The notes under the pieces: model-generated | Seen by the model: only the letters and a program-made list of their open reading frames with translations | The model's database searches: none | What the model was told of the DNA's origin: nothing | Shown: positions 1 through 64,000 of the stretch, one piece after another | How the letters are laid out: the number at the start of each line of letters is the position of its first letter | Numbering within the stretch: the stretch's first letter is position 1 | Source: Lunatibacter salilacus | GTDB lineage: Bacteria > Bacteroidota > Bacteroidia > Cytophagales > Cyclobacteriaceae | DNA length: 64,000 nt | Direction of reading: 5' to 3' | NCBI RefSeq assembly: GCF_009797935.1 | Contig: NZ_VOLC01000013.1 | Span: forward strand, 62,001-126,000 | Translations under genes and position numbers: made by a program

Positions 1-138
1 GATCAAATTTAATGAAACAAATAATTGGATATTTATGTACTTAGGGATAGATTTCATAATTTACCGGCTGCTTTATATATACTATAAAAGCACCAAAACG
101 TTTAATAGCTGATCGGTTTCCAATTAACGTATAAATCT

Positions 139-1188
139 TTGTTTAAGTCACAAATAAATCGAGTTTTTTTTGTCCTGCTATTGTCGGCCCTGACAAGCAA
201 AAGCTTTGCTCAGGATCCGCAATATAGCCAGTATTACGCAGCTCCGTTATTTCTCAATCCCGCATTTGCCGGATCTGAACTTGCCACTCGGGTGGGCGTC
301 AACTACCGCAGTCAATGGCCTGGGCTTGATGCTAATTTCAGTACTTTTTCTGCATATGCCGATGGATTCTTGGAAGAATATAATGTTGGCGTGGGTGTTT
401 TGGTAACTAACGACGTGGAAGGAGCTGCCGGATTAAACTCGACGTCAATTTCCGGCCTGCTCTCTTATGAGCTCCGCATAGCGGATGGAGCCTATTTCAG
501 ACCTGGTTTTCAGGCAACGTATATGAGAAGAGATATTGGTTTTTATGAGAACCTGATTTTTGCCAATCAAATCAATCCTACAAATCCATTTGGTCCCATA
601 TTACCGGGCAATGACCTGGCAGGTTTTGGCGATCCGGTAAATTTGGTCTCACTTTCTCTTGGAGGTTTGTTTTTTACGGATAATTTTTGGGTGGGATTCA
701 CTGCACACCATATTAACCAACCCAATCAGAGTTTTATTGAGGCGGGAAACAGTCATCTGCCATTAAAATATTCTGTCCACACAGGCTATCGCATTTCTCT
801 CGGGAATGGACCCATGCGACGCGATTTCACACACATGTACCGTGAACGCTACTTTACCCCCACAATCAATTACAAGAGACAGGGCCCATTTGAACAACTC
901 GATGTGGGTGGGTATTTTTACGTAGAACCCATAGTCTTTGGACTCTGGTACCGCGGATTACCCTACAAACCCGTAGAGCAACAAAACAACCGGGATGCCA
1001 TCGTCCTGATGGTCGGATTCAACCTTCCTTCTGGTTTGAACGTGGGCTATAGCTTCGATTACACCGTTTCCCAACTGGGCATTCAGTCAGGAGGGGCCCA
1101 CGAGATTAGCCTTTCTTATATTTTTCCTCCCAAAAACCCGGGGGCACCCAGAAAAAGATCCACAATTCTACCTTGTCCTAAATTTTAA
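139..1188 (+). CDS. PorP/SprF family type IX secretion membrane protein
   Basis: The 349-residue product starts with a clear Sec signal peptide (basic start, hydrophobic core, SFAQ cleavage area near residue 25) followed by DPQYSQYYAAPLFLNPAFAG, the hallmark N-terminus of the PorP/SprF family. These are outer-membrane beta-barrel-like proteins that anchor or assist type IX secretion and gliding machinery in Bacteroidota. The start is a TTG codon; no ATG or GTG lies between it and the in-frame TAG at 106-108, and the TTG gives a complete signal peptide, so I accept it. Many paralogues occur per genome, so its exact partner is not known. It stands alone, 15 bases before the protease gene. Confidence 0.9.
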   Translation: MFKSQINRVFFVLLLSALTSKSFAQDPQYSQYYAAPLFLNPAFAGSELATRVGVNYRSQWPGLDANFSTFSAYADGFLEEYNVGVGVLVTNDVEGAAGLNSTSISGLLSYELRIADGAYFRPGFQATYMRRDIGFYENLIFANQINPTNPFGPILPGNDLAGFGDPVNLVSLSLGGLFFTDNFWVGFTAHHINQPNQSFIEAGNSHLPLKYSVHTGYRISLGNGPMRRDFTHMYRERYFTPTINYKRQGPFEQLDVGGYFYVEPIVFGLWYRGLPYKPVEQQNNRDAIVLMVGFNLPSGLNVGYSFDYTVSQLGIQSGGAHEISLSYIFPPKNPGAPRKRSTILPCPKF

Positions 1189-1203
1189 CTCTCTTATTGC
1201 AAT

Positions 1204-2439
1204 ATGCAACCCATCACGATCCAATACCTGCTTATAGGTATTTTGACGTTTAGTTTTCTTTTTTCCAAACTGTTGAGTTGGATGAATGTCCGCCGGTTAA
1301 CCTGGGAGGTTCCGGAGACCCTTCACAATTACGTCACTGCCGATAAACTTCAAAAAGCAACTGATTATAAAAAAACCAACTTTCAGTTTGGATTGATAAC
1401 CAGTGCCTTTTCGTTTATATTGACAGTGGCTTTTGTGGCATTCGGCTTTTTTGGTTGGTTAGATGAATTCCTCCGGCAATTCACCGAACACTTACTTTGG
1501 CTACCAATTATATATTTAGGGGTTTTGCTGATTGGCTCCGACTTGTTGAGCATACCCTTTGACTATTATCACACGTTTGTAATCGAAGAACGATTCGGAT
1601 TCAATAAGAGTACACTGACAACTTTCTTTACGGATAAGTTAAAAGGATACCTAATCTCTATTCCCGTTGGAGGTGGCTTATTGCTAGCCTTGCTGGCTTT
1701 GGTGCAATATATAGGTCCGGATTTTTGGTGGCAGTTCTGGATCATATCCGCGGTTTTCATGGTCTTTATCAATAATTTCTATGCCAGCCTAATATTGCCG
1801 TTATTCAATAAACTTTCCCCCCTCGGGGATGGGGAATTAAAGGAAAAAATAATGGGGTATGCCAAATCGGTTGATTTTTCCCTAAACAATGTCTTTGTCA
1901 TTGATGGTAGCAAACGGTCTTCCAAGGCAAACGCGTTTTTTTCCGGCTTTGGGAAACGTAAAAAAGTAGTGCTTTATGACACGCTCATAGAGCAACATCA
2001 GCCCGACGAACTCGTAGCCGTTTTGGCCCATGAAATCGGACATTACAAAAAGAAACATATCCTACATGGTATGGGTATTGGGATTGTTCAGACAGGGCTG
2101 ATTTTATATGTGTTGTCACTGCTCATCTATAGCGAATCGCTGAGCCTCGCCCTTGGCGGATCGCAGGCTGCTATACATTTAAACCTCATCGGCTTTTCCA
2201 TGTTATTTTCCCCATTATCTGCCCTGATTGGAATTGGAATGAACCTGCTGAGCCGCAAAAATGAATTTGAAGCGGATGCTTTTGCAAAGGAAACCTATGA
2301 TGGCAAACCCTTGGCTACAGCTTTAAAAACACTATCTGTTAATAGTCTCTCAGAGCTTAATCCCCATCCCTGGTATGTATTTGTAAATTACTCCCATCCT
2401 CCCCTGCTTCAGCGGCTAAAAAGGCTTGAGGGTGTTTGA
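1204..2439 (+). CDS. M48 family metalloprotease, Ste24/CAAX protease type
   Basis: A 411-residue integral membrane zinc protease. Several hydrophobic segments span residues 5-25, 62-85, 98-118, 150-170 and 178-200. The zinc site is HEIGH at residues 276-280 (two zinc-binding histidines and the catalytic glutamate), with the third ligand glutamate in the NEFEAD stretch near residue 356. Length and order match Ste24-type M48 proteases. In bacteria such enzymes are thought to act in membrane protein quality control rather than on prenylated proteins; the substrate here is unknown. It follows the PorP-like gene by 15 bases on the same strand and may be co-transcribed. Confidence 0.92.
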   Translation: MQPITIQYLLIGILTFSFLFSKLLSWMNVRRLTWEVPETLHNYVTADKLQKATDYKKTNFQFGLITSAFSFILTVAFVAFGFFGWLDEFLRQFTEHLLWLPIIYLGVLLIGSDLLSIPFDYYHTFVIEERFGFNKSTLTTFFTDKLKGYLISIPVGGGLLLALLALVQYIGPDFWWQFWIISAVFMVFINNFYASLILPLFNKLSPLGDGELKEKIMGYAKSVDFSLNNVFVIDGSKRSSKANAFFSGFGKRKKVVLYDTLIEQHQPDELVAVLAHEIGHYKKKHILHGMGIGIVQTGLILYVLSLLIYSESLSLALGGSQAAIHLNLIGFSMLFSPLSALIGIGMNLLSRKNEFEADAFAKETYDGKPLATALKTLSVNSLSELNPHPWYVFVNYSHPPLLQRLKRLEGV

Positions 2440-2502
2440 TGTGAACGAGTTTCCTCCTATTTTTGATCAGAAATTAACTGCCAATAAACCCATTATACCC
2501 TT

Positions 2503-3282
2503 ATGAGTGCGTCCGCTTTAACCCAACTTGGTGTTTCTTCCGACTTATTGAGCCCCGAGGAAAAATCCTTTCTAGATATCAATGGCTACTTAAATCTAGG
2601 GCCAATACTGTCACCGCTTGAACTGGAATCCATACGCAATAGGATCTCCGAGTTAATTTCGGCAGAAGGTGAGGCAGCAGGCAAAGAATTGAGAGAATCA
2701 GTTTTCGTACGAAATAAAATCGATGAAGGGGCTGAAAGGTTGAGCGATTTGGTAAACAAAGGGTCTGAATTCGATGTTTTTTATTCCAATCCCAGAGTGC
2801 TTGCCGCAATATCACATGTTTTGGGAAATAACATCAAACTTTCCTCCCTCAACTACCGGGCTGCCATCCCAGGTGCTGGGCTGCAAAAATTACACGCAGA
2901 CTATCCTGAGGCAGTGCCTGAGGGCGATTACCGGGTTTGCAACTCTATTTGGCTGTTGGATGATTTTTCTGAGAAAAACGGGGCGACACGTATTGTCCCC
3001 GGAACCCACTTGCATCAGCAACTTCCCCAAGATGTTATGGAAAACCCCATGGATCCACATCCAAATGAAATTATTCTCGAAGCTCCGGCGGGCTCTGTGG
3101 TCATATTCAATTCCCATGTCTGGCATGGTGGTACAACCAACCGGACAGAGCGTCCCCGAAGAGCTATACACAGCTACTTTTGCCGACGGGACCAGCCCCA
3201 ACAAATCAATCAAAAATCCTATATCCTTCCGGAAACTCTTGAACGTATTTCCCCAGCGGCCAAAGAATTTCTTGATGTGTAA
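2503..3282 (+). CDS. PhyH family Fe(II)/2-oxoglutarate dioxygenase
   Basis: A 259-residue protein of the phytanoyl-CoA dioxygenase (PhyH) family. The metal triad is visible as HAD at residues 131-133 and a distal histidine in the VWHGG stretch near 208, followed by an arginine in RPRRAIHSYF that would bind 2-oxoglutarate. No signal peptide, so probably cytosolic. PhyH members hydroxylate lipids, amino acids or secondary metabolites; the substrate cannot be told from sequence. It ends five bases from the convergent gpsA stop, leaving no room for a separate terminator. Confidence 0.88.
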   Translation: MSASALTQLGVSSDLLSPEEKSFLDINGYLNLGPILSPLELESIRNRISELISAEGEAAGKELRESVFVRNKIDEGAERLSDLVNKGSEFDVFYSNPRVLAAISHVLGNNIKLSSLNYRAAIPGAGLQKLHADYPEAVPEGDYRVCNSIWLLDDFSEKNGATRIVPGTHLHQQLPQDVMENPMDPHPNEIILEAPAGSVVIFNSHVWHGGTTNRTERPRRAIHSYFCRRDQPQQINQKSYILPETLERISPAAKEFLDV

Positions 3283-3287
3283 GCATC

Positions 3288-4352
3288 CTATAAAAAATCA
3301 ATATCTACGTTAAAAGGGTATTTCATAAGGTATTGAAGAGCTGTTTCCACCTTAAAGGACTGGAAAAGCACCTTATGCAAATTTTCCGTTATTGGCGCCC
3401 GTAGATCGGTACTTTCCAAAAACAACCTGATTAAACGTACCGTGTTGATGCCTTCTGCCACCTCATCCATATCAGAGACGATGGCATCCAATGTTTCTCC
3501 CTGTGCCAGTCTGTAACCCACGGTGAAGTTTCTGGAAAGGGTAGAGTTACAGGTCGTCACCATGTCCCCTATCCCAGCTAAACCAATAAAGGACTTGGTG
3601 CTTCCCCCCATGGCTTTCCCCAAATAAATCAGTTCCACCATTCCCCTGGACACCAACAAACCCCTGGCATTCTCACCGAGGCCCATCCCCGAAAGTGCTC
3701 CGGCAGCAATGGCGATGATGTTTTTCAATACACCGCTAAGTTCCACACCGATGATATCGGAATTTCCGTACACCTGAAAATTATCCCCCCGGAGCAAGCG
3801 CTGCCCTTCGTGGATGACTTCGTTAAACCGACTCGCCACCACAGTAGCGGCAGGCTGTTTTTGTGCTAGTTCTTTGGCCAGATTGGGACCTGCCAGACAA
3901 CCTACACGAACGACCACAGTTTCGTTTTGGATAACCTCACTCATGGTGCAGAGATTTTCCCGCCTGAGTTTGGTCACATTATCGAGAGTTTTTCCGGGTG
4001 GCAGGTTCAATACCAGCCCTTTTGTACCGTGAATCAGGTAATGGTAGGGATGCAAAAAAGGCGCAAATAGCCCCATAACTTCTTTGAAACCACTGGAAGA
4101 AATCATGGGAAACAGGGTGTCACAGCTTTCACAGAGCAATTGGGGGTCGGTTGTAGCCCGGATGGTAGGCGTGAGAGCCCTTCCCTTGGCGGTATGCCGC
4201 TCGTTGATTTCATCTACGACTTCCTGATCTCGTGCATATACGATTACGCTACTTTTCTCCGCAAGTAAATTGGCTATCGCAGCTCCAAAACTGCCAATGC
4301 CTATCACACCTACCGATTTTTTATCTGAATAATTTCTCAAGCTCATAGCCAT
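3288..4352 (-). CDS. gpsA: NAD(P)H-dependent glycerol-3-phosphate dehydrogenase
   Basis: Reduces dihydroxyacetone phosphate to sn-glycerol 3-phosphate, the backbone for phospholipids. The 354-residue protein has the N-terminal dinucleotide-binding GIGSFG at residues 18-23, the GPNLAKELA segment, and the LSGVLKNIIAIAAG helix carrying the catalytic lysine. ATG starts exist at 4352 and 4346. The start lies inside the end of the plsB-like gene (32-base overlap), so the two should be translated from one message: one makes glycerol 3-phosphate and the other acylates it. Confidence 0.96.
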   Translation of the reverse strand: MAMSLRNYSDKKSVGVIGIGSFGAAIANLLAEKSSVIVYARDQEVVDEINERHTAKGRALTPTIRATTDPQLLCESCDTLFPMISSSGFKEVMGLFAPFLHPYHYLIHGTKGLVLNLPPGKTLDNVTKLRRENLCTMSEVIQNETVVVRVGCLAGPNLAKELAQKQPAATVVASRFNEVIHEGQRLLRGDNFQVYGNSDIIGVELSGVLKNIIAIAAGALSGMGLGENARGLLVSRGMVELIYLGKAMGGSTKSFIGLAGIGDMVTTCNSTLSRNFTVGYRLAQGETLDAIVSDMDEVAEGINTVRLIRLFLESTDLRAPITENLHKVLFQSFKVETALQYLMKYPFNVDIDFL

Positions 4353-6021
4353 CCAGTCTGTTATGGTAGTAGTAAAGGAGGTTCATATCTTCTGTCACAA
4401 TTTCATTGTTCTGGTTTTTAATCAGGGGTCGTTTGGCATGGTACATCCCGACATTTTCCAGGCCATGGGCTATTATTTGGTCAATATCGACGTTCAAATG
4501 AGGAGCCATATGGAGTTTTTCTTCCGCTTTAAGCTCTTTTATTCGGTTTAGTACCCGCAGGCACTTTGCTCGAAACTGGTCATATGGTATGGATATATCC
4601 TCTTCAGGCACTTTCAACAGACTGAATAAGTCTAGTTTTTTGTTTGCTTTTTTAATCATATTAAAGGCGGTAAAGGCGACGAGGTGGCTGCTGAACACCC
4701 GATTAATCTTGTGAAATTCCTCAACAATTCGACTACCAAGAGCCTTTGTATATTCCTCTTCCCGCTGCGTGTCTACAGTTAGCTGTCCATTAGACATGAA
4801 ATAATCCCTGCAGTCGATGATTCTGCCAGCCCTATCCCTGCTATTTCCTTCAGCGTCGACGTAATTTCCCATGATATCCATTGCCTTGCCAATGGACACA
4901 GAGATATCTGATCCCTTGGTAAAAAATTTTACCAGAAATTTTGAGATCTTATATGAGTTGGAAAATTCGTCGGATTCTTTGTAATAGCGTTCTTGTCCGG
5001 TAAGGTTAAGGTGGTCGTGGATAAGACTGGGAGCTTCAAGTACAAAGTGATAGTTAATCGTAACCGGAACGACGAAAATCTTACCTCCTATGTCTGTAAT
5101 CCCATTTTGATAATTTACCCGCTGTGCCTCCATGGCAGAACTTAGAAGTCCCAATTTGAGCCGGGACTCAAGGTTTCCACTTCTGGAACGTGTACCCCCC
5201 GGAAAAAACAAGCTGTGACATCCAAACTGAATGGCTTCACTTGAATAGGTCTTTAATGTTTCCAAATACACCATATTTTTCTTCCGCCGATCTACTTTAT
5301 AAGCCCCCAATGCATTCATAAAGTAGGCAAAAATCTGGATATTGAATAAGTTGAGACCAGCTCCATATATGAAGGGGGGCAAGCCCAAGGTGCTGATCGT
5401 CCAACCGATCAAAATGCTATCCAAATTGGAGAAATGGGTGGGGACCATAACGATGGTGCCCTTTGATGCCAACTCCCGGATCTGATCAGTCTCTCCAATG
5501 ATTTGGATTTTGTCCTGTAAAGTGTACTGAGTACTGAAAAAAGATTTAAAACCTTTCACCCGGGCAGTATTTAGTAAGCGGGAAAAGCCATACGTCACAA
5601 TCCTGCGGGTTGCCTTATAATGGGAATGCTTAAAATTCCCAGCTATTTCCTCCACATATCTCCGAACAATGGATTCCAAAATAGCTATGTAGGCCGCTTT
5701 CCGTTCGGCATCTGTCAGCGTATTTTCCACCCCAATGCCCAAGAGACTGGATTTTACCTTTGCCCAAAAAGCAGGTTCATTGTCCGGGTCGACCAACCAA
5801 GGATTTTGCTTCAGCCTGAGTCTTTCGCGGTACAATACCGTCTCCAATTCTTCTTTCAGAAGGTGCACTTGGTTGCCTGTATGTCTTAAAATCCGGGCTA
5901 CACTAGCTTCTGTCACCTTATTGAGAAATTCCTTCCGGTTTTTGCTTAGCTTGACTACCGGCCATTCATCTTTTTTGGGAAGAATGGGCGCATATTGGTG
6001 CTTAATATAGTCGTCGGTCAA
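4321..6021 (-). CDS. PlsB-like glycerol-3-phosphate acyltransferase
   Basis: A large cytosolic-face acyltransferase of the PlsB/PlsC superfamily that would place the first acyl chain on glycerol 3-phosphate. The catalytic HX4D motif is THFSNLDS (His 196, Asp 201 counted from the TTG at 6021) and the substrate-binding block is FPGGTRSRSG at about 273-282. In most relatives the G before GTR is a glutamate, so this block is unusual. The frame is open to a TTG at 6045, but that codon sits inside a TATCTTTG promoter box (6050 down to 6043), so I prefer the next TTG at 6021, giving 566 residues. It overlaps gpsA downstream. Whether it acts as PlsB or as a 1-acyl-glycerol-phosphate acyltransferase needs assay. 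Confidence 0.85.
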   Translation of the reverse strand: MTDDYIKHQYAPILPKKDEWPVVKLSKNRKEFLNKVTEASVARILRHTGNQVHLLKEELETVLYRERLRLKQNPWLVDPDNEPAFWAKVKSSLLGIGVENTLTDAERKAAYIAILESIVRRYVEEIAGNFKHSHYKATRRIVTYGFSRLLNTARVKGFKSFFSTQYTLQDKIQIIGETDQIRELASKGTIVMVPTHFSNLDSILIGWTISTLGLPPFIYGAGLNLFNIQIFAYFMNALGAYKVDRRKKNMVYLETLKTYSSEAIQFGCHSLFFPGGTRSRSGNLESRLKLGLLSSAMEAQRVNYQNGITDIGGKIFVVPVTINYHFVLEAPSLIHDHLNLTGQERYYKESDEFSNSYKISKFLVKFFTKGSDISVSIGKAMDIMGNYVDAEGNSRDRAGRIIDCRDYFMSNGQLTVDTQREEEYTKALGSRIVEEFHKINRVFSSHLVAFTAFNMIKKANKKLDLFSLLKVPEEDISIPYDQFRAKCLRVLNRIKELKAEEKLHMAPHLNVDIDQIIAHGLENVGMYHAKRPLIKNQNNEIVTEDMNLLYYYHNRLDGYELEKLFR

Positions 6022-6042
6022 CTCTTTTTTTATTGGTCTTCG

Positions 6043-6050
6043 CAAAGATA
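6043..6050 (-). promoter_or_regulatory. -7 box TATCTTTG before the plsB-like gene
   Basis: On the minus strand this reads TATCTTTG, a perfect match to the Bacteroidota -7 consensus TAnnTTTG. It would start transcription around 6036, 15 bases before the TTG at 6021. No clear TTG -33 element is seen at the right distance. The box decides the gene start, since an upstream TTG at 6045 would lie within it. Confidence 0.5.
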
Positions 6051-6164
6051 AAGAAAAAGAAATGGATTAGGTACTGGGTCTTTTTGAAAGGAAGTGTCCC
6101 GCAAAACAAATCCGGTACGCATTGTAATGAAAATTCTTTTTAAACCAATAATCAAGTAGGGTGT

Positions 6165-6195
6165 TTTGTCAATGACTGAATAGGTCGTATTATTG
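6165..6195 (+). promoter_or_regulatory. Promoter of polyprenyl synthetase gene
   Basis: TTTG at 6165-6168, a 19-base spacer, then TATTATTG at 6188-6195, one mismatch from TAnnTTTG. It lies 16 bases upstream of the ATG at 6212, so the 5' leader would be very short. It is divergent from the plsB-like promoter in a 166-190 base intergenic space. Confidence 0.45.
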
Positions 6196-6211
6196 CAGCA
6201 CCAAACACTCA

Positions 6212-7186
6212 ATGAAGCAGGATTTAAAGCAAATACAAGCTCCAATTGCCACTGAGATGGCAGATTTTGAAAAGAAGTTTCGGTCCTTTATGAAAAGTAA
6301 AGTGACACTTCTTGACCATATTACCCATTATATCGTAAAGCGAAAAGGGAAGCAAATGCGGCCCATGTTTGTCTTTTTAACCGGAGGAGTTTCGGGTGGA
6401 ATATCCGAAGCAACCTACCGGGGTGCAGCACTAATCGAGCTATTGCATACCGCTACACTCGTACATGATGATGTAGTAGACGACGCAAATTACCGACGGG
6501 GATTTTTCTCAATTAATGCGCTGTGGAAAAATAAGATCGCCGTATTAGTGGGAGACTACCTGCTTTCCAGAGGGTTACTTCTGAGTGTGGACAATGGGGA
6601 TTTTGATCTTCTAAAAATAGTCTCCCATGCTGTACGGGAAATGAGCGAGGGCGAATTGCTGCAGATCGCCAAATCAAGGAATTTGGACATCACAGAGGAA
6701 GTTTACTATACTATAATCCGGCAAAAAACTGCCAGTCTGATTGCCTCCTGTTGTGCGGTGGGTGCCGCTACAGCAAATGCCGATACTGCCGCTATAGAGA
6801 AAATGCGGTTGTTTGGTGAAAAAGTAGGTATGGCATTTCAGATTAAAGACGACCTTTTCGACTACGGACAGGATGTAGTCGGAAAACCTGTTGGAATTGA
6901 CATCAAAGAAAAAAAACTCACCCTACCGCTTATTTACGCCCTAAACCATGCTTCTTGGCTGGAAAAGAAAAGAATCATTTCTCTAGTCCGCAACAAAAAT
7001 GAAGACAAAAAAGCCGTCAATGAAGTAATAGAATTCGTTAAAGCGGCTGGCGGACTTTCCTATTCGGAAGAAATCATGAACAATTTTTACCGGGAGGCAC
7101 TGCACATTTTGACTGAGTTCCCAGATTCTCCCTACAAGACTGCTTTGTCTGATCTGGTTAAATACACCATCGAGCGAAAAAAATAA
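6212..7186 (+). CDS. Long-chain polyprenyl diphosphate synthase
   Basis: A trans-prenyltransferase of 324 residues that extends an allylic diphosphate with isopentenyl diphosphate. Both Asp-rich motifs are present: DDVVD at 86-90 with the RRG that follows, and DDLFD at 213-217. The residue five before the first motif is small (Ala 81), as in enzymes that make long chains, so the product is probably a C30-C40 side chain for menaquinone; the exact length cannot be read off. Cytosolic. It is monocistronic, followed by a weak hairpin terminator. Confidence 0.9.
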   Translation: MKQDLKQIQAPIATEMADFEKKFRSFMKSKVTLLDHITHYIVKRKGKQMRPMFVFLTGGVSGGISEATYRGAALIELLHTATLVHDDVVDDANYRRGFFSINALWKNKIAVLVGDYLLSRGLLLSVDNGDFDLLKIVSHAVREMSEGELLQIAKSRNLDITEEVYYTIIRQKTASLIASCCAVGAATANADTAAIEKMRLFGEKVGMAFQIKDDLFDYGQDVVGKPVGIDIKEKKLTLPLIYALNHASWLEKKRIISLVRNKNEDKKAVNEVIEFVKAAGGLSYSEEIMNNFYREALHILTEFPDSPYKTALSDLVKYTIERKK

Positions 7187-7188
7187 GG

Positions 7189-7221
7189 CCCTTTTCCCTA
7201 ATTAATTGGAAATGGGGTTTT
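7189..7221 (+). terminator. Probable terminator after polyprenyl synthetase
   Basis: Arms 7189-7197 and 7208-7216 (CCCtTTTCC / GGAAAtGGG, one internal mismatch) are followed by GTTTTA. The hairpin starts three bases after the stop codon. The U tract is short, so termination may be partial. Confidence 0.45.
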
Positions 7222-7438
7222 ATGGGGAATTCTCCCTCTTTGCTTTCTATTGGATGAATTTATTTTTTTATACGATATTTTATATTAAAAATCCCTCACT
7301 AAACCCTCGTTTTACTTATTAACCGCTTTTCTAGACAATATTACAGCCGTTAACTTGATGACTGTCAAGAATTAGGGTCATTTATTTTTTTCCAAAACAA
7401 TTGCAAAGAACCAAAGTAATGGATACTTTTATAGATTA

Positions 7439-7472
7439 GTGGTAAAAAGTGGGGCATTGTGGTAGAAAGTGG
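7439..7472 (+). promoter_or_regulatory. MraZ operator: four GTGG boxes at 10-bp steps
   Basis: GTGG occurs at 7439-7442, 7449-7452, 7459-7462 and 7469-7472, exactly one helical turn apart, two of the boxes in the context AAAGTGG. MraZ proteins are known to bind tandem GTG-containing repeats with 10-bp period upstream of their own gene and repress or tune the dcw cluster. The array ends 12 bases before the -7 box at 7485, so bound MraZ would cover the -33 region. The position, period and the identity of the next gene together make this a firm call. Confidence 0.85.
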
Positions 7473-7484
7473 CTGGAGATTTGC

Positions 7485-7492
7485 TACTTTTG
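7485..7492 (+). promoter_or_regulatory. -7 box TACTTTTG of the dcw cluster promoter
   Basis: TACTTTTG matches TAnnTTTG perfectly and lies 29 bases before the mraZ ATG at 7522. A TTG at 7457-7459 is 25 bases upstream, slightly farther than the usual 19-21, and falls within the MraZ boxes. This is likely the main promoter for the 15-kb division cluster. Confidence 0.6.
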
Positions 7493-7521
7493 TATTCACT
7501 GAGATTTTTAAAGTTAAAGGA

Positions 7522-7971
7522 ATGGGAATTTTCATGGGCGAGTACGAGTGCAAGCTTGACGTCAAGGGACGGCTGGTACTTCCTGCAAGACTAAAAGCAG
7601 CCCTTCCTGAAAATCCCAGCAATGAGCTCTATCTCAGAAAAGGCATTGAGCAGTGTTTAATTCTTCGCACAGCCATAGAGGTAAAAAAAGAGTATAGCAA
7701 ACTCATGGATCTTGATACTACAGACGAGGAAGCCAGAAGTTTTCAGCGGGCCTATTTCCGCAGAGAGGTGATAGTGGAAATGGACAGTGCTGGGAGAATC
7801 CTTATCCCAAAATCCCTCATGGCCTATGCGCAGCTCGATGGAGAGGCCACGGTTGCGGGCATAGGAAACCGAATTGAAATTTGGAATCCGACATTGTTGA
7901 ATGAGATTGCGGATGAGGTGGACAAAAGATACGACACCTTGAACAAACAATATTTAAAAAAAGATGACTAA
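7522..7971 (+). CDS. mraZ: Transcriptional regulator and division protein MraZ
   Basis: First gene of the dcw cluster. MraZ is a ring-forming DNA-binding protein of the AbrB-like fold, built from two repeats. Here the first repeat contains EYECKLDVKGRLVLPARLK and the second VEMDSAGRILIPKSL, both with the D-x-x-G-R-hydrophobic-PxxL pattern. The frame opens from a GTG at 7459, but that codon is one of the MraZ boxes and precedes the promoter; the ATG at 7522 (MGIFMGEYEC) gives 149 residues, the normal family size. It overlaps rsmH by 8 bases. It probably represses its own operon through the four boxes upstream. Confidence 0.95.
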   Translation: MGIFMGEYECKLDVKGRLVLPARLKAALPENPSNELYLRKGIEQCLILRTAIEVKKEYSKLMDLDTTDEEARSFQRAYFRREVIVEMDSAGRILIPKSLMAYAQLDGEATVAGIGNRIEIWNPTLLNEIADEVDKRYDTLNKQYLKKDD

Positions 7972-8869
7972 AAGCCCTTACCATATCCCAGTCATGTTGC
8001 AGCCCTGCATCGAAGGCCTTGCTATAGACCCTAATGGGGTGTATCTGGACCTGACCTTTGGGGGTGGAGGACATGCGCGGGAAATCCTGAGTAAGTTGGA
8101 TAAGGGCCATTTATATGGGTTTGACCAAGATGAGGATGCGATTGTAAACGCACCTGATGATGAACGTTTCACATTTATCCATGCCAATTTCAGAGACATT
8201 AAGCGATTTCTTAGACTGTACGGAGTAGATGAAGTGGATGGGATCTTAGCAGATTTGGGCATATCCTCCCATCAGATTGACGAACCCAGCAGGGGATTCT
8301 CCACGAGGTTTGCTGGAGACTTGGACATGCGGATGAATCAGTCGGGAAACCTCACGGCTGCGGATATCCTGAATAGCTATGAAGAAAGGGAACTTCACAA
8401 GATACTCGGCCAGTATGGCGAAATCAAAAATGCCAAGACCCTCGCACGGGCAATTGTATCGGAAAGGATCCAAGAACCTATATTGACCATTGATAGGTTT
8501 AAGGCTATTTTGGACAAATTTGCTCCACGGGGAAAGGAATTCAAATATTATGCACAGGTATTTCAAGCGCTGCGGATCACCGTAAATGACGAAATGGGAG
8601 CCCTGAGGGATATGCTGGAACAAAGCAACGAGTTACTTCGGAGCAAGGGTAGATTGGTAGTCATGAGTTACCATTCCCTGGAGGACCGCTTGGTAAAAAA
8701 CTACATCAACAAAGGCAAATTCCATGGTGATGTAGAGAAGGATTTCTATGGCAATCAGATCAGACCCCTAGAACCGGTGAACCGGAAAGCCATTACGGCT
8801 AGCCCGGAGGAAATTGCCCAGAATAACCGGGCCAGAAGTGCAAAACTCAGAATAGCAGAAAAGATATAG
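7964..8869 (+). CDS. rsmH: 16S rRNA (cytosine-1402-N4)-methyltransferase
   Basis: RsmH (MraW) methylates N4 of C1402 in the 16S rRNA P site using S-adenosylmethionine. The 301-residue protein begins with the conserved HIPVM segment, has the SAM-binding block DLTFGGGGHA near residues 26-35, and the GILADLGISSHQ and SYHSLEDR motifs typical of the family. Its ATG lies inside the end of mraZ (8-base overlap), implying coupled translation. Confidence 0.97.
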   Translation: MTKSPYHIPVMLQPCIEGLAIDPNGVYLDLTFGGGGHAREILSKLDKGHLYGFDQDEDAIVNAPDDERFTFIHANFRDIKRFLRLYGVDEVDGILADLGISSHQIDEPSRGFSTRFAGDLDMRMNQSGNLTAADILNSYEERELHKILGQYGEIKNAKTLARAIVSERIQEPILTIDRFKAILDKFAPRGKEFKYYAQVFQALRITVNDEMGALRDMLEQSNELLRSKGRLVVMSYHSLEDRLVKNYINKGKFHGDVEKDFYGNQIRPLEPVNRKAITASPEEIAQNNRARSAKLRIAEKI

Positions 8870-8871
8870 CT

Positions 8872-9255
8872 ATGGGAAACAACACATTCAAACAAAAAGC
8901 TAAGTCATCCGGAGCAACAAAAAGTTCAGGTAGGTTTAACCTGTTTGCGCTACTTGAAAGAAAGCTGGCAATGACGGGACTTTTTGGCGACGGAATTCCT
9001 GTACACTTGGTCCCCCCCTTTTTATATGCCGCCCTCTTGGCACTTATATATATATGGAGCAATCACCAGGCTGATAACACCATCCGAAAAATCGAATCGC
9101 TCCAGCAGGAAGTAGAAGATATCCGCGCTGATGTGACCACGTTGGAAGCGGCGTATATGTTTGCCGGCAAGCAGTCTGAAGTTGCAAAGAAAATCGCCCC
9201 CTTGGGTATCGAAGAAATTGACGAGCCACCTTTTAAAATAATTGTTGAAAAATGA
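8872..9255 (+). CDS. ftsL: FtsL-like cell division protein
   Basis: A 127-residue bitopic membrane protein between rsmH and ftsI, the fixed position of ftsL. A basic cytosolic N-terminus (residues 1-45) is followed by one membrane segment (about 46-63) and a periplasmic coiled coil (about 66-100). Sequence similarity to E. coli FtsL is not obvious; the call rests on topology, size and position, and matches the FtsL type found in Bacteroidota. It would bridge FtsQ and the FtsW-FtsI synthase. It overlaps ftsI by 4 bases. Confidence 0.85.
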   Translation: MGNNTFKQKAKSSGATKSSGRFNLFALLERKLAMTGLFGDGIPVHLVPPFLYAALLALIYIWSNHQADNTIRKIESLQQEVEDIRADVTTLEAAYMFAGKQSEVAKKIAPLGIEEIDEPPFKIIVEK

Positions 9256-11357
9256 ACATTAAAAGGTCCATATTATTTCGAGTTAGAGTCGCCTTTCTGC
9301 TGACAAGTGCGATAGGCATCGCTATTTTTTATAAAATCACCCAAGTACAGTTTGTGGATGGAGACAAATGGAGACAGATGTCCGAAAATATACACCTGCA
9401 ATACCGTCCCGTAAAAGCTACCCGTGGCAATATCTATAGTGGTGATGGAAGTTTGCTGGCAACCAGCCTTCCCTTCTACCGGGTCGTCTTGGACCCTTCC
9501 ATTTCCAAGGAAGATAGATTCCGAAACGGTATAGACTCACTGGCTACGCTTTTGTCCGGTTACTATAAAGACAAATCCGCTACCCAATACAAGCGGATCA
9601 TCTCCGATGCGCGGAACAGTGGGAAAAAATACCTCATTATCAACAGAAAGCAAATCGGCTATCAAGAGAAATTAGCCATGATGAAGTGGCCCATCTTCCG
9701 TGATGGACGACTTGGCGGGGGAATAATTTTTGAAAAGGTGGACCAGCGCTATCGCCCTTTTCGATCACTTGCAGGCCGCACCGTGGGATTTCTCAATGAG
9801 GACGATTATGGAGTCGGGCTGGAGTACAGTTTCAATGAATTCCTGCAAGGGCGAAATGGTGAAGCATTGTTTCAGAAAATAGCTGGAGGAAGCTGGAAAC
9901 CGCTGCACGATGCGGAGGACATTAAGCCTACAGACGGTTTTGATATTGTCAGTACGCTGGATATTAATATTCAGGATGTGGCCGAATCTGCACTTCTTCG
10001 TCAATTAATCAATAAGGACGCGAATTTCGGCTCTGTGATAGTGATGGAAGTGGCCACCGGCCACATAAAAGCGTTGGCCAATCTCGAGAAAAACAAAAGT
10101 GGAAACGGTTACGGTGAAAACTACAACTATGCTGTAGGTGATCAGGGACTTACAGAACCAGGATCCACATTCAAGCTGCTTTCGATGCTGGCCTTATTGG
10201 AAGAAGGCAAAATCAGTCTCCAAGATAGTATAGACACCGGAGACGGCGTTTTCAAGTTTTACGACAGGTCGATGCGTGATGCGAAAAACGGCGGATTTGG
10301 ACGTATCACGGTTCGGGAGGCCTTTGAAAAATCCTCAAATATTGGAATTTCAAGACTTGTCAATGACCAGTTTGGCGTGGCACCCGTGAAATTTATCAAT
10401 TACATTTCCAAAGTTGGGTTGGACAAACCGGTTGGTTTTCAGCTCAAAGGGGAAGGAGTGCCTTATTTTAAAACACCCGGCACCAAAAGCTGGTACGGAA
10501 CTACGCTTCCATGGATGTCTATAGGGTACGAATTGAAGGTAACTCCCCTGCAGACCCTTACCCTATACAATGCCATCGCAAATGACGGCAAAATGGTAAA
10601 ACCCTTGATTGTAAAACAAATTTCGAAGGGCAATTACGTAGAAGAAACCTACGATACCGAAGTTTTAAATAAGCAAATTGCTTCTAAAAAAACCATCCAA
10701 TATTTGAGATCCCTTCTCGAGGGAGTAGTGGAAAATGGTACTGCCAGAAATATCCGAAATAATGATTACAGCATAGCCGGAAAAACAGGGACAGCGCAAA
10801 AACTGGTTGATGGAAGGTATACCCAAACGTACTACACCTCCTTTGTTGGATATTTTCCTGCGGACAATCCAAAATACAGTGCAATAATCGTCATAGACAG
10901 TCCTAAAGGATTTCAAGCCTACGGGGGTGACATATCTGCACCTGTATTTAAGGAAATCGCTGATAAAATCCATGCACAGGATCTAAAACTAAACTTGGAC
11001 AAAACCCTAGTAAGCAATAAAACTCCATATGCAGGGGACTTGCCATTTATTCAGGCGGGCCTGACGGAGGATGTTCAGATGCTTTGTAACAAATTTGGTA
11101 TATCCAACCACTATCAAGAGCAGGAAAAATGGGTGCGTTCGAAAGTCACCAACAAATCAATACAGTGGGTTACAAATAGAATAAATGAGAAACAGGTGCC
11201 GGATGTGACCGGAATGGCACTTCGGGACGCATTATACATATTGGAAAATAACGGATTAAGAGTCTTATTCAGCGGCAAAGGCCGGGTAAAAAGTCAGTCG
11301 CTTCCTTCAGGAACAACTATTTCGCCAAAAAGCACCATTAAAATTACTCTGGGATAA
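9252..11357 (+). CDS. ftsI: Septal peptidoglycan transpeptidase FtsI (PBP3) with PASTA domain
   Basis: A class B penicillin-binding protein that crosslinks septal peptidoglycan. The 701 residues hold an N-terminal membrane anchor (about 8-28), the PBP dimer domain, and a transpeptidase domain with catalytic STFK at 305-308, SSN at 361-363 and KTG at 511-513. The last 55 residues (VPDVTGMALRDALYILENNG onward) form one PASTA domain, as in Spo VD-type enzymes and Bacteroidota FtsI but not E. coli FtsI. It shares a TAATG stop-start junction with murE, so translation is coupled. Confidence 0.96.
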   Translation: MNIKRSILFRVRVAFLLTSAIGIAIFYKITQVQFVDGDKWRQMSENIHLQYRPVKATRGNIYSGDGSLLATSLPFYRVVLDPSISKEDRFRNGIDSLATLLSGYYKDKSATQYKRIISDARNSGKKYLIINRKQIGYQEKLAMMKWPIFRDGRLGGGIIFEKVDQRYRPFRSLAGRTVGFLNEDDYGVGLEYSFNEFLQGRNGEALFQKIAGGSWKPLHDAEDIKPTDGFDIVSTLDINIQDVAESALLRQLINKDANFGSVIVMEVATGHIKALANLEKNKSGNGYGENYNYAVGDQGLTEPGSTFKLLSMLALLEEGKISLQDSIDTGDGVFKFYDRSMRDAKNGGFGRITVREAFEKSSNIGISRLVNDQFGVAPVKFINYISKVGLDKPVGFQLKGEGVPYFKTPGTKSWYGTTLPWMSIGYELKVTPLQTLTLYNAIANDGKMVKPLIVKQISKGNYVEETYDTEVLNKQIASKKTIQYLRSLLEGVVENGTARNIRNNDYSIAGKTGTAQKLVDGRYTQTYYTSFVGYFPADNPKYSAIIVIDSPKGFQAYGGDISAPVFKEIADKIHAQDLKLNLDKTLVSNKTPYAGDLPFIQAGLTEDVQMLCNKFGISNHYQEQEKWVRSKVTNKSIQWVTNRINEKQVPDVTGMALRDALYILENNGLRVLFSGKGRVKSQSLPSGTTISPKSTIKITLG

Positions 11358-12820
11358 TGAAGCTGTTAAAGGACATATTATACAAGGTATCTCTCATCTC
11401 CACAAAAGGAGACATGGAAATCACCGTAAACAGCCTTGTCTTTGACAGTAGGTCGGTTAAAATAGGTGATCTATTTATCGCCATGCGGGGAACGCAGGTG
11501 GATGGCCATGACTTCATAGATAATGCATTGGAGCAGGATGCTTCCTGCGTGGTATGCGAAGTACTCCCCTCCGAGTTGAAAGAAGAGGTTACCTATGTAC
11601 AGGTGGTCGATGCGGCAAAGGCTCTGGGAATGATGGCTGCCAACTTCTATAACCATCCGTCCTCAAAGTTGACCTTGGTAGCTGTCACGGGTACCAATGG
11701 AAAAACCACCATGGTCACCCTTCTGCATCAATTGTTTAGCGAAATGGGATACCGGGTAGGGCTATTGTCGACGGTGGAAAACCGGATTAACGAAACCGTA
11801 TTGCCCACAACACATACCACGCCAGATGCCATTTCCATCAATCAGATTCTTCATCAGATGCTGGACGCAGGTTGTACTCATTGCTTTATGGAAGCTAGTT
11901 CACATGCCATAGTGCAGGAAAGAACGGCGGGGTTGCATTTTGCAGGGGCTATATTCACCAACATTTCCCACGACCATCTGGATTACCACGAGACCTTTGA
12001 CGCATATATTACAGCAAAAAAGAAACTGTTCGATGAACTACCGCCCAGTGCATTTGCCTTAATAAATGCCGATGACAAGAGGGGCTTGGTTATGGTGCAA
12101 AATACCAAGGCAAAAAAACATTCCTATGCACTTAAATATCCTTCTGACTTTAAGGCAAAGATAATAAACAATACTCTTCAAGGCCTGGAGTTGGAAATCA
12201 ACCACCAATCGGTCTGGTTCCGGCTAATAGGGGAATTCAATGCCTATAACCTGTTGGGGGTATATGGAACGGCCATGCTTTTGGGCGAAGAGGAAGAGGA
12301 AGTATTAAGGCAGTTATCCCAACTTAAGGGTGCCCAGGGCCGGTTTGAGCAGGTTTTCTATCGGGATATTACAGCCATTGTGGATTACGCCCACACTCCG
12401 GATGCATTGGAGAATGTGTTAAAGACCATTCAGAAACTGAGAACCGGCGGAGAGAAACTCATCACCGTAGTTGGTTGCGGTGGAAACCGAGATAAGGCCA
12501 AGCGCCCTATCATGGCAAAATCTGCCACGAAATATAGTGACAAGGTGATATTGACTTCTGATAATCCCCGCAATGAAGAACCCATGGATATCATAAAAGA
12601 CATGGAAGCGGGAATCAATCCAGTAGATATGCGCAAAACGCTAACAATCGCTGAACGAAGAGAAGCCATCAAAGCCGCCTGCGGGATGGCAACCAAAGGG
12701 GATATAATATTAATTGCCGGAAAAGGCCATGAAACCTACCAAGAAATTAAAGGGGTGAAGCACCCGTTTGATGACAGGGAAATTGTAAGAGAAATGTTAC
12801 GCTTAATTCATTCGAGCTAA
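11357..12820 (+). CDS. murE: UDP-MurNAc-tripeptide synthetase, meso-DAP adding
   Basis: Cytosolic Mur ligase that adds the third amino acid to UDP-MurNAc-L-Ala-D-Glu. The 487-residue protein has the ATP site TGTNGKTT at 111-118, the HDHLDYH block, and DNPR at 402-405. DNPR is the motif of enzymes that add meso-diaminopimelate rather than lysine, so this organism should have DAP-type peptidoglycan. Both ends use TAATG junctions, with ftsI before and mraY after. Confidence 0.97.
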
Positions 12821-14031
12821 TGCTATACCATCTTTTTGACTATATAGACAGAGTTTTTGACTTCCCCGGCGCAGGAGTCTTCCGATACATTTCGTTTCGG
12901 GCGGGAATGGCTGCGCTTTTTTCCCTAATTATCACCATTACTTTCGGTAAAAGTATCATCAACTGGATTCGTAACAAGCAAATCGGCGAATCTGTACGTG
13001 AACTTGGCCTGAAAGGGCAAATGGAAAAAAGGGGAACCCCAACTATGGGTGGGCTTATGATCATGGCTGGGATAGCCATTCCAACGCTTTTGTTTGCCAA
13101 CATCTATAACATCTATATCATCCTATTATTGGTTACAACCCTTTGGTTGGGGGCAATTGGTTTTGTGGACGATTATATCAAGGTTTTCCGCAAAAACAAG
13201 GCGGGGTTGGCCGGAAGGTTTAAGATTGTCGGTCAAGTAGTCATTGGTATAGTGGTGGGTACTACGCTTTATTTCCACGAAGATGTAGTGGTACGGGAAT
13301 TTAACCAGCCTGTCTCCATAGCAGAAGGCGTGGTAGACACACCAAGCTTCAGTGATGTGAAATCACTGAAAACCACTATTCCGTTCATGAAAGACAACGA
13401 ACTCCATTACGACAAAGTTTTCGGGGTATTGGGGGATTTTCTTACTCCCCTATTATATATAGGTTTGGTGATTTTCATTGTCACCGCCGTTTCAAATGGA
13501 GCGAACATCACGGATGGAATAGACGGATTGGCAGCCGGCACCTCTGCCATCATAGGTCTTACCATTGCTATCTATGCCTACATCAGTGGTAATGCCATAT
13601 TTTCCCAATACTTAAATGTCATGTTTATTCCCAATTCTGGAGAACTCGTGATTTTCTGTGCGGCATTTGTGGGAGCCTGTGTTGGGTTTCTCTGGTACAA
13701 TGCCTACCCTGCCCAGGTGTTTATGGGGGATACCGGAAGCCTGATGATAGGAGGAGTGATTGCGGTGCTTTCATTGACCCTACGAAAGGAGTTGCTGTTG
13801 CCATTGCTTTGTGGCGTGTTCATTATAGAACTACTCTCTGTAATCATACAGGTTACTTATTTCAAATACACCAAGAGAAAATACGGAGAAGGTAGGCGAG
13901 TTTTCCTGATGTCTCCCATCCACCATCATTATCAGAAAAAAAATATCCCAGAAGCTAAAATTACCGTTCGTTTCTGGATTTTGGGGATATTATTTGCCAT
14001 TCTGGCATTGGCTACTTTAAAACTGCGATGA
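12820..14031 (+). CDS. mraY: Phospho-N-acetylmuramoyl-pentapeptide transferase
   Basis: MraY transfers phospho-MurNAc-pentapeptide to undecaprenyl phosphate, making lipid I at the inner membrane. The 403-residue protein has about ten membrane segments. Family signatures are the [14 protein letters not shown] loop (residues about 63-78), FVDDYIKVF with the catalytic-site Asp pair, [15 protein letters not shown], and FMGDTGSL. Slightly longer than the E. coli enzyme (360) because of a loop around residues 155-200, as is common in Bacteroidota. It overlaps murD by 4 bases. Confidence 0.97.
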
Positions 14032-15383
14032 TAAAAAAGATCGTCATATTGGGTGCAGGTGAAAGCGGTGTTGGTGCCGCTCTTCTGGCGTTGGCCAACG
14101 GCTACAAAGTCTTTGTCTCCGATGCCGGAGGTATCAGTGCGCCCCGTAAGCAGCAATTGACCGCAGCCAAAATACCCTTCGAAGAATTTGGCCATACAAG
14201 TGGTGAAATCCTCGGAGCAGATGAAGTCATCAAAAGCCCGGGAATCCCCTATTCCAACCCAGTTGTGCAGACCTTAGTCGGTAATGGAATACCGGTAATC
14301 GATGAGCTTGAGTTTGCATACCGGCATTCAAGAGGTCAGGTAATAGCCATTACGGGTACCAACGGGAAAACAACCACCACACTGCTTACCTATCACCTAC
14401 TGAAAACGGCAGGTCTGAACGTAGGCATGGGGGGAAATGTTGGCAAAAGCTGGGCGGGTCAGTTAGCAGAAGAGGATTACGATTGGTGGGTACTAGAAGT
14501 AAGTAGTTTTCAGATTGAAGGGTTTATCCGGTTCAAACCAAAAGTAGCGGTCCTGTTAAACATCACACCGGACCACTTGGACCGATACGGGTATAAGTTT
14601 GAAAACTATGCTTCCACTAAGTTCAAGTTGGTGGACCGGATGGATGAAAAAGACCATTTTATTTATTTTATTGAAGATGATACCATCAGGAAGACCTTAC
14701 AGAATAAACCTTTAAAAGCCACTGGATATCCGGTTGCTAAAGCGGTTGCAAACTCAAGGGGCTTACATGCCGCAAACGGAAGCTTAAATATCAAATGGAA
14801 AGAAATTGAATTCCGGGTTCGACCTGAAGAAATGACGCTCCAAGGGGATCATAATAAAATCAATGCCCTTTGTGCGATACAGTCGGCATTACTTGCAGGA
14901 GCATTCGAATCGACTATAAAACTCGGTCTGGCAAACTTTCAGAATGCCTCTCACCGGATGGAGCAGGTTGCAACTATCCAGGGGGTGCGGTTTGTCAACG
15001 ATAGCAAGGGTACGAATGTGGATGCCACAAAATATGCCTTATCCGCTTACAGCGAACCCATTATTTGGATAGCTGGTGGAGTAGATAAAGGAAATGATTA
15101 TGAGGCCTTGCTTCCGCTAATCGAGGGACGGGTGAAAGGGCTTATCTGTCTGGGGAAAGACAATGAAAAGTTAAAAAGTGCCTTTATGGGAAAAATTCCG
15201 CAAATCAAGGAAACCCAATCGATTCAGGAAGCGGTCAAAACCGCACTGACCTGGGGTGAACCTGGGGATTTGGCATTGCTCTCTCCGGCCTGTGCAAGTT
15301 TTGATTTGTTCAAAAATTATGAAGACCGTGGAGACCAGTTTAAAGCTGCTGTCAATTCATTAAAGGAAAAGATAGCATCATGA
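14028..15383 (+). CDS. murD: UDP-MurNAc-L-alanine--D-glutamate ligase
   Basis: Cytosolic Mur ligase that adds D-glutamate to UDP-MurNAc-L-Ala. The 451-residue protein starts with a Rossmann-like N-domain ([12 protein letters not shown]), has the ATP motif [11 protein letters not shown] near residues 104-114, the [10 protein letters not shown] block and the late DNPxxx-equivalent region [17 protein letters not shown], which identifies it as MurD rather than MurE or MurF. It follows mraY with an ATGA overlap. A 58-base gap with a palindrome separates it from ftsW, the only notable gap in the early cluster. Confidence 0.97.
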
Positions 15384-15389
15384 AATCGA

Positions 15390-15412
15390 GCCTGCCTACC
15401 GGACAGGCAGGC
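15390..15412. repeat. Palindrome GCCTGCCT-N7-AGGCAGGC between murD and ftsW
   Basis: An 8-bp perfect inverted repeat (15390-15397 and 15405-15412) with a 7-base loop. It starts six bases after the murD stop and is much GC-richer than its surroundings. There is no U tract, so it is not a standard terminator. It looks like a short REP-type palindrome; only one copy is present in this window. Confidence 0.7.
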
Positions 15413-15441
15413 ATGGCATTAGAAAAAGAAATTATGAACAT

Positions 15442-16611
15442 ATGAAACCGATAAAACTTTGGCTTGAGGAAAATTTAAAAGGTGACCCCATCATTTGGGG
15501 GATTGTGATCCTGCTTTCCATCTTAAGTATATTGGTGGTATACTCCGCCACGGGCTCTCTGGCCTATAGAATGGTCGGCGGCAATACGGAAGTGTACCTC
15601 ATAAAGCACGGATCCTTAATCATGGCTAGCCTTGTAGTAATGTGGGGTGTTCATAATATCCCATATAAGTACTTCGCCAAGCTCAGCCTGTTGGCCCTTT
15701 GGATAAGTATCCCCTTGCTCCTCATAACCTATTTGTTTGGCTCGACCATCAACGAGGCCAACCGATGGTTGACAATACCGATTATTAATCAGGCATTTCA
15801 GCCTTCTGATCTGGCCAAACTGGCTCTAATCTCCGCAGTAGCAGGCATGCTTGCCAAACGGCAGCGACAAATCGCTGATTGGAAAAAAACATTTATCCCC
15901 ATCATTGCGTGGATCGGTATCATTTGCATGTTAATCGGATTTGCCAATATGTCCACCGGGGTAATGCTTTTGGCGACCTGCCTTTTGCTGATGTTTATTG
16001 GACGGGTTCCATTTAAATTTCTGGTGATTGTGCTTGCAGTTGGAATGATGGCGTTGACTTCTGCCATTATGCTAGGGCAGCGAGGAGGTGTGTTCTTTTC
16101 CAGAATAGAAAGCTTTCTTAATGAGGATGAAAAAGAACTGCCCTATCAGGCCAAGCATTCCTTTATTGCCATTGCAACTGGTGGAATAGCGGGGAAGGGA
16201 CCCGGAAAAAGTGAACAACGAAATGTCCTGCCCCACCCTTATTCCGACTTCATCTTCGCAATCATTATCGAGGAATACGGTCTGATTGGTGGCGGTGGCG
16301 TGCTATTCCTTTACCTGGCCCTCCTTTATCGGGGAATGCGCGTGGTGGCAATTTCCACTCGCCCCTTTGGGGGTTTGTTGTCCGCCGGTTTAAGTTTTGC
16401 ACTGGTCATTCAGGCTATGATTAACATGGCAGTGGCCGTTGGGTTGGTACCAATTACAGGTTTGCCCCTACCAATGGTCAGCATGGGGGGTACTTCCCTG
16501 ATATTTACTGGGATATCCCTGGGAATCATTTTGAGTGTCAGCCGGGGAGACCATGAAGATGCCTTCCCTGCCGACACCAACAGCATTAGAAGAGTAGCTA
16601 AAGCCGCATAG
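15442..16611 (+). CDS. ftsW: SEDS-family septal glycosyltransferase FtsW
   Basis: Polytopic SEDS protein that polymerises lipid II at the septum together with FtsI. The 389 residues contain about ten membrane segments, the periplasmic-loop stretch YQAKHSFIAIATGG, and the signature region GLVPITGLPLPMVSMGGTS near the C-terminus. Its position between murD and murG identifies it as FtsW rather than RodA. It begins 58 bases after murD, with a palindrome in the gap, and stops two bases before the murG TTG. Confidence 0.94.
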   Translation: MKPIKLWLEENLKGDPIIWGIVILLSILSILVVYSATGSLAYRMVGGNTEVYLIKHGSLIMASLVVMWGVHNIPYKYFAKLSLLALWISIPLLLITYLFGSTINEANRWLTIPIINQAFQPSDLAKLALISAVAGMLAKRQRQIADWKKTFIPIIAWIGIICMLIGFANMSTGVMLLATCLLLMFIGRVPFKFLVIVLAVGMMALTSAIMLGQRGGVFFSRIESFLNEDEKELPYQAKHSFIAIATGGIAGKGPGKSEQRNVLPHPYSDFIFAIIIEEYGLIGGGGVLFLYLALLYRGMRVVAISTRPFGGLLSAGLSFALVIQAMINMAVAVGLVPITGLPLPMVSMGGTSLIFTGISLGIILSVSRGDHEDAFPADTNSIRRVAKAA

Positions 16612-16613
16612 TC

Positions 16614-17726
16614 TTGGAAAACGAAAATAAAACATATCGCATGATCATTAGTGGCGGAGGCACCGGGGGACATATCTATCCCGCCATTGCCATTGCACAC
16701 GCGTGGTCGCAGAGATATCCGGGAACTGATATTCTATTCGTCGGGGCTGAGGGTAAAATGGAAATGCAGAAAGTACCGGAAGCGGGCTATAAAATTGTGG
16801 GCCTGCCAATAGCAGGTCTGCAGCGGAGTCTCTCCCTCAAAAACCTCAGCTTTCCCTTCAAAGTGTTGAGCAGCCTTAAAAAGTCAAAAGAAATCATTCG
16901 TTCTTTCTTACCTGATTTGGTAGTTGGAGTAGGTGGTTACGCAAGCGGGCCCATACTCTTTACGGCTCAGCAAATGGGCATTCCCACCCTGATTCAGGAA
17001 CAAAATTCCTACGCAGGTTTGACCAACAAGCTTCTGGCAAAAAAGGCCAAAGCTATTTGCGTAGCGTATCCTGGGATGGAAAAATTCTTTCCTAAGGATC
17101 GGCTTCATTATACAGGCAATCCAGTAAGGAGTGACATCTTGGATTTGGAGGGTAAAAAAGAAATTGGAATTGCCCATTTTGGCTTGAACCCTGATTTGCC
17201 CACCCTATTGGTGCTGGGAGGTAGTCTAGGAGCACGGACAATCAACCAAGCAATTGCAGCATCCATGGGGCTTTTCCAGGCTAAGGGGTATCAAGTACTT
17301 TGGCAAACGGGCCGTTATTATTTCAACGATATGAAAAATCTGGTGGCAAGTAGCGGGTTTAAAGAGATTCACCCCAAGGAGTTTATACTGGAGATGGATT
17401 TGGCCTATGCCGTGGCGGATTTAGTAATTTCCCGTGCGGGAGCCTTGTCGGTTTCTGAACTTAGCCTTGTAGGAAAGCCTGTCATTTTCATCCCTTCGCC
17501 AAACGTAGCCGAAGATCATCAGACCAAAAATGCAATGGCATTCTTCTCCGAAGCCGCTGCTTTGATACTACCAGACGACGAGGCCGTGGAGAAATTACCG
17601 GAACTGGTGGATAAACTGATGAGCGATAAGGCAACTAGGCACTCTCTTGGAGAAAACATAAAAAAACTGGCCAAAAAAGAGGCCGCAAATGAAATTGTAA
17701 CAGTGTTGGAATCAATGATCAAATGA
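16614..17726 (+). CDS. murG: UDP-GlcNAc:lipid I N-acetylglucosamine transferase
   Basis: MurG adds GlcNAc to lipid I to make lipid II on the inner face of the membrane. The 370-residue GT-B enzyme has the N-terminal SGGGTGGHIYPAIA loop, GVGGYASGP, IQEQNSYAG, and the C-domain GGSLGARTIN and VISRAGALSVSE motifs that bind UDP-GlcNAc. The start is a TTG two bases after the ftsW stop; an ATG at 16641 would give a protein nine residues shorter, just before the loop. The TTG form fits the usual N-terminal length better. It overlaps murC by 4 bases. Confidence 0.95.
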   Translation: MENENKTYRMIISGGGTGGHIYPAIAIAHAWSQRYPGTDILFVGAEGKMEMQKVPEAGYKIVGLPIAGLQRSLSLKNLSFPFKVLSSLKKSKEIIRSFLPDLVVGVGGYASGPILFTAQQMGIPTLIQEQNSYAGLTNKLLAKKAKAICVAYPGMEKFFPKDRLHYTGNPVRSDILDLEGKKEIGIAHFGLNPDLPTLLVLGGSLGARTINQAIAASMGLFQAKGYQVLWQTGRYYFNDMKNLVASSGFKEIHPKEFILEMDLAYAVADLVISRAGALSVSELSLVGKPVIFIPSPNVAEDHQTKNAMAFFSEAAALILPDDEAVEKLPELVDKLMSDKATRHSLGENIKKLAKKEAANEIVTVLESMIK

Positions 17727-19123
17727 ATTTAAAAGGCTTACATAGCGTCTATTTTCTAGGTATCGGAGGCATTGGCATGAGTGCCATTGCACGGTGGTTT
17801 AACTATATCGGAGTTCCAGTGTATGGTTATGACAAAACCCCGTCTCCCCTTACGGAAGCTTTGTCTCAGGAAGGCATTGCAATTACCTATTTGGATGCCG
17901 TTGATCAGCTTCCTTCTGACTTTGCTTCTGACACTCAAAATCGTTTAGTCATCTGGACTCCGGCAATACCTCAAAACTCGGTATTAAAAAATCACTTGAT
18001 ACAGTCCGGCTACATATTGAAAAAAAGAGCGGAGGTACTCGGAATGATTACGGAAAACATGTACACCGTAGCAGTAGCGGGTACCCATGGAAAGACTACA
18101 ACCTCTTCTTTGGTAGCCCATTTATTAAAGCATGCGGGGAAAAATATTGCGGCGTTTCTGGGAGGACTCACCCAGAATTATCAAAACAACCTAATCCTGC
18201 ACGATGAGGGGAGTGATGAAAACCCTATCGTAGTGGTAGAAGCGGATGAATTTGACCGTTCCTTTCTACACCTTCACCCAAATATCAGCATTGTCACCAG
18301 TGCAGATCCGGACCATTTGGATATTTATGGGGATGCTAGCCATTTGTTGGATGGCTTCAGAAGTTTTATTCGCCTGACCAATCCAACAGGTAAACTCTTT
18401 ATTCAGAATAGGGCACTGAAAAAACTTGGAAGAAATGTATTGGGAAATACGGCCCTCTACGAATATGGCCTGGAATCGACGGATATCAAAGCGACAAGCA
18501 TCGTTGCGGGAATAAAAGGGTTCACCTTTGACTATGTAGCTGGAGATGTTCAGATACCCTCCTTGCTACTTCCCATTCCAGGGTTTCATAACATTGAAAA
18601 TGCACTAGCCGCAATTTCCGTAGCCTTACATGTAGGCGTGACTCAAGAACAGATCCGGAGTGGATTAGACTCCTATTTAGGGGTAAAAAGAAGATTCGAA
18701 GTAGTCTATCAGGATGAAAAACGTGTTTATATCGATGACTACGCACATCATCCCGAAGAAATCCGAGCCTTTCTAAGTTCAGTTCGGGCTATTTATTCCG
18801 ACAAGAAAATTACGGCGGTGTTTCAACCTCACCTGTTCTCCCGAACCAGAGATTTTGCCGAGGGCTTTTCGGAAAGCCTTTCACTGGCTGACGAAGTAAT
18901 TCTTTTGGACATTTACCCCGCTAGAGAACTTCCAATCCCAGGAGTAAAAGCTGAGATGCTATTGGACGGCATCACATCCGCAAAAAAAGGTATGAAGTCG
19001 AAGGAAGAATTGCTTTCCTATTTAGACCACCAACAACCGGAAGTCTTGGTAACCATTGGTGCCGGAGATATTGATAGATTGGTTTCACCAATTTCAAACT
19101 GGATGCAACATGGAAAAGCCTAG
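17723..19123 (+). CDS. murC: UDP-N-acetylmuramate--L-alanine ligase
   Basis: First Mur ligase, joining L-alanine to UDP-MurNAc. The 466 residues show the N-terminal GIGGIGMSAIARW glycine loop, the ATP-binding AGTHGKTTTSSL near residues 116-127, the VEADEFDRSFL block specific to MurC, and YIDDYAHHPEEI. It starts in an ATGA overlap with murG and overlaps ftsQ by 14 bases. As in other Bacteroidota, neither murB nor ddl lies between murC and ftsQ. Confidence 0.97.
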   Translation: MNLKGLHSVYFLGIGGIGMSAIARWFNYIGVPVYGYDKTPSPLTEALSQEGIAITYLDAVDQLPSDFASDTQNRLVIWTPAIPQNSVLKNHLIQSGYILKKRAEVLGMITENMYTVAVAGTHGKTTTSSLVAHLLKHAGKNIAAFLGGLTQNYQNNLILHDEGSDENPIVVVEADEFDRSFLHLHPNISIVTSADPDHLDIYGDASHLLDGFRSFIRLTNPTGKLFIQNRALKKLGRNVLGNTALYEYGLESTDIKATSIVAGIKGFTFDYVAGDVQIPSLLLPIPGFHNIENALAAISVALHVGVTQEQIRSGLDSYLGVKRRFEVVYQDEKRVYIDDYAHHPEEIRAFLSSVRAIYSDKKITAVFQPHLFSRTRDFAEGFSESLSLADEVILLDIYPARELPIPGVKAEMLLDGITSAKKGMKSKEELLSYLDHQQPEVLVTIGAGDIDRLVSPISNWMQHGKA

Positions 19124-19877
19124 TAAATGGAGGATCAAGAAATCTGTGATTTTTGCCCTTTTGGGGGTAATTGTCCTGGTATATATTGCCTTTATTGAGC
19201 ACCGGGGAAAGGATAAGCAATTCTCCGGACTTGAAGTATATGTGGAGGGAATTAGCCAAGTCTACTTTGTGGAGGAGAAGGATATTCACGCGATGCTGCA
19301 ACGTGAATTTCCCGAATTACAACCTGGCGAATCGCTGCGGAAGATTTCTCTTTATGATTTGGAGAAGAAGGTAGAAAGCCATCCGTTCGTCCGCGATGCC
19401 GATGTATTTGGGGATTTGAAAGGCAAAATTATGGTCAAAATCTCTCAGCATATTCCAATGGCCCGCATCGTCAGGCCTATGGCTGCAGATGGCTACATCA
19501 GCACAGAAGGCAAGATCCTGCCGTTGTCCACCAATTTCACTCCCCGGGTCATTACTGTAGAAGGTAGAGGCGCTGACAAAATATTGGAAAAGGGAGAGTT
19601 GGGAGCAGAGCATGAAGGGTTTTTGAATTTACTGACGTTCATTACCAAATCTGACTTCTGGAGTGCCCAAATCAACGCCATGGACTTGCTCTCTAACGGT
19701 GAAGTACTGCTTCATCAGCAGGTGGGGAAACAGGTGATCGAATTTGGCAAACCGGAAGAAATTGAGCGAAAATTTCAAAAAATCAACCTGTATTACAACG
19801 ATATAGTGCCCAAAAAAGGCTGGAATGCCTATAGCAGGGTGAATGTAAAATTTAAGGATCAGATCATTTGTGAATAA
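19110..19877 (+). CDS. ftsQ: Cell division protein FtsQ
   Basis: A 255-residue bitopic protein: short basic cytosolic tail (MEKPSKWRIKKS), one membrane segment (about 13-30), then a periplasmic POTRA-like region (SGLEVYVEGISQVYFVEEKDI) and beta domain. FtsQ links FtsL to the divisome. The frame is open from 19056, but the first 18 codons would lie in murC; the ATG at 19110 places the basic tail directly before the membrane segment and is preferred. It precedes ftsA by 11 bases. Confidence 0.88.
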   Translation: MEKPSKWRIKKSVIFALLGVIVLVYIAFIEHRGKDKQFSGLEVYVEGISQVYFVEEKDIHAMLQREFPELQPGESLRKISLYDLEKKVESHPFVRDADVFGDLKGKIMVKISQHIPMARIVRPMAADGYISTEGKILPLSTNFTPRVITVEGRGADKILEKGELGAEHEGFLNLLTFITKSDFWSAQINAMDLLSNGEVLLHQQVGKQVIEFGKPEEIERKFQKINLYYNDIVPKKGWNAYSRVNVKFKDQIICE

Positions 19878-19888
19878 CAATAAGCGCT

Positions 19889-21211
19889 ATGGAAAACGAA
19901 AAATTAGTAGTAGGACTTGATATTGGTACTACCAAGATATGCGCCATCATTGGGCGCAAAAATGAATACGGAAAGCTGGAAGTACTTGGTATGGGAAAAG
20001 CGGTGTCTGAGGGAGTCATACGGGGCATTGTAACCAACATCGACAAAACTGTAAATGCCATCCAAAAGGCAGTCAACGAAGCGTCTGAAATGTCAAATGT
20101 GGATATCGGGGAGGTAATCGTCGGTATTGCGGGACAGCATATCCGAAGTTCCGTACATCATGGCGTTATTATACGAAATACCAAGGATGATGAGATCACC
20201 GTAGAAGACGTTCGGCGGATGGCCAATGATATGGAGAATATCATCGTGCCTCCAGGTAACAAAATTATTCACGTGATGCCGCAGGATTACACCGTAGACT
20301 ACGAAGATGGTGTAAAGGATCCTGTGGGCATGTCCGGCGCCCGCTTAGAAGCCAATTTCCACATCATTACTGCACAAAGCTCTGCGATATACAATATTAG
20401 CAAATGCGTAAAGCGCGCCAACTTACAGTCTAAAGATCTTATTCTGGAACCCCTGGCAAGTTCTTTGTCCGTTCTCAGTGATGAGGACAAAGAGGCTGGT
20501 GTATGCCTTGTGGATATAGGAGGAGGCACAACGGATGTAGCCATTTTCTATGACAACATCATTCGGCATACGGCTGTGATCCCTTTTGGCGGAAATATCA
20601 TTACTGCGGATATAAAGGAAGGATGTATGGTCATGCAAAATCAGGCTGAACTGCTGAAAACTAAATTTGGCAAAGCCATTGCGGAAGAGGCCAATCCGAA
20701 TGAGATTGTTTCTATTCCAGGATTGAGAAACCGACCACCAAAAGAAATATCCGTAAAAAATCTTGCATCAATCATTCAGGCTAGAATGGAAGAAATTGTG
20801 GAAATGGTGCAGTCAGAAATTGTAGCCAGCGGTATTTACAAAAAACTGGCCGGAGGCATCGTCCTTACAGGAGGCGGTTCGTTGTTGAACGGTGTGAGCC
20901 CATTGTTTGAGTACATGACCGGACTGGACACACGCATCGGATACCCCAACGAACATTTGGGGAAATCTAAGGTAGAAGACGTGAAAAGCCCCATGTATGC
21001 GACTACAGTTGGTCTGGTCTTGGCAGGATTCAAGGCCTTGGACGACCGGGAAGAAACCTACCGGGAAAAGGAAAAAGCACTGCAAACCAACGGAAAACCC
21101 AAAATCAACAAAATCGAAACCCATATGTCGAAGGATATATTCAGCAACATAACCAAGAAACTGAAAAATTTCATCACCGATGACATTAACGACGATACGA
21201 GCAGTTACTAA
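19889..21211 (+). CDS. ftsA: Cell division protein FtsA
   Basis: Actin-fold ATPase that anchors FtsZ to the membrane. The 440 residues begin with the phosphate-1 motif VVGLDIGTTKICAIIG, contain the SHS2-type 1C domain, the phosphate-2 motif VDIGGGTTDVAIF near 210, and GIVLTGGGSLLNGV near 330. The C-terminus is an amphipathic helix candidate (DIFSNITKKLKNFITD) suited to membrane binding. It lies directly upstream of ftsZ, separated by 76 bases. Confidence 0.96.
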   Translation: MENEKLVVGLDIGTTKICAIIGRKNEYGKLEVLGMGKAVSEGVIRGIVTNIDKTVNAIQKAVNEASEMSNVDIGEVIVGIAGQHIRSSVHHGVIIRNTKDDEITVEDVRRMANDMENIIVPPGNKIIHVMPQDYTVDYEDGVKDPVGMSGARLEANFHIITAQSSAIYNISKCVKRANLQSKDLILEPLASSLSVLSDEDKEAGVCLVDIGGGTTDVAIFYDNIIRHTAVIPFGGNIITADIKEGCMVMQNQAELLKTKFGKAIAEEANPNEIVSIPGLRNRPPKEISVKNLASIIQARMEEIVEMVQSEIVASGIYKKLAGGIVLTGGGSLLNGVSPLFEYMTGLDTRIGYPNEHLGKSKVEDVKSPMYATTVGLVLAGFKALDDREETYREKEKALQTNGKPKINKIETHMSKDIFSNITKKLKNFITDDINDDTSSY

Positions 21212-21287
21212 TTCAGAAACTGGAACCGTGTCCGGAAAAAATTAAAAGAAAACAGCCAAGTTATTATTCACCAAAATACGAGGAAAA

Positions 21288-22904
21288 ATGTCAGAAATCA
21301 TGAAAGATTATAAATTTGATATTCCCAGAAACAACAAGTCGATCATCAAGGTGATCGGCGTAGGAGGAGGCGGATCCAATGCCGTCAACCACATGTATAA
21401 TCAGGGCATTAAGGACGTGGAATTTGTGGTGGTCAACACAGATGCCCAAGCCCTTAAAAACAGCCCTGTTCCGCTCAAAATACAAATTGGGACCAACCTT
21501 ACCGAAGGTCTTGGGGCGGGCGCCAATCCGGAAAAAGGTAAAAACGCAGCCGTCGAAAGCAAGGATGAAATCCGTGAATTACTTTCAGACAACACCAAGA
21601 TGATTTTCATCACCGCTGGAATGGGCGGTGGTACAGGTACCGGTGCGGCCCCAGTAATCGCTAAAATCGCCAAGGATATGGACATCCTGACGGTAGGAAT
21701 CGTAACCGCTCCCTTTATCTTTGAAGGTAGAAAAAAAATACAATCGGCCCAAGAAGGTATTGAAGCCCTTCGCAACAATTGTGACACCGTGTTGGTCATT
21801 TTGAATGACAAATTGCGGGATATCTACGGTAATTTACCCATTCGGCAAGCCTTTGGAAAGGCCGACAATATCCTGACTACCGCTGCCAAGTCCATTGCGG
21901 AGATCATCACGGTACACCAGGACGTGAATGTGGATTTTGAGGACGTGAAAACGGTCATGAAAGATGCAGGCGCTGCCGTCATGGGATCTGCCACTGAAGA
22001 AGGAGACGAGCGGTCAATTCGGGCTGCTGAGAAAGCCATTTCATCACCACTTCTTAACAATGTGGACATCAAGGGAGCACAAAAAATCCTCCTTTCCATT
22101 ATGTCAGGTGAAGAAGAGGAACTTTCCATGGATGAACTGAGCGATATCACGGAATATATCCGGCAAAAAGCAGGGGATTCCGCAGATGTCATATTTGGAC
22201 AAGGCATTGATCCTGATCTGAAAAAAGGTATCCGTGTCACTGTCATAGCTACTGGATTTGAACCGGATTCAATAACAGAGAAACATAATATAGGGACAAA
22301 AAAGCAGGATGACTCAAAAAAGGTTATCGATCTGGAATCGGGAAAAACTTCTAAAATAGACGAAGAACAGGAGACGAAAACAGGTCAAACCTTTACCTTC
22401 TCCATCCAAAGCCCCAAGCTACAAGCTGAACCTCCAAAAGGATCAAAACATGAGGAGGATACCCAGCCAGTTTCTGAGCAACCAGTTTACAAAAAGCTGG
22501 AGGAACCCCTTGATGAGGAAGAAGATTTTGTTTTTGAAACTCCCCAGTCAACTGCTGACTCTAAGCGTGTTTTGACCCTTTTTGACAAAAACGATGAAGA
22601 ATATACAACTCCCAAAAGCCAAAAAGGTCCTGAGGAAAGTATTCAGCATCAATTTTATCAGGATATCAAGGAAAAGGCACTTAGAAGGGTTCACGACAGG
22701 TTTGAGAAGTTACGTCAAAACAGATCGGTAAACCAGTCACCTGAGGAGTTTAAAGAAAAGATCGAAGTGCCTGCCTATCTGCGCAAAAATGTAAAGTTGC
22801 AGGATGTAGCGCACAGTTCGGAAAGATCCATTTCAAAGTTTAACCTAAATGATGACAACGAAATCATCAGCAACAACCGGTTTTTGCACGACAATGTCGA
22901 TTAA
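21288..22904 (+). CDS. ftsZ: Cell division GTPase FtsZ with extended C-terminus
   Basis: Tubulin-like GTPase that forms the Z ring. The 538 residues contain GGGGSNAV near 26-33, the GTP signature GGGTGTG at 113-119, and NxDFxD-type switch residues in VDFEDVKTVM. After about residue 330 comes a long charged linker, then VPAYLRK at 494-500, which corresponds to the conserved C-terminal peptide that binds FtsA in other bacteria. Unlike E. coli FtsZ, about 38 residues follow it, ending in NNRFLHDNVD. The gene's stop shares the palindrome TTAA with the stop of the convergent reductase gene. Confidence 0.96.
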   Translation: MSEIMKDYKFDIPRNNKSIIKVIGVGGGGSNAVNHMYNQGIKDVEFVVVNTDAQALKNSPVPLKIQIGTNLTEGLGAGANPEKGKNAAVESKDEIRELLSDNTKMIFITAGMGGGTGTGAAPVIAKIAKDMDILTVGIVTAPFIFEGRKKIQSAQEGIEALRNNCDTVLVILNDKLRDIYGNLPIRQAFGKADNILTTAAKSIAEIITVHQDVNVDFEDVKTVMKDAGAAVMGSATEEGDERSIRAAEKAISSPLLNNVDIKGAQKILLSIMSGEEEELSMDELSDITEYIRQKAGDSADVIFGQGIDPDLKKGIRVTVIATGFEPDSITEKHNIGTKKQDDSKKVIDLESGKTSKIDEEQETKTGQTFTFSIQSPKLQAEPPKGSKHEEDTQPVSEQPVYKKLEEPLDEEEDFVFETPQSTADSKRVLTLFDKNDEEYTTPKSQKGPEESIQHQFYQDIKEKALRRVHDRFEKLRQNRSVNQSPEEFKEKIEVPAYLRKNVKLQDVAHSSERSISKFNLNDDNEIISNNRFLHDNVD

Positions 22905-23425
22905 AAGCTAACCAGAAGTTCTGCCTGTTCCCGCAAAAGGTCAAGATACAATCTGTTGGTGAGCAGATTTCCTGACATATTTTCCTCAATTTTGGCTAAC
23001 CTTGGCTTAAATGCGAGAACATGCATTCCCAGGTAATGAAAAACGTCGGTTAGGTGGCTCATGGCGATAGAGCCACCTCCGACCCCTGAGGAAATCCCCA
23101 CTAAAGCGCATTTCTTGTGTCGAAAACTATTGGGGTAGGTCATGCCATCAATAAATGACTTTAATATTCCAGGATAGGAACCGTTGTATTCAGGTACTAC
23201 AAAAACATACTTTGTTCCTGATTTTACCTGTTCATGTACTTTGTTGTAAGCGTGATTTTTGCCGTTGTTTTCATATAGGGCGGTAAATACAAAATCATCC
23301 GGCAATTCACTGAGGTAAATCAACTCAGATGCAACCTTCATTTGCTCCAAGAGTTGTTGATATTGAAGTGAGATTTGCTCTGATACGGAATTTTTTCTGT
23401 TAGTGCCTACAATTATTTTTATCAT
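22901..23425 (-). CDS. NADPH-dependent FMN reductase family protein
   Basis: A 174-residue flavodoxin-like flavoprotein of the NADPH:FMN reductase family. The N-terminal phosphate loop is IIVGTNRKNSVSEQI, and VVPEYNGSYPGILKSFID matches the conserved PEYNxSxPGxLKNxxD segment that lines the flavin site. Such enzymes reduce FMN, quinones or azo dyes; the substrate is unknown. Cytosolic. It runs against ftsZ, and the two stop codons share four bases. No promoter box is obvious upstream. Confidence 0.88.
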   Translation of the reverse strand: MIKIIVGTNRKNSVSEQISLQYQQLLEQMKVASELIYLSELPDDFVFTALYENNGKNHAYNKVHEQVKSGTKYVFVVPEYNGSYPGILKSFIDGMTYPNSFRHKKCALVGISSGVGGGSIAMSHLTDVFHYLGMHVLAFKPRLAKIEENMSGNLLTNRLYLDLLREQAELLVSF

Positions 23426-23553
23426 ACGTTTTTTTGCTCGATTATTGAAGTCGTAAGTAATACAAGGAAGTGACAGCTAAAGTTTCTAAAAACCCAGAAT
23501 AGTCCTTCAATCCTATTAAAGTAAATACCCAAACCGTTTCTAAATTGCTGGTT

Positions 23554-24393
23554 ATGACAGAACAAAACGAAAATCCATATTTGAAACAACTTAAAGAAAG
23601 TATTTTATTTCTCACTAATCAACTTTCCGAGATCCCCCGGGTTGGCATTATCCAAGGCACGGGCTTGGGGAAAATAGTTGATGAAATGACTGTTCACAAA
23701 GAAATCAGCTATCGGGATATACCCCATTTCCCTGAGTCTACTGTCGAATCCCATGCTGGGAAGTTGGTCTTTGGCGTTTTGGAAGGAAAACAGGTAGTTG
23801 TAATGAAAGGCAGGTATCATTATTATGAAGGATACGACATGAAAACCGTGACTTTTCCAGTCCGGGTAATGAAGGGTTTAGGGATAGAGCACCTTTTCAT
23901 TTCCAATGCCGCTGGCGGATTGAACCCTGCTTATGCCATCGGTGACTGCATGGTAATTGAGGACCATATTGACCTCTTCCCTGAAAACCCCCTTCGTGGC
24001 AGAAACTTGGACAATTTGGGAGTTAGGTTTCCCGACATGAGTGAACCTTATAGTTTGAAATTGATAAACCAGGCAAAAAAAATCTCCAGTGCCCACCACC
24101 TTCCTTTACAATATGGGGTATACGTCGGCCTACAAGGCCCGAATTTGGAAACAAGAGCGGAATACAGGTATTTAAGGACCATCGGCGCAGACGCAGTGGG
24201 GATGAGCACCGTACCTGAAGTAATTGTCGCCCGCCACATGGATATTCCAGTTTTTGCAATCTCGGCCATCACAGATCTTTGCAGTCCGCACATGGTGAAG
24301 AAAATATCAATTGCAGAAGTGATCGAAGCCGCCGCAATGGCCGAGCCTACCATGACCACGTTGATCAGATTAATTATCCAGCAACTTCCCTAA
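23554..24393 (+). CDS. Purine nucleoside phosphorylase (class I, trimeric type)
   Basis: Splits purine nucleosides with phosphate to base and ribose 1-phosphate in purine salvage. The product (about 279 residues from the ATG at 23554; a TTG at 23545 is an alternative) has GTGLG for phosphate, GRYHYYEGY, FISNAAGGLNP, the purine-binding glutamate region GPNLETRAEYR, and GADAVGMSTVPEV. In the purine pocket most 6-oxopurine enzymes have an Asn in the ITN triplet; here it reads AISAITD, an Asp. In the human enzyme this Asn-to-Asp change shifts preference toward 6-aminopurines, so the base preference here may differ from inosine/guanosine. This is inference. Confidence 0.9.
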   Translation: MTEQNENPYLKQLKESILFLTNQLSEIPRVGIIQGTGLGKIVDEMTVHKEISYRDIPHFPESTVESHAGKLVFGVLEGKQVVVMKGRYHYYEGYDMKTVTFPVRVMKGLGIEHLFISNAAGGLNPAYAIGDCMVIEDHIDLFPENPLRGRNLDNLGVRFPDMSEPYSLKLINQAKKISSAHHLPLQYGVYVGLQGPNLETRAEYRYLRTIGADAVGMSTVPEVIVARHMDIPVFAISAITDLCSPHMVKKISIAEVIEAAAMAEPTMTTLIRLIIQQLP

Positions 24394-24472
24394 AAATTGG
24401 ATCACATTTTGAAATAAAATTATTCCGAAGTCTAAATTCAAATGTCTAGTTCGGGATCTATACTCCATTTCA

Positions 24473-24519
24473 GGGTTTAAAGTTTGGTGCGGGTCTACTT
24501 TATGGGGTTTAAAGTTTGG
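24473..24519 (+). repeat. 15-bp direct repeat GGGTTTAAAGTTTGG, 32 bp apart
   Basis: Identical 15-base copies at 24473-24487 and 24505-24519, centre spacing 32 bp or about three helical turns. They lie 53-99 bases before the VCBS protein gene and after the phosphorylase gene. Same-face spacing suggests a two-site operator for a regulator of the downstream gene, but no regulator is identified. Confidence 0.7.
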
Positions 24520-24571
24520 ATGTGATCAAAAATTCCTATATTTAATCATAAACCAAAATAGCCATTTAAAA

Positions 24572-25732
24572 ATGAATTATTCCCTACTTTATTTTGCCCT
24601 CTTTTTCGGAAGCACCGCAGAACCGGCTTTTGAATCACAAATCATTGACGACAAGGTGGCCATCGGATATGGATTGGCTATCGGTGATGTGGACGGAGAC
24701 GGAAAGCCTGACATTTTACTGGCAGACAAGGATCAGTTTGTATGGTACAGAAATGGAGACTGGAAGCGTTTTGTGATGGTGGATAATCTGACAGAATCTG
24801 ACAATGTATGCATCGCCGCACGTGACATCAATGGAGACGGCAAAGTAGAAGTAGCCGTCGGTGCCCAATGGAACCCCGGAGAGACCTCAGATATGGCGAA
24901 ATCCGGATCGGTTCATTACCTTATCCGCCCGGAAGATCCCACGCAACTTTGGACACCCGTGGCATTGCCACACGAACCCACTGTGCACCGAATGAGGTGG
25001 GCAAAAGCTGGGAAGGATTCGTATCATCTTATTATGGCCCCGCTTCATGGCAGGGGAAATAAAGGAGGAGAGGGAGTCGGCGTTCGAATTATCGCCTATG
25101 AAATGCCAAAAGATCCTACTACTCCATGGAAGGTTCAGGTCGTCGATGAGTCCATGCACATGACCCACAATCTGGATGTTATACCCGAAGGCGATGGGGA
25201 AACCGTTTATATTGGTGGTAAAGAAGGCGTAAAAGCGTTCTCCTACATTCAGGGAAAATGGGCGCCCCATCCCAAAGGGGAGTGGATTGTAGATGGACAT
25301 GGATTTGGGGAATTGCGCATCGGAAAAGACAATAGTGGCAATAGATTCCTTGCTGGAATCGAGCCCATTCACGGTAATCTGCTAACTACATATCGTTCTA
25401 CCAACGGGAATTTTACCGCAGCGGATTTGAAGCGGGATGTTCTGAGTGAAACCCTTAACCAAGGTCATGGACTTGCCACGGCTGACCTGCTTGGTATAGG
25501 ACAGGATCAGTTGGTTGTAGGCTGGAGAGAACCCAATGATTCCGGAGATATTGGCGTGCAGCTTTTCATTCCTAAGGCTAACAACAATTGGGAAAAAATC
25601 TGGATTGATCAAGGCGGAATGGCTTGCGAAGACTTGCAGGTAGCTGACCTCAACGGAGACGGTAAGCCGGATATCATAGCTGCCGGAAGAAGCACCAACA
25701 ATTTAAAAATATATTGGAATAAAAGTAAGTAA
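24572..25732 (+). CDS. Secreted FG-GAP/VCBS repeat protein
   Basis: A 386-residue exported protein with a short N-terminal signal-like stretch (NYSLLYFALFFGSTAEP). It carries calcium-loop motifs of FG-GAP/VCBS beta-propeller repeats: DVDGDGKPD near residue 46, DINGDGKVE near 88 and DLNGDGKPD near 362. The propeller fold commonly binds ligands or partners; no enzymatic motif is seen. Two direct repeats upstream may regulate it. It is 46 bases before the DUF3500 gene and probably forms a unit with it. Confidence 0.82.
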   Translation: MNYSLLYFALFFGSTAEPAFESQIIDDKVAIGYGLAIGDVDGDGKPDILLADKDQFVWYRNGDWKRFVMVDNLTESDNVCIAARDINGDGKVEVAVGAQWNPGETSDMAKSGSVHYLIRPEDPTQLWTPVALPHEPTVHRMRWAKAGKDSYHLIMAPLHGRGNKGGEGVGVRIIAYEMPKDPTTPWKVQVVDESMHMTHNLDVIPEGDGETVYIGGKEGVKAFSYIQGKWAPHPKGEWIVDGHGFGELRIGKDNSGNRFLAGIEPIHGNLLTTYRSTNGNFTAADLKRDVLSETLNQGHGLATADLLGIGQDQLVVGWREPNDSGDIGVQLFIPKANNNWEKIWIDQGGMACEDLQVADLNGDGKPDIIAAGRSTNNLKIYWNKSK

Positions 25733-25778
25733 ATATTACCTAATTCCCCTCTTTAACCTTTACCCATCCCAAAATACC

Positions 25779-26816
25779 ATGTACAGCAACCCAAAAGTAT
25801 TCTTTCTTGCCCTATTTAGCATTCTATGCGTACAATTCAACGGCTTTGGACAAGATCTGTCTGGATTGGCCAATGATTTTATAAAAGTCCTTCCCGAGGA
25901 ACTTAAACACAAAGCTAGCTTCCCCTTTGACCATTCGGAGCGATTCAACTGGCACTTCATTCCCCGAGACAGGAAAGGAATTACCTTCCACGATATGAAT
26001 GAAAATCAAACCAAAGCTGCACTGTCCCTTATGCGTGCGTCACTGAGTGAGCAGGGGGAAGAAAAAGCCAAAGCCATTTTCGAATTGGAAAACGTACTGC
26101 GAATCGTCGAAAACCGTCCCCCAAATGACACCTACAGGGATCCGCTCAACTATTACTTTTCCATATTCGGAGACCCCAGTTCTACCAAAGAATGGGGATG
26201 GAGGTTGGAAGGACATCATTTATCACTGAATTTCTCTTCCCTAAAAGGTGAGCTTATTTCAGCAACCCCAACTTTTTTCGGTTCCAATCCTGCCATCGTC
26301 CAAGTCGATTTGCACAGGGGAAAGCAGGTACTTAAAAAAGAAACCGATATGGGTTTTGCCTTTCTTCAAAGCTTAGATGATTCCCAATCGAAAATTGCCG
26401 TTTACACGGATAAAGCTCCCGGGGATATCCTCACGTCAAATGACCGAAAGGCTACCTTGCAAAATCCTAAAGGTATTGGCTACAACCAGTTAAATGCTAA
26501 CCAAAAAAAGATGTTGGAAGAGCTAGTCCACTACTATTTGAGTAACTACAATTCAGAAACGCGCGATGCTTTATGGGAAAAGGTGAAGTCCTCTGGACTA
26601 GATGAACTTTATTTTGCCTGGGCAGGAAGTCAGGTCAATGAAATCGGGCAGCCTCATTATTACCGGATTCAATGCCCTGCCATTCTAATCGAATACGATA
26701 ATGTTCAAAACAACGCCAATCACGTACACACTGTCGTGAGGGACCTTACCAATGATTTTGGAGATGATATCTTGGGGAACCATTATACCAACGGCCATTC
26801 CCACGCCTCAGAATAG
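25779..26816 (+). CDS. Secreted DUF3500 family protein
   Basis: A 345-residue protein with a Sec signal peptide (hydrophobic stretch 7-20, cleavage near GFGQD at 25). The rest resembles the DUF3500 family: the FNWHFIPRDRKGI segment, EWGWRLEGHHLSLNF in the middle and HYYRIQCPAILIEYDN near the end. Many conserved histidines suggest metal binding, but the function of the family is unknown to me. It follows the VCBS gene closely on the same strand. Confidence 0.75.
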   Translation: MYSNPKVFFLALFSILCVQFNGFGQDLSGLANDFIKVLPEELKHKASFPFDHSERFNWHFIPRDRKGITFHDMNENQTKAALSLMRASLSEQGEEKAKAIFELENVLRIVENRPPNDTYRDPLNYYFSIFGDPSSTKEWGWRLEGHHLSLNFSSLKGELISATPTFFGSNPAIVQVDLHRGKQVLKKETDMGFAFLQSLDDSQSKIAVYTDKAPGDILTSNDRKATLQNPKGIGYNQLNANQKKMLEELVHYYLSNYNSETRDALWEKVKSSGLDELYFAWAGSQVNEIGQPHYYRIQCPAILIEYDNVQNNANHVHTVVRDLTNDFGDDILGNHYTNGHSHASE

Positions 26817-26918
26817 GACTGATCACTATCTATCTACCAAATAAAACATTGATATTCTGAACTTAGGAAATATAAATGGAAATTTATTATCTTTAGGCAG
26901 ATACAAAACCACACCAAT

Positions 26919-27575
26919 ATGAAAGCCCCTCTGATTTCCATCCTATGCTTATTACTTTTCGCCTATTGCTCCCCCACAGAGAAAGAAAAGGAAAAAACGC
27001 TTCCACAATTAGTTGCCGATGCCTACGGGTTTGAAAATATCAAAGATATAGCTTCCATCACTTATACCTGGAACGTTCGCAGAGACAGTGCCACCGTAAT
27101 GGTTAGAGATTGGTCTTGGGACTTGGCCTCAGAAAAGGTTTACTACAGTGGGCCGGACACTACAGTCACTTATAGCATCCCGGAAAAAACCGAGGCCCTT
27201 GACGCCATAGATCAGCGTTTTATTAATGACAGGTATTGGCTTCTCTTTCCCTTTCAACTTGGCTGGGATTCGGGATACACCCATGAAATAGTGGAAAATC
27301 AAACCTCCCCCATTCAGGGTATCCCTACAACCAAGCTAATTATCCGGTACAACGATTCAGACGGGTATACACCCGGTGATGCCTATGATCTCTATGTGGA
27401 TGACAACTATATGATCAAGGAGTGGGTATTCCGTAGAGGAGATGGCCCGGACGGAAGAGCAATGACATGGGATGATGTTCAGGAATATGACGGGATCAAA
27501 ATACACCTCGAACACAGAAACGATGCTGGGGAGAAAATTATCTGGTTTACAAATGTCGATGTTAAAAAGAAGTAA
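26919..27575 (+). CDS. Putative lipoprotein, unknown function
   Basis: A 218-residue protein with a lipoprotein signal peptide: hydrophobic stretch then LFAYCS, with Cys 17 as the lipidation site. After a charged linker the body is beta-rich (repeated short strands ending IHLEHRNDAGEKIIWFTNV), similar in style to LolA-fold or other outer-membrane lipoprotein-sorting-like domains, which is a guess from pattern only. It probably sits in the outer membrane facing the periplasm. Monocistronic; converges on dnaN. Confidence 0.6.
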   Translation: MKAPLISILCLLLFAYCSPTEKEKEKTLPQLVADAYGFENIKDIASITYTWNVRRDSATVMVRDWSWDLASEKVYYSGPDTTVTYSIPEKTEALDAIDQRFINDRYWLLFPFQLGWDSGYTHEIVENQTSPIQGIPTTKLIIRYNDSDGYTPGDAYDLYVDDNYMIKEWVFRRGDGPDGRAMTWDDVQEYDGIKIHLEHRNDAGEKIIWFTNVDVKKK

Positions 27576-27610
27576 GGGTTAACCGAACCCCACAGAGCTT
27601 TGATTAAGTC

Positions 27611-27644
27611 AAAAAAACCTCCCCCAAGAATGCCCTGGAGGAGG
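27611..27644 (-). terminator. Rho-independent terminator of dnaN
   Basis: On the minus strand a hairpin with a 5-bp outer stem (CCTCC 27644-27640 with GGAGG 27622-27618), a mismatch and three inner pairs is followed by seven Ts (27617-27611). It begins 14 bases after the dnaN stop. Confidence 0.8.
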
Positions 27645-27657
27645 AAAAATATTGCTA

Positions 27658-28782
27658 TTATACGTAATTGCTAAGCATTACTGGCATCACCAGCATCAGG
27701 ATATCCTCATTTTCCTTCATATCTGAAGGAAGGATCAATCCCGCTCTGTTTGGTGCACTAAATTTCAGCGTAATTTCCTTAGCATTGATGTTGTTCAACA
27801 TCTCAACCAGAAACTTGGCGTTAAATCCGATTTCTATATCCTCACCTTCGTGTTCACAAGACAACCTCTCATTGGCTTCGTTGGAAAAATCCAAGTCTTC
27901 GGCCGAGATCTGAAGTTCGCTGCCAGTCAACTTCAACCTAACCTGATGGGTAGTTTTGTTGGCGTAGATGGCGATCCTTCTCAGTGAGCTTAAAAACTCC
28001 ATCCTATCGATGGTCATGTCATTGTTGTTGTCCAGCGGGATGACATTTTCGTAATCCGGAAACCGCTCGTCAATAAGGCGGCAGATCATTTTTATATTGC
28101 TGAACCGGAAGTACGCATTGGAGTTGTTAAAATCAACGGCTATAGGCACATTCTCGGATGGTAATGTAGCCTTTAACAAGTTTAATGCCTTACGGGGAAT
28201 GATAATGCTGGCTGCTTCGGGAGATGCAATGTCCACCCTTCTATACCGGATCAAGCGATGGCCGTCAGTGGCTACAAAAGTAACATTGGTATCACTGAGG
28301 TTGACATATACACCGGTCATGGCCGGACGAAGTTCGTCATTGCTGGTGGCAAAGATCGTATTGTTAATGGCATTGCTGAGCACCTCAGTAGACATATCCA
28401 CGGTAGTGGCGTTGGTCACCACGGGAATTTTAGGGAAGTCTGTGGCATTTTCACCTGCCAACTTATAACGCCCGTTATCAGAGCTAATTTCAATACTGTA
28501 GGTCTCTTTGTCAATGCTGAAGGTTACCGGCTGCTCGGGCAAGTTCTTTAGCGTCTCTATCAAAATTTTTGCTGGAACAGCTATATTCCCGTCCTCCTTG
28601 GCCTCCACGTCTATTTCTGTGATCATGGAAGTCTGTAAATCTGAAGCAGTAACGGTCAGTTTGCTGTCTTTGATTTCAAAAAGAAAATTTTCCAAAATGG
28701 GAACCACCGGATTGGTGGTAACGACTCCGTTGATGGAGGAAAGGTGCTTCAAGAGTGAAGAAGAAGAAACAATAAATTTCAT
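27658..28782 (-). CDS. dnaN: DNA polymerase III sliding clamp (beta subunit)
   Basis: The 374-residue product has the normal length and three-domain pattern of the beta clamp: N-terminal MKFIVSSSSLLKHLSSI, NPVVPILENFLFEI, GRYKLAGENATDFPKIP in domain 1 and the C-terminal MPVMLSNYV, matching the family's MPMR end where clamp-binding peptides dock. It encircles DNA and tethers polymerase. It lies alone on the minus strand with its own terminator, 244 bases from gldG; dnaA and recF are not adjacent. Confidence 0.97.
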   Translation of the reverse strand: MKFIVSSSSLLKHLSSINGVVTTNPVVPILENFLFEIKDSKLTVTASDLQTSMITEIDVEAKEDGNIAVPAKILIETLKNLPEQPVTFSIDKETYSIEISSDNGRYKLAGENATDFPKIPVVTNATTVDMSTEVLSNAINNTIFATSNDELRPAMTGVYVNLSDTNVTFVATDGHRLIRYRRVDIASPEAASIIIPRKALNLLKATLPSENVPIAVDFNNSNAYFRFSNIKMICRLIDERFPDYENVIPLDNNNDMTIDRMEFLSSLRRIAIYANKTTHQVRLKLTGSELQISAEDLDFSNEANERLSCEHEGEDIEIGFNAKFLVEMLNNINAKEITLKFSAPNRAGLILPSDMKENEDILMLVMPVMLSNYV

Positions 28783-29026
28783 ATGGTCATCTTTTATTAA
28801 TTGGCCATTGCTGACTGAATATACGGAATTATTAATACAATAGGTAGTGATAGATCTAACCTACAAAAGGCCTAAAAAGGCACCAAATTTTTGTTTGGTT
28901 TTTAACAGGGTAAATTTAGGAATAAAATAACAAAAGCACCTATTTGAACTTGGAATCTCTTAAAAAATTATATCCAATGCCCCGATCGACCACCCCAACG
29001 CTTAAATGATGTGTTACATCACCAAT

Positions 29027-30709
29027 TTACTTTTGCTCGTACCGTCTTTTTCGCCATACCTGACCACCCCAGCCAATAGCTATGATAAGAAAAATAGGCA
29101 TTCCGATGTTGATAAATTGCCAAAAGGTCTTTTGGTTGGTTACTTTTACCCGATTGAGGGGTCTTATTTGAAATTGTTTGGTTCGGGAAGCAATAATCCC
29201 ATCGGGGTCAGATAAATACTGCATGGTATGCTGCAAAAATTCCCGGTTGGCTAGTTGCAGTTCCCCAATGGGGTCCTGGCCCAAGGGTAAGGTTTCTCCA
29301 GATACAGGATCTGACATGCTTTTTATAAAACTGCCATCACCCACTACCATTACTTTTCCTACTGATCCGCTGTCCCGAAATGCCGTTGGGTCAAAACCTT
29401 CCGGAACAAATCTATTTTTAAAATAGGAAGTAAATTCTCCCTCCAGAAGATAGGCCAGTGGCAATCGACTCCATCTAAACGTACCTATCTCCGGTTCGGT
29501 GACCATATCTTCAAAAGCCACCCTGACCGGAGCATCCAGTTTTTTGCTGTATTCACTGGAAAAAATCAACGGAATTTTCTTCACACCATCCGCCTTTACG
29601 GTATCCATGGTACTCACAAAGCGGAACTGCACTTGATCCAATCCTTTTGTAATGGGATGGTCTGCCATGTTACCTGCCATCACATAAAATGGCCACGGTA
29701 AGGGCACTATTTGCGACTGATTTCCAAATTCTCCCGCCACCACGGGATGATAGCCAAAATTTAGGTCCTGAATCAAATCTCTGTTAATTCTGATGCCATA
29801 TCTAAATAACAAGTCATCCAAGCCGCTATCAAATGGCATGGCGATCGTCCCGTTCCCATCCGCATCTTTAAGGTCTACCGCCAGTTGGTCTATAAAGAAC
29901 AACAAATTTCCCCCATACATCAGGTATTGGTCTAGCAGGTACTTTTCCCTCTCGGTAAACGCAGCTTGCGGCCCCGCAATAATCAAGGCCTCGAATTCCA
30001 TCAAATCAGCAACTTCATCCGCCTGATCCAAGGGAACCTTATATATTTCGAAATCATCTGAAAGTGCTTCCACCATGCCAAAACCATCGTCGGCGTCCAT
30101 TTCCCCATGTCCCATTATCAATCCCACAGAACGCTGGTAGCGGGCAACCAACCGCTTTATCGCTCTTCCAATCTCAAATTCGAGATTCTCTATGGACATG
30201 TTCAAAATTTCGTCCGGGCTCATCCCCTGCTCACCCTTCAGCAGCAATGCCCCTAATTCGTATTCTTCATTTCGTACGACAATACCCGGGAATATCATCC
30301 TAGAGGTCTGTCCGCCATTTCGGGAGGCATGCAGGTTGGTGGGATTTATCCCATAGTCGGCTAGAGTCAGAATATATTCTCGTTGTATGTCCGATGGCAG
30401 TTCGAGGGGGTTTTGATAAAACACCCGAATGGGTTGAGAGCTGTATGCATCAAAGGTTTTTATGGTCTGCTCGATAGCTTTTTGAAATCGGCGCATCCCC
30501 CCGGGCAAGTCACCTGTCAGCAGAATTTCCACCTCAATTGGGGTGTCCAGGTCCACCAGAATTTCCTTGGTGGCATCAGAAATGGAATACCGTCCTTCCT
30601 CAGTAAGGTCCCAGCGGAAGGACAACCAATTGGCTGCCTGGGAAAAGACTACAAGTATGATAACCAGCAGCAGTAAAACCTTTAGGAAAATGGTAGTGTT
30701 GTGGCTCAT
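29027..30709 (-). CDS. gldG: Gliding motility-associated ABC transporter component GldG
   Basis: A 560-residue membrane-anchored protein with one transmembrane segment at each end (about 9-27 and 537-553) and a large periplasmic domain of the ABC-type uncharacterised (GldG/IntG-like) family between. Third gene of gldA-gldF-gldG, overlapping gldF by 4 bases. In Flavobacterium these three proteins form an ABC transporter needed for gliding; the transported substrate is not known, and non-gliding Bacteroidota also carry the operon. Confidence 0.93.
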   Translation of the reverse strand: MSHNTTIFLKVLLLLVIILVVFSQAANWLSFRWDLTEEGRYSISDATKEILVDLDTPIEVEILLTGDLPGGMRRFQKAIEQTIKTFDAYSSQPIRVFYQNPLELPSDIQREYILTLADYGINPTNLHASRNGGQTSRMIFPGIVVRNEEYELGALLLKGEQGMSPDEILNMSIENLEFEIGRAIKRLVARYQRSVGLIMGHGEMDADDGFGMVEALSDDFEIYKVPLDQADEVADLMEFEALIIAGPQAAFTEREKYLLDQYLMYGGNLLFFIDQLAVDLKDADGNGTIAMPFDSGLDDLLFRYGIRINRDLIQDLNFGYHPVVAGEFGNQSQIVPLPWPFYVMAGNMADHPITKGLDQVQFRFVSTMDTVKADGVKKIPLIFSSEYSKKLDAPVRVAFEDMVTEPEIGTFRWSRLPLAYLLEGEFTSYFKNRFVPEGFDPTAFRDSGSVGKVMVVGDGSFIKSMSDPVSGETLPLGQDPIGELQLANREFLQHTMQYLSDPDGIIASRTKQFQIRPLNRVKVTNQKTFWQFINIGMPIFLIIAIGWGGQVWRKRRYEQK

Positions 30710-31422
30710 TTTTTCGATATTATCCCCCAGGTAATCGTTAATACACAGGTTATAAACGCCGCAAAGTAAAAAACATTCTCTGCTACGATAACACCCCTTG
30801 ACATACTTTCATAATGATAACTCAGGCTTATACTCTCCAAAACGTAGCCAAATTGCCCACTTAATTCGGCCATCGCGTTGAGTCCAATATAGAGCATAAA
30901 GCATATAAAAACCCCAATAACAAAGGCCACAATCTGATTATCAGTAAGGGAGGAACTGAACATTCCAATAGCAGCCATGGCAGCCGCTATCAACAGCAGC
31001 CCAATGAAGGATCCGAAAAACCCAGCACTGTCAATATTCCCTGCCGGATCACCTAACTGTACGATGCTATAATAATAAATTAAGGTAGGCAAAAGGGTAA
31101 GTATAATCAATACAAGAGTGGCGAAGTACTTTGCCAGCATAATCTGCCAAGCTGGTAGCGGCGAAGTCATCAGCAATTCCCAAGTACCTGATTTTTTCTC
31201 TTCGGCAACCATCCGCATGGTGACAGCGGGAATCAAAAACATAAATACCAAAGGGGTATAAGAAAATAGGGCCTCTAAGTCAGAATACCCATATTCCAGC
31301 ACGCTCGTTCCCGGAAACACCCAAACGATCAGACCGAGTGCAACCAAAAAAACGACCATGATCATGTAGCCGGTGATATTGGTAAAAAAAGCATTTATCT
31401 CTTTCCAAAAAAGGCTGCTCAT
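30706..31422 (-). CDS. gldF: Gliding motility ABC transporter permease GldF
   Basis: ABC-2 type permease of 238 residues with six membrane segments: about 17-38, 50-70, 100-122, 136-160, 165-187 and 215-234. The loop MRMVAEEKKSGTWELLMTSP is the typical ABC-2 coupling stretch that touches the ATPase. It overlaps gldA and gldG by 4 bases on each side, so the three should be made together. Confidence 0.94.
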   Translation of the reverse strand: MSSLFWKEINAFFTNITGYMIMVVFLVALGLIVWVFPGTSVLEYGYSDLEALFSYTPLVFMFLIPAVTMRMVAEEKKSGTWELLMTSPLPAWQIMLAKYFATLVLIILTLLPTLIYYYSIVQLGDPAGNIDSAGFFGSFIGLLLIAAAMAAIGMFSSSLTDNQIVAFVIGVFICFMLYIGLNAMAELSGQFGYVLESISLSYHYESMSRGVIVAENVFYFAAFITCVLTITWGIISKK

Positions 31423-32333
31423 ACACTGTCTTGGGTTAGTTCATGAAATACAGCCTCCAGATTTTTGTTTTCCTGCTTGAGCTCGACGAGATTTAATTGC
31501 CTTTCCTGAATGAGATGCAACACCTGCTTTCTAAATAGCTGCGGGTCAGGGGTTCGAATCAGGAAACGGTTAGAAGACAAAACTTTCAGATCTATAAGAT
31601 TCACTGCGGAGAACCATTCCGCATCCAACGTTTCTTCTGTAGCCAACACAAAGGTGAATCCTTTTTCGGTTGCGGTAAGATTTTGAAGTAAGTCTTGAGC
31701 CACAATTTTCCCTCGGTGGATAATAACAACTTTCTCACAGATAGCCTCCACTTCTTGCATGATATGGGTACTTAGTACCAGTGTTTTGTTCAAACTGATT
31801 GATTTGATCAAGTTTCTAATTTCTACCAACTGATTGGGATCCAGCCCGGTGGTGGGTTCATCCAAAATGATTATTTCAGGATCGTGTACCAAAGTCTTAG
31901 CCAGCCCTACCCGCTGTCTATACCCTTTGGATAGTTGGCCGATTTTCTTGGTCCTTTCAGGCATTAGCCCGCATTCCTCCATCACCTTGGACACATTTTT
32001 TGCAAGTTCCTTTCCCGAAAGCTGATAGAGCCCTCCCATAAAAGACAAAAATTCTGGAATGTACATATCCAGGTACAGGGGATTGTGTTCTGGCAGGTAT
32101 CCCACCATTTTACTGACCACTAGTGGATGTTTGGTTACGGATACTCCTTTTATGACCACATCCCCTCCGTCCGGAAGTAAAAATCCTGTAGCAATCTTCA
32201 TCGCTGTGGATTTTCCGGCACCATTTGGCCCCAAAAATCCAAGAATCTGTCCCGGTTTAGCCTGAAAGCTAATCCCATCCAAGGCCTTTTGTGACCCGTA
32301 AAGTTTGGAAAGGTTATTTACTTCTATTGACAT
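31419..32333 (-). CDS. gldA: Gliding motility ABC transporter ATPase GldA
   Basis: ABC ATPase of 304 residues: Walker A GPNGAGKST at 35-43, signature LSKGYRQRVGLAKTL near 133-147, Walker B IIILDEPTTGLDP near 153-165, and switch histidine in LSTHIMQEVE. A C-terminal extension of about 80 residues after the nucleotide-binding domain is typical of ABC-2 ATPases. First gene of gldAFG; the cytosolic motor for GldF and GldG. Confidence 0.94.
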   Translation of the reverse strand: MSIEVNNLSKLYGSQKALDGISFQAKPGQILGFLGPNGAGKSTAMKIATGFLLPDGGDVVIKGVSVTKHPLVVSKMVGYLPEHNPLYLDMYIPEFLSFMGGLYQLSGKELAKNVSKVMEECGLMPERTKKIGQLSKGYRQRVGLAKTLVHDPEIIILDEPTTGLDPNQLVEIRNLIKSISLNKTLVLSTHIMQEVEAICEKVVIIHRGKIVAQDLLQNLTATEKGFTFVLATEETLDAEWFSAVNLIDLKVLSSNRFLIRTPDPQLFRKQVLHLIQERQLNLVELKQENKNLEAVFHELTQDSV

Positions 32334-32459
32334 ATATGGGTTTTACTGCCTGGTTGGATTGAAAATTTCCTGGATACCGTTACCGAACTGCTACCCTTCC
32401 CCGGCTACTTTATAACGTAACTATTCGGAAGATATTAAAAAAATAAAAGCTATACAATC

Positions 32460-32492
32460 AAAAAGCAGGATTAGACCCGAGCCTAATCCTGC
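32460..32492 (-). terminator. Rho-independent terminator of pgk
   Basis: A perfect 10-bp stem (32465-32474 with 32483-32492, GCAGGATTAG and its complement) and an 8-base loop, followed on the minus strand by five Ts (32464-32460). It starts 22 bases after the pgk stop. Confidence 0.85.
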
Positions 32493-32514
32493 CAATATTG
32501 CGAAATAAAACTAT

Positions 32515-33714
32515 TTATGGCTCCAATGCCTTTACACCCGGAAGTTCCTTACCTTCCATCAGCTCTAGTAAAGCTCCACCACCGGTTGACACATAAGAAA
32601 CCCTATCCCCGTAGCCGAAGATATTTACCGCCGCCGCAGAATCACCTCCGCCTATCAGCGAAAATGCGCCCTTCTCGGTAGCGGCAACTATTGCCTCGGC
32701 GACGGCCTTTGTACCTTCTTGAAAGCTGCTCATTTCGAACACTCCCATCGGACCATTCCAGAGAATGGTTTTTGAATTGGCGATGACCTCAGCAAACGAT
32801 TCGCAACTCTTAGGCCCAATATCCAGTCCCATCCAACCATCAGGGATTTCACCCCGGTTGGCAACACCTTGCTCCGCGTCGTTGGCGAAGGCTTTTGAAA
32901 TTTTGGAATCTTCAGGTAAAATAATGTTGACTCCTTTGCTTTTGGCTTTTTCCACCAATTCCAAGGCCAACTCCATTTTATCCTCTTCGAGCAGGGAATC
33001 TCCAATCGTTCCACCCATTGCCTTGGCAAAGGTATACGACATGCCACCACCAATGATAAGGTTGTCGACATTATCCAAAAGCCGCTCAATAATCTGTATT
33101 TTGTCTGAGATTTTGGCTCCTCCCATAATGGCTGTGAAAGGGCGTTCCGCACTGGTCAATATCTTTTCGGCATTCTCCAATTCAGCCTGCATCAGATATC
33201 CCGCGGCTTTTTCTATAAAAAACTGGGCAACTATTGCTGTAGATGCGTGAGCACGGTGGGCTGTTCCAAATGCGTCATTTACATAGATATCCCCTAATTT
33301 CGAAAGCTTCTCCGCAAAATCAAGGTCACCCTTTTCTTCCTGCTTATAAAAACGTAAATTTTCCAGGAGAAGCACTTCACCCGGATTTAAGGATGTCGCC
33401 AAGCTAGTCACCTCAGTGCCAATACAATCCTGGGCAAACTTCACTTTTAGATCCAGAGCTTTATTTAAGTCCACGACTATATGCTTGAGGGAAAATTTGT
33501 CCTCAGGGCCGGATTTAGGCCTACCTAGGTGAGACATTAATATCACTGAGCCCCCATCTTTCAAAATCTTTTTAATCGTCGGAACGGCTGACGTTATCCG
33601 CGTATCATCGGTTACATTGCCTTTCTCATCCAATGGAACATTAAAGTCCACCCGAACCAAGGCTTTTTTACCTTTGAAATCTACGTTATCTACTGTCTTT
33701 ATTCTATTTTTCAT
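32515..33714 (-). CDS. pgk: Phosphoglycerate kinase
   Basis: Glycolytic enzyme transferring phosphate from 1,3-bisphosphoglycerate to ADP. The 399-residue protein shows the N-terminal [12 protein letters not shown], the substrate segment [37 protein letters not shown] and the C-terminal [10 protein letters not shown] hinge region. Complete and of normal length. It has its own -7 box upstream and terminator downstream, so it is probably monocistronic. Confidence 0.97.
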
Positions 33715-33738
33715 CGTTGGAGTTTATATTGGTTGATT

Positions 33739-33746
33739 CAAAAATA
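33739..33746 (-). promoter_or_regulatory. -7 box TATTTTTG before pgk
   Basis: On the minus strand TATTTTTG matches TAnnTTTG and ends 24 bases before the pgk ATG. It lies in the 38-base space between the Sua5-type gene stop and pgk, giving pgk its own promoter. A -33 element is not obvious. Confidence 0.5.
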
Positions 33747-33752
33747 CACATT

Positions 33753-34715
33753 TTATTTCGCAGCAGCCCTGCGAAGTCGGTCATTTATAGCCTTTCCCAA
33801 GTCTTTTTCCGGGAGTTCCTCTGCCAAAATTACGGAAACATCCGCCTTATCCAACAACCGCATTCCAGAAAATAGATTTCTGGCGGCCTCTCCGAGATCT
33901 CCTGAGGGACTTAAAATTACCTGACGTGCATCGGGTATTTCAGGAAACACTTTATTAAAAGACAAAACCCCGAAGTTTTCACCGCGTTGACTAAATTCGG
34001 AAACCAAAGTATCCAGGTCTCCCAACAAAACTGGAGTCTTTGGAGCATAGTGACTTTTCAGCATTCCCGGCGACTTGGGGTTGCTGCTAGACTGGGGAAG
34101 AATCAGCACCGGGCCTGCCACCTGCTCTATAGCTGAGACGGGAATACCACCCAACCTGTAAACAATGACCTGCCCCTGCTCTACCCCCACGATCGTGCTC
34201 TCCAATCCAACCGTACAATCCCCTCCATCCAAAATATAGGGGATTTTGTCTCCCAATTGATCCTGCACATGAAGTGCACGGGTGGGACTGATATACCCGA
34301 ATGGGTTGGCACTGGGAGCAGCCAACGGAAAATCAAGATTTAAAAGCAATTCCCTAGTCAACGAATGACCAGGAATCCGAACAGCAACAGTATCCAAACC
34401 ACTTGTTACCAGGTCTGGAATTTTGTCATTTTTTGGCAAAAGCAATGTCAGCGGACCGGGCCAGAAACTTTCAGCCAAGGCCATCAACTCTTCAGGAAAG
34501 AAACGAATGAACGAACGAGCTTGCTCCAGACTTCCCACGTGGATAATTAAGGGGTCAAAGCTGGGACGCTTTTTTGTTTCAAAAATAGCCGTTACCGCTT
34601 CCGGGTTCAGCGCATTGCCCGCAAGCCCGTAAACTGTCTCTGTAGGCATTCCCACCAGCTTACCTTCACGAAGCAACTGGCTGGCCTTTGCGATATCAGT
34701 TCCTATTTCCGCCAT
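33753..34715 (-). CDS. L-threonylcarbamoyladenylate synthase, Sua5 type
   Basis: Makes threonylcarbamoyl-AMP from threonine, bicarbonate and ATP, the first step of the t6A modification at position 37 of ANN-decoding tRNAs. The 320 residues contain the YrdC/TsaC domain with PTETVYGLAGNA, KKRPSFDPLIIHV and AAPSANPFGYISPT, followed by a Sua5 C-terminal domain from about residue 205. The length shows the Sua5 rather than the short TsaC form. It overlaps the TPR lipoprotein gene by one base. Confidence 0.93.
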   Translation of the reverse strand: MAEIGTDIAKASQLLREGKLVGMPTETVYGLAGNALNPEAVTAIFETKKRPSFDPLIIHVGSLEQARSFIRFFPEELMALAESFWPGPLTLLLPKNDKIPDLVTSGLDTVAVRIPGHSLTRELLLNLDFPLAAPSANPFGYISPTRALHVQDQLGDKIPYILDGGDCTVGLESTIVGVEQGQVIVYRLGGIPVSAIEQVAGPVLILPQSSSNPKSPGMLKSHYAPKTPVLLGDLDTLVSEFSQRGENFGVLSFNKVFPEIPDARQVILSPSGDLGEAARNLFSGMRLLDKADVSVILAEELPEKDLGKAINDRLRRAAAK

Positions 34716-35428
34716 TACTCTTCACAAAATTCATCTACCCATTCTTTAGCCGCTGTATATCCCAAACTTAGGGCCATTTTTAAATGTGCACAGCCTTCTT
34801 CTTTATTTCCCAAAGCACTCATTTGGGTCACACCAAGCAAGTAATATGCCGCCTCGTTTCTTTTATCGAGGTTTATAACTTCGGTCAGCGAAGAAATCGC
34901 TCCCATCGGGTCATTGTTTCCGAGCAAAGCTTTTGCTTTGTTGAATTGTACCTGTGGCTGATTGGGATTCGATTGAAGTGCCAACTCAAAATCAAAAAGT
35001 GCATCTTCATAGGCTTCCATCCCCAGAAGTGCAAGTCCCCGATTATAATATATGTCCGTTTGGCTGGGGTCAAGACCATTGGCAAAATTATAATCCACAA
35101 TGGCATCCCTGAATTCCTTTTTCTCCAAATAGGCATTACCCCTGTTAAAAAATGGTTTGTAAGAGGTACTATCCAGCTTAATGGCTTGATTGAAGGCTCC
35201 AATGGATTGATCCCATTGCTGCATCTCAAAATAGGTTACTCCTTTTACATTCCAGGCAGAGAAGCTTGCTGAGTCCTGCTCAATGACCCTGTCAAAGTAG
35301 CTGATGGCATTTGCATATTCACCTGCTTCCAATTGACTTATTCCTTCTTGTAACAATTCTTCCGGTGATGGCGAACAGCTAAGAAGGCCAATAATCAAGA
35401 GGAACACGCCCAAATTTTTTTGCATCAT
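34715..35428 (-). CDS. TPR-repeat lipoprotein
   Basis: A 237-residue protein with a lipoprotein signal (hydrophobic core then LLSCS, Cys 18) and about five tetratricopeptide repeats, recognisable as A-x-x-Y-F/N-x-G-x-x-x-x-x-x-x-x-x-A-x-x-D units such as YFDRVIEQDS and FNRGNAYLEK. TPR proteins act as scaffolds for protein complexes; this one probably sits in the periplasm at a membrane. Its stop overlaps the start of the Sua5-type gene by one base, so the two are co-transcribed. Confidence 0.85.
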   Translation of the reverse strand: MMQKNLGVFLLIIGLLSCSPSPEELLQEGISQLEAGEYANAISYFDRVIEQDSASFSAWNVKGVTYFEMQQWDQSIGAFNQAIKLDSTSYKPFFNRGNAYLEKKEFRDAIVDYNFANGLDPSQTDIYYNRGLALLGMEAYEDALFDFELALQSNPNQPQVQFNKAKALLGNNDPMGAISSLTEVINLDKRNEAAYYLLGVTQMSALGNKEEGCAHLKMALSLGYTAAKEWVDEFCEE

Positions 35429-35442
35429 ATCGAAATTTTTGG

Positions 35443-35450
35443 CAAAGATA
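35443..35450 (-). promoter_or_regulatory. -7 box TATCTTTG before the TPR gene
   Basis: Minus-strand TATCTTTG, a perfect TAnnTTTG match, 14 bases before the ATG at 35428. It would drive the TPR-Sua5 pair with a very short leader. Confidence 0.45.
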
Positions 35451-35610
35451 GGGATTCTCCCGCTCTATACCTTAGGTATTTCGGTTCTTTGATGGGTTTA
35501 CCTGAAATTGAGAAGCTAGGCCGTGAAAATCATCCTACTTTTCACCGGGTGTTAAAAAGTTAAAAACATAGTTATTGAAACCTTGAAAACTAACACTCAA
35601 ATTACTCTCT

Positions 35611-36162
35611 TTAAATCGTAATTTCAGATTTACTGGTTTTTTCCAACATGCGGAGAATGGAACTGTTGGCACCGACTAATTCCTCGATATACTCAAAATT
35701 GATCCAAGCCAAGTCTTTACTCTCCGAACTTATCGTAAGCGGTTCGTTGATTTCAGCCTCGATTAGGAATCGGACATCGTAATGAAAATGTTGGGGGACG
35801 TCTCCTCTTTCAGGAATCATGTGTCTGTCAATATCAAAAATCGACCTATCCACCAAACGTAGTGATGTAAGTCCACTTTCCTCCCGGGCTTCATTCAAAG
35901 CTACCTCAAGCAGGTTTTCGTTGCTATCGGAATGGCCTCCAAGTTGAAGCCACTTGTCAAGTTTGCGGTGTAGGGTCAACAAAGCATGCGTTCGGTCTTT
36001 GTTCACAATCCACGCCGAACCTGTAAAATGTCCCTGATCCCTCTCCCTACTAAACGCTAACGGATCATCTACCAAGCCTATAAAATCATTCAAAAAGGAT
36101 TTCTCGTCGTCAAATGGCGTTCTATAATTTTCTAAAAGGAATTTTAAATGTTTCCGGTTCAT
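35611..36162 (-). CDS. Nudix hydrolase
   Basis: A 183-residue hydrolase of nucleoside diphosphate derivatives. The Nudix box runs from GGHSDSNENLL to EAREESGL: the G-x5-E-x7 spacing and EExG metal-binding core are kept, while the usual Arg before the first core Glu is Asn (LNEAREESGL). N-terminal residues WLQLGGH fit the family. Substrate unknown; possibly a housecleaning enzyme. Seven bases separate it from the upstream hypothetical gene, so it is the last gene of a recQ-led unit. Confidence 0.88.
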   Translation of the reverse strand: MNRKHLKFLLENYRTPFDDEKSFLNDFIGLVDDPLAFSRERDQGHFTGSAWIVNKDRTHALLTLHRKLDKWLQLGGHSDSNENLLEVALNEAREESGLTSLRLVDRSIFDIDRHMIPERGDVPQHFHYDVRFLIEAEINEPLTISSESKDLAWINFEYIEELVGANSSILRMLEKTSKSEITI

Positions 36163-36168
36163 AATAGT

Positions 36169-36753
36169 TTAGGGATTAAACAGCCTTTCGACAAAATCAT
36201 CAAAGGGCTTTGCGGGCAGGTATAGGTGGTCCGCATATACCGTCACCAATACTTTAACAAAACTGGGTTTATCGTCTAAGGAAACTTTCTCTATGGTCAC
36301 ATTACCAAAAAGCTGATCTATTTTCCGGCCAATGGTGGCCGCAGACAAAGGCGGTTTGAAATAAAGCTTCTCGGTAATCTTCACCGAATCCTGCATTTCT
36401 TCCATTTTTCTATCCAAACTTACCCGTTGATATCCCAAAGCTAACATTCGCTGGCCAAAAGAAAAGAAAAGTTGCTGAAAAATTTCGGCTGTGAACGGAA
36501 GTTCATAGGTTACTGCAAACCCATTGGCATAGGGGGACGCCAATACATGCAGGGTGGGTTTGTCGTTAATCCCGGCCTTTTTTAGATGAAGATTAGTATA
36601 TACCTTGGCTAAAGCCCTCATTCCCTCCTCCGATTCCATCCAAGCGGCGGTGGCTGAAATTTCGTCAGGGGATTGGGTGAAGTTTTCCTTGTAGGTAAGT
36701 TTTTTCTGCCTTTCCGGAAACAGCTTCCCCATAATATCTTCTATAAAGGTCAT
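36169..36753 (-). CDS. Conserved hypothetical protein between recQ and Nudix gene
   Basis: A 194-residue soluble protein I do not recognise. No signal peptide or membrane segment; mixed alpha/beta composition with hydrophobic strands (TLHVLASPYANGFAVTYELP and SFVKVLVTVYADHLYLP). It overlaps the recQ stop by 4 bases and is followed by the Nudix gene at 7 bases, so it is translated with them. Codon use is like the neighbours, indicating a real core gene. Confidence 0.6.
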   Translation of the reverse strand: MTFIEDIMGKLFPERQKKLTYKENFTQSPDEISATAAWMESEEGMRALAKVYTNLHLKKAGINDKPTLHVLASPYANGFAVTYELPFTAEIFQQLFFSFGQRMLALGYQRVSLDRKMEEMQDSVKITEKLYFKPPLSAATIGRKIDQLFGNVTIEKVSLDDKPSFVKVLVTVYADHLYLPAKPFDDFVERLFNP

Positions 36754-38669
36754 TCCGTTTTAATTTTTATTTTCCCATCACCTTCGGTGAAAATCACTTC
36801 TTCATCTTCCATCGTACGAAGCACTTCGGCAGCCTCCATATCCTGGGATAGTCCGGCCGCATTTAGAAGGTTCATCAAGGAAAACGCATTACCCCCAGCT
36901 AAAGTTTTAAGTATTTTATTCCGGATGGCAGTATGACGTTCAAATTGGTGCCCTGCTTTTTTCATTTCGAGGCACACGTCACAGGTCCCACATAGGATAT
37001 CACTTTCTTCTCCAAAATAGTCCAACACCTGCAAATTGCGGCAACGCCTGTTGTTTTCCACATAATCGACCATGGCCTTTGCCTTGCTAATGGCTAAGGT
37101 TCTCCTTCGTTGAATCCGCTGCTGATCCAATGGAAGCTTGCCCGCATCGTATCGGGGAGTAAGAAAAGTGACTTGCGGCGTATCCTTTCTGGGATGGTAG
37201 GCCATCACCTCCAACTCATCTAGCTGACGAAGCAGCTTAACTAGTTCAGACTCCGGAATTGAGAGGCTTTTAGCCAGTCGGGATTCCTGAATTTTAACGT
37301 AAACTGCAAAAAGCTCCCCCCCGTGCATGCGCAAAAGTAGTTTTATAAGTGGATCCAACCTTACATATTGAACTTGGGTTTCATACAATTGTGTGGGATT
37401 GACCAAAATATGCAAGGTAGATGGGGTATGGATACTTTCACTCAGAAGTAATAGGGACTCCTCCTCCATCACCTTCATGGCATTGTAGGTCAGTAGCGGA
37501 TCCAATTCATAAGTCTGCGTAAATGCATGCATATCAAAGTCAAAACTACTCATCTGACTGCTTCCCACGGCCAAACGATAATTGTTGGCCAGGCACTGAT
37601 ACACCTTTTTGATCCACTCCGTAGGGGGATACGCCTTCTCCGCCCGCTGCTTCAGGGTAATCAGATCAAATGGCTGCGCAATCAACACTGCAAACGCCCT
37701 TTTTCCGTCCCGGCCTGCCCTACCAGCTTCCTGATAGTAGTTTTCAAGGTTTTCCGGCAAGTCGGTGTGAATGACCACTCTTACATCGGGTTTATCTATC
37801 CCCATGCCAAACGCATTGGTTGCTACCATGACACGTACTTTGCTATCGATCCAATCCGACTGCCGCTGAACACGCAGTTCCGGGGACAAGCCCGCATGAT
37901 AATAGGTCGCCGAGATCTTCAATTGGTTAAGTTGGTCTGCGATTTCTTTTGTTCCCTTTCTGTTACGGGCGTAGATGATCGCTGTCCCAGGCACTTTGCT
38001 AAGAATGTCAAGTGCTTTTTCGAATTTGTTTTCCGCCTGCCGGACCACAAAAGAAAGGTTGGCCCGGGTGAATGACTGGATAAAAACCTTGGGGGTAGAG
38101 AGCTGGAGCTTTTCAATGATATCCTTCCTTACTTCCAAGGTTGCAGAGGCTGTGAGTGCAATGAAAGGCACATTGGGATGAATTTCCCGCAAGGCGGCAA
38201 TCTCCAGATAAGGCGGCCGAAAATCGTATCCCCACTGGGAAATGCAGTGGGCTTCATCCACGGCAATAAGAGAAACAGGCATTCGCCGAAATCTAGCCAG
38301 AAACAATTCAGTTTTTAATCTTTCGGGAGATACATAGAGGAATTTAATATCCCCATATACACAATTATCCAAGAGCGTGTCAATTTCCCGCTGCCGCATT
38401 CCGGAATAAATCGCCACTGCCTTTACACCTTTCCGCTTGAGATTATCCACCTGATCCTTCATCAAAGCAATCAGCGGACTGACGACCAGGCAGATTCCAT
38501 CCATCATCAACGCAGGCACCTGAAAACAGATGGATTTTCCGCCTCCTGTGGGCAGCAGGGCCAAAGTATCCTGTCCATTAGCCACTGAAAGGACAATTTC
38601 CTCCTGCAGCGGCCTAAAGTCCTGATAGCCGAAAACTTGCTTTAAAACATCTAATGCCTTGCTTTTCAA
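36750..38669 (-). CDS. recQ: ATP-dependent DNA helicase RecQ
   Basis: A 3'-5' superfamily 2 helicase for recombination and fork repair. The 639-residue protein has Walker A LLPTGGGKSICFQVP, the DEAH box AVDEAHCISQWG, motif VI in YYQEAGRAGRDG, and a zinc module with four cysteines (RRCRNLQ ... CGTCDVC near 535-560). A short winged-helix-like tail follows, and no HRDC domain is seen, as in many Bacteroidota RecQ paralogues. The start is a TTG at 38669; no ATG fits better. It leads a unit with the hypothetical and Nudix genes. Confidence 0.93.
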   Translation of the reverse strand: MKSKALDVLKQVFGYQDFRPLQEEIVLSVANGQDTLALLPTGGGKSICFQVPALMMDGICLVVSPLIALMKDQVDNLKRKGVKAVAIYSGMRQREIDTLLDNCVYGDIKFLYVSPERLKTELFLARFRRMPVSLIAVDEAHCISQWGYDFRPPYLEIAALREIHPNVPFIALTASATLEVRKDIIEKLQLSTPKVFIQSFTRANLSFVVRQAENKFEKALDILSKVPGTAIIYARNRKGTKEIADQLNQLKISATYYHAGLSPELRVQRQSDWIDSKVRVMVATNAFGMGIDKPDVRVVIHTDLPENLENYYQEAGRAGRDGKRAFAVLIAQPFDLITLKQRAEKAYPPTEWIKKVYQCLANNYRLAVGSSQMSSFDFDMHAFTQTYELDPLLTYNAMKVMEEESLLLLSESIHTPSTLHILVNPTQLYETQVQYVRLDPLIKLLLRMHGGELFAVYVKIQESRLAKSLSIPESELVKLLRQLDELEVMAYHPRKDTPQVTFLTPRYDAGKLPLDQQRIQRRRTLAISKAKAMVDYVENNRRCRNLQVLDYFGEESDILCGTCDVCLEMKKAGHQFERHTAIRNKILKTLAGGNAFSLMNLLNAAGLSQDMEAAEVLRTMEDEEVIFTEGDGKIKIKTE

Positions 38670-38861
38670 TGGTTCTATAGAAAACGGGTAAGATTTGCAA
38701 ACGAAAAGTAACGGTCTTCCTGATTTTGCAATTTATTTTTTATCAAGATAGGTGACTATAATTCCAAACGCAAGTTTTAGAAATTACTTTGTAATATAGC
38801 AAAGCATAGCCGAAAGGATATTCCTAACCGGATTGTGAATCGAATTCCCTCGAGCCTGAAA

Positions 38862-40709
38862 TTATTCCATCGCTACAGATTGGTCTAGTATGCGGACTGC
38901 ACCCTTATCTGGCAGAAACACATACAGATCTTCATCAACCTCTCTCCACGCCAAAGGCTTGCCATTTATTATACCATGTTGTATGCGGTTTGGGGATATT
39001 TTATAGGAAACATCTGTTTCCGATACCCCATCGGTAAGGGAATAAAGTTGCCCTTTGAAAAAGTAGTCAACAGCTTTTCCCTTCCCTACATTATAAATTA
39101 CCAATTCTGTGGCATTCTGTCTTATATAAAAATCCCCCCACCTCATTCCAACTAATAAAATCGCAAAAGCCATACCGATATAGGCTACCTTTTTCATTCT
39201 ACTTTGAATAAGTAAGTAGATACATATTATAAATCCCCAGGTCAGCAGCATTTCCGTCCATCGGAAACTGAGGTTTTCCATCTTGGAAAATGGCAGGTAT
39301 TGTACTGAAAAAATAACAGCATTTACCCAGCTGATCAAATGGCTTAGAACTGTTCCCAATATAGAGGCTACCGGTTCTACAAAAGACAGAATTAAAAAAG
39401 GTATTCCACAAGCCATAATCACAAAGGCACCGGGAATAGCCACGACATTTGCCAGCATAAAATAGGTAGGAAATACATGAAAATAATGAACGGATAGCGG
39501 AAATGTGGCCAACTGCGCAGCGATACCTACGCTTGTTATTTGCCAGATGTAATCTACAATCTTGCTTTTTGGTGTCCACCAGCTTACGATAACTGGCTGA
39601 AAAAGCAGAATACCCAGTAAGGCAAGATAGGAAAGCTGGAAACCGACGGAAAACACAATAAAAGGATCATAAAGCACCAGAACCATAGCGGACAGGGCCA
39701 AGGGATTGAAAATCGAAGGGTTTCTTGACCTCATTTGTGCCAGGCCCATCAGTGTAAACATGGTGGCTGCCCGAAGGACTGACGGCGACATGCCGGTAAT
39801 CAGCGCATAGCTCCATATAATTCCAATCACTACCAATAAATAGGGAATACGTTTGTGCGGCGGCAGTTTTTGGGGCTTCCAGAAAAGCAGGAAAAACCCA
39901 TAAATAATACCAACGTGAAGACCCGAAACAGCCAATACGTGCATGGCTCCTGCTGTTGCATACGCCTCACTAACCTCATATTCGAGGCTACCTTTCTGCC
40001 CCAGCAGTAGGGCATTTGCAATTTGTTTGGATTGGGGGTTGGAAACAAACCGTTCAATAGTTTCTTCCAATTCGTGACGTAAAAGCACTACTTCCGAAGC
40101 TAAGTCCCAAGAAGTTCGCTCCCCAACCCTAATCAGGCCTTCGCGAATGAAATGGCGGTGATAAATCTGCTTCCTGGCCATGAATTGCGCATAATCGAAT
40201 TCATGTGGATTTTCAGGACCCGCAATTAGATCGGGCTTCCCGGGTATCCAATAGACCTCTCCTGGTGAAAGTGTGTTTTCCCCTGAATGATACACTAAAA
40301 TTTCTCCTTTGGCTGGGATAAATGAGGTGTCTTTTCGAACCGCAATTAAACGTACCCTGTTCGCAACGCTCCTTGCCTTTGGTTCATCCATTTCCCTTAC
40401 CTCGGCCAGATATCCCTCAAATTCCCCTTGAAAGAGTAGGTGCTGGGTATCCTTTTTCACGTCCTTCAAAAGCGAAAAGCTAATCCCAGCTAATGCCAAT
40501 ATTCCATAGGCAAGCAGGGGTAGCACTGACATGAAATACGATCCTTTTCCGCGCATATCACGAAATAAAAAAAAACTGTAGGCAATAAAGAGCACCACAC
40601 AGCCCACAAACCAGTGGCTATGGTCAAATATCCCGGCATAGGGATAAAGGGCTACACCCAGAAGAAAAAACAGGATGTACCTCAAAAAAGGAAACTCGTT
40701 GAACGGCAT
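38862..40709 (-). CDS. comEC: ComEC/Rec2-type DNA uptake channel, short form
   Basis: Inner-membrane protein of the ComEC family that would carry single-stranded DNA into the cytosol. The 615 residues include an N-terminal DUF4131-like domain with an OB-like part, then a polytopic Competence domain with the signature HVLAVSGLHVGIIYG near residue 260. The C-terminal metallo-beta-lactamase domain found in Bacillus ComEC is absent, as in many Bacteroidota. The ATG is only three bases from the T tract of a strong terminator belonging to the upstream gene, so expression depends on read-through or an unseen promoter. Confidence 0.9.
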   Translation of the reverse strand: MPFNEFPFLRYILFFLLGVALYPYAGIFDHSHWFVGCVVLFIAYSFFLFRDMRGKGSYFMSVLPLLAYGILALAGISFSLLKDVKKDTQHLLFQGEFEGYLAEVREMDEPKARSVANRVRLIAVRKDTSFIPAKGEILVYHSGENTLSPGEVYWIPGKPDLIAGPENPHEFDYAQFMARKQIYHRHFIREGLIRVGERTSWDLASEVVLLRHELEETIERFVSNPQSKQIANALLLGQKGSLEYEVSEAYATAGAMHVLAVSGLHVGIIYGFFLLFWKPQKLPPHKRIPYLLVVIGIIWSYALITGMSPSVLRAATMFTLMGLAQMRSRNPSIFNPLALSAMVLVLYDPFIVFSVGFQLSYLALLGILLFQPVIVSWWTPKSKIVDYIWQITSVGIAAQLATFPLSVHYFHVFPTYFMLANVVAIPGAFVIMACGIPFLILSFVEPVASILGTVLSHLISWVNAVIFSVQYLPFSKMENLSFRWTEMLLTWGFIICIYLLIQSRMKKVAYIGMAFAILLVGMRWGDFYIRQNATELVIYNVGKGKAVDYFFKGQLYSLTDGVSETDVSYKISPNRIQHGIINGKPLAWREVDEDLYVFLPDKGAVRILDQSVAME

Positions 40710-40712
40710 GAC

Positions 40713-40750
40713 AAAAAAAAATTTCCTACAATTTAACGATTGTAGGAAAT
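40713..40750 (-). terminator. Strong terminator of outer-membrane protein gene
   Basis: A perfect 12-bp stem (ATTTCCTACAAT 40721-40732 and complement 40739-40750) with a 6-base loop, then on the minus strand a run of eight to nine Ts (40721-40713). It ends 31 bases after the barrel gene stop and almost touches the comEC start. Confidence 0.9.
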
Positions 40751-40781
40751 ATGTCCAATACCTATTTAAGAAAATTTAGTT

Positions 40782-41339
40782 TTAGAATCTAAATCCGATG
40801 CTAAACCCTGCCTTAAATTCCACCGGCCTAAACCGTTGGGAAGCTTCCTCATTGAATCCGCGTCCAATATTTACATAAGGTCCTAAGGCAAATTTATCAT
40901 TGTGGACCCATTTGTATCCTCCACCCATTCCTATAATAAAGGTGTTTAATTCAGTTTCAATGGACTGACTGTTTTCGCCAACTTCCGTAAAAGTACCTGT
41001 ACGATACTTCACGAAGGGACTGACATAAAAACCGGATGGTCTATTGGGTGAGACAAAATAATAATTGAAACCCAATAAATAACTGGTAGCATCAAAAGAT
41101 CTCCCCTCCCTTTGGTCGGAAACATAAGCAAACCTGTCGAACAAATGTATCTCAGCGCCAATTGACTGATTCTGATCTATAAAATGTTCATAGCCCAGTT
41201 CCAAACTACCCAAAACAATAGTGTTCATGATATTAAACTTCACCTCATTTGATGGGATGGGATTAGCCGGTAATTCCTGAGCATTTACAGTTATTGTCAC
41301 ACATGATGCTAAAAGAAGAATAATACTGAGCTGTTTCAT
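40782..41339 (-). CDS. Outer-membrane beta-barrel protein (DUF3575-like)
   Basis: A 185-residue exported protein: signal peptide to about residue 20 (NAQELP cleavage area), then alternating beta strands with aromatic girdles (YEHFIDQNQSIGAEIHLF, FNYYFVSPN) ending in FSIGFRF, the C-terminal aromatic that the BAM complex recognises. It resembles DUF3575-type small barrels. Function unknown. It has its own strong terminator. Confidence 0.75.
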   Translation of the reverse strand: MKQLSIILLLASCVTITVNAQELPANPIPSNEVKFNIMNTIVLGSLELGYEHFIDQNQSIGAEIHLFDRFAYVSDQREGRSFDATSYLLGFNYYFVSPNRPSGFYVSPFVKYRTGTFTEVGENSQSIETELNTFIIGMGGGYKWVHNDKFALGPYVNIGRGFNEEASQRFRPVEFKAGFSIGFRF

Positions 41340-41409
41340 AAGAAAATATATTTAAATTAAAAAACCCCCCGCTGAGTTTCAACGGTTAGGAAGTTATACT
41401 GATACATTA

Positions 41410-41859
41410 CTAAACTCGTGCCGGAATAAGAAGTTTCATTTTGTAATGGGAAATATTACATTCCATAAAAAGATCTCCTTCTTTCTGGAAGCCGAATTTT
41501 TCGTACAGCCCCATTGCGGATACCTGCGCGTGAAGGTAGCAGGTATTTCCGTTGGAGTCTGGATGTTGTTGGATATCCGCCAACACAGCCTCCACTAAAG
41601 CCTGTCCTACTCCAATGCCCCGAAATTCCTTAAGTACGGCAAAACGCTCCAACTTAATGCCTTTGTCGGTAAAACGCCAACGAGCTGTTCCCGCTGGCAC
41701 TCCGTCTACCAATGCCTTAAAATGTCTTGCGGAAGTTTCGAATTCATCGTACTCCTCATCCGGATCCACTTCCTGCTCTTCTACAAATACAACTTCTCTA
41801 ATCCGGAAAATATCATCCAGATCAGATTGGCTTTCTACCGGAATTACTTCTATTGCCAT
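41410..41859 (-). CDS. GNAT family N-acetyltransferase
   Basis: An acetyl-CoA-dependent acyltransferase of about 149 residues, ElaA-like. The coenzyme A loop is RGIGVGQALVEA after the strand LERFAVLKEF, and the C-terminal GLYEKFGFQKEGD segment is typical. The frame starts at 41895 (MKNMKK...), but the ATG at 41859 (MAIEVIPVESQ) begins directly at the first strand and shortens the overlap with phoH from 74 to 38 bases; I prefer it. Substrate unknown. Confidence 0.82.
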   Translation of the reverse strand: MAIEVIPVESQSDLDDIFRIREVVFVEEQEVDPDEEYDEFETSARHFKALVDGVPAGTARWRFTDKGIKLERFAVLKEFRGIGVGQALVEAVLADIQQHPDSNGNTCYLHAQVSAMGLYEKFGFQKEGDLFMECNISHYKMKLLIPARV

Positions 41860-42820
41860 TGGCTGATTGGTCTGGTGTTTCTTCATGTTTTTCATAGGCG
41901 TCGATAATGGATTTGACCAAACGGTGACGGACTACGTCCTTGCCGGATAGCTGGACCACTCCTATGCCTTTTACGTCCTTTAATATTTTCAGCGATTCAC
42001 TTAGTCCTGACTTTTGCCGGGTTGGAAGATCCACTTGGGATTGATCTCCAGTGATGATCACCTTGGAGTTGGGACCCATCCGTGTGAGGAACATTTTGAT
42101 CTGCTGACTGGTGGTATTCTGGGCCTCGTCCAATAGGATAAATGCGTCATGAAGAGTTCTACCACGCATATAAGCTAAGGGAGCAATTTCGATGACGCGG
42201 GTTTCCTGGTAAAACTTCAGCTTTTCGGAAGGAACCATATCTCCTAACGCATCATAAATGGGCCGCAAGTAAGGATCCAGCTTTTCCTGCAGGTCACCGG
42301 GAAGAAACCCAAGGTTCTCCCCTGCCTCCACGGCTGGACGGGTGATGATAATCCTTTTCACCTCACGGTTTTTGAGCGCTCTGACTGCCAAGGCTACAGC
42401 GATATAGGTTTTGCCGCTTCCCGCAGGTCCCAAGGCGAAAACGAGGTCATTTTTAAAAGAAGACTCTACCAGTTTCTTTTGGTTGGCAGATTTCGGTTTG
42501 ATGACAATTCCCTTATTTCCATAAAGGATAACCTCATTCTTTACTTGCGGGGAATCCAAGGGAGTGTTTTCCAGCGAAATGTAATCCTTGACGTTTTCCG
42601 GCGTGATCTGACCAAATCGGCCAAAATGATCCAGCAGCATGTTGAGAATATCATTGATGCGCAATATTTCAGGTGCCTGACCTTTAATCCTTATTTCATT
42701 ACCCCGGGCTACAATTTTGCTCTGGGGAAAAGCAGACGCAATCTGACGTATATTTTCGTCGTCGGACCCCAAAAAGTCCAAAAGGGAAATATTTTCCAGA
42801 GTAATTACTTTTTCTACCAA
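41822..42820 (-). CDS. phoH: PhoH family ATPase
   Basis: A 332-residue cytosolic protein of the PhoH/YbeZ type. Walker A is GPAGSGKTYIAV and Walker B sits in DAFILLDEAQNTT, with the helicase-like ITGDQSQVDLP motif after it. PhoH proteins bind RNA and are linked to rRNA maturation and ribosome quality, usually beside ybeY, which is not here. It overlaps the GNAT gene downstream and has a -7 box upstream, head to head with the DUF62 gene. Confidence 0.93.
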   Translation of the reverse strand: MVEKVITLENISLLDFLGSDDENIRQIASAFPQSKIVARGNEIRIKGQAPEILRINDILNMLLDHFGRFGQITPENVKDYISLENTPLDSPQVKNEVILYGNKGIVIKPKSANQKKLVESSFKNDLVFALGPAGSGKTYIAVALAVRALKNREVKRIIITRPAVEAGENLGFLPGDLQEKLDPYLRPIYDALGDMVPSEKLKFYQETRVIEIAPLAYMRGRTLHDAFILLDEAQNTTSQQIKMFLTRMGPNSKVIITGDQSQVDLPTRQKSGLSESLKILKDVKGIGVVQLSGKDVVRHRLVKSIIDAYEKHEETPDQSANGNRSNSGRKPI

Positions 42821-42871
42821 TCCGATTTTTTTCTATTTGTGTATTACCTAAACTTACAAGGATAAAATTCC

Positions 42872-42879
42872 TATTTTTG
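42872..42879 (+). promoter_or_regulatory. -7 box TATTTTTG before the DUF62 gene
   Basis: TATTTTTG, a perfect TAnnTTTG match, 46 bases before the ATG at 42926. The opposing phoH box lies only 15 bases downstream, so the two promoters are interleaved. Confidence 0.5.
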
Positions 42880-42893
42880 TTTCACGCTTATCA

Positions 42894-42901
42894 CAAAAGT
42901 A
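42894..42901 (-). promoter_or_regulatory. -7 box TACTTTTG before phoH
   Basis: Minus-strand TACTTTTG, identical to the dcw and Abi_2 boxes, 73 bases before the phoH ATG. Transcription from here would run through the + strand -7 box at 42872-42879. Confidence 0.5.
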
Positions 42902-42925
42902 ATAATTTTTAATTTACTTGCTTCT

Positions 42926-43696
42926 ATGGCCCTCATAACATTCACATCTGATTTTGGAGAAAAGGACTTTTACGTCCCTGCGGTAAAAGCAAAGATGCTT
43001 TCCATTAACCCCCAGCTTGGTATCGTGGACATTTCCCATCAGATAGGCACCTACGATATCGCACATGCCGCGTTTGTACTCCGCGCGGTATATAACGAAT
43101 TCCCCAAAGGAACCGTACATCTTATCGCCATTAATAGTACGAGTAGTCAAACCGAAGGATTTATCGGCATCAAGCTTAACGAGCACATTTTCATAGGTCC
43201 AAACAACGGGGTAATGAGTATGTTATCCGACCAAGACCCGGGCATTATTGTTAAGTTTGGTGATATCCACATCAAGGCCAGTACATTTCCGGCTAAGGAT
43301 ATCTTGGCGCCTATTGCTGCCAAAGTTGCCAGCGGGGCTGCTATCCATGATTTTGGAGGTCCCCTTCAGCGCATCCGCAAAGTCATGCCCAGGCAGTTCA
43401 AAGCCAGCAAAAAGGGTATCGTGGGTTATGTGCTGCGGGTTGACAACTACGGAAACCTGATTACCAATATAACAAGGGAAGTATTCAACCAGCTTAACCC
43501 GGGCAAATTCAGGATAGAATTCAGCAGGGAAGTGATCGAGGAGTTGCAGACTTCCTACGACCAGGTTGAAGCTGGGGATTGCTTTGTGTTTTTCAACAGC
43601 CTAGATTTACTGGAAATTGGCATCAACCACGGCCACGGGGCAAATTTGTTAGGATTGAAATACGACAGTCCGGTGTATATCCATTTTGAAGTTTAA
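42926..43696 (+). CDS. SAM hydroxide adenosyltransferase (DUF62)
   Basis: A 256-residue cytosolic enzyme of the DUF62 family, homologous to fluorinases but hydrolysing S-adenosylmethionine to adenosine and methionine. Conserved segments: ITFTSDFGEKDFYVPAVKA with the SAM-binding Asp near residue 8, VDISHQIGTYDI, and the C-domain VDNYGNLITNI with the adenine-site Asn. Its physiological role is unsettled. Monocistronic. Confidence 0.93.
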   Translation: MALITFTSDFGEKDFYVPAVKAKMLSINPQLGIVDISHQIGTYDIAHAAFVLRAVYNEFPKGTVHLIAINSTSSQTEGFIGIKLNEHIFIGPNNGVMSMLSDQDPGIIVKFGDIHIKASTFPAKDILAPIAAKVASGAAIHDFGGPLQRIRKVMPRQFKASKKGIVGYVLRVDNYGNLITNITREVFNQLNPGKFRIEFSREVIEELQTSYDQVEAGDCFVFFNSLDLLEIGINHGHGANLLGLKYDSPVYIHFEV

Positions 43697-43805
43697 GCCC
43701 CTGGTTTTGAAACATCTACTTGGTCTAATGGGGTCAGGGATGTGATTGGAGGGTAAAGGAGGCGAAAATAATTCCAGAAAATTTAAAAGATGGGGGGTTA
43801 AAATT

Positions 43806-43837
43806 ATTGCTTGGGAAAAAAACATTGCCCATATTTG
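43806..43837 (+). promoter_or_regulatory. Promoter of tRNA-Leu
   Basis: ATTG at 43806-43809, a spacer of exactly 20 bases, then CATATTTG at 43830-43837, one mismatch from TAnnTTTG. The predicted start near 43844 is 27 bases before the mature tRNA. A 6-bp hairpin (CCCGTT 43841-43846 with AACGGG 43855-43860) lies in the leader. Confidence 0.5.
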
Positions 43838-43870
43838 CATCCCGTTCAGCAAGGAACGGGGAAATAAAAT

Positions 43871-43954
43871 GCCTTGGTGGCGGAATTGGTAGACGCGTTG
43901 GTCTCAAACACCAATGAGGTTACACTCGTGCCGGTTCGACTCCGGCCCAAGGTA
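43871..43954 (+). tRNA. tRNA-Leu (anticodon CAA)
   Basis: An 84-base class II tRNA. Acceptor arm GCCTTGG pairs with CCAAGGT before the discriminator A at 43954. The anticodon arm is TTGGT-CTCAAAC-ACCAA, giving anticodon CAA, which reads the leucine codon UUG. The D arm TGGCGGAATTGGTAGACGCG, a long variable arm, and the T arm CCGG-TTCGACT-CCGG complete the structure. CCA is not encoded. It marks the left edge of the accessory island. Confidence 0.97.
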
Positions 43955-43959
43955 CAGGA

Positions 43960-43995
43960 AACCCCCTCAGAAGAGATTTTGAGGGGGTTTTTCTG
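43960..43995 (+). terminator. Terminator of tRNA-Leu
   Basis: A 10-bp stem AACCCCCTCA (43960-43969) with TGAGGGGGTT (43980-43989), 10-base loop, followed by TTTCTGTTTTTT. It begins six bases after the tRNA. Confidence 0.85.
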
Positions 43996-43999
43996 TTTT

Positions 44000-44019
44000 T
44001 TGGCAAACTATTGGCAAAC
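44000..44019 (+). repeat. Tandem TTGGCAAAC repeat next to tRNA-Leu
   Basis: TTGGCAAAC occurs at 44000-44008 and again at 44011-44019, an 11-bp step, right after the tRNA terminator and at the boundary with the AT-rich island. Could be an integrase arm site or attachment remnant; no integrase is nearby. Confidence 0.45.
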
Positions 44020-44101
44020 CAAATAAAAAATGAATCTTGTTTTCAGCCATTATAAAGAATGTAAATTCCTTTTTTCGCCGTTAACCAGAAAATCAGACCC
44101 T

Positions 44102-44863
44102 TTATAATTTTAGTCTAAATGAAGGGTTTTTATTTCTTAAATGCTCTTTAGTAATTTCAAATTTTATTTTTTGAGCAATACCATCTAGACCTGGATAAAC
44201 TAATCCTTTATGAATTCCAAGAAAATATAATTCATCCAAAATATGCTTTCTATCCTTTCTTTCAATAATAATTTTTTCAAAAGTATTAAAAATTGAATTG
44301 TGTTCATTAAAAGGGATAAATGGCTCGCTTTTATCTGGAAAATCGTGTTTTGAAAAACATCCCATCTGATTTGTTACTCGTGGCGAAATATGATGCGGCA
44401 ACAAAATGCAATTACAAATTTCACTATTAATCCTACGGGCCATCAAAGTACTTTGAGGATGGCAGTTATTCGTTGAAACGACACCAAAACACCAAACATT
44501 GGCGTCCTTAGAATTCCAGTAATCTTCAACAGCAAAATATAAAGCAATTAACGGGCTTTCTGTCCAATCTAAAAGGCGTGTTGGCAAACCATGATGTTGG
44601 GCTAATGTTAACCATTCCTCATCGCTTTTTGGTGTGATTTTAAGATGAGGCAAACCTTCCCTTTTAAATGATTCCATCATATACTCTTCAACACCTCTCC
44701 AGTCGGAGTAAGTATCAGAAATATTTAGCCTAAACAGACCCGGAACCAATTTAAAACTGGAATCACCATGCCCTCTAAAGAACCATTGTGCGATATCTTG
44801 ATTGTCCAAATTCTGCACAAAACTTAAGAATTCAATTACATTAGTAATTCTACCTGTATTCAT
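44102..44863 (-). CDS. FRG domain protein
   Basis: A 253-residue cytosolic protein of the FRG family. The name motif is present as FFRGHGD at residues 28-34, followed by FKLVPGLFR, and the second conserved block AQHHGLPTRLLDWTESPL at about 88-105. FRG proteins are common in accessory and phage-defence regions, but the activity is not established. The gene is AT-rich compared with the core and sits just inside the tRNA-Leu border. Confidence 0.85.
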   Translation of the reverse strand: MNTGRITNVIEFLSFVQNLDNQDIAQWFFRGHGDSSFKLVPGLFRLNISDTYSDWRGVEEYMMESFKREGLPHLKITPKSDEEWLTLAQHHGLPTRLLDWTESPLIALYFAVEDYWNSKDANVWCFGVVSTNNCHPQSTLMARRINSEICNCILLPHHISPRVTNQMGCFSKHDFPDKSEPFIPFNEHNSIFNTFEKIIIERKDRKHILDELYFLGIHKGLVYPGLDGIAQKIKFEITKEHLRNKNPSFRLKL

Positions 44864-45034
44864 ATAAAGAGCAGATATTTTTCAAAAATTTTACAAATTG
44901 ATCGTTGAAAATTTTAATATAGAGAAAAGATCTTGCTTGAAATTAAATTGTCATAATAAAAGTGGGTTGTCATGCCGTAAATAAACACCGCTATCAATAG
45001 TCTTTCAGGATACGGAAACATCTGTTTTAATTAC

Positions 45035-45601
45035 TTAAAATTGATTCCAAAATTCGATACTTTGTTGGTCCATATCTAAATCATCGTTATAATGGCTCCA
45101 ATCGGTAGTGTGTTCAAAACAGTCTCTCGTTTCATAATCAGTGTCATCATTTAATTCATACTCAATAAAATTCCCATAATCTACAAATTTATTTTTGAAA
45201 TGCGAATCCACTACAACTTGAATATCTAATTTGGGATCTAAATCCAAAAAAGAAAGAATGTTTAATGGTTCTGCCACAGCATACTTCTCAGGATCAGAAA
45301 GCTGGTGTAAATAGGTACCTATACAAATCTCTCGATTTTGATTTCTCGAGGGGTAAATTCCTTTAAGTCCGTAGTCTTTCAATAAATATGCAATTAGAAA
45401 AACGTCTTGGAACCGACATTTTAAACTAAAAGACATTTCAAAAACACTTATCGATATATTACGGTAAGGACTCCAGGTTTGAAAGGGAATTCTATTTTTG
45501 GAAAAACGTTCACTTATAGGTGCGAAATCCGGAAGAATTTTATTTAAGCTCAGATTAAATGACTTTGGATCTAAAAGCTTATAAATTAATTGTTCATCCA
45601 T
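45035..45601 (-). CDS. Unknown protein in the accessory island
   Basis: A 188-residue soluble protein that I do not recognise. No membrane segment or signal; the C-terminal 40 residues are very acidic (ELNDDTDYETRDCFEHTTDW and on). The AT-rich base use matches the island. It is on the same strand as the FRG gene, 171 bases away. It may be part of the same defence-type cargo. Confidence 0.5.
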   Translation of the reverse strand: MDEQLIYKLLDPKSFNLSLNKILPDFAPISERFSKNRIPFQTWSPYRNISISVFEMSFSLKCRFQDVFLIAYLLKDYGLKGIYPSRNQNREICIGTYLHQLSDPEKYAVAEPLNILSFLDLDPKLDIQVVVDSHFKNKFVDYGNFIEYELNDDTDYETRDCFEHTTDWSHYNDDLDMDQQSIEFWNQF

Positions 45602-45684
45602 AGTTTAATAGTATTAAGTTGTTTTTGAAACCAAAATTGTTTTCAATTTAAAAAAAATATGAATTTAAACAAACAACAAGTGGA

Positions 45685-45822
45685 TCAAATCATTTTTTCA
45701 TAGCGAGATAAATCTAATTTTTGCGACAAGCTCATGAATTTCGTAAATATTCTCTTCACCATTTTCCCTTTAGAGGCTTTCAGCTCATCACTTATTCCGA
45801 GTAGTTTGCCTTTGGGATCCAT
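45685..45822 (-). pseudogene. Possible gene remnant, 45 codons
   Basis: From an ATG at 45822 the minus strand reads MDPKGKLLGISDELKASKGK and continues to a stop at 45685; the frame is open nine codons farther upstream, without a start. The composition is protein-like and lysine-rich, with clear helix periodicity, unlike chance frames in this AT-rich gap. It looks like the C-terminal end of a lost gene. I cannot assign a family. Confidence 0.3.
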
Positions 45823-45871
45823 TGGGAATTTCGATGGATCTTTTGTTTACGAAAAAACACAGGCCACAAGA

Positions 45872-45916
45872 TGAAATGCTTGTAATCTACCTATGCAATA
45901 TGGAGTAAGCATTTCA
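45872..45916. repeat. Inverted repeat TGAAATGCTT / AAGCATTTCA
   Basis: A perfect 10-bp inverted repeat, arms 45872-45881 and 45907-45916, with a 25-base spacer, in the gene-poor gap of the island. It could be a hairpin RNA, a terminator-like fold without a T tract, or an end of a small inserted element. Confidence 0.5.
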
Positions 45917-46166
45917 ATGCTATAATCAAGATTGAATTGATTTAGCACTTATCTTTATCGAATTATTAGAAAAAAGAATCCTATATCAACTTTGCATAAA
46001 GCATTAATCTATCACCGAGTGTAATATTTTTCATTCATTTAGTAAATTTAATTTAATAAAACTATAAAAATTACTATATTTTACATAAGACTATCAAATT
46101 ATTACAGATTTTAGTAATTAGAAATGAAACATCTTTGATGTGTAATTTAATAATCATGAATAAAAT

Positions 46167-46760
46167 TTAGAAGGGAAGTTCATCTATGATTGCTCCCGTT
46201 AAATCTACTTGTCGAAAGTCAACCCTGAACATGTGTGCTCCTTTTAGGTTAGCTCTATTAAAATTTGCATTGCGAAGCGAAGCACCTGTGAGATCAGCTC
46301 TGGCAAGATTTGTACCCTCAAGATTTGCGCCGTCAAAAATGGAATAAGAAAGATCCACCCCCGTAAGATCCGCTCCGCTTAAATTTGCACCTTTAAAATT
46401 CACCCAAGAAAGATCTGCGTTTTTCATAACTTGATCAGCAAGATCAGTTTCTTCTAAGTTCGCACCCTCAAAATTAGCACCCTCAAAGTTTACGTCTTTT
46501 AGAACTGCTCTTCGGAGATCAGCTCGTTTAAAATTGGCCTTAGAAAAATCTGCGCTCTCAAAATTTGCTTCAGCAAGATTTGCACCTTCCAAGTCTGATC
46601 TAAAAAAATTAGCTCCTTTAAAGCTGGCTTTTCTAAAATCCACTCTTGTTAAATTTAATAAACTCAAATCCATTCCTTCCAAGTTCATGTCTTGAAAACT
46701 GATTTTGCCTCTCCCAAAATCTATTAGCTTTATTAGCTTATTTCTTGACAAATCTGCCAT
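46167..46760 (-). CDS. Pentapeptide-repeat protein
   Basis: A 197-residue protein made almost entirely of about 30 pentapeptide repeats of the A(D/N)LxX / A(N)FxX type (ANLAEANFES, ADLTGVDLSY and so on), folding as a right-handed quadrilateral beta-helix. Such proteins range from DNA mimics that protect gyrase to parts of defence systems. No other domain is seen. It is the third gene of a unit Abi_2-putAbiC-pentapeptide, 66 bases after the putAbiC stop. Confidence 0.92.
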   Translation of the reverse strand: MADLSRNKLIKLIDFGRGKISFQDMNLEGMDLSLLNLTRVDFRKASFKGANFFRSDLEGANLAEANFESADFSKANFKRADLRRAVLKDVNFEGANFEGANLEETDLADQVMKNADLSWVNFKGANLSGADLTGVDLSYSIFDGANLEGTNLARADLTGASLRNANFNRANLKGAHMFRVDFRQVDLTGAIIDELPF

Positions 46761-46826
46761 AACTCATTCGTTGAATTACATATTTTATGAATGCCATTAC
46801 CTTTGCATATATTATCTGTTCTCTCA

Positions 46827-47684
46827 TTATTTTTTTGAATAAAGGATATAGTAATTATCTTGATGAAGAAGGAAATTTCTATCAATATCCTTCAAAAACT
46901 GCCGCTCAGTAAGAAAGATCTCTAAATCTTCCATTTCAACTAGAATACTGTAGAAAAGAAACAATCTTTCATTCCCGCTCAATGATCCTTCTAACACCGA
47001 TAAATAATCGTCCATTTTATTTAGTTTTAGAAAAGAAACTATAGCTCTGAAAATTTTCAAATAGCCATCAATTCCAAATATTTTTTCACAATTATCAAAA
47101 ATAAACTTCAAATCGTTTCTAGTAAGAAATTCTGGATCATAATTTGACTCCACGCCATCTAGTGCTTTTTTGGTAAAAAGAGCCTTGCCATCTTTTGGAA
47201 AATCTTTTGAAACAAATTTTTTCCTTAAATAAACATTCATATAGTAATAAAAGGAATTATCTCCAAACTCTTTTTCAACCCCATCGGAATTTGGTTCAAG
47301 GCGTGTGATAAACAAACTGGTTTTAACTACTGTAAGCCTATTTAAAAGTTCAAAAAAATATTGGTTATTAATTGTCCGATTATTAAACTCACTCTGACTT
47401 CTAATTTCTTGTTGTTGGATTATAATTTGTTGTTGTTGTCCTAGAAAAGCAGCGTATAAAAATAAAACCCCCGCAATAGCTCCTAAAACTTGGGCAAAAG
47501 ATGTAACATAATCTGAGGCTGGATCTGGAAAAATATTATTAGTGATAATCCATGGGTACATCCATGCAAAATAGAAGATCGTTAAAGAAAGTAATGCGAA
47601 AATAACCGCACAAACCAAGCATACTCGGAGGTAGCAAATGTTTGATGAGTATCTGCGACCTAAATCTATGTCTAATTCTCTCAT
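46827..47684 (-). CDS. Putative phage abortive infection protein (putAbiC-like)
   Basis: A 285-residue membrane protein with two N-terminal membrane helices (about 17-41 and 59-81), a glutamine-rich linker (QQQQIIIQQQEIR at 83-95) and a cytosolic helical domain. This layout, including the FFELLNRL stretch after the linker, matches the putative phage abortive infection family (PF16872 type). Its mode of action is unknown; a membrane-bound effector or sensor is plausible. It follows the Abi_2 gene by 11 bases and so is expressed with it. Confidence 0.72.
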   Translation of the reverse strand: MRELDIDLGRRYSSNICYLRVCLVCAVIFALLSLTIFYFAWMYPWIITNNIFPDPASDYVTSFAQVLGAIAGVLFLYAAFLGQQQQIIIQQQEIRSQSEFNNRTINNQYFFELLNRLTVVKTSLFITRLEPNSDGVEKEFGDNSFYYYMNVYLRKKFVSKDFPKDGKALFTKKALDGVESNYDPEFLTRNDLKFIFDNCEKIFGIDGYLKIFRAIVSFLKLNKMDDYLSVLEGSLSGNERLFLFYSILVEMEDLEIFLTERQFLKDIDRNFLLHQDNYYILYSKK

Positions 47685-47695
47685 ATGCCCTTTTA

Positions 47696-48616
47696 TTAGA
47701 AAGCATCTTTATCTCCCACCCACAAACTTTCAAGTTCCCAATCTCTTTTCATACCCAGAGCATTGGGATCCACATTTGGGTATTTTTTAAATAAGTGAAT
47801 TAATTTCTCCGTAAAATGATTACCAGGCACCACAACATTCAACAAATATTTCATCAAACATAGGTGTACGTACAGCTTGGGAAAATCATGGTGCTTTGGA
47901 ACATCTTCAACCCACCCATTAGGAGGGTTGGCAAGCAACTTAGGTGCTCCTGGTAGGTTTCTGTTCCATAACCTGGAATGATGGGCACAATAGTTTCTAA
48001 TTTGTGCTATGGATTGTAACCAGCTAGGCAGATAAATATGGTTTACAGCACCATATTCCTCAGCAATTTTGTCTTTAGATTTAATCGTATTTTTGAGATT
48101 CCCGTATAATTTAGACAATGAACCAAAACTTGTCTGTTCCAGCGTCTTCCAGGCTGGCGGAAAACGTTTATCATCGGAATGCTTTTTAAAATGATTTTTA
48201 AGGGTTGGGTCTTTTGACCTGCTAATCTCTTCCTCCAATGCGGCAAGTGTTTTTACTAAAGCCCTACTATCGGTGAAAATATCAAAATTCTGGAACCACC
48301 AAGGATCATATTCATGGCTAAGATGATAAATCAGTTTCGTTCTTAAACTAATCTCCAATTTTTCGATAACATCAAATAAAAGTGACCTTAGCTCCCTATC
48401 AAAGCAATACAATGCAATTACGTCTGAAAATGTACTGTTTGGTTTGAAAATATGATTTACCTTATCTTCCTGCATAGAATGCCAATATTCCCCCAGTCTA
48501 TAATAGCTTATGTGAGATAAGTAGTGAACAGCTTCGGCCTCTGATTCAATAGCCAATCCTCTGGCCTTTAAAATACTAATTTGTTCATTAATAGAAGTAG
48601 GTTTTTTGTCAAACAT
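47696..48616 (-). CDS. Abi_2 family (AbiD/AbiF) HEPN protein
   Basis: A 306-residue protein of the Abi_2 family, abortive infection factors of the AbiD/AbiF type. The N-terminus INEQISILKARGL and YYRLGEYW are typical. Two HEPN-like catalytic motifs are visible: R92-TKLIY-H98 (Rx5H) and R207-NYCA-H212 (Rx4H), the pattern of metal-independent RNases. The open frame begins with a TTG at 48622, but the ATG at 48616 fits the family. Relatives of AbiF have been proposed as ancestors of Cas13 and as toxins controlled by an RNA. The leader upstream is strongly structured. Head of a three-gene unit. Confidence 0.9.
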   Translation of the reverse strand: MFDKKPTSINEQISILKARGLAIESEAEAVHYLSHISYYRLGEYWHSMQEDKVNHIFKPNSTFSDVIALYCFDRELRSLLFDVIEKLEISLRTKLIYHLSHEYDPWWFQNFDIFTDSRALVKTLAALEEEISRSKDPTLKNHFKKHSDDKRFPPAWKTLEQTSFGSLSKLYGNLKNTIKSKDKIAEEYGAVNHIYLPSWLQSIAQIRNYCAHHSRLWNRNLPGAPKLLANPPNGWVEDVPKHHDFPKLYVHLCLMKYLLNVVVPGNHFTEKLIHLFKKYPNVDPNALGMKRDWELESLWVGDKDAF

Positions 48617-48698
48617 GCCCAAAAATTAAAACAAAACCCTTATAAAAGCAAAAGACACACCCTGGGACGCTGTTCTACGGGTAGCGTGGTGTGTACTG
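48617..48698 (-). ncRNA. Structured leader / candidate RNA partner of the Abi_2 protein
   Basis: On the minus strand the transcript from about 48698 begins with ACACACC (48694-48688) directly stacked on ACGCT (48687-48683), an 11-base loop (48682-48672), AGCGT (48671-48667), a bulge CCCAG (48666-48662) and GGTGTGT (48661-48655). Twelve pairs form with one asymmetric bulge. Loop bases ACCC (48682-48679) can pair with GGGT at 48639-48636, a possible pseudoknot. A pyrimidine-rich stretch follows the stem. No ORF is present. It could be an RNA antitoxin, guide-like RNA or attenuator. Confidence 0.6.
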
Positions 48699-48704
48699 TT
48701 ATTG

Positions 48705-48736
48705 CAAAAGTATAGAAAATTATTTTAATATCCAAT
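48705..48736 (-). promoter_or_regulatory. Promoter of the Abi_2 leader
   Basis: Minus strand ATTG (48736-48733), a spacer of exactly 20 bases, then TACTTTTG (48712-48705): a near-ideal Bacteroidota promoter. The predicted start at about 48698 coincides with the beginning of the structured leader. Confidence 0.7.
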
Positions 48737-48787
48737 ACTTACCTTGCTATTTGAAAAAATCATAACTTAATTAAAATTAAAAGTCAA

Positions 48788-49003
48788 TTGCAAAAATTCC
48801 GGGTCTTTCCGCTAAGACCCATTCAAAAGTGTAAATTTGAAGTGACCCATTTCAAATTGTCGAAAACGTTCCAAACGAATGGGGGGGTTAATAAGGATGA
48901 ACTGTATAATTCGTTGGTTAAAAATTTATTTTCAAATGCATGGATCGACACAGTTAAAAAAACGTTCTTACAACATGCGAGTCGAATGACCCAAAAGCTA
49001 TGA
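48788..49003 (+). pseudogene. Possible 71-codon ORF or gene end upstream of DUF3037-like gene
   Basis: A TTG-started frame whose stop shares ATGA with the next gene's start (49000). The first half covers the hairpin and looks non-coding; the last 38 residues (from GGVNKDELYNSLVKNLFSNA on) look protein-like. This may be the surviving end of a lost upstream gene that was translationally coupled to the DUF3037-like gene. DUF3037 genes often sit beside HipA-like kinases, so a HipA-like remnant is one guess. Weak call. Confidence 0.25.
48801..48820. repeat. 7-bp hairpin GGGTCTT / AAGACCC
   Basis: Perfect 7-bp inverted repeat (48801-48807, 48814-48820) with loop TCCGCT, between the divergent Abi_2 and DUF3037-like units. 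The 80 bases after it read partly as short repeats (AAATTTGAAGTGACCCATTT), which could be an insertion-sequence end, but no transposase is present. Confidence 0.45.
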
Positions 49004-49851
49004 ATACATTTTACTCCAATATCTTTACATCCATTTCTCCTTTTAGCCATGAAAGGATAAATTTGGGCTTGCTTCTATTTCAGGAGTCTGGAAAATCTAT
49101 TGTGAAATTTTCCTCAGAAAAACTATCCTTTATCAAACAGTTGCTTCCTGAGGATTCATTCAAACTTTTAAAAATCCAACTAAAGACTTTCGAAAACCTG
49201 ACGGGTTCAAAAAATGAATTTGAGTTAAATTACAACCAGTTTAGCTCAAGTTATATCCAATATATCTCAGACTATACGAACAATTTAATTTCACTTACTC
49301 CGCCTAAACAAATTGATGTTGAAGTAAATGAGGTAGTGTTTAAAAAATTATATGAGCAATTCGTTTTTAAGTCTGAAATTTCCGGTTTGAAATTGAAAAT
49401 AAGACCCTCTATCCTAGCCGAAGCAAAGAATAGTTTTATTCCAAAAGTGAAGGAAAGAGTTAACGTAGACTATCAGCTGAAAGCATCTGAGTTTGACTTT
49501 ATGGTTTTCAACCTACAAGTCGATTTGATCGGTAAAAACGATGTTCCAGTTTTGACCCAATTTGTTGATTTTCAGGGCGCATTTGAATCTATCAAGCGTA
49601 GGATCAACGATTATGTGAGTATCATCAAACCGTTTGAAATTAACGAAGAAGGAAAAGTTGGGAAATATTTCATTATTGGCCAAGAACCAAATAAAGAATT
49701 GGGTAAGCAACATTCCATCTGGAAAAACTTAATGGTCTCCCCCCTAATATCCAAATCAATCGTTCAGGTAGTTCATCCAAATGAGTTAGATGAGGTACAG
49801 GAATATTTTGAAAAACACGATGTTAAGCCTTTTGAACCAATTAAAAACTAA
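49000..49851 (+). CDS. DUF3037-like protein
   Basis: A 283-residue soluble protein. The N-terminus YSNIFTSISPFSHERINLGL followed by LLLF resembles DUF3037 proteins (two-strand start, then E-R/K-I-N/S-I/L-G-L/V-L-L). The rest is mixed alpha/beta without a motif I know. Function of the family is unknown, though it often neighbours HipA-like kinases. The base composition is AT-rich. Its stop is immediately followed by the toxin-like frame, which reads in the -1 frame relative to it. Confidence 0.5.
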   Translation: MNTFYSNIFTSISPFSHERINLGLLLFQESGKSIVKFSSEKLSFIKQLLPEDSFKLLKIQLKTFENLTGSKNEFELNYNQFSSSYIQYISDYTNNLISLTPPKQIDVEVNEVVFKKLYEQFVFKSEISGLKLKIRPSILAEAKNSFIPKVKERVNVDYQLKASEFDFMVFNLQVDLIGKNDVPVLTQFVDFQGAFESIKRRINDYVSIIKPFEINEEGKVGKYFIIGQEPNKELGKQHSIWKNLMVSPLISKSIVQVVHPNELDEVQEYFEKHDVKPFEPIKN

Positions 49852-49862
49852 CTCGTTACAAC

Positions 49863-50189
49863 ATTGAAATCATCGCTAAATGGATTAGAAAAATCGCTTC
49901 TGAAGGGGCTTTAGAACGGTTTTTCAGGCAAGAAAATTATGGGGAGGCAATCCCCATCGAAACTTCTGAGCTTGGATTGTATTGTTACCGAGTAAATGAT
50001 GATATATTGATCTTAGGAAATGGAGGCCGAAAAACTTCACAAGCGGTTCAATTCAGTCCTGATGCGTTTCCTCACTTTCAAATAATCAATGCCTTAGCCT
50101 TTGTCCTGAAGTTAAATGTTTCACTAGGAAAAGTTGTAGTTTCTGGAAATCAATTAAAAGGTGACTTAACCTTTTTCACAAACCCTTAA
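49863..50189 (+). CDS. HigB/RelE-like toxin without an ordinary start codon
   Basis: The frame is open from 49845 to the stop at 50189 and encodes YNIEIIAKWIRKIASEG and later LGLYCYRVNDDILILGNGGR KTSQA, ending LTFFTNP. The pattern (short N-terminal strand and helices, then L-x-x-Y-x-x-R-V, I-L-x-L-x-x-G-G-x-K-T-x-Q) is like RelE/HigB-fold toxins. No ATG, GTG or TTG occurs before the TTG at 49977, which would remove the first third; ATT at 49863 is the first plausible start. Alternatives are a decayed start or fusion with the upstream gene. An HTH gene follows at four bases, so this is probably a toxin-antitoxin pair. Confidence 0.5.
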   Translation: MEIIAKWIRKIASEGALERFFRQENYGEAIPIETSELGLYCYRVNDDILILGNGGRKTSQAVQFSPDAFPHFQIINALAFVLKLNVSLGKVVVSGNQLKGDLTFFTNP

Positions 50190-50193
50190 AAAA

Positions 50194-50487
50194 ATGAGCG
50201 AACTATTTAATTCAATTCAGGTGAGTGGTGAAGTAGATAGATTTGTGGACCATTCCTTCGATGTGGTCAACAAAATTCATTCAATACTGGAAAAACAGGG
50301 AAAAACCCAACAGGATTTGGCAGCATTATTGGGTAAAAGCGAGTCCGAAGTCAGCAAATGGATGCGTGGTACCCATAATTTCACATTGAAAAGTATCGCC
50401 AAAATTGAAGCTGTATTGGATGAAAAAATTCTCGAATTTGTCAAAGATGATGAAATAATCTTAAAAAAGGAATCTCTGCGAGTTTGA
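50194..50487 (+). CDS. XRE/Cro-type HTH antitoxin (HigA-like)
   Basis: A 97-residue DNA-binding protein with an XRE helix-turn-helix over about residues 24-80 (GKTQQDLAALLGKSESEVSK then WMRGTHNFTLKSIAKIEAVL). It would repress its own operon and neutralise the toxin encoded four bases upstream; toxin-first order is the HigBA arrangement. ATG start at 50194. It converges on the HTH remnant with five bases between. Confidence 0.85.
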   Translation: MSELFNSIQVSGEVDRFVDHSFDVVNKIHSILEKQGKTQQDLAALLGKSESEVSKWMRGTHNFTLKSIAKIEAVLDEKILEFVKDDEIILKKESLRV

Positions 50488-50492
50488 GTAGA

Positions 50493-50762
50493 CTAATCTT
50501 TATCCTTCCCCTCGTCATACACACGCAGACCGGGCTCACCCGCCATCGCCAAATCACTTTTTTCGACAACTTCCTCATCAGCCTGCAACACGGTAACCAG
50601 TTCTATACCAAGCACTTTTTCCAGCTTACACAGAGTTTCCAGCTTGAAATTTTCTTCGCCTTTTAAATATTTACACACCTGCTCAACTCCCATGGCCTCC
50701 GGAAGCTTGGCCTTGTTCCAGCCTAGTTCATCAAAAAACCATGCAATCTGAAACCGAAACTT
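50493..50762 (-). pseudogene. Truncated second XRE-type HTH gene
   Basis: Minus-strand frame open from 50762 to the stop at 50493: WFFDELGWNKAKLPEAMGVE continuing through KYLKGEENFKLETLCKLEKV. This is the second half of an XRE helix-turn-helix plus a C-terminal tail, like HigA-type antitoxins. The N-terminal helices are missing because a TGA lies at 50765-50763 and the adjacent ATPase gene's promoter starts there. Only an internal ATG (50693) is available. A decayed antitoxin gene is the simplest reading. Confidence 0.65.
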
Positions 50763-50808
50763 TCAAATTACATACTTTTTTACTAAATTTCATGCAAATT
50801 GAAAGTTT
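50757..50808 (+). promoter_or_regulatory. Inverted repeat AAACTTTCAA ... TTGAAAGTTT before the ATPase gene
   Basis: Perfect 10-bp arms at 50757-50766 and 50799-50808, centres 42 bp (four turns) apart. Between them is TACTTTTT (50773-50780), close to a -7 box. The right arm touches the ATG at 50810. It may be a two-site operator for an HTH regulator. Confidence 0.5.
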
Positions 50809-50809
50809 G

Positions 50810-52009
50810 ATGCAGAATTGGGTAAAAAGAACACTTGAAAGCAAATTGATCCATGCCTTAAAGAGTATGCCCGTGGTCGTTATTATAGGACCCAGACAGG
50901 CTGGAAAAACAACCTTGGCATTGGAGCTCGCAAAATCCACCGTGGAAAAGTCAGTACATTATCTGGATATGGAATTGGATTCAGACTTGGCAAAGCTGGA
51001 TGATGCGGAAAGCTACTTGAGAAGATTTGACAACCAACTTATGGTGATCGACGAAATCCAACGCCGACCCGAATTGTTTAAAATCATTCGAGGGTTGGTA
51101 GATATAAGAAGAAGGGCTGGTGAACGTTTTGGTCATTTTCTGCTTTTGGGGTCTGCTCCCAGGGATTTGTTGCAACAAACCTCTGAGACCCTGGCTGGAA
51201 GGATCAGGTATTTGGAACTCACTCCATTTTCAGTGATAGAACTGCATCAAAATGACCCCTTGGGATTCAATTATGAGAAACTGTGGTTTAGAGGGGGATT
51301 TCCTGATAGTTATTTAGCCGAATCCGACAAGGAAAGTTGGAATTGGAGACATGACTTTATTGCCACCTATGTGGAAAGAGACATCCCCCTATTTGGTCCA
51401 CAAGTTTCCGCAACGCGGATGAAGCGGTTTTGGAGTATGTTGGCGCATTACCACGGTCAGCAGGCGGTACTTAGCGAAATAGGCAAAAGCCTTGAAGTAA
51501 GCCACACTACCATCCGTACCTATTTGGATATTCTACAGGACTTTTACATGGTAAGACAGGTGCAGCCTTGGTCCGGAAACACAAAAAAGAGGCTTGTCAA
51601 GTCTCCGAAAATCTATATACGCGATTCGGGTTTGCTTCACAACTTGTTACATATTTCCAGTTTCGATTATCTGATGGGCCATCCCTCTGTAGGGGCAAGT
51701 TGGGAAGGCTTTGTGGTCGAAAACATTCTCAACCAACTTTCTCCCCAATGGGTTACCAGCTATTACCGCTCCAGCAACCAAAGTGAAATCGACTTGATTT
51801 TGGAAGGGCCAAACGGGGAAGTTTGGGCTGTAGAAATTAAAAAGTCGATCTCTCCTACAGTAGGGGCTGGATTTCACCGAGCCAGTGAGGATATCAATGC
51901 GACACGAAAATTCCTCATATATTCCGGCTCTGACCAATTCCCTATGAAAGGGGATATTGAGGCAATAGGCCTTGTGGATTTTATGAAGTTAATTTCAAAA
52001 TACGACTAA
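50810..52009 (+). CDS. ATP-binding protein with AAA_14 and DUF4143 domains
   Basis: A 399-residue ATPase of the mobile AAA_14/DUF4143 family common in bacterial accessory regions. Walker A is GPRQAGKTT at 27-35, Walker B QLMVIDEIQ near 80, a winged-helix region follows (LEVSHTTIRTYLDILQ), and the C-terminal DUF4143 has SEIDLIL ... VWAVEIKKS, a PD-(D/E)xK-like pattern. The frame is open from 50741, but starting at 50810 places the ATG after the inverted repeat and the usual W-x-K-R-x-L-E start. Role unknown; defence or regulation have been suggested for the family. Confidence 0.88.
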   Translation: MQNWVKRTLESKLIHALKSMPVVVIIGPRQAGKTTLALELAKSTVEKSVHYLDMELDSDLAKLDDAESYLRRFDNQLMVIDEIQRRPELFKIIRGLVDIRRRAGERFGHFLLLGSAPRDLLQQTSETLAGRIRYLELTPFSVIELHQNDPLGFNYEKLWFRGGFPDSYLAESDKESWNWRHDFIATYVERDIPLFGPQVSATRMKRFWSMLAHYHGQQAVLSEIGKSLEVSHTTIRTYLDILQDFYMVRQVQPWSGNTKKRLVKSPKIYIRDSGLLHNLLHISSFDYLMGHPSVGASWEGFVVENILNQLSPQWVTSYYRSSNQSEIDLILEGPNGEVWAVEIKKSISPTVGAGFHRASEDINATRKFLIYSGSDQFPMKGDIEAIGLVDFMKLISKYD

Positions 52010-52063
52010 ACTGAAACAGTATGCGAACCGAATATATACCACCCTCAACATTATAAAAACCAT

Positions 52064-52095
52064 AAAAAAAGCCTTCAGAAGCGAAGGCTTTTTTT
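52064..52095. terminator. Bidirectional terminator after the ATPase gene
   Basis: A 13-bp stem AAAAAAAGCCTTC (52064-52076) with GAAGGCTTTTTTT (52083-52095), loop AGAAGC. T tracts on both strands make it able to stop transcription from both sides; it separates the island from the TlpA gene. Confidence 0.9.
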
Positions 52096-52140
52096 ATTGA
52101 ATCCCTGAAATCCGGAGTACGTTGCTGGAATGAATGAAGA

Positions 52141-52231
52141 AAAACCTTCCAGATTTCACCCAATTAATTTTAACGAATAGCTGGTTATCAATAAAACCTG
52201 GAAGGTTTTCGGATTTACGGAAGGTTTTTTT
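52141..52231. repeat. Cluster of AAACCTTCC/GGAAGGTTT hairpin arms
   Basis: AAAACCTTCCAG (52141-52152) can pair with CTGGAAGGTTTT (52198-52209) or with GGAAGGTTTTTTT (52219-52231). The middle segment can also fold on itself as AAAACCT-GGA-AGGTTTT (52193-52209). The folds are mutually exclusive, and one ends in seven Ts. This region lies between convergent genes, in the last part of the 302-base gap 52010-52311, in which no gene is seen. Confidence 0.55.
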
Positions 52232-52311
52232 ATTCAATTTACCAGTGGGCGATATATTTAATTCAGATATCTTTACCGAAAGCTAATTTACCAACACCAT
52301 TTTAAACTATA

Positions 52312-52884
52312 TCACAACCCAATCAAAAACTCCCTAAACTCGGGCGTGTCAAAATTGCTCATTCCCTCCTGATAGAAAACAATTTCACCCTCTGGGCTTA
52401 CCACGAGTGTGGTAGGTATGGCCTGACTTTGTAGGGAGGGGTTCAGTCCGTAGGCAGCATGCACTACGGGAAACTCAAACCCCTTATCCCTGATATATTT
52501 CTTGCTCTTCTCGAAATCATCGTCGAGGGCAATCATTAAAAACTCCACTTCGGCAGTTTTACCTACCTTTTTATAGAGTTCTGAGATATGTGGCATCTCC
52601 GCCCTACACGGCGGACACCAGGTTGCCCAAAGATTTATAAACACCGTTTTGCCTTCATATTGAGTAAGGCCGACCCGGTTTCCTTCCATATCCAAAAACT
52701 GCCCGGTGAAATCAAATGACTGTTTTTCTTTATTCTCAAGGGTAATAGTTGGCTTCATCAGACCAGTGGATAGCAGCAGGGACTGTACGCCACCCATAAG
52801 GGGGGTAATTAAGCCTGTAAAATACAGGACTCCAAAAGCCCCCAGCATAATAGCCCAACTTCTTATTTCTTTTTTCCAATTCAT
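52312..52884 (-). CDS. TlpA-family thiol-disulfide oxidoreductase
   Basis: A 190-residue membrane-anchored periplasmic thioredoxin. One membrane segment (about 10-30) is followed by an AhpC/TSA-Redoxin-type domain with the active site WCPPC (Cys 90, Cys 93) in the typical TlpA context VFINLWATWCPPCRAEMP, and a cis-proline region AIPTTLVVSP. It would keep periplasmic cysteines reduced, for example in cytochrome c maturation. Monocistronic. Confidence 0.93.
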   Translation of the reverse strand: MNWKKEIRSWAIMLGAFGVLYFTGLITPLMGGVQSLLLSTGLMKPTITLENKEKQSFDFTGQFLDMEGNRVGLTQYEGKTVFINLWATWCPPCRAEMPHISELYKKVGKTAEVEFLMIALDDDFEKSKKYIRDKGFEFPVVHAAYGLNPSLQSQAIPTTLVVSPEGEIVFYQEGMSNFDTPEFREFLIGL

Positions 52885-52962
52885 TGCTTATCACTTCATA
52901 GTTCAAATGCAAGAATAAGGTAAATTTCCGGGTTATACCGTGACAAAGATTACATTATACTT

Positions 52963-53562
52963 TTATAGTCCGTAGTAGCTGACCACGGCATCATAATCGT
53001 TGAAATCCACATCAGTTTGAGCCACCCTTCCATTTGGCATTTGGGCTATAGGGACGGTGATCACACGCATCTCCCCATAGGTTTCCCCCGGCCCAGCGCT
53101 TCGCTGAGTTCTTACGCTGACGCTGCTGCCTATACTCAGCCACCACACCCGGTAGGTGGAGTTACCGCTTATGCCCTGTCCTGGTATGGGATATTTGACG
53201 GCAACCGACGTATCAATAAGGTATACAAAGAAAAGATGTGAATCTACCTGCGGACCAATTCCCGGAATACTGACATAGTGTGAGGCATTTATGCCATAAT
53301 TAGCGCCCGGAAAGGTATATAGCCGAACGTTGGATTCTCCGGGGTCTCCCTTTTCGCCTTGAGGCCCGGTAGCACCGGTATTCCCCTGGGGTCCTTGCGG
53401 CCCAGTCGCTCCGGTATTCCCCGGATCACCTTGTGGGCCTTGTTCTCCCTGCTCACCTTGGAGCCCTTGTTCTCCCTGAGGACCTTCGGGCCCTTCAAAC
53501 ATCTCACAGGATGTCATTAGAAAGATGGAAAAAATGAAAATTAAGAAAGTGGAATTTTTCAT
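52963..53562 (-). CDS. Collagen-like lipoprotein
   Basis: About 199 residues from the ATG at 53562: a lipoprotein signal (LMTSC, Cys 19) then 18 consecutive Gly-x-y triplets rich in GPQ, GEQ, GNT and GAT, followed by a compact C-terminal domain ([20 protein letters not shown] and on). The open frame extends to a TTG at 53604, but the ATG gives the correct signal peptide. The triplets should form a triple helix, projecting the C-terminal domain from the outer membrane as a trimer. Function not known, possibly adhesion. Confidence 0.9.
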
Positions 53563-53775
53563 AAATAAATAAATTATATGATTAGTAAAAAACAAATTCA
53601 ACAATTCGAAAAGGATATTTAAAAAGATAAAACATCCTTAATAGTTCGGTTTTTTGCAAAAGATATGATTATTTCAAAACAGTAAAAAATAAAAGTAAGA
53701 AAAAAAATATCAATCTGCAAGGCCCTAATTTAGATTTTTTTACAAACGAAACTAAACCCATCTTGAATAAATATA

Positions 53776-54147
53776 TCACCTATTTACCATGTGATTGGCA
53801 GCATTCAAAAAATAGGCACTGAGAGAATCCCGCACCTTGGATTCCATAGCTACTTGATCAATGGCGTGGTTCATGCAATCAAGCCATTTATCCCGAAGCG
53901 TCCCGTCTATCTGCCACTGAAAATGGCGTCGACGAAGCATGGGATGTCCCCTTTTTTCGAGATAGGTCGACGGACCCCCAAACACATGCAGCAAAAACCA
54001 ATATAACCTTTCTTCTGCGGGAGCTAAGTCCTTGGGATACAACTTACGTAGTTCAGGTACTTGGGCGACTCTTTTATAAAAATGGGTCACAATGGATTTT
54101 ATTTTTTCATCACCCAAAGATTCGTAAATGGAAGATTCTTCCTGCAT
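53776..54147 (-). CDS. Group II truncated haemoglobin
   Basis: A 123-residue 2-on-2 globin. Proximal histidine His 75 lies in RRRHFQWQ, Trp 88 in the G helix (DKWLDCMNHA) marks group II, and GGPSTYLEKRGHPML is the conserved E-F turn. Such globins bind oxygen or NO and act in detoxification or redox sensing. Cytosolic and monocistronic. Confidence 0.92.
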   Translation of the reverse strand: MQEESSIYESLGDEKIKSIVTHFYKRVAQVPELRKLYPKDLAPAEERLYWFLLHVFGGPSTYLEKRGHPMLRRRHFQWQIDGTLRDKWLDCMNHAIDQVAMESKVRDSLSAYFLNAANHMVNR

Positions 54148-54310
54148 CCCGCAAATTTAGCGATAGCGGCACGAAATCAGGTTAAGTCTTATGAAAATTT
54201 AAACCCCTTTCAAGTCTTAATTTTTTGGATGAATTAGATAGGTCTATTTTAAATCCCGAAATATTTTGCCTAATTTTATTAAATCCTTTTCTAACTACAC
54301 TACCTAATCC

Positions 54311-55987
54311 ATGAATAAGTACCTGGCATTTCTTTTTGCTTTTTTGCTTTGCACTGGAAGCTTTGTTACGGGCATTTCCCAGCAATTAGAATCGGGGCCT
54401 CAGGTGCTGAGCTTTCATTCAGAAGCAGATGATACCGAGCAGCCGTATGCCATCTACATTCCGGAATTCTTTGATGATTCCAAAGCATACCCTGTGGTTA
54501 TTATGCTCCACGGGGCTGGCTCCAATCATCGGCTTGCGTTGAGGCGCGTATTTGGGAAAAGTAACGCCGAAGGTGAAACAGACGTAGAAGCAAGCCGCTA
54601 CTTTCCCTCCTGGGATCATGTCCCCTATATTGTTGCCGCACCCTTTGCCCGTGGGACTGCGGGATATCAGGGAATTCCCGAACAGGATGTGTATGCGGTC
54701 CTTGAGGACGTGAAAAAAAGGTTTAAAGTAGATGAAAATAGAATTTACCTAACAGGCCTATCCATGGGAGGCGGCGGAACGTTATGGTTGGGACTTAGCC
54801 GACCGGATATTTGGGCTGCCATTGCTCCTGTTTGTCCGGCACCCCCTCAGGGCTCTTCCGACTTGGTTGGAAATGCATTAAACCTGCCTGTCCATTTTTT
54901 CCATGGTGACGCAGACCCTGTCGTGCCTATTGCCGGTACTAGAGCGATGGTTGAACAGATGCAGGAAAAAGGTATATTCGTCCAGTCCGAGGAATATGAG
55001 GGCGTACAGCATGACAGTTGGGTAAATGCCTATGCCAATGGAAGGCTTTTTGAATGGCTGGGCCAGTTTGAGCGAGACCCCTTTCCCTCCAAAGTTTCTT
55101 TTTCAACCCGCCAATTAGCATACAATAAAGCCTACTGGGTGGAAATCCTACAAATAGAGCCAGGGGCTTTGGCTTCTATCGATGCTGAGATTATTTCCGG
55201 AAAAGAGTTGAAAATCACCAGTCAAAATATTCGAAGCTTCCAGCTTTCCCTAGCTAATCATCCTGAGGTGGATGCAGGAGACCTGCTTCAAATAGACATC
55301 GACGGGAGGAAACTTCGGGTAGCTGCTCAGGATATAATTTCATTTTACAAGGATGGGCCTACATGGAGGCCCGGAAATCTGATCGAACAAGGGGGATTAG
55401 TTAAACAAAAAGGACTATCTGGACCCATATACGAAGCATTTTCCTACAGACATATTTATGTTTTTGGCACGGCAGATTCGCCAACGCAGGAAGTTTTGGA
55501 ACAAAGGAGATCTTTAGCACTAGAGGCTGCCAATTGGTCAGCTTACCGCGGCGAGTTTTTGGGACGAATCCATTTCTTTCCTCGGGTCTTGGCTGACAAA
55601 GAGATTCGACCCAGTGATCTTGATTCTTCCCATTTGATTTTATTTGGCACTACTGAAACAAATTCGGTAATCAAAACACTTGAAAATGATCTGCCGATGC
55701 ACCTTTCGCTCGAAGATGAATCACTCGGAATGATGTACATCTACCCCAGAGAGGGGAAATTGGTCGTCATTAATTCTGGCAAACCATGGTGGGGAGGAAA
55801 CCGCCCGCCTGGCTACAGCTTTACTGGACCCGCCCAGCAGAACCTGCCCCGATTCAAGGATTTTATGATCTATCGGGATAACCCGGATACCATTTTGTCA
55901 GAAGGGTACTTTGACACCTATTGGAAAATTACAAGAGAGCAAGAAGCTGAACTTAAAACTATTCCCAGTGTACATCTTAAACAGTAA
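54311..55987 (+). CDS. Secreted alpha/beta-hydrolase esterase with C-terminal extension
   Basis: A 558-residue exported protein: signal peptide to about residue 24, then an esterase/PHB-depolymerase-type alpha/beta hydrolase domain. The catalytic triad is Ser 151 in GLSMG, Asp 202 in HGDADP and His 234 in EGVQHDSW; the oxyanion region is MLHGAGSN. Residues beyond about 260 form a second, beta-rich region without a motif I know. A role in extracellular polysaccharide de-esterification or lipid breakdown is plausible but unproven. Monocistronic. Confidence 0.85.
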   Translation: MNKYLAFLFAFLLCTGSFVTGISQQLESGPQVLSFHSEADDTEQPYAIYIPEFFDDSKAYPVVIMLHGAGSNHRLALRRVFGKSNAEGETDVEASRYFPSWDHVPYIVAAPFARGTAGYQGIPEQDVYAVLEDVKKRFKVDENRIYLTGLSMGGGGTLWLGLSRPDIWAAIAPVCPAPPQGSSDLVGNALNLPVHFFHGDADPVVPIAGTRAMVEQMQEKGIFVQSEEYEGVQHDSWVNAYANGRLFEWLGQFERDPFPSKVSFSTRQLAYNKAYWVEILQIEPGALASIDAEIISGKELKITSQNIRSFQLSLANHPEVDAGDLLQIDIDGRKLRVAAQDIISFYKDGPTWRPGNLIEQGGLVKQKGLSGPIYEAFSYRHIYVFGTADSPTQEVLEQRRSLALEAANWSAYRGEFLGRIHFFPRVLADKEIRPSDLDSSHLILFGTTETNSVIKTLENDLPMHLSLEDESLGMMYIYPREGKLVVINSGKPWWGGNRPPGYSFTGPAQQNLPRFKDFMIYRDNPDTILSEGYFDTYWKITREQEAELKTIPSVHLKQ

Positions 55988-56231
55988 TTCCATTTCCAAT
56001 ACGGATACTAACATGAAATACTTATCTTAAATGCGCAAACCTTACAGATTTTGTTAATGCTCAGCTTGCTATTCAATAAAACGGGGGAAAACTGAAATGT
56101 TTTTCTTAGAAAGGATCACCTGGTTACATGAAATACCGCAGATTTGGGGCATTTAATTAAATTTTCACCTTGATACTAAACTCAATTATAGCCTAGTTTA
56201 AATCCCATAAAAATAGTTAAACCGCAAATAT

Positions 56232-57650
56232 ATGCCAGACAGTGATTCCAGGTATGCCGCATTTAAGTGGTATAGAAAACTTCGGCTCAACTGGATTTTT
56301 AACACATCAACCTTCTTTGGCAACCTGCTTATAGCCATCATTATTACCTACTTCTTTAGAAAGTTGGGTTATGGGGCGGAGGTAAATTATGTGTTTCTGA
56401 TCAGTATTTTATCTATTGGTTTGTGGATCACGGAGGCTATCCCGCCATTTGCAGTGGGTATTTTCATTATTGCCACCTTATTGGTTGGTTTTAGTACGGA
56501 TTTTATTTTTCCCAAATCCGCCCCACCAGAACTTTACTTGAGTACCTGGACCAGCAATGTGATTTGGCTGTTGTTGGGAGGTTTTTTTCTTGCGGAGGGC
56601 ATGAGTGCGGTAGAGTTGGACAGACAGCTTTTCAGTTTTACAGTTAAGCGGTTTGGAAATAAGCCGAATCAATTGCTGTTGGGATTGATGATCATGACAG
56701 CCTTGGCAAGTATGGTCATGTCCAACACCGCTACCACAGCCATGATTGTGTCTTCCATTATTCCACTTATTCATCTTTTAGGAAAAGATTCCCCCTATTC
56801 AAAGGCATTGCTTACGGCTATTCCTGCATCTGCTTCTGTGGGTGGAATCGGAACCATCATAGGCAGTACCCCCAATGCCATTGCGGTGGGTGCCCTTCAG
56901 GAAAAAGGAATTACCTTAACCTTTGTTGAATGGATGGTGGTAGGATTCCCTACAGGCCTGTTTTTGGTGTGGTTGTTTTGGAAATTTCTATGTAAACGAC
57001 ATGATTTCTCCTACGTTGAACTGGACCTAAGCAAACTCCCAAAGCGCGTAGGAACGGTAGATCCAGTGAAGAAAAAGGCGGTAATCTTTACCCTATTCCT
57101 TACGGTTGGAATGTGGCTTACAGAACCCATCCATAAAGTGCCCGTAGCAGCAACATCGGCTATCCCAATCGTCTTGCTGACCATGACCCAAGTGATCCAT
57201 GCCGATCAGGTAAGGACTCTTCCCTGGGACACTTTAATGCTGGTAGCTGGAGGCCTAGCCTTGGGTATAGCACTAGTGGATGTGGGTTTGGCCGGGATTG
57301 TCATGGATAAAGTCAATAATCTCCCCATTCATATAGTCGGGGTGACCATGATCTTCTGTCTCATTGCGGTTTTGCTTTCCAATGTGATGAGCAATACCGC
57401 AGCAGCATCCATTCTAGTTCCCCTTGGGATTTCCCTACCGGGCATTTATGGTGTCGCTGTACCCGTAATGGTTGCTATCAGTTGTTCCTGCGCCCTTCTA
57501 TTACCAGTCTCCACCCCATCCAACGCCATCTCCTACAGTACGGGTCTAGTCGAGCAGCGGGATTTTAGAGAAGGAGGAATATTCTTTATTGTATTGGGCC
57601 CAATTTTGGCATTTCTGACTGTTATGGTATGGGCATTGTTTTACATTTAG
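56232..57650 (+). CDS. SLC13/DASS family dicarboxylate transporter
   Basis: A 472-residue secondary transporter with about eleven membrane segments. The two SNT signatures that bind sodium and the carboxylate are SNTATTAMIV near residue 158 and SNVMSNTAAASILVPL near 381, with TEAIPPFAVG near 67 typical of the divalent anion:Na+ symporter family. The substrate is probably a C4-dicarboxylate or related anion; sulfate or phosphate cannot be excluded. Monocistronic, 43 bases from a convergent gene. Confidence 0.9.
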   Translation: MPDSDSRYAAFKWYRKLRLNWIFNTSTFFGNLLIAIIITYFFRKLGYGAEVNYVFLISILSIGLWITEAIPPFAVGIFIIATLLVGFSTDFIFPKSAPPELYLSTWTSNVIWLLLGGFFLAEGMSAVELDRQLFSFTVKRFGNKPNQLLLGLMIMTALASMVMSNTATTAMIVSSIIPLIHLLGKDSPYSKALLTAIPASASVGGIGTIIGSTPNAIAVGALQEKGITLTFVEWMVVGFPTGLFLVWLFWKFLCKRHDFSYVELDLSKLPKRVGTVDPVKKKAVIFTLFLTVGMWLTEPIHKVPVAATSAIPIVLLTMTQVIHADQVRTLPWDTLMLVAGGLALGIALVDVGLAGIVMDKVNNLPIHIVGVTMIFCLIAVLLSNVMSNTAAASILVPLGISLPGIYGVAVPVMVAISCSCALLLPVSTPSNAISYSTGLVEQRDFREGGIFFIVLGPILAFLTVMVWALFYI

Positions 57651-57695
57651 ACGTCAAATATCCCTATTAAATTAATCCTCCCTAGCCGAACAACA

Positions 57696-58613
57696 CTACC
57701 CAATAGCCTTGACAGCAGCTTTCATCTTTGCCAAACCAGTCTTGGCAACTTCCAGGGGATCCTGTTCCCAATAGGTGCGGTTAAACAATTCCAGAGAGAG
57801 TACCTTCTCCCCGCCCATATTTTTAAGATCTGTTAGTATTTCTTTCATGGGAGCGGCTCCGTCTCCCGGATATACCCTGTCTTTATCTTCTTGTTTCTCG
57901 CGGGCAATGGTATCCACGTAATCATTCATATGAAAAATCTCAATGGCGTTGCCACTAAGTAATTTCAATCCACCATACCCGGAGCCTCCCCGATAAAGGT
58001 GGTACACATCCGCCAATATCCTGGCATCAGGATCATTGGCTACAGCGGCCACCATCAAGGTTTGGCCGAGATGATGAAAGGGCTTAAACGCACCCCAAAA
58101 CTCCAATTGTGGACGAACCCCAGTACGGCGGCCCAATTCGATCAACCGCTTATATTTTTCACCGGCTGCCATCAGATCAAACGGAGCGTCGTTTCCAATA
58201 GCAGGAGCTGCCACCCGGTAGCAGCCTATATCAGCCAGCATCTTCATTTCTTCCTCCATCTGAATAAAACCGGCCTTGCTCTTCGCGTCATTAGCTGCCA
58301 TCCATGGCGCAAAACCTATGGCGTTTTCTGCTTTTATCTTGTGGTCGCTTAGGTGCTTTTTGAGTTGGGCTGCAGAGTTTTCCTCAATAAAGTTCTTAAT
58401 ATCTTCGATCCATAGCTCTATACCGTCATAGCCTGCTTTGGAAGCAATCTCAATATATTTCAAAATCCCGGGGTTTTGCCCCCGGATGGTGCTCGTATTG
58501 AGGCAGTATTTAAATGTACTGGCTTTTTTCTTGGAGGCGTAAGTAACTTCAGGTACCATCAAAAGGGCGGGGCCCATACTTAGGGTTTTTAATACTTTTC
58601 TTCGGTCAGTCAT
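57696..58613 (-). CDS. Xylose isomerase-like TIM-barrel protein, exported
   Basis: A 305-residue protein of the sugar phosphate isomerase/epimerase (AP endonuclease 2) superfamily. The N-terminus TDRRKVLKTLSMG followed by a hydrophobic stretch looks like a twin-arginine signal, so it may act in the periplasm. Metal-site residues are expected in GIELWIED, the LEFWGAFKP region, ADVYHLYRGG and MNDYVDTI and SLELFNR at the barrel ends. Substrate unknown. Confidence 0.8.
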   Translation of the reverse strand: MTDRRKVLKTLSMGPALLMVPEVTYASKKKASTFKYCLNTSTIRGQNPGILKYIEIASKAGYDGIELWIEDIKNFIEENSAAQLKKHLSDHKIKAENAIGFAPWMAANDAKSKAGFIQMEEEMKMLADIGCYRVAAPAIGNDAPFDLMAAGEKYKRLIELGRRTGVRPQLEFWGAFKPFHHLGQTLMVAAVANDPDARILADVYHLYRGGSGYGGLKLLSGNAIEIFHMNDYVDTIAREKQEDKDRVYPGDGAAPMKEILTDLKNMGGEKVLSLELFNRTYWEQDPLEVAKTGLAKMKAAVKAIG

Positions 58614-58791
58614 TGGGATAGTTGGTATTCTATTGTGCTAAAAGATGTCAAATTGCGAAACAAAATAACAAGAATAGATGATCTTGGATCTAGGTTCAAT
58701 GGATAAATATAGTTCAAAGGAAAATGATATGAAATAAGATTTTCAATATTTCCAAAAATCTCATCCTACCAAATGGAGAATTGAAGCCAAG

Positions 58792-60519
58792 TCATATCTT
58801 CTGAATGAGGCGGGCGAAGGTACTATTCTTTAGGATATAGATTCCTTTTGGCAGGTTATTTAGGTCAATTTTGTAGAGATGGGAGGAAGCTGATTCAAGA
58901 GTCACATCAGCATGAACCTGCATGCCAAAAGAATTTATTACAATAAGGTAATCTCTGCCCAGGTCTTTACCTTGAAAATAGACAAACCTTTCAGTCGGAT
59001 TGGGGTATAAAACTAAAGATTTATTTGCCTCTTTGGGTATGCGTTGGTTGACTACCCAAGAGAAACTGTATCCCCCATTGAGATCTACTTGCTTGATACG
59101 ATAAAATGAATTCCCCGGTAATGCCATTTCATGGACAAACGAATAGGTTTGCTTTTCCGTAGTCGTCATGGATCCGGTAACTTTTCCAACCGAACTCCAA
59201 GAAAGGCCGTCTTGGGAAGCCTGAATTTCAAAATATTTATTGTCCTCTTCCGAAGCTGTGGTCCAATTAACCGTCACCCCGATATCCGGATGATAGGCGG
59301 TGAAGAATTCAAATAATTTAACAGGAAGGGCATTAGATATAACCGTGATGGATACTTCTGCCTCAGCACATTGAAGTTCGCTGGATCCACAAATCTCATA
59401 TCTAAACAGATCCGTTCCGGTAAAACCCTTATTTGGCAAATAGGTAATTTCCCCCGTCACCAAATCAATTTCCACGCTTCCATTACTGGGAGGGGACTCA
59501 ATACTTAATGTAGATAAATCCAGGATTTCTCTCGGCAAATCGTTAGCGAGCACATCCACCACCACTGGGAATTCTTGAAAGGTGCTGTCCTGGTCATTAT
59601 TTGCAGAAACAATGTCGAAAACCCCTACTTTATAAGCGGCAAATGCCGGATCACTGGTTCCATTGAGTCTATATCGCATACTTCTGACTTCATGGAAATT
59701 TCCCGAATGTATTCCAAAAGCGCTGAGGTCTGCCACCCATAACCTAAGATCTCTGGTCGTCTTAATAAAGACGTTAGTAGCCAGACCATCTAATTGATAA
59801 AAATCTGCCGACCACCTACCAACAGGGTCAATATTCTCGTGATTGATAGTCAATGAATTTCCGATAACGTTACCGTCGGCATCTGTCATAAATATTTCAT
59901 CCAAGATACTACTGGGCTGTGCAAATTGGGTAACCAAAATATCGGGAATACCATCGCCAATTTGAGTCTCATCAATGATTCCTGTAAAATCGAATATAAT
60001 ATTTCCCGCCGCTATATTCGCAATTCCAGAACCATAATCAAGGCCTCGGATACCCCTTGTTAAAAACGAGGCCAAATTGGGTGGTACATCAAATGGAGCG
60101 GGAGAAGAAATAGCATTATCCTTGCCATCAAAAAGCTGTCCCAAGCCAATGTAGGTTCCACTGGATTTTGCTTTAATATTTCTTACAGGAAACGCTTGGT
60201 ATATATGGGGTTCAAAATTGACTGCCTGGGCCGTAAGGTTGGCATCGTCTACCCCAGTGGAATAGACTATTTCATTCCAAGTGAATCCCAATAAATGATG
60301 GGTATTGTCAGGCAAGGTCGTGTTAATATCATCTATTCCCGAAGTCCAATATCCTCCAAAGTCGGTGTAAATCCTAGTGGCGCCGCCAAAATCCTGACCA
60401 TGGACGGGAATCGTGCTCAAAAAAAAGAAAATAGGGATAGCGAAGCACAAAAAGAAATCAGGCAACTTTCGAAATTGCCGTTTTCCTTTTTCACTGACAT
60501 TGTCTATACCCTCCCACAT
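58792..60519 (-). CDS. Type IX secretion cargo with Ig-like domain
   Basis: An exported protein of 575 residues. After a charged N-tail comes a signal peptide (FFLCFAIPIFFFLSTIPVHG), a long beta-rich domain, a Big_9/cadherin-like module (VDVLANDLPREILDLSTLSI, then GFTGTDLFRYEICG), and a C-terminal sorting domain starting LYPNPTERFVYF, type A. It should be exported by the type IX system. The open frame extends to a TTG at 60543, but a -7 box at 60558-60551 puts transcription start near 60544, so the ATG at 60519 is used. Confidence 0.88.
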   Translation of the reverse strand: MWEGIDNVSEKGKRQFRKLPDFFLCFAIPIFFFLSTIPVHGQDFGGATRIYTDFGGYWTSGIDDINTTLPDNTHHLLGFTWNEIVYSTGVDDANLTAQAVNFEPHIYQAFPVRNIKAKSSGTYIGLGQLFDGKDNAISSPAPFDVPPNLASFLTRGIRGLDYGSGIANIAAGNIIFDFTGIIDETQIGDGIPDILVTQFAQPSSILDEIFMTDADGNVIGNSLTINHENIDPVGRWSADFYQLDGLATNVFIKTTRDLRLWVADLSAFGIHSGNFHEVRSMRYRLNGTSDPAFAAYKVGVFDIVSANNDQDSTFQEFPVVVDVLANDLPREILDLSTLSIESPPSNGSVEIDLVTGEITYLPNKGFTGTDLFRYEICGSSELQCAEAEVSITVISNALPVKLFEFFTAYHPDIGVTVNWTTASEEDNKYFEIQASQDGLSWSSVGKVTGSMTTTEKQTYSFVHEMALPGNSFYRIKQVDLNGGYSFSWVVNQRIPKEANKSLVLYPNPTERFVYFQGKDLGRDYLIVINSFGMQVHADVTLESASSHLYKIDLNNLPKGIYILKNSTFARLIQKI

Positions 60520-60550
60520 GCCTACATCACACCATATTACCAAACATATA

Positions 60551-60558
60551 CAAAATTA
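60551..60558 (-). promoter_or_regulatory. -7 box TAATTTTG before the type IX cargo gene
   Basis: Minus-strand TAATTTTG, a perfect TAnnTTTG match, 32 bases before the ATG at 60519. It excludes the upstream TTG at 60543 as a start. Confidence 0.45.
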
Positions 60559-60691
60559 TGAATAACATAAGTATTTTTATGTATTTAAAAATTATAGTCT
60601 GTATATTAGTATAAATATAGTGTTTTATTTTTATATATTAATAATCACGAGATAAAATAGTATATTCGTATTATCAATTATTTTCGCCGTT

Positions 60692-61216
60692 ATGAGCAAT
60701 TCATCTAATACCAATTTTCGGGAAGTCTGGCAACGGGGTCCGGTAAAAAATATCCCCCCACTTTTGCAGCCTGTGGCCCATGCCCTAGTTCAGACAGGAG
60801 AAGATGCGGAAAAATACACCATCAACTTGGATGATGAGACACTTTGGGAAAGACCCGCTGGGGTAGCATCAGTTGGGTTTCACTTACAGCATATCGTGGG
60901 GGTTTTGGACCGATTATTTACCTATGCGGCAGGAAACACCTTAAATGATACGCAACTGGAATTTCTTAAAAATGAAGGTAATCCGGAAAATGAACACATA
61001 GGAAAAAAACAGCTGCTTCATGTTCTTCAAAGCAAAATTAAAGAAGCGCTGCAACTTCTTGAGCATACTGAAGAGTCATCCCTTACAGAAATCAGATACC
61101 TAGGCAGGGCAAAAATTGAAACCACGAAAATGGGGCTTCTATTTCATGCGGCCGAACATGCGCAACGGCACATCGGCCAATTATTGGTTACCGCAAAGTG
61201 GGTAAGTCAAAAATAG
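60692..61216 (+). CDS. DinB family protein
   Basis: A 174-residue four-helix-bundle protein of the DinB/YfiT-like superfamily. Likely metal-binding histidines lie in FHLQHIVGVLD near residue 70 and in the C-terminal HAAEHAQRHIGQ near 153-163. Members are metal-dependent thiol transferases or stress proteins; the substrate is unknown. Cytosolic, monocistronic. Confidence 0.85.
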   Translation: MSNSSNTNFREVWQRGPVKNIPPLLQPVAHALVQTGEDAEKYTINLDDETLWERPAGVASVGFHLQHIVGVLDRLFTYAAGNTLNDTQLEFLKNEGNPENEHIGKKQLLHVLQSKIKEALQLLEHTEESSLTEIRYLGRAKIETTKMGLLFHAAEHAQRHIGQLLVTAKWVSQK

Positions 61217-61283
61217 GAATTAATCCTGATTTTTTAACGGTTTAAGTTCGCAGTGAAAACTCTAATACCTGTTTGGGATTCAA

Positions 61284-64000
61284 TTACCTTAACAGGTACA
61301 TTTTTCCGTATCCCTTTTTAAACGCCTTGTCTCCGGCAGAAGATCGGTGTTCCATAAACTGTCCGTTTTTACGAACCAAAACCCGGTAAATATAGACCCC
61401 ATTAGCGAGTTGGTCACCGTATTCATCCTTTCCATCCCATGCGTATTCCGTCAGGTTATTTCCAATCCGGATTGGACCAAGTTCGTCCTGAAATATTTCC
61501 CGCACCACTTTCCCCGTGACTGTCATGATTTGAATTTTGATTTCATCAGGCACCTCCGCGCCTGTCACTGTAAATACGAACCTGACGCTGGTACTAAAGG
61601 GATTTGGATAGGGATAGAAGTTCGTTATCTGACTTTCATTGATCACCTCAAAATTCACTTCATAAGGTTTATCCCCCGCCGGGTTACCGGACGCGTCACT
61701 TGCATTTACCCGCAGTGTATAAATCCCATCCTCAAGTGGCCCAGGCTGCATTTCTATCTTAAAATCACTGTTTTCAGTCGCCTCAAACCACTTTACCTGA
61801 GGGTTGCTAAAACTAATCCGTTCGAAATCACATCCCTCACAAGGTCTCTTAATCATCAATTCCATGCCAAGGGTGTCCTTTTTCAGCGAATACCGGTTTT
61901 CATCCTTGATCAAGGTAGAAATCAATACATTCGGGGAAACGATATCACCATCCATGATATACATGCCGTCAAAATGAACATCCAGTACCGGATTGAGGTC
62001 ATCTCCTTCCACGATAAAATACTCCGGTAAATCCATAATATTATTTCGGAAACGTTGCTCCATAAAAATCCGTGGATTGGCAAAAACATTCACCGAATTT
62101 CTTCCTCCCTTACCTCTAGAAGCAAATGGAATACTGAAGGAATGCTTCTCCCCTGCCTTGACTGCGGGTATTTTTTTGGAAAACCGGTCTATACTGCGTT
62201 GGTCAAGGTTGTTAAAGCTCCATTCAACGGTAATTGAGTCAGGAAAGTCATAGTTGGCTATGTTGTAAAATTCAAATTCCACCTCAGTTTCCTGACCTTC
62301 AAACAAACGGATCTGATCCTGTCTGCTTTTGAGCACCAATACTCCTTCGGGAACTCCGGAATAATTGACCTGCCACCGTTCCAACTGTTCGGGTGCTTCC
62401 GCTTCTCCGTCCTCCAATGCGTATTTCAGCCGCAGGAAGGGATAGTCCTCTGGATTTACCGATGTCAAGTCTACCTGTTCCATTTGAATACGGGGAATCA
62501 GAGTAACTTCGCCTCCGTCAGGAGTAACCCCTATCAGATCAAAGGAGGAAAGTTCCGGATTAAAAAAGTCCTTTTCTTTAACTGTGTTAAAAAAAGTAAT
62601 CCAATCCGAAGCAGGTCCAACCAATGGAGAAACAATGCTTCCATTGGGGAAATACCCGTTTAATGTGGTCTCATAGGTCAGAATTTGAGCTGTTGGGAGA
62701 TCTTCTAGGGTGGGATTTGGAACAAGCTCCACCGCATCCCCTGCCCGCATTCCCTTTCTGCCAAATAAAATGTAGGGATCCCCCGTCTTCAAATTTCGAA
62801 TAGTTGCTTCATTGGCACCGATTTCTTTCATTTTCATGATCACTTCCTCCGGCCAATCCGAGAAAGTCACATTCCCCACCGAAAAAATAAACACATAATC
62901 CCCCTCATTCATATTATTGATAAAGTCAATAAGCATTCTTTGGCCGGGCTGTGTAATCCATTGGTTTCGGATATTCTGAATGATTTGAGGTGATCTTCCG
63001 CAACTTTTCCCATCAAGCACATCAATGTTCGTCAGCGGGACCGGCAGATAAGGCATGAGGGTTTTGTCCTCAAAAGCCAACAATCCCAAAGAGCCCGGAT
63101 GACAGAATCTGCCGGCTGCGTCCAAAATATAGGCTACTCCGTTGATTAGTACCTGATTATTTTCTGGCCCAAGCCCCTCAGCTTCGGGGCCAAAGGTGAA
63201 GATATCTATATTCATACTGGACTCTTGAAACTTCCATTCGCTTCTTTCAATGTCAGGTTGAATATTTTCAAGACGGTTTGAAACAAACTGTGGCAGTCGG
63301 CGTTGGGTCCACCCTTCGGGTCCATTTTGGATATAGGAAAAGCTGGAGGAATTCCATTCGCCATTTTCCCCTTCCTGCGGTTCCAAAAAGCGGGTTCGCC
63401 AGTAAAATGTCATGGAGTCCCGAAGTGCGAGCTGTTGGAAAAGATCCACATCCCAGCGGGCCAGATTGGCGGAAGTAAGCCTTACCTCTCTTCTTGCCGC
63501 GCTGGAAAAATCAGCGGCCGTATCCAACTGAATCACCAAATTTCGGTCTTCAATAGATTTCCCGGGTATTTGGGCTACAATTTCCACCTGACGAGTATTC
63601 ACGATGGAAAATTCTATGGGTTTCAAATTCAACGTACCACTTAGCGGCACATAGCGTGTCACCATTACCACATTGTTGGCATAGGTGAGCTCATCGATAT
63701 GCCGCCGCTTGTTCACCTCTATGGTGAAGATGTTGTCCCCAAAAGCATTGACTCCTACGTTGGGTATGGTTAAAACTAAAGTATCTTTCCTAAATATAGG
63801 TGCTAAGCGCTGCAGTTCATAGGAAATGCTCGTGCCATCCGGCAATTGGCGGGTCACATTCAATTCCATCGAGTCCAAATCCACCCTGCCAATATTTCGA
63901 ACTACCATTGAAAATCGCATAGAATCAAGCAAAGAACTCAGGGGTGCATCATCTAGTCCCGACAATGTAACATCTTCCTCAGATATCGCATAGTCCGCTT
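61284..64000 (-). CDS. PorU2-like large secreted protein, C-terminal part (cut by window)
   Basis: The frame is open to the window edge, so the N-terminus lies beyond 64000; over 900 residues are visible. The visible part has CARDB-like and Ig-like beta modules (MRFSMVVRNIGRVDLDS; VEFEFYNIANYDFPDS), an internal flavodoxin-like stretch (GDYVFIFSVGNVTFSDW), and a C-terminal FlgD-like sorting domain starting YPYPNPFSTSVRF with YAWDGKDEYGDQLANGVYIY. This matches large C25-type PorU2/sortase-like proteins of Cytophagales. The protease domain would be upstream, off the window. The exact family needs the full gene. Confidence 0.75.
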   Translation of the reverse strand, partial: ADYAISEEDVTLSGLDDAPLSSLLDSMRFSMVVRNIGRVDLDSMELNVTRQLPDGTSISYELQRLAPIFRKDTLVLTIPNVGVNAFGDNIFTIEVNKRRHIDELTYANNVVMVTRYVPLSGTLNLKPIEFSIVNTRQVEIVAQIPGKSIEDRNLVIQLDTAADFSSAARREVRLTSANLARWDVDLFQQLALRDSMTFYWRTRFLEPQEGENGEWNSSSFSYIQNGPEGWTQRRLPQFVSNRLENIQPDIERSEWKFQESSMNIDIFTFGPEAEGLGPENNQVLINGVAYILDAAGRFCHPGSLGLLAFEDKTLMPYLPVPLTNIDVLDGKSCGRSPQIIQNIRNQWITQPGQRMLIDFINNMNEGDYVFIFSVGNVTFSDWPEEVIMKMKEIGANEATIRNLKTGDPYILFGRKGMRAGDAVELVPNPTLEDLPTAQILTYETTLNGYFPNGSIVSPLVGPASDWITFFNTVKEKDFFNPELSSFDLIGVTPDGGEVTLIPRIQMEQVDLTSVNPEDYPFLRLKYALEDGEAEAPEQLERWQVNYSGVPEGVLVLKSRQDQIRLFEGQETEVEFEFYNIANYDFPDSITVEWSFNNLDQRSIDRFSKKIPAVKAGEKHSFSIPFASRGKGGRNSVNVFANPRIFMEQRFRNNIMDLPEYFIVEGDDLNPVLDVHFDGMYIMDGDIVSPNVLISTLIKDENRYSLKKDTLGMELMIKRPCEGCDFERISFSNPQVKWFEATENSDFKIEMQPGPLEDGIYTLRVNASDASGNPAGDKPYEVNFEVINESQITNFYPYPNPFSTSVRFVFTVTGAEVPDEIKIQIMTVTGKVVREIFQDELGPIRIGNNLTEYAWDGKDEYGDQLANGVYIYRVLVRKNGQFMEHRSSAGDKAFKKGYGKMYLLR

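Follow-up and report, generated by a model that had tools for sequence, protein, structure and literature searches.

A direct repeat of four GTGG cores in front of mraZ in Lunatibacter salilacus is very probably an MraZ operator, as judged from sequence comparisons. The cores were located at positions 7439, 7449, 7459 and 7469 of the window, the 64,000-nucleotide stretch of DNA that was analysed, at exact 10-bp steps on the plus strand, and were followed by a -7 element, TACTTTTG (7485-7492), and by the ATG of mraZ at 7522. The initial annotation, which had placed four GTGG at these positions before a -7 box and mraZ, agreed exactly with the sequence. The likeliest function, which we consider quite probable, is that bound MraZ would exclude RNA polymerase and thereby autorepress mraZ and the co-transcribed division genes. 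Among the matches listed by literature searches that paired MraZ with a Bacteroidota term, no title or abstract opening dealt with the site in this phylum.

The array was unique in the genome. The pattern GTGG-N6-GTGG-N6-GTGG occurred in the window only at this place, as two overlapping matches (0.01 expected; two matches in 0 of 100 shuffles), and in the 6.79-Mb genome (6,791,886 bases) the three-box pattern had two forward matches, both in this array, and no reverse match. The same pattern read backwards had one match in the genome. The uniqueness in the window and genome, together with the shuffle counts across Bacteroidia given below, ruled out a chance origin. There were at least three direct GTG-core repeats at 10-bp steps, the arrangement looked for in an MraZ operator, and they lay in the promoter region of mraZ, the first gene of the dcw cluster. 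The quality of the boxes was unequal. The units were TTAGTGGTAA for box 1 (7439-7442), AAAGTGGGGC for box 2 (7449-7452), ATTGTGGTAG for box 3 (7459-7462) and AAAGTGGCTG for box 4 (7469-7472). The AAAGTGK unit was matched in full by boxes 2 and 4, and boxes 1 and 3 had an intact GTGG with two changes each in AAA (TTA and ATT, respectively). The strict pattern AAAGTGGN3AAAGTGG had no match in the L. salilacus genome.

The adjoining gene, mraZ (7522-7971, plus strand), encodes the regulator itself and was assigned to Pfam family PF02381 with 86.1 bits. The protein showed the MraZ fold and a pair of MraZ domains, both carrying a DxxxR motif. Its AlphaFold model (pLDDT 89.6) gave a Z score of about 18 to the MraZ proteins of M. 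pneumoniae and M. genitalium, the next other entry scoring 5.6, and the absence of other families in the structure search carries no weight as evidence. The model could also be aligned with chains from 9r4j and 9sz7, two complexes of MraZ with DNA. The title of 9sz7 describes M. genitalium MraZ in complex with a '4 box promoter'; compared by title, the M. genitalium complexes (9sz7, 9r4j) hold a four-box promoter bound by MraZ, like the four boxes of the window. The binding of several subunits of an MraZ ring to the four boxes would fit the title of 9sz7. There was no paper on MraZ-DNA structures among the literature matches listed.

Three sets of mraZ upstream sequences were collected to make a sample of 200. 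The order-level search covered 39 genomes, L. salilacus and 38 relatives, and contributed the 30 that had mraZ, 22 of which carried three perfect GTGG just before the gene. The class search covered 119 genomes, 110 with mraZ, of which 90 were taken (30 as loci and 60 by region); two others, G000 and G036, had entered with the order set; 18 were left out, 17 with weaker matches outside those listed and G120. The third set consisted of 80 named contigs, the best 80 of 369 loci. Five duplicates and one short upstream sequence were removed, leaving 194 loci for analysis. The score was the number of GTGG letters found in three boxes at 10-bp steps, with a maximum of 12. It was 12 in 127 loci, 11 in 44, 10 in 16 and below 10 in seven, so that 171 of the 194 scored at least 11 and 187 at least 10. 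In 1,940 shuffled sequences, a score of at least 11 was never reached and a score of 10 was reached in seven. The loci are related by descent, so these counts are not independent.

A similar site therefore precedes most of the mraZ genes examined in the class Bacteroidia, and the proposal that the MraZ circuit has been kept in this Bacteroidota lineage is supported. Loss of the repeats in close relatives had been named as an outcome that would refute the proposal; the genome of the same genus, G001, retained three GTGG, the fourth being GTGT. The four-box form is partly local, as three boxes were found in 148 of 170 arrays. The loci closest by DNA among the best 80 of 369 named loci were those of Pleomorphovibrio marinus (L134) and Pararhodonellum marinum (L161), the former genus being placed in the Cyclobacteriaceae, order Cytophagales. 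The strict pattern AAAGTGGN3AAAGTGG had matches in 40 of 149 class genomes, 29 of which had a listed mraZ position; on comparison by eye the match was just upstream of mraZ in 27 of these, the two in which it was not being G059 and G134.

Genomes without mraZ were examined in the same way. No mraZ was detected in nine genomes of the order set and nine of the class set, and rsmH was found in eight and seven of these, respectively. Anchoring succeeded for 14 of the 15 main rsmH loci, and none of the 14 had a three-box score of at least 10 within 900 bases of rsmH. The site was thus kept where mraZ is kept (171 of 194) and absent where it is lost (0 of 14), with one exception. A matrix scan of the 15 rsmH loci on both strands revealed a single strong two-box site (26.5 bits; next best 10.2) in G037 (L041), a 1.6-Mb genome, upstream of what appeared by eye to be an interrupted mraZ before rsmH. 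Since the bases between the boxes and rsmH resemble an interrupted mraZ, G037, which belongs to the 14, cannot count as a clean negative and was dropped as an mraZ-less control.

The box unit derived from Bacteroidia was AAAGTGG[T/G]AR, and the T of GTGG was conserved at 99 percent. The site given for Mollicute MraZ in PMC5282649, (AAAGTGKN3)3, agrees with it in unit and step and differs in phylum. The matrix counts of forward arrays are partly circular because the matrix was built from those arrays; this circularity affects neither the plain count of letters nor the tests on E. coli and on inverted arrays. When applied to E. coli K-12, the Bacteroidia matrix found GTGG at -44, -34 and -24 relative to the mraZ ATG, with 28.4 bits. 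We take these to be the published E. coli MraZ boxes. The latter were described by Eraso 2014, as cited in PMC7761207 and PMC8475190; further sources are PMC5138195 and, as cited, Fisunov 2016. E. coli and the window share direct repeats with a GTGG core, set 10 bp apart, in front of mraZ. The three E. coli boxes lie downstream of a TTGACA/TAAACT-like promoter, whereas the four boxes in the window lie upstream of the main -7 element. The conservation, the co-occurrence with mraZ, the E. coli control and the Mollicute consensus all argue in favour of the earlier suggestion that the repeats are MraZ boxes.

The consensus of the DnaA box is TTATCCACA. Six relatives had arrays of GTGGATAA at 10-bp steps away from mraZ (G002:C20, G003:C410, G004:C295, G019:C11, G021:C19 and G022:C17), which read as tandem TTATCCACA DnaA boxes, and these raise the possibility that the GTGG repeats are DnaA boxes or the site of another factor unrelated to MraZ. 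This is very improbable for three reasons: 1) the boxes in the window read GTGGTAAA, GTGGGGCA, GTGGTAGA and GTGGCTGG, 2) the site accompanies mraZ and is absent from the genomes that lack it, and 3) the matrix made from Bacteroidia also locates boxes before E. coli mraZ. A DnaA box cluster was rejected for the window array, as none of its four boxes reads GTGGATAA. A G-quadruplex formed by the G runs has an even more slender chance of being correct. The array does contain four runs of at least two G within 34 bases, and PMC11796246 reports such a structure for S. aureus, in a G-rich stretch that follows the mraZ promoter, but conservation falls on GTGG at exact 10-bp steps, including its nearly invariant T, and a G-quadruplex needs neither. 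The S. aureus G-rich stretch may itself consist of MraZ boxes.

The main, downstream promoter is represented by the -7 element TACTTTTG at 7485-7492 on the plus strand, which reads as the TAnnTTTG of Bacteroidetes sigma-A promoters. Its TTTG begins 20 bp after the start of box 4, and mraZ starts 30 bp after the element. Taken alone, the element is no evidence, because TANNTTTG occurred in the window at chance frequency (68 occurrences versus 63.0 expected); its weight comes from the conserved spacing, as 161 of 193 Bacteroidia loci have a TANNTTTR 16-32 bp downstream of the last box. PMC7366714 gives the promoter consensus as TTTG/TAnnTTTG, from which the -33 position was placed at 7463-7465 (plus strand), 19 bp before the -7 element and directly 3' of box 3. 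A TTG-type -33 element was not found at this expected place, which reads TAG; the same paper cites a like situation for johnsoniae. The -7 box is located at -12 to -5 in PMC9723704, and the boxes in the window would therefore begin near -58, -48, -38 and -28 of the main start site.

The array kept a fixed register with the promoter. Measured in 170 arrays, the interval between the last GTGG and the TTTR of TANNTTTR was 18-20 bp in 81, 30 bp in 62 and elsewhere between 13 and 31 bp in eight, and no TANNTTTR was present 12-45 bp after the last box in 22. Box offsets were then counted for 102 promoters of the order and 53 others with TANNTTTR 16-32 bp after the last box, going back from TTTG and snapping to the 10-bp register of each array. 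GTGG was present in the order promoters at -30 in 100 of 102, at -40 in 86, at -50 in 67 and at -20 in 38, with ATGT, TTGT or GTGT at -20 in a further 42; the offsets -30 and -40 are favoured by construction, because arrays with at least three boxes ending near -20 or -30 were chosen, and the exact letters are unaffected by this choice. Outside the order, GTGG was found at -40 in 46 of 53, at -30 in 45 and at -20 in 46. The window has GTGG at all four offsets, -50 (box 1), -40 (box 2), -30 (box 3) and -20 (box 4), and G001 has GTGT at the fourth box. Counted without snapping, TTG stood exactly at -26, which is the -33 position with a 19-bp spacing, in 39 of the 102 order promoters and in none of the 53 outside the order.

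Two further elements were found on the 5' side of the array. In the window, a second -7-like element, TACTTTTA (7424-7431, plus strand), has its TTTA 11 bp before box 1 and is a candidate promoter. Among 105 order loci, 14, including several close relatives, had a TANNTTTR in the interval from -16 to -8 of box 1, and all 14 had it at exactly -11 (about one expected in a 9-base bin); none of the 82 loci examined outside the order had one. Should the window element be active, transcription from it would start near 7436, beneath the array, an arrangement similar to that of E. coli. The other element, TTWTYMAC (TTTTCAAC, TTATTAAC and TTATCAAC), occurred at most 16 bases 5' of box 1 in 54 of 82 Bacteroidia loci outside the order versus 5 of 105 inside it; we take it to resemble a DnaA box with changes.

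The position of the array relative to the promoter differed between Bacteroidia and the other classes of the phylum, promoters being recognised in all cases by consensus only. Of the 194 Bacteroidia loci, nine had TTGAC 15-75 bp upstream of box 1 and 159 had TANNTTTR 16-32 bp beyond the last box (the figure of 161 of 193 comes from a slightly different count). In 24 loci from other classes, by contrast, TTGAC preceded the array in 21 and TANNTTTR followed it in none; TANNTTTR within 40 bp before box 1 was seen in 20 of 194 Bacteroidia loci versus 5 of 24. The search of other classes covered 46 genomes, 43 of them with mraZ, and the 24 are those returned as loci; the array is less regular there, as only 11 of the 24 scored at least 11 of 12. 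E. coli also has TTGAC upstream of the array and no TANNTTTR after it. In B. cenocepacia, MraZ shifts a fragment holding four seven-base repeats with 3-base spacers, like those of the window, and according to PMC7761207 these repeats follow the -10 box 'as in E. coli'. The B. cenocepacia site lies over the start site, downstream of the -10 box, whereas the window array is upstream of its -7 element. As judged by these consensus matches, the Bacteroidia arrays are mostly on the opposite side of the promoter from that of E. coli.

On the reverse strand, 25 of the 194 upstream sequences scored at least 10, and inverted arrays were therefore looked for, defined as a pair of boxes 10 bp apart on the opposite strand with more than 13 bits, at most 500 bp upstream. 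They were found in 10 of 30, 25 of 89 and 40 of 74 loci of the three sets, that is 75 of 193, compared with 0 of 600, 2 of 1,780 and 4 of 1,480 shuffles. As controls, forward pairs beyond the main array numbered 1, 1 and 0, and the next commonest spacings gave 2, 6 and 11. The 25 inverted arrays of the class set came from 19 families. The 75 inverted arrays were located about 60-385 bp upstream of the mraZ array (for example L028, L052, L116, L164 and L190); codon use may account for some of them, which fall within coding sequence, and L. salilacus and G001 have none.

An operator of a divergent gene was considered as an explanation of the inverted arrays and found to be unsupported. The nearest long ORF was on the minus strand in 37, on the plus strand in 33 and absent in six of 76 loci with an inverted pair within 1,450 bases, the corresponding numbers for 115 loci lacking such a pair being 71, 39 and five, and none of the 75 pairs within 500 bases had TANNTTTR 16-32 bp after it (background 0.042), versus 161 of 193 forward arrays. 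A point in its favour is that TANNTTTR occurred within 60 bases before the inverted array in 8 of 75 (background 0.051). One reading is that MraZ may hold a DNA loop between the two arrays; helical phasing of the gap between them was weak and depended on the period assumed. A bolder scheme, which we regard as rather doubtful, is that the switch to TAnnTTTG promoters flipped the Bacteroidia circuit, such that the operator, which elsewhere follows the -10 element, came to lie upstream, interlocked with the -33 position, and MraZ would compete with sigma instead of blocking the start site. In this scheme the inverted two-box arrays, which some two fifths of the loci carry 60-385 bp upstream and which lack a promoter in front of them, would let the MraZ ring hold both arrays in a loop of DNA.

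For the window itself, we infer that neighbouring subunits of the MraZ oligomer would each read one box, AAAGTGG[T/G]NN, on one face of the helix. Box 3 abuts the -33 position and box 4 falls in the spacer, so that bound MraZ would keep sigma and RNA polymerase off the main promoter; it would also cover the start site of the upstream promoter-like element. The predicted outcome is autorepression of mraZ and the co-transcribed division genes. Occlusion of RNA polymerase is the likeliest mechanism, given that the array borders the -33 position and holds a fixed register with the -7 element. Least certain is the sign, because in N. elongata deletion of mraZ lowers the dcw genes and overexpression raises them, MraZ setting the expression of the first dcw genes positively where repression is proposed for the window (PMC9395523). 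MraZ might bind the boxes and activate, the array at -58 to -28 on the polymerase face aiding a weak promoter that lacks a good -33 element. The location of the array upstream of the -7 element in a fixed register, the TAG at the -33 position and the N. elongata precedent are all consistent with activation. Nevertheless, we think it unlikely: a protein bound to box 3, which abuts the -33 position, and to box 4, which follows it, should keep sigma out, MraZ acts as a repressor in both E. coli and M. genitalium (PMC8475190), and the start site of the second -7-like element would sit under the array. MraZ and its operator form a regulatory pair that is widely conserved at division clusters. With the class-wide site, its register and its placement on the opposite side of the promoter, the action of one regulator on two promoter types could be tested directly, as could the question whether the reported differences in the sign of MraZ action follow from operator position.

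Downstream of mraZ are mraW/rsmH (7964-8869; Pfam PF01795), an ftsL-like gene (8872-9255; Pfam PF19579) and ten more ORFs ending with ftsZ (9252-22904), named by eye from their translations and, like the others, on the plus strand. The 13 same-strand genes are separated by gaps of -14 to +76 bp, the start of ftsQ being assumed at 19110. Small gaps and the absence of TANNTTTG from the two largest intergenic gaps of the cluster permit one long transcript, and six plus-strand occurrences of TANNTTTG inside cluster genes make internal promoters possible. Scans for sigma-70 promoters and terminators gave numbers near those of shuffles (39 versus 33.9 and 22 versus 19.1, respectively). Control by MraZ over all 15.4 kb of this cluster of about 15 kb would be allowed. 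In other species the effects of MraZ take in only part of the cluster: in N. elongata, deletion of mraZ affects five genes downstream of it (PMC9395523), and the effect of E. coli MraZ extends from mraZ to murC, as cited in PMC7761207. The gap before ftsW, at 15384-15441 of the window, contains an inverted repeat, GCCTGCC...GGCAGGC, and a similar GGCAGGCAGG stretch was seen before mraZ in G015.
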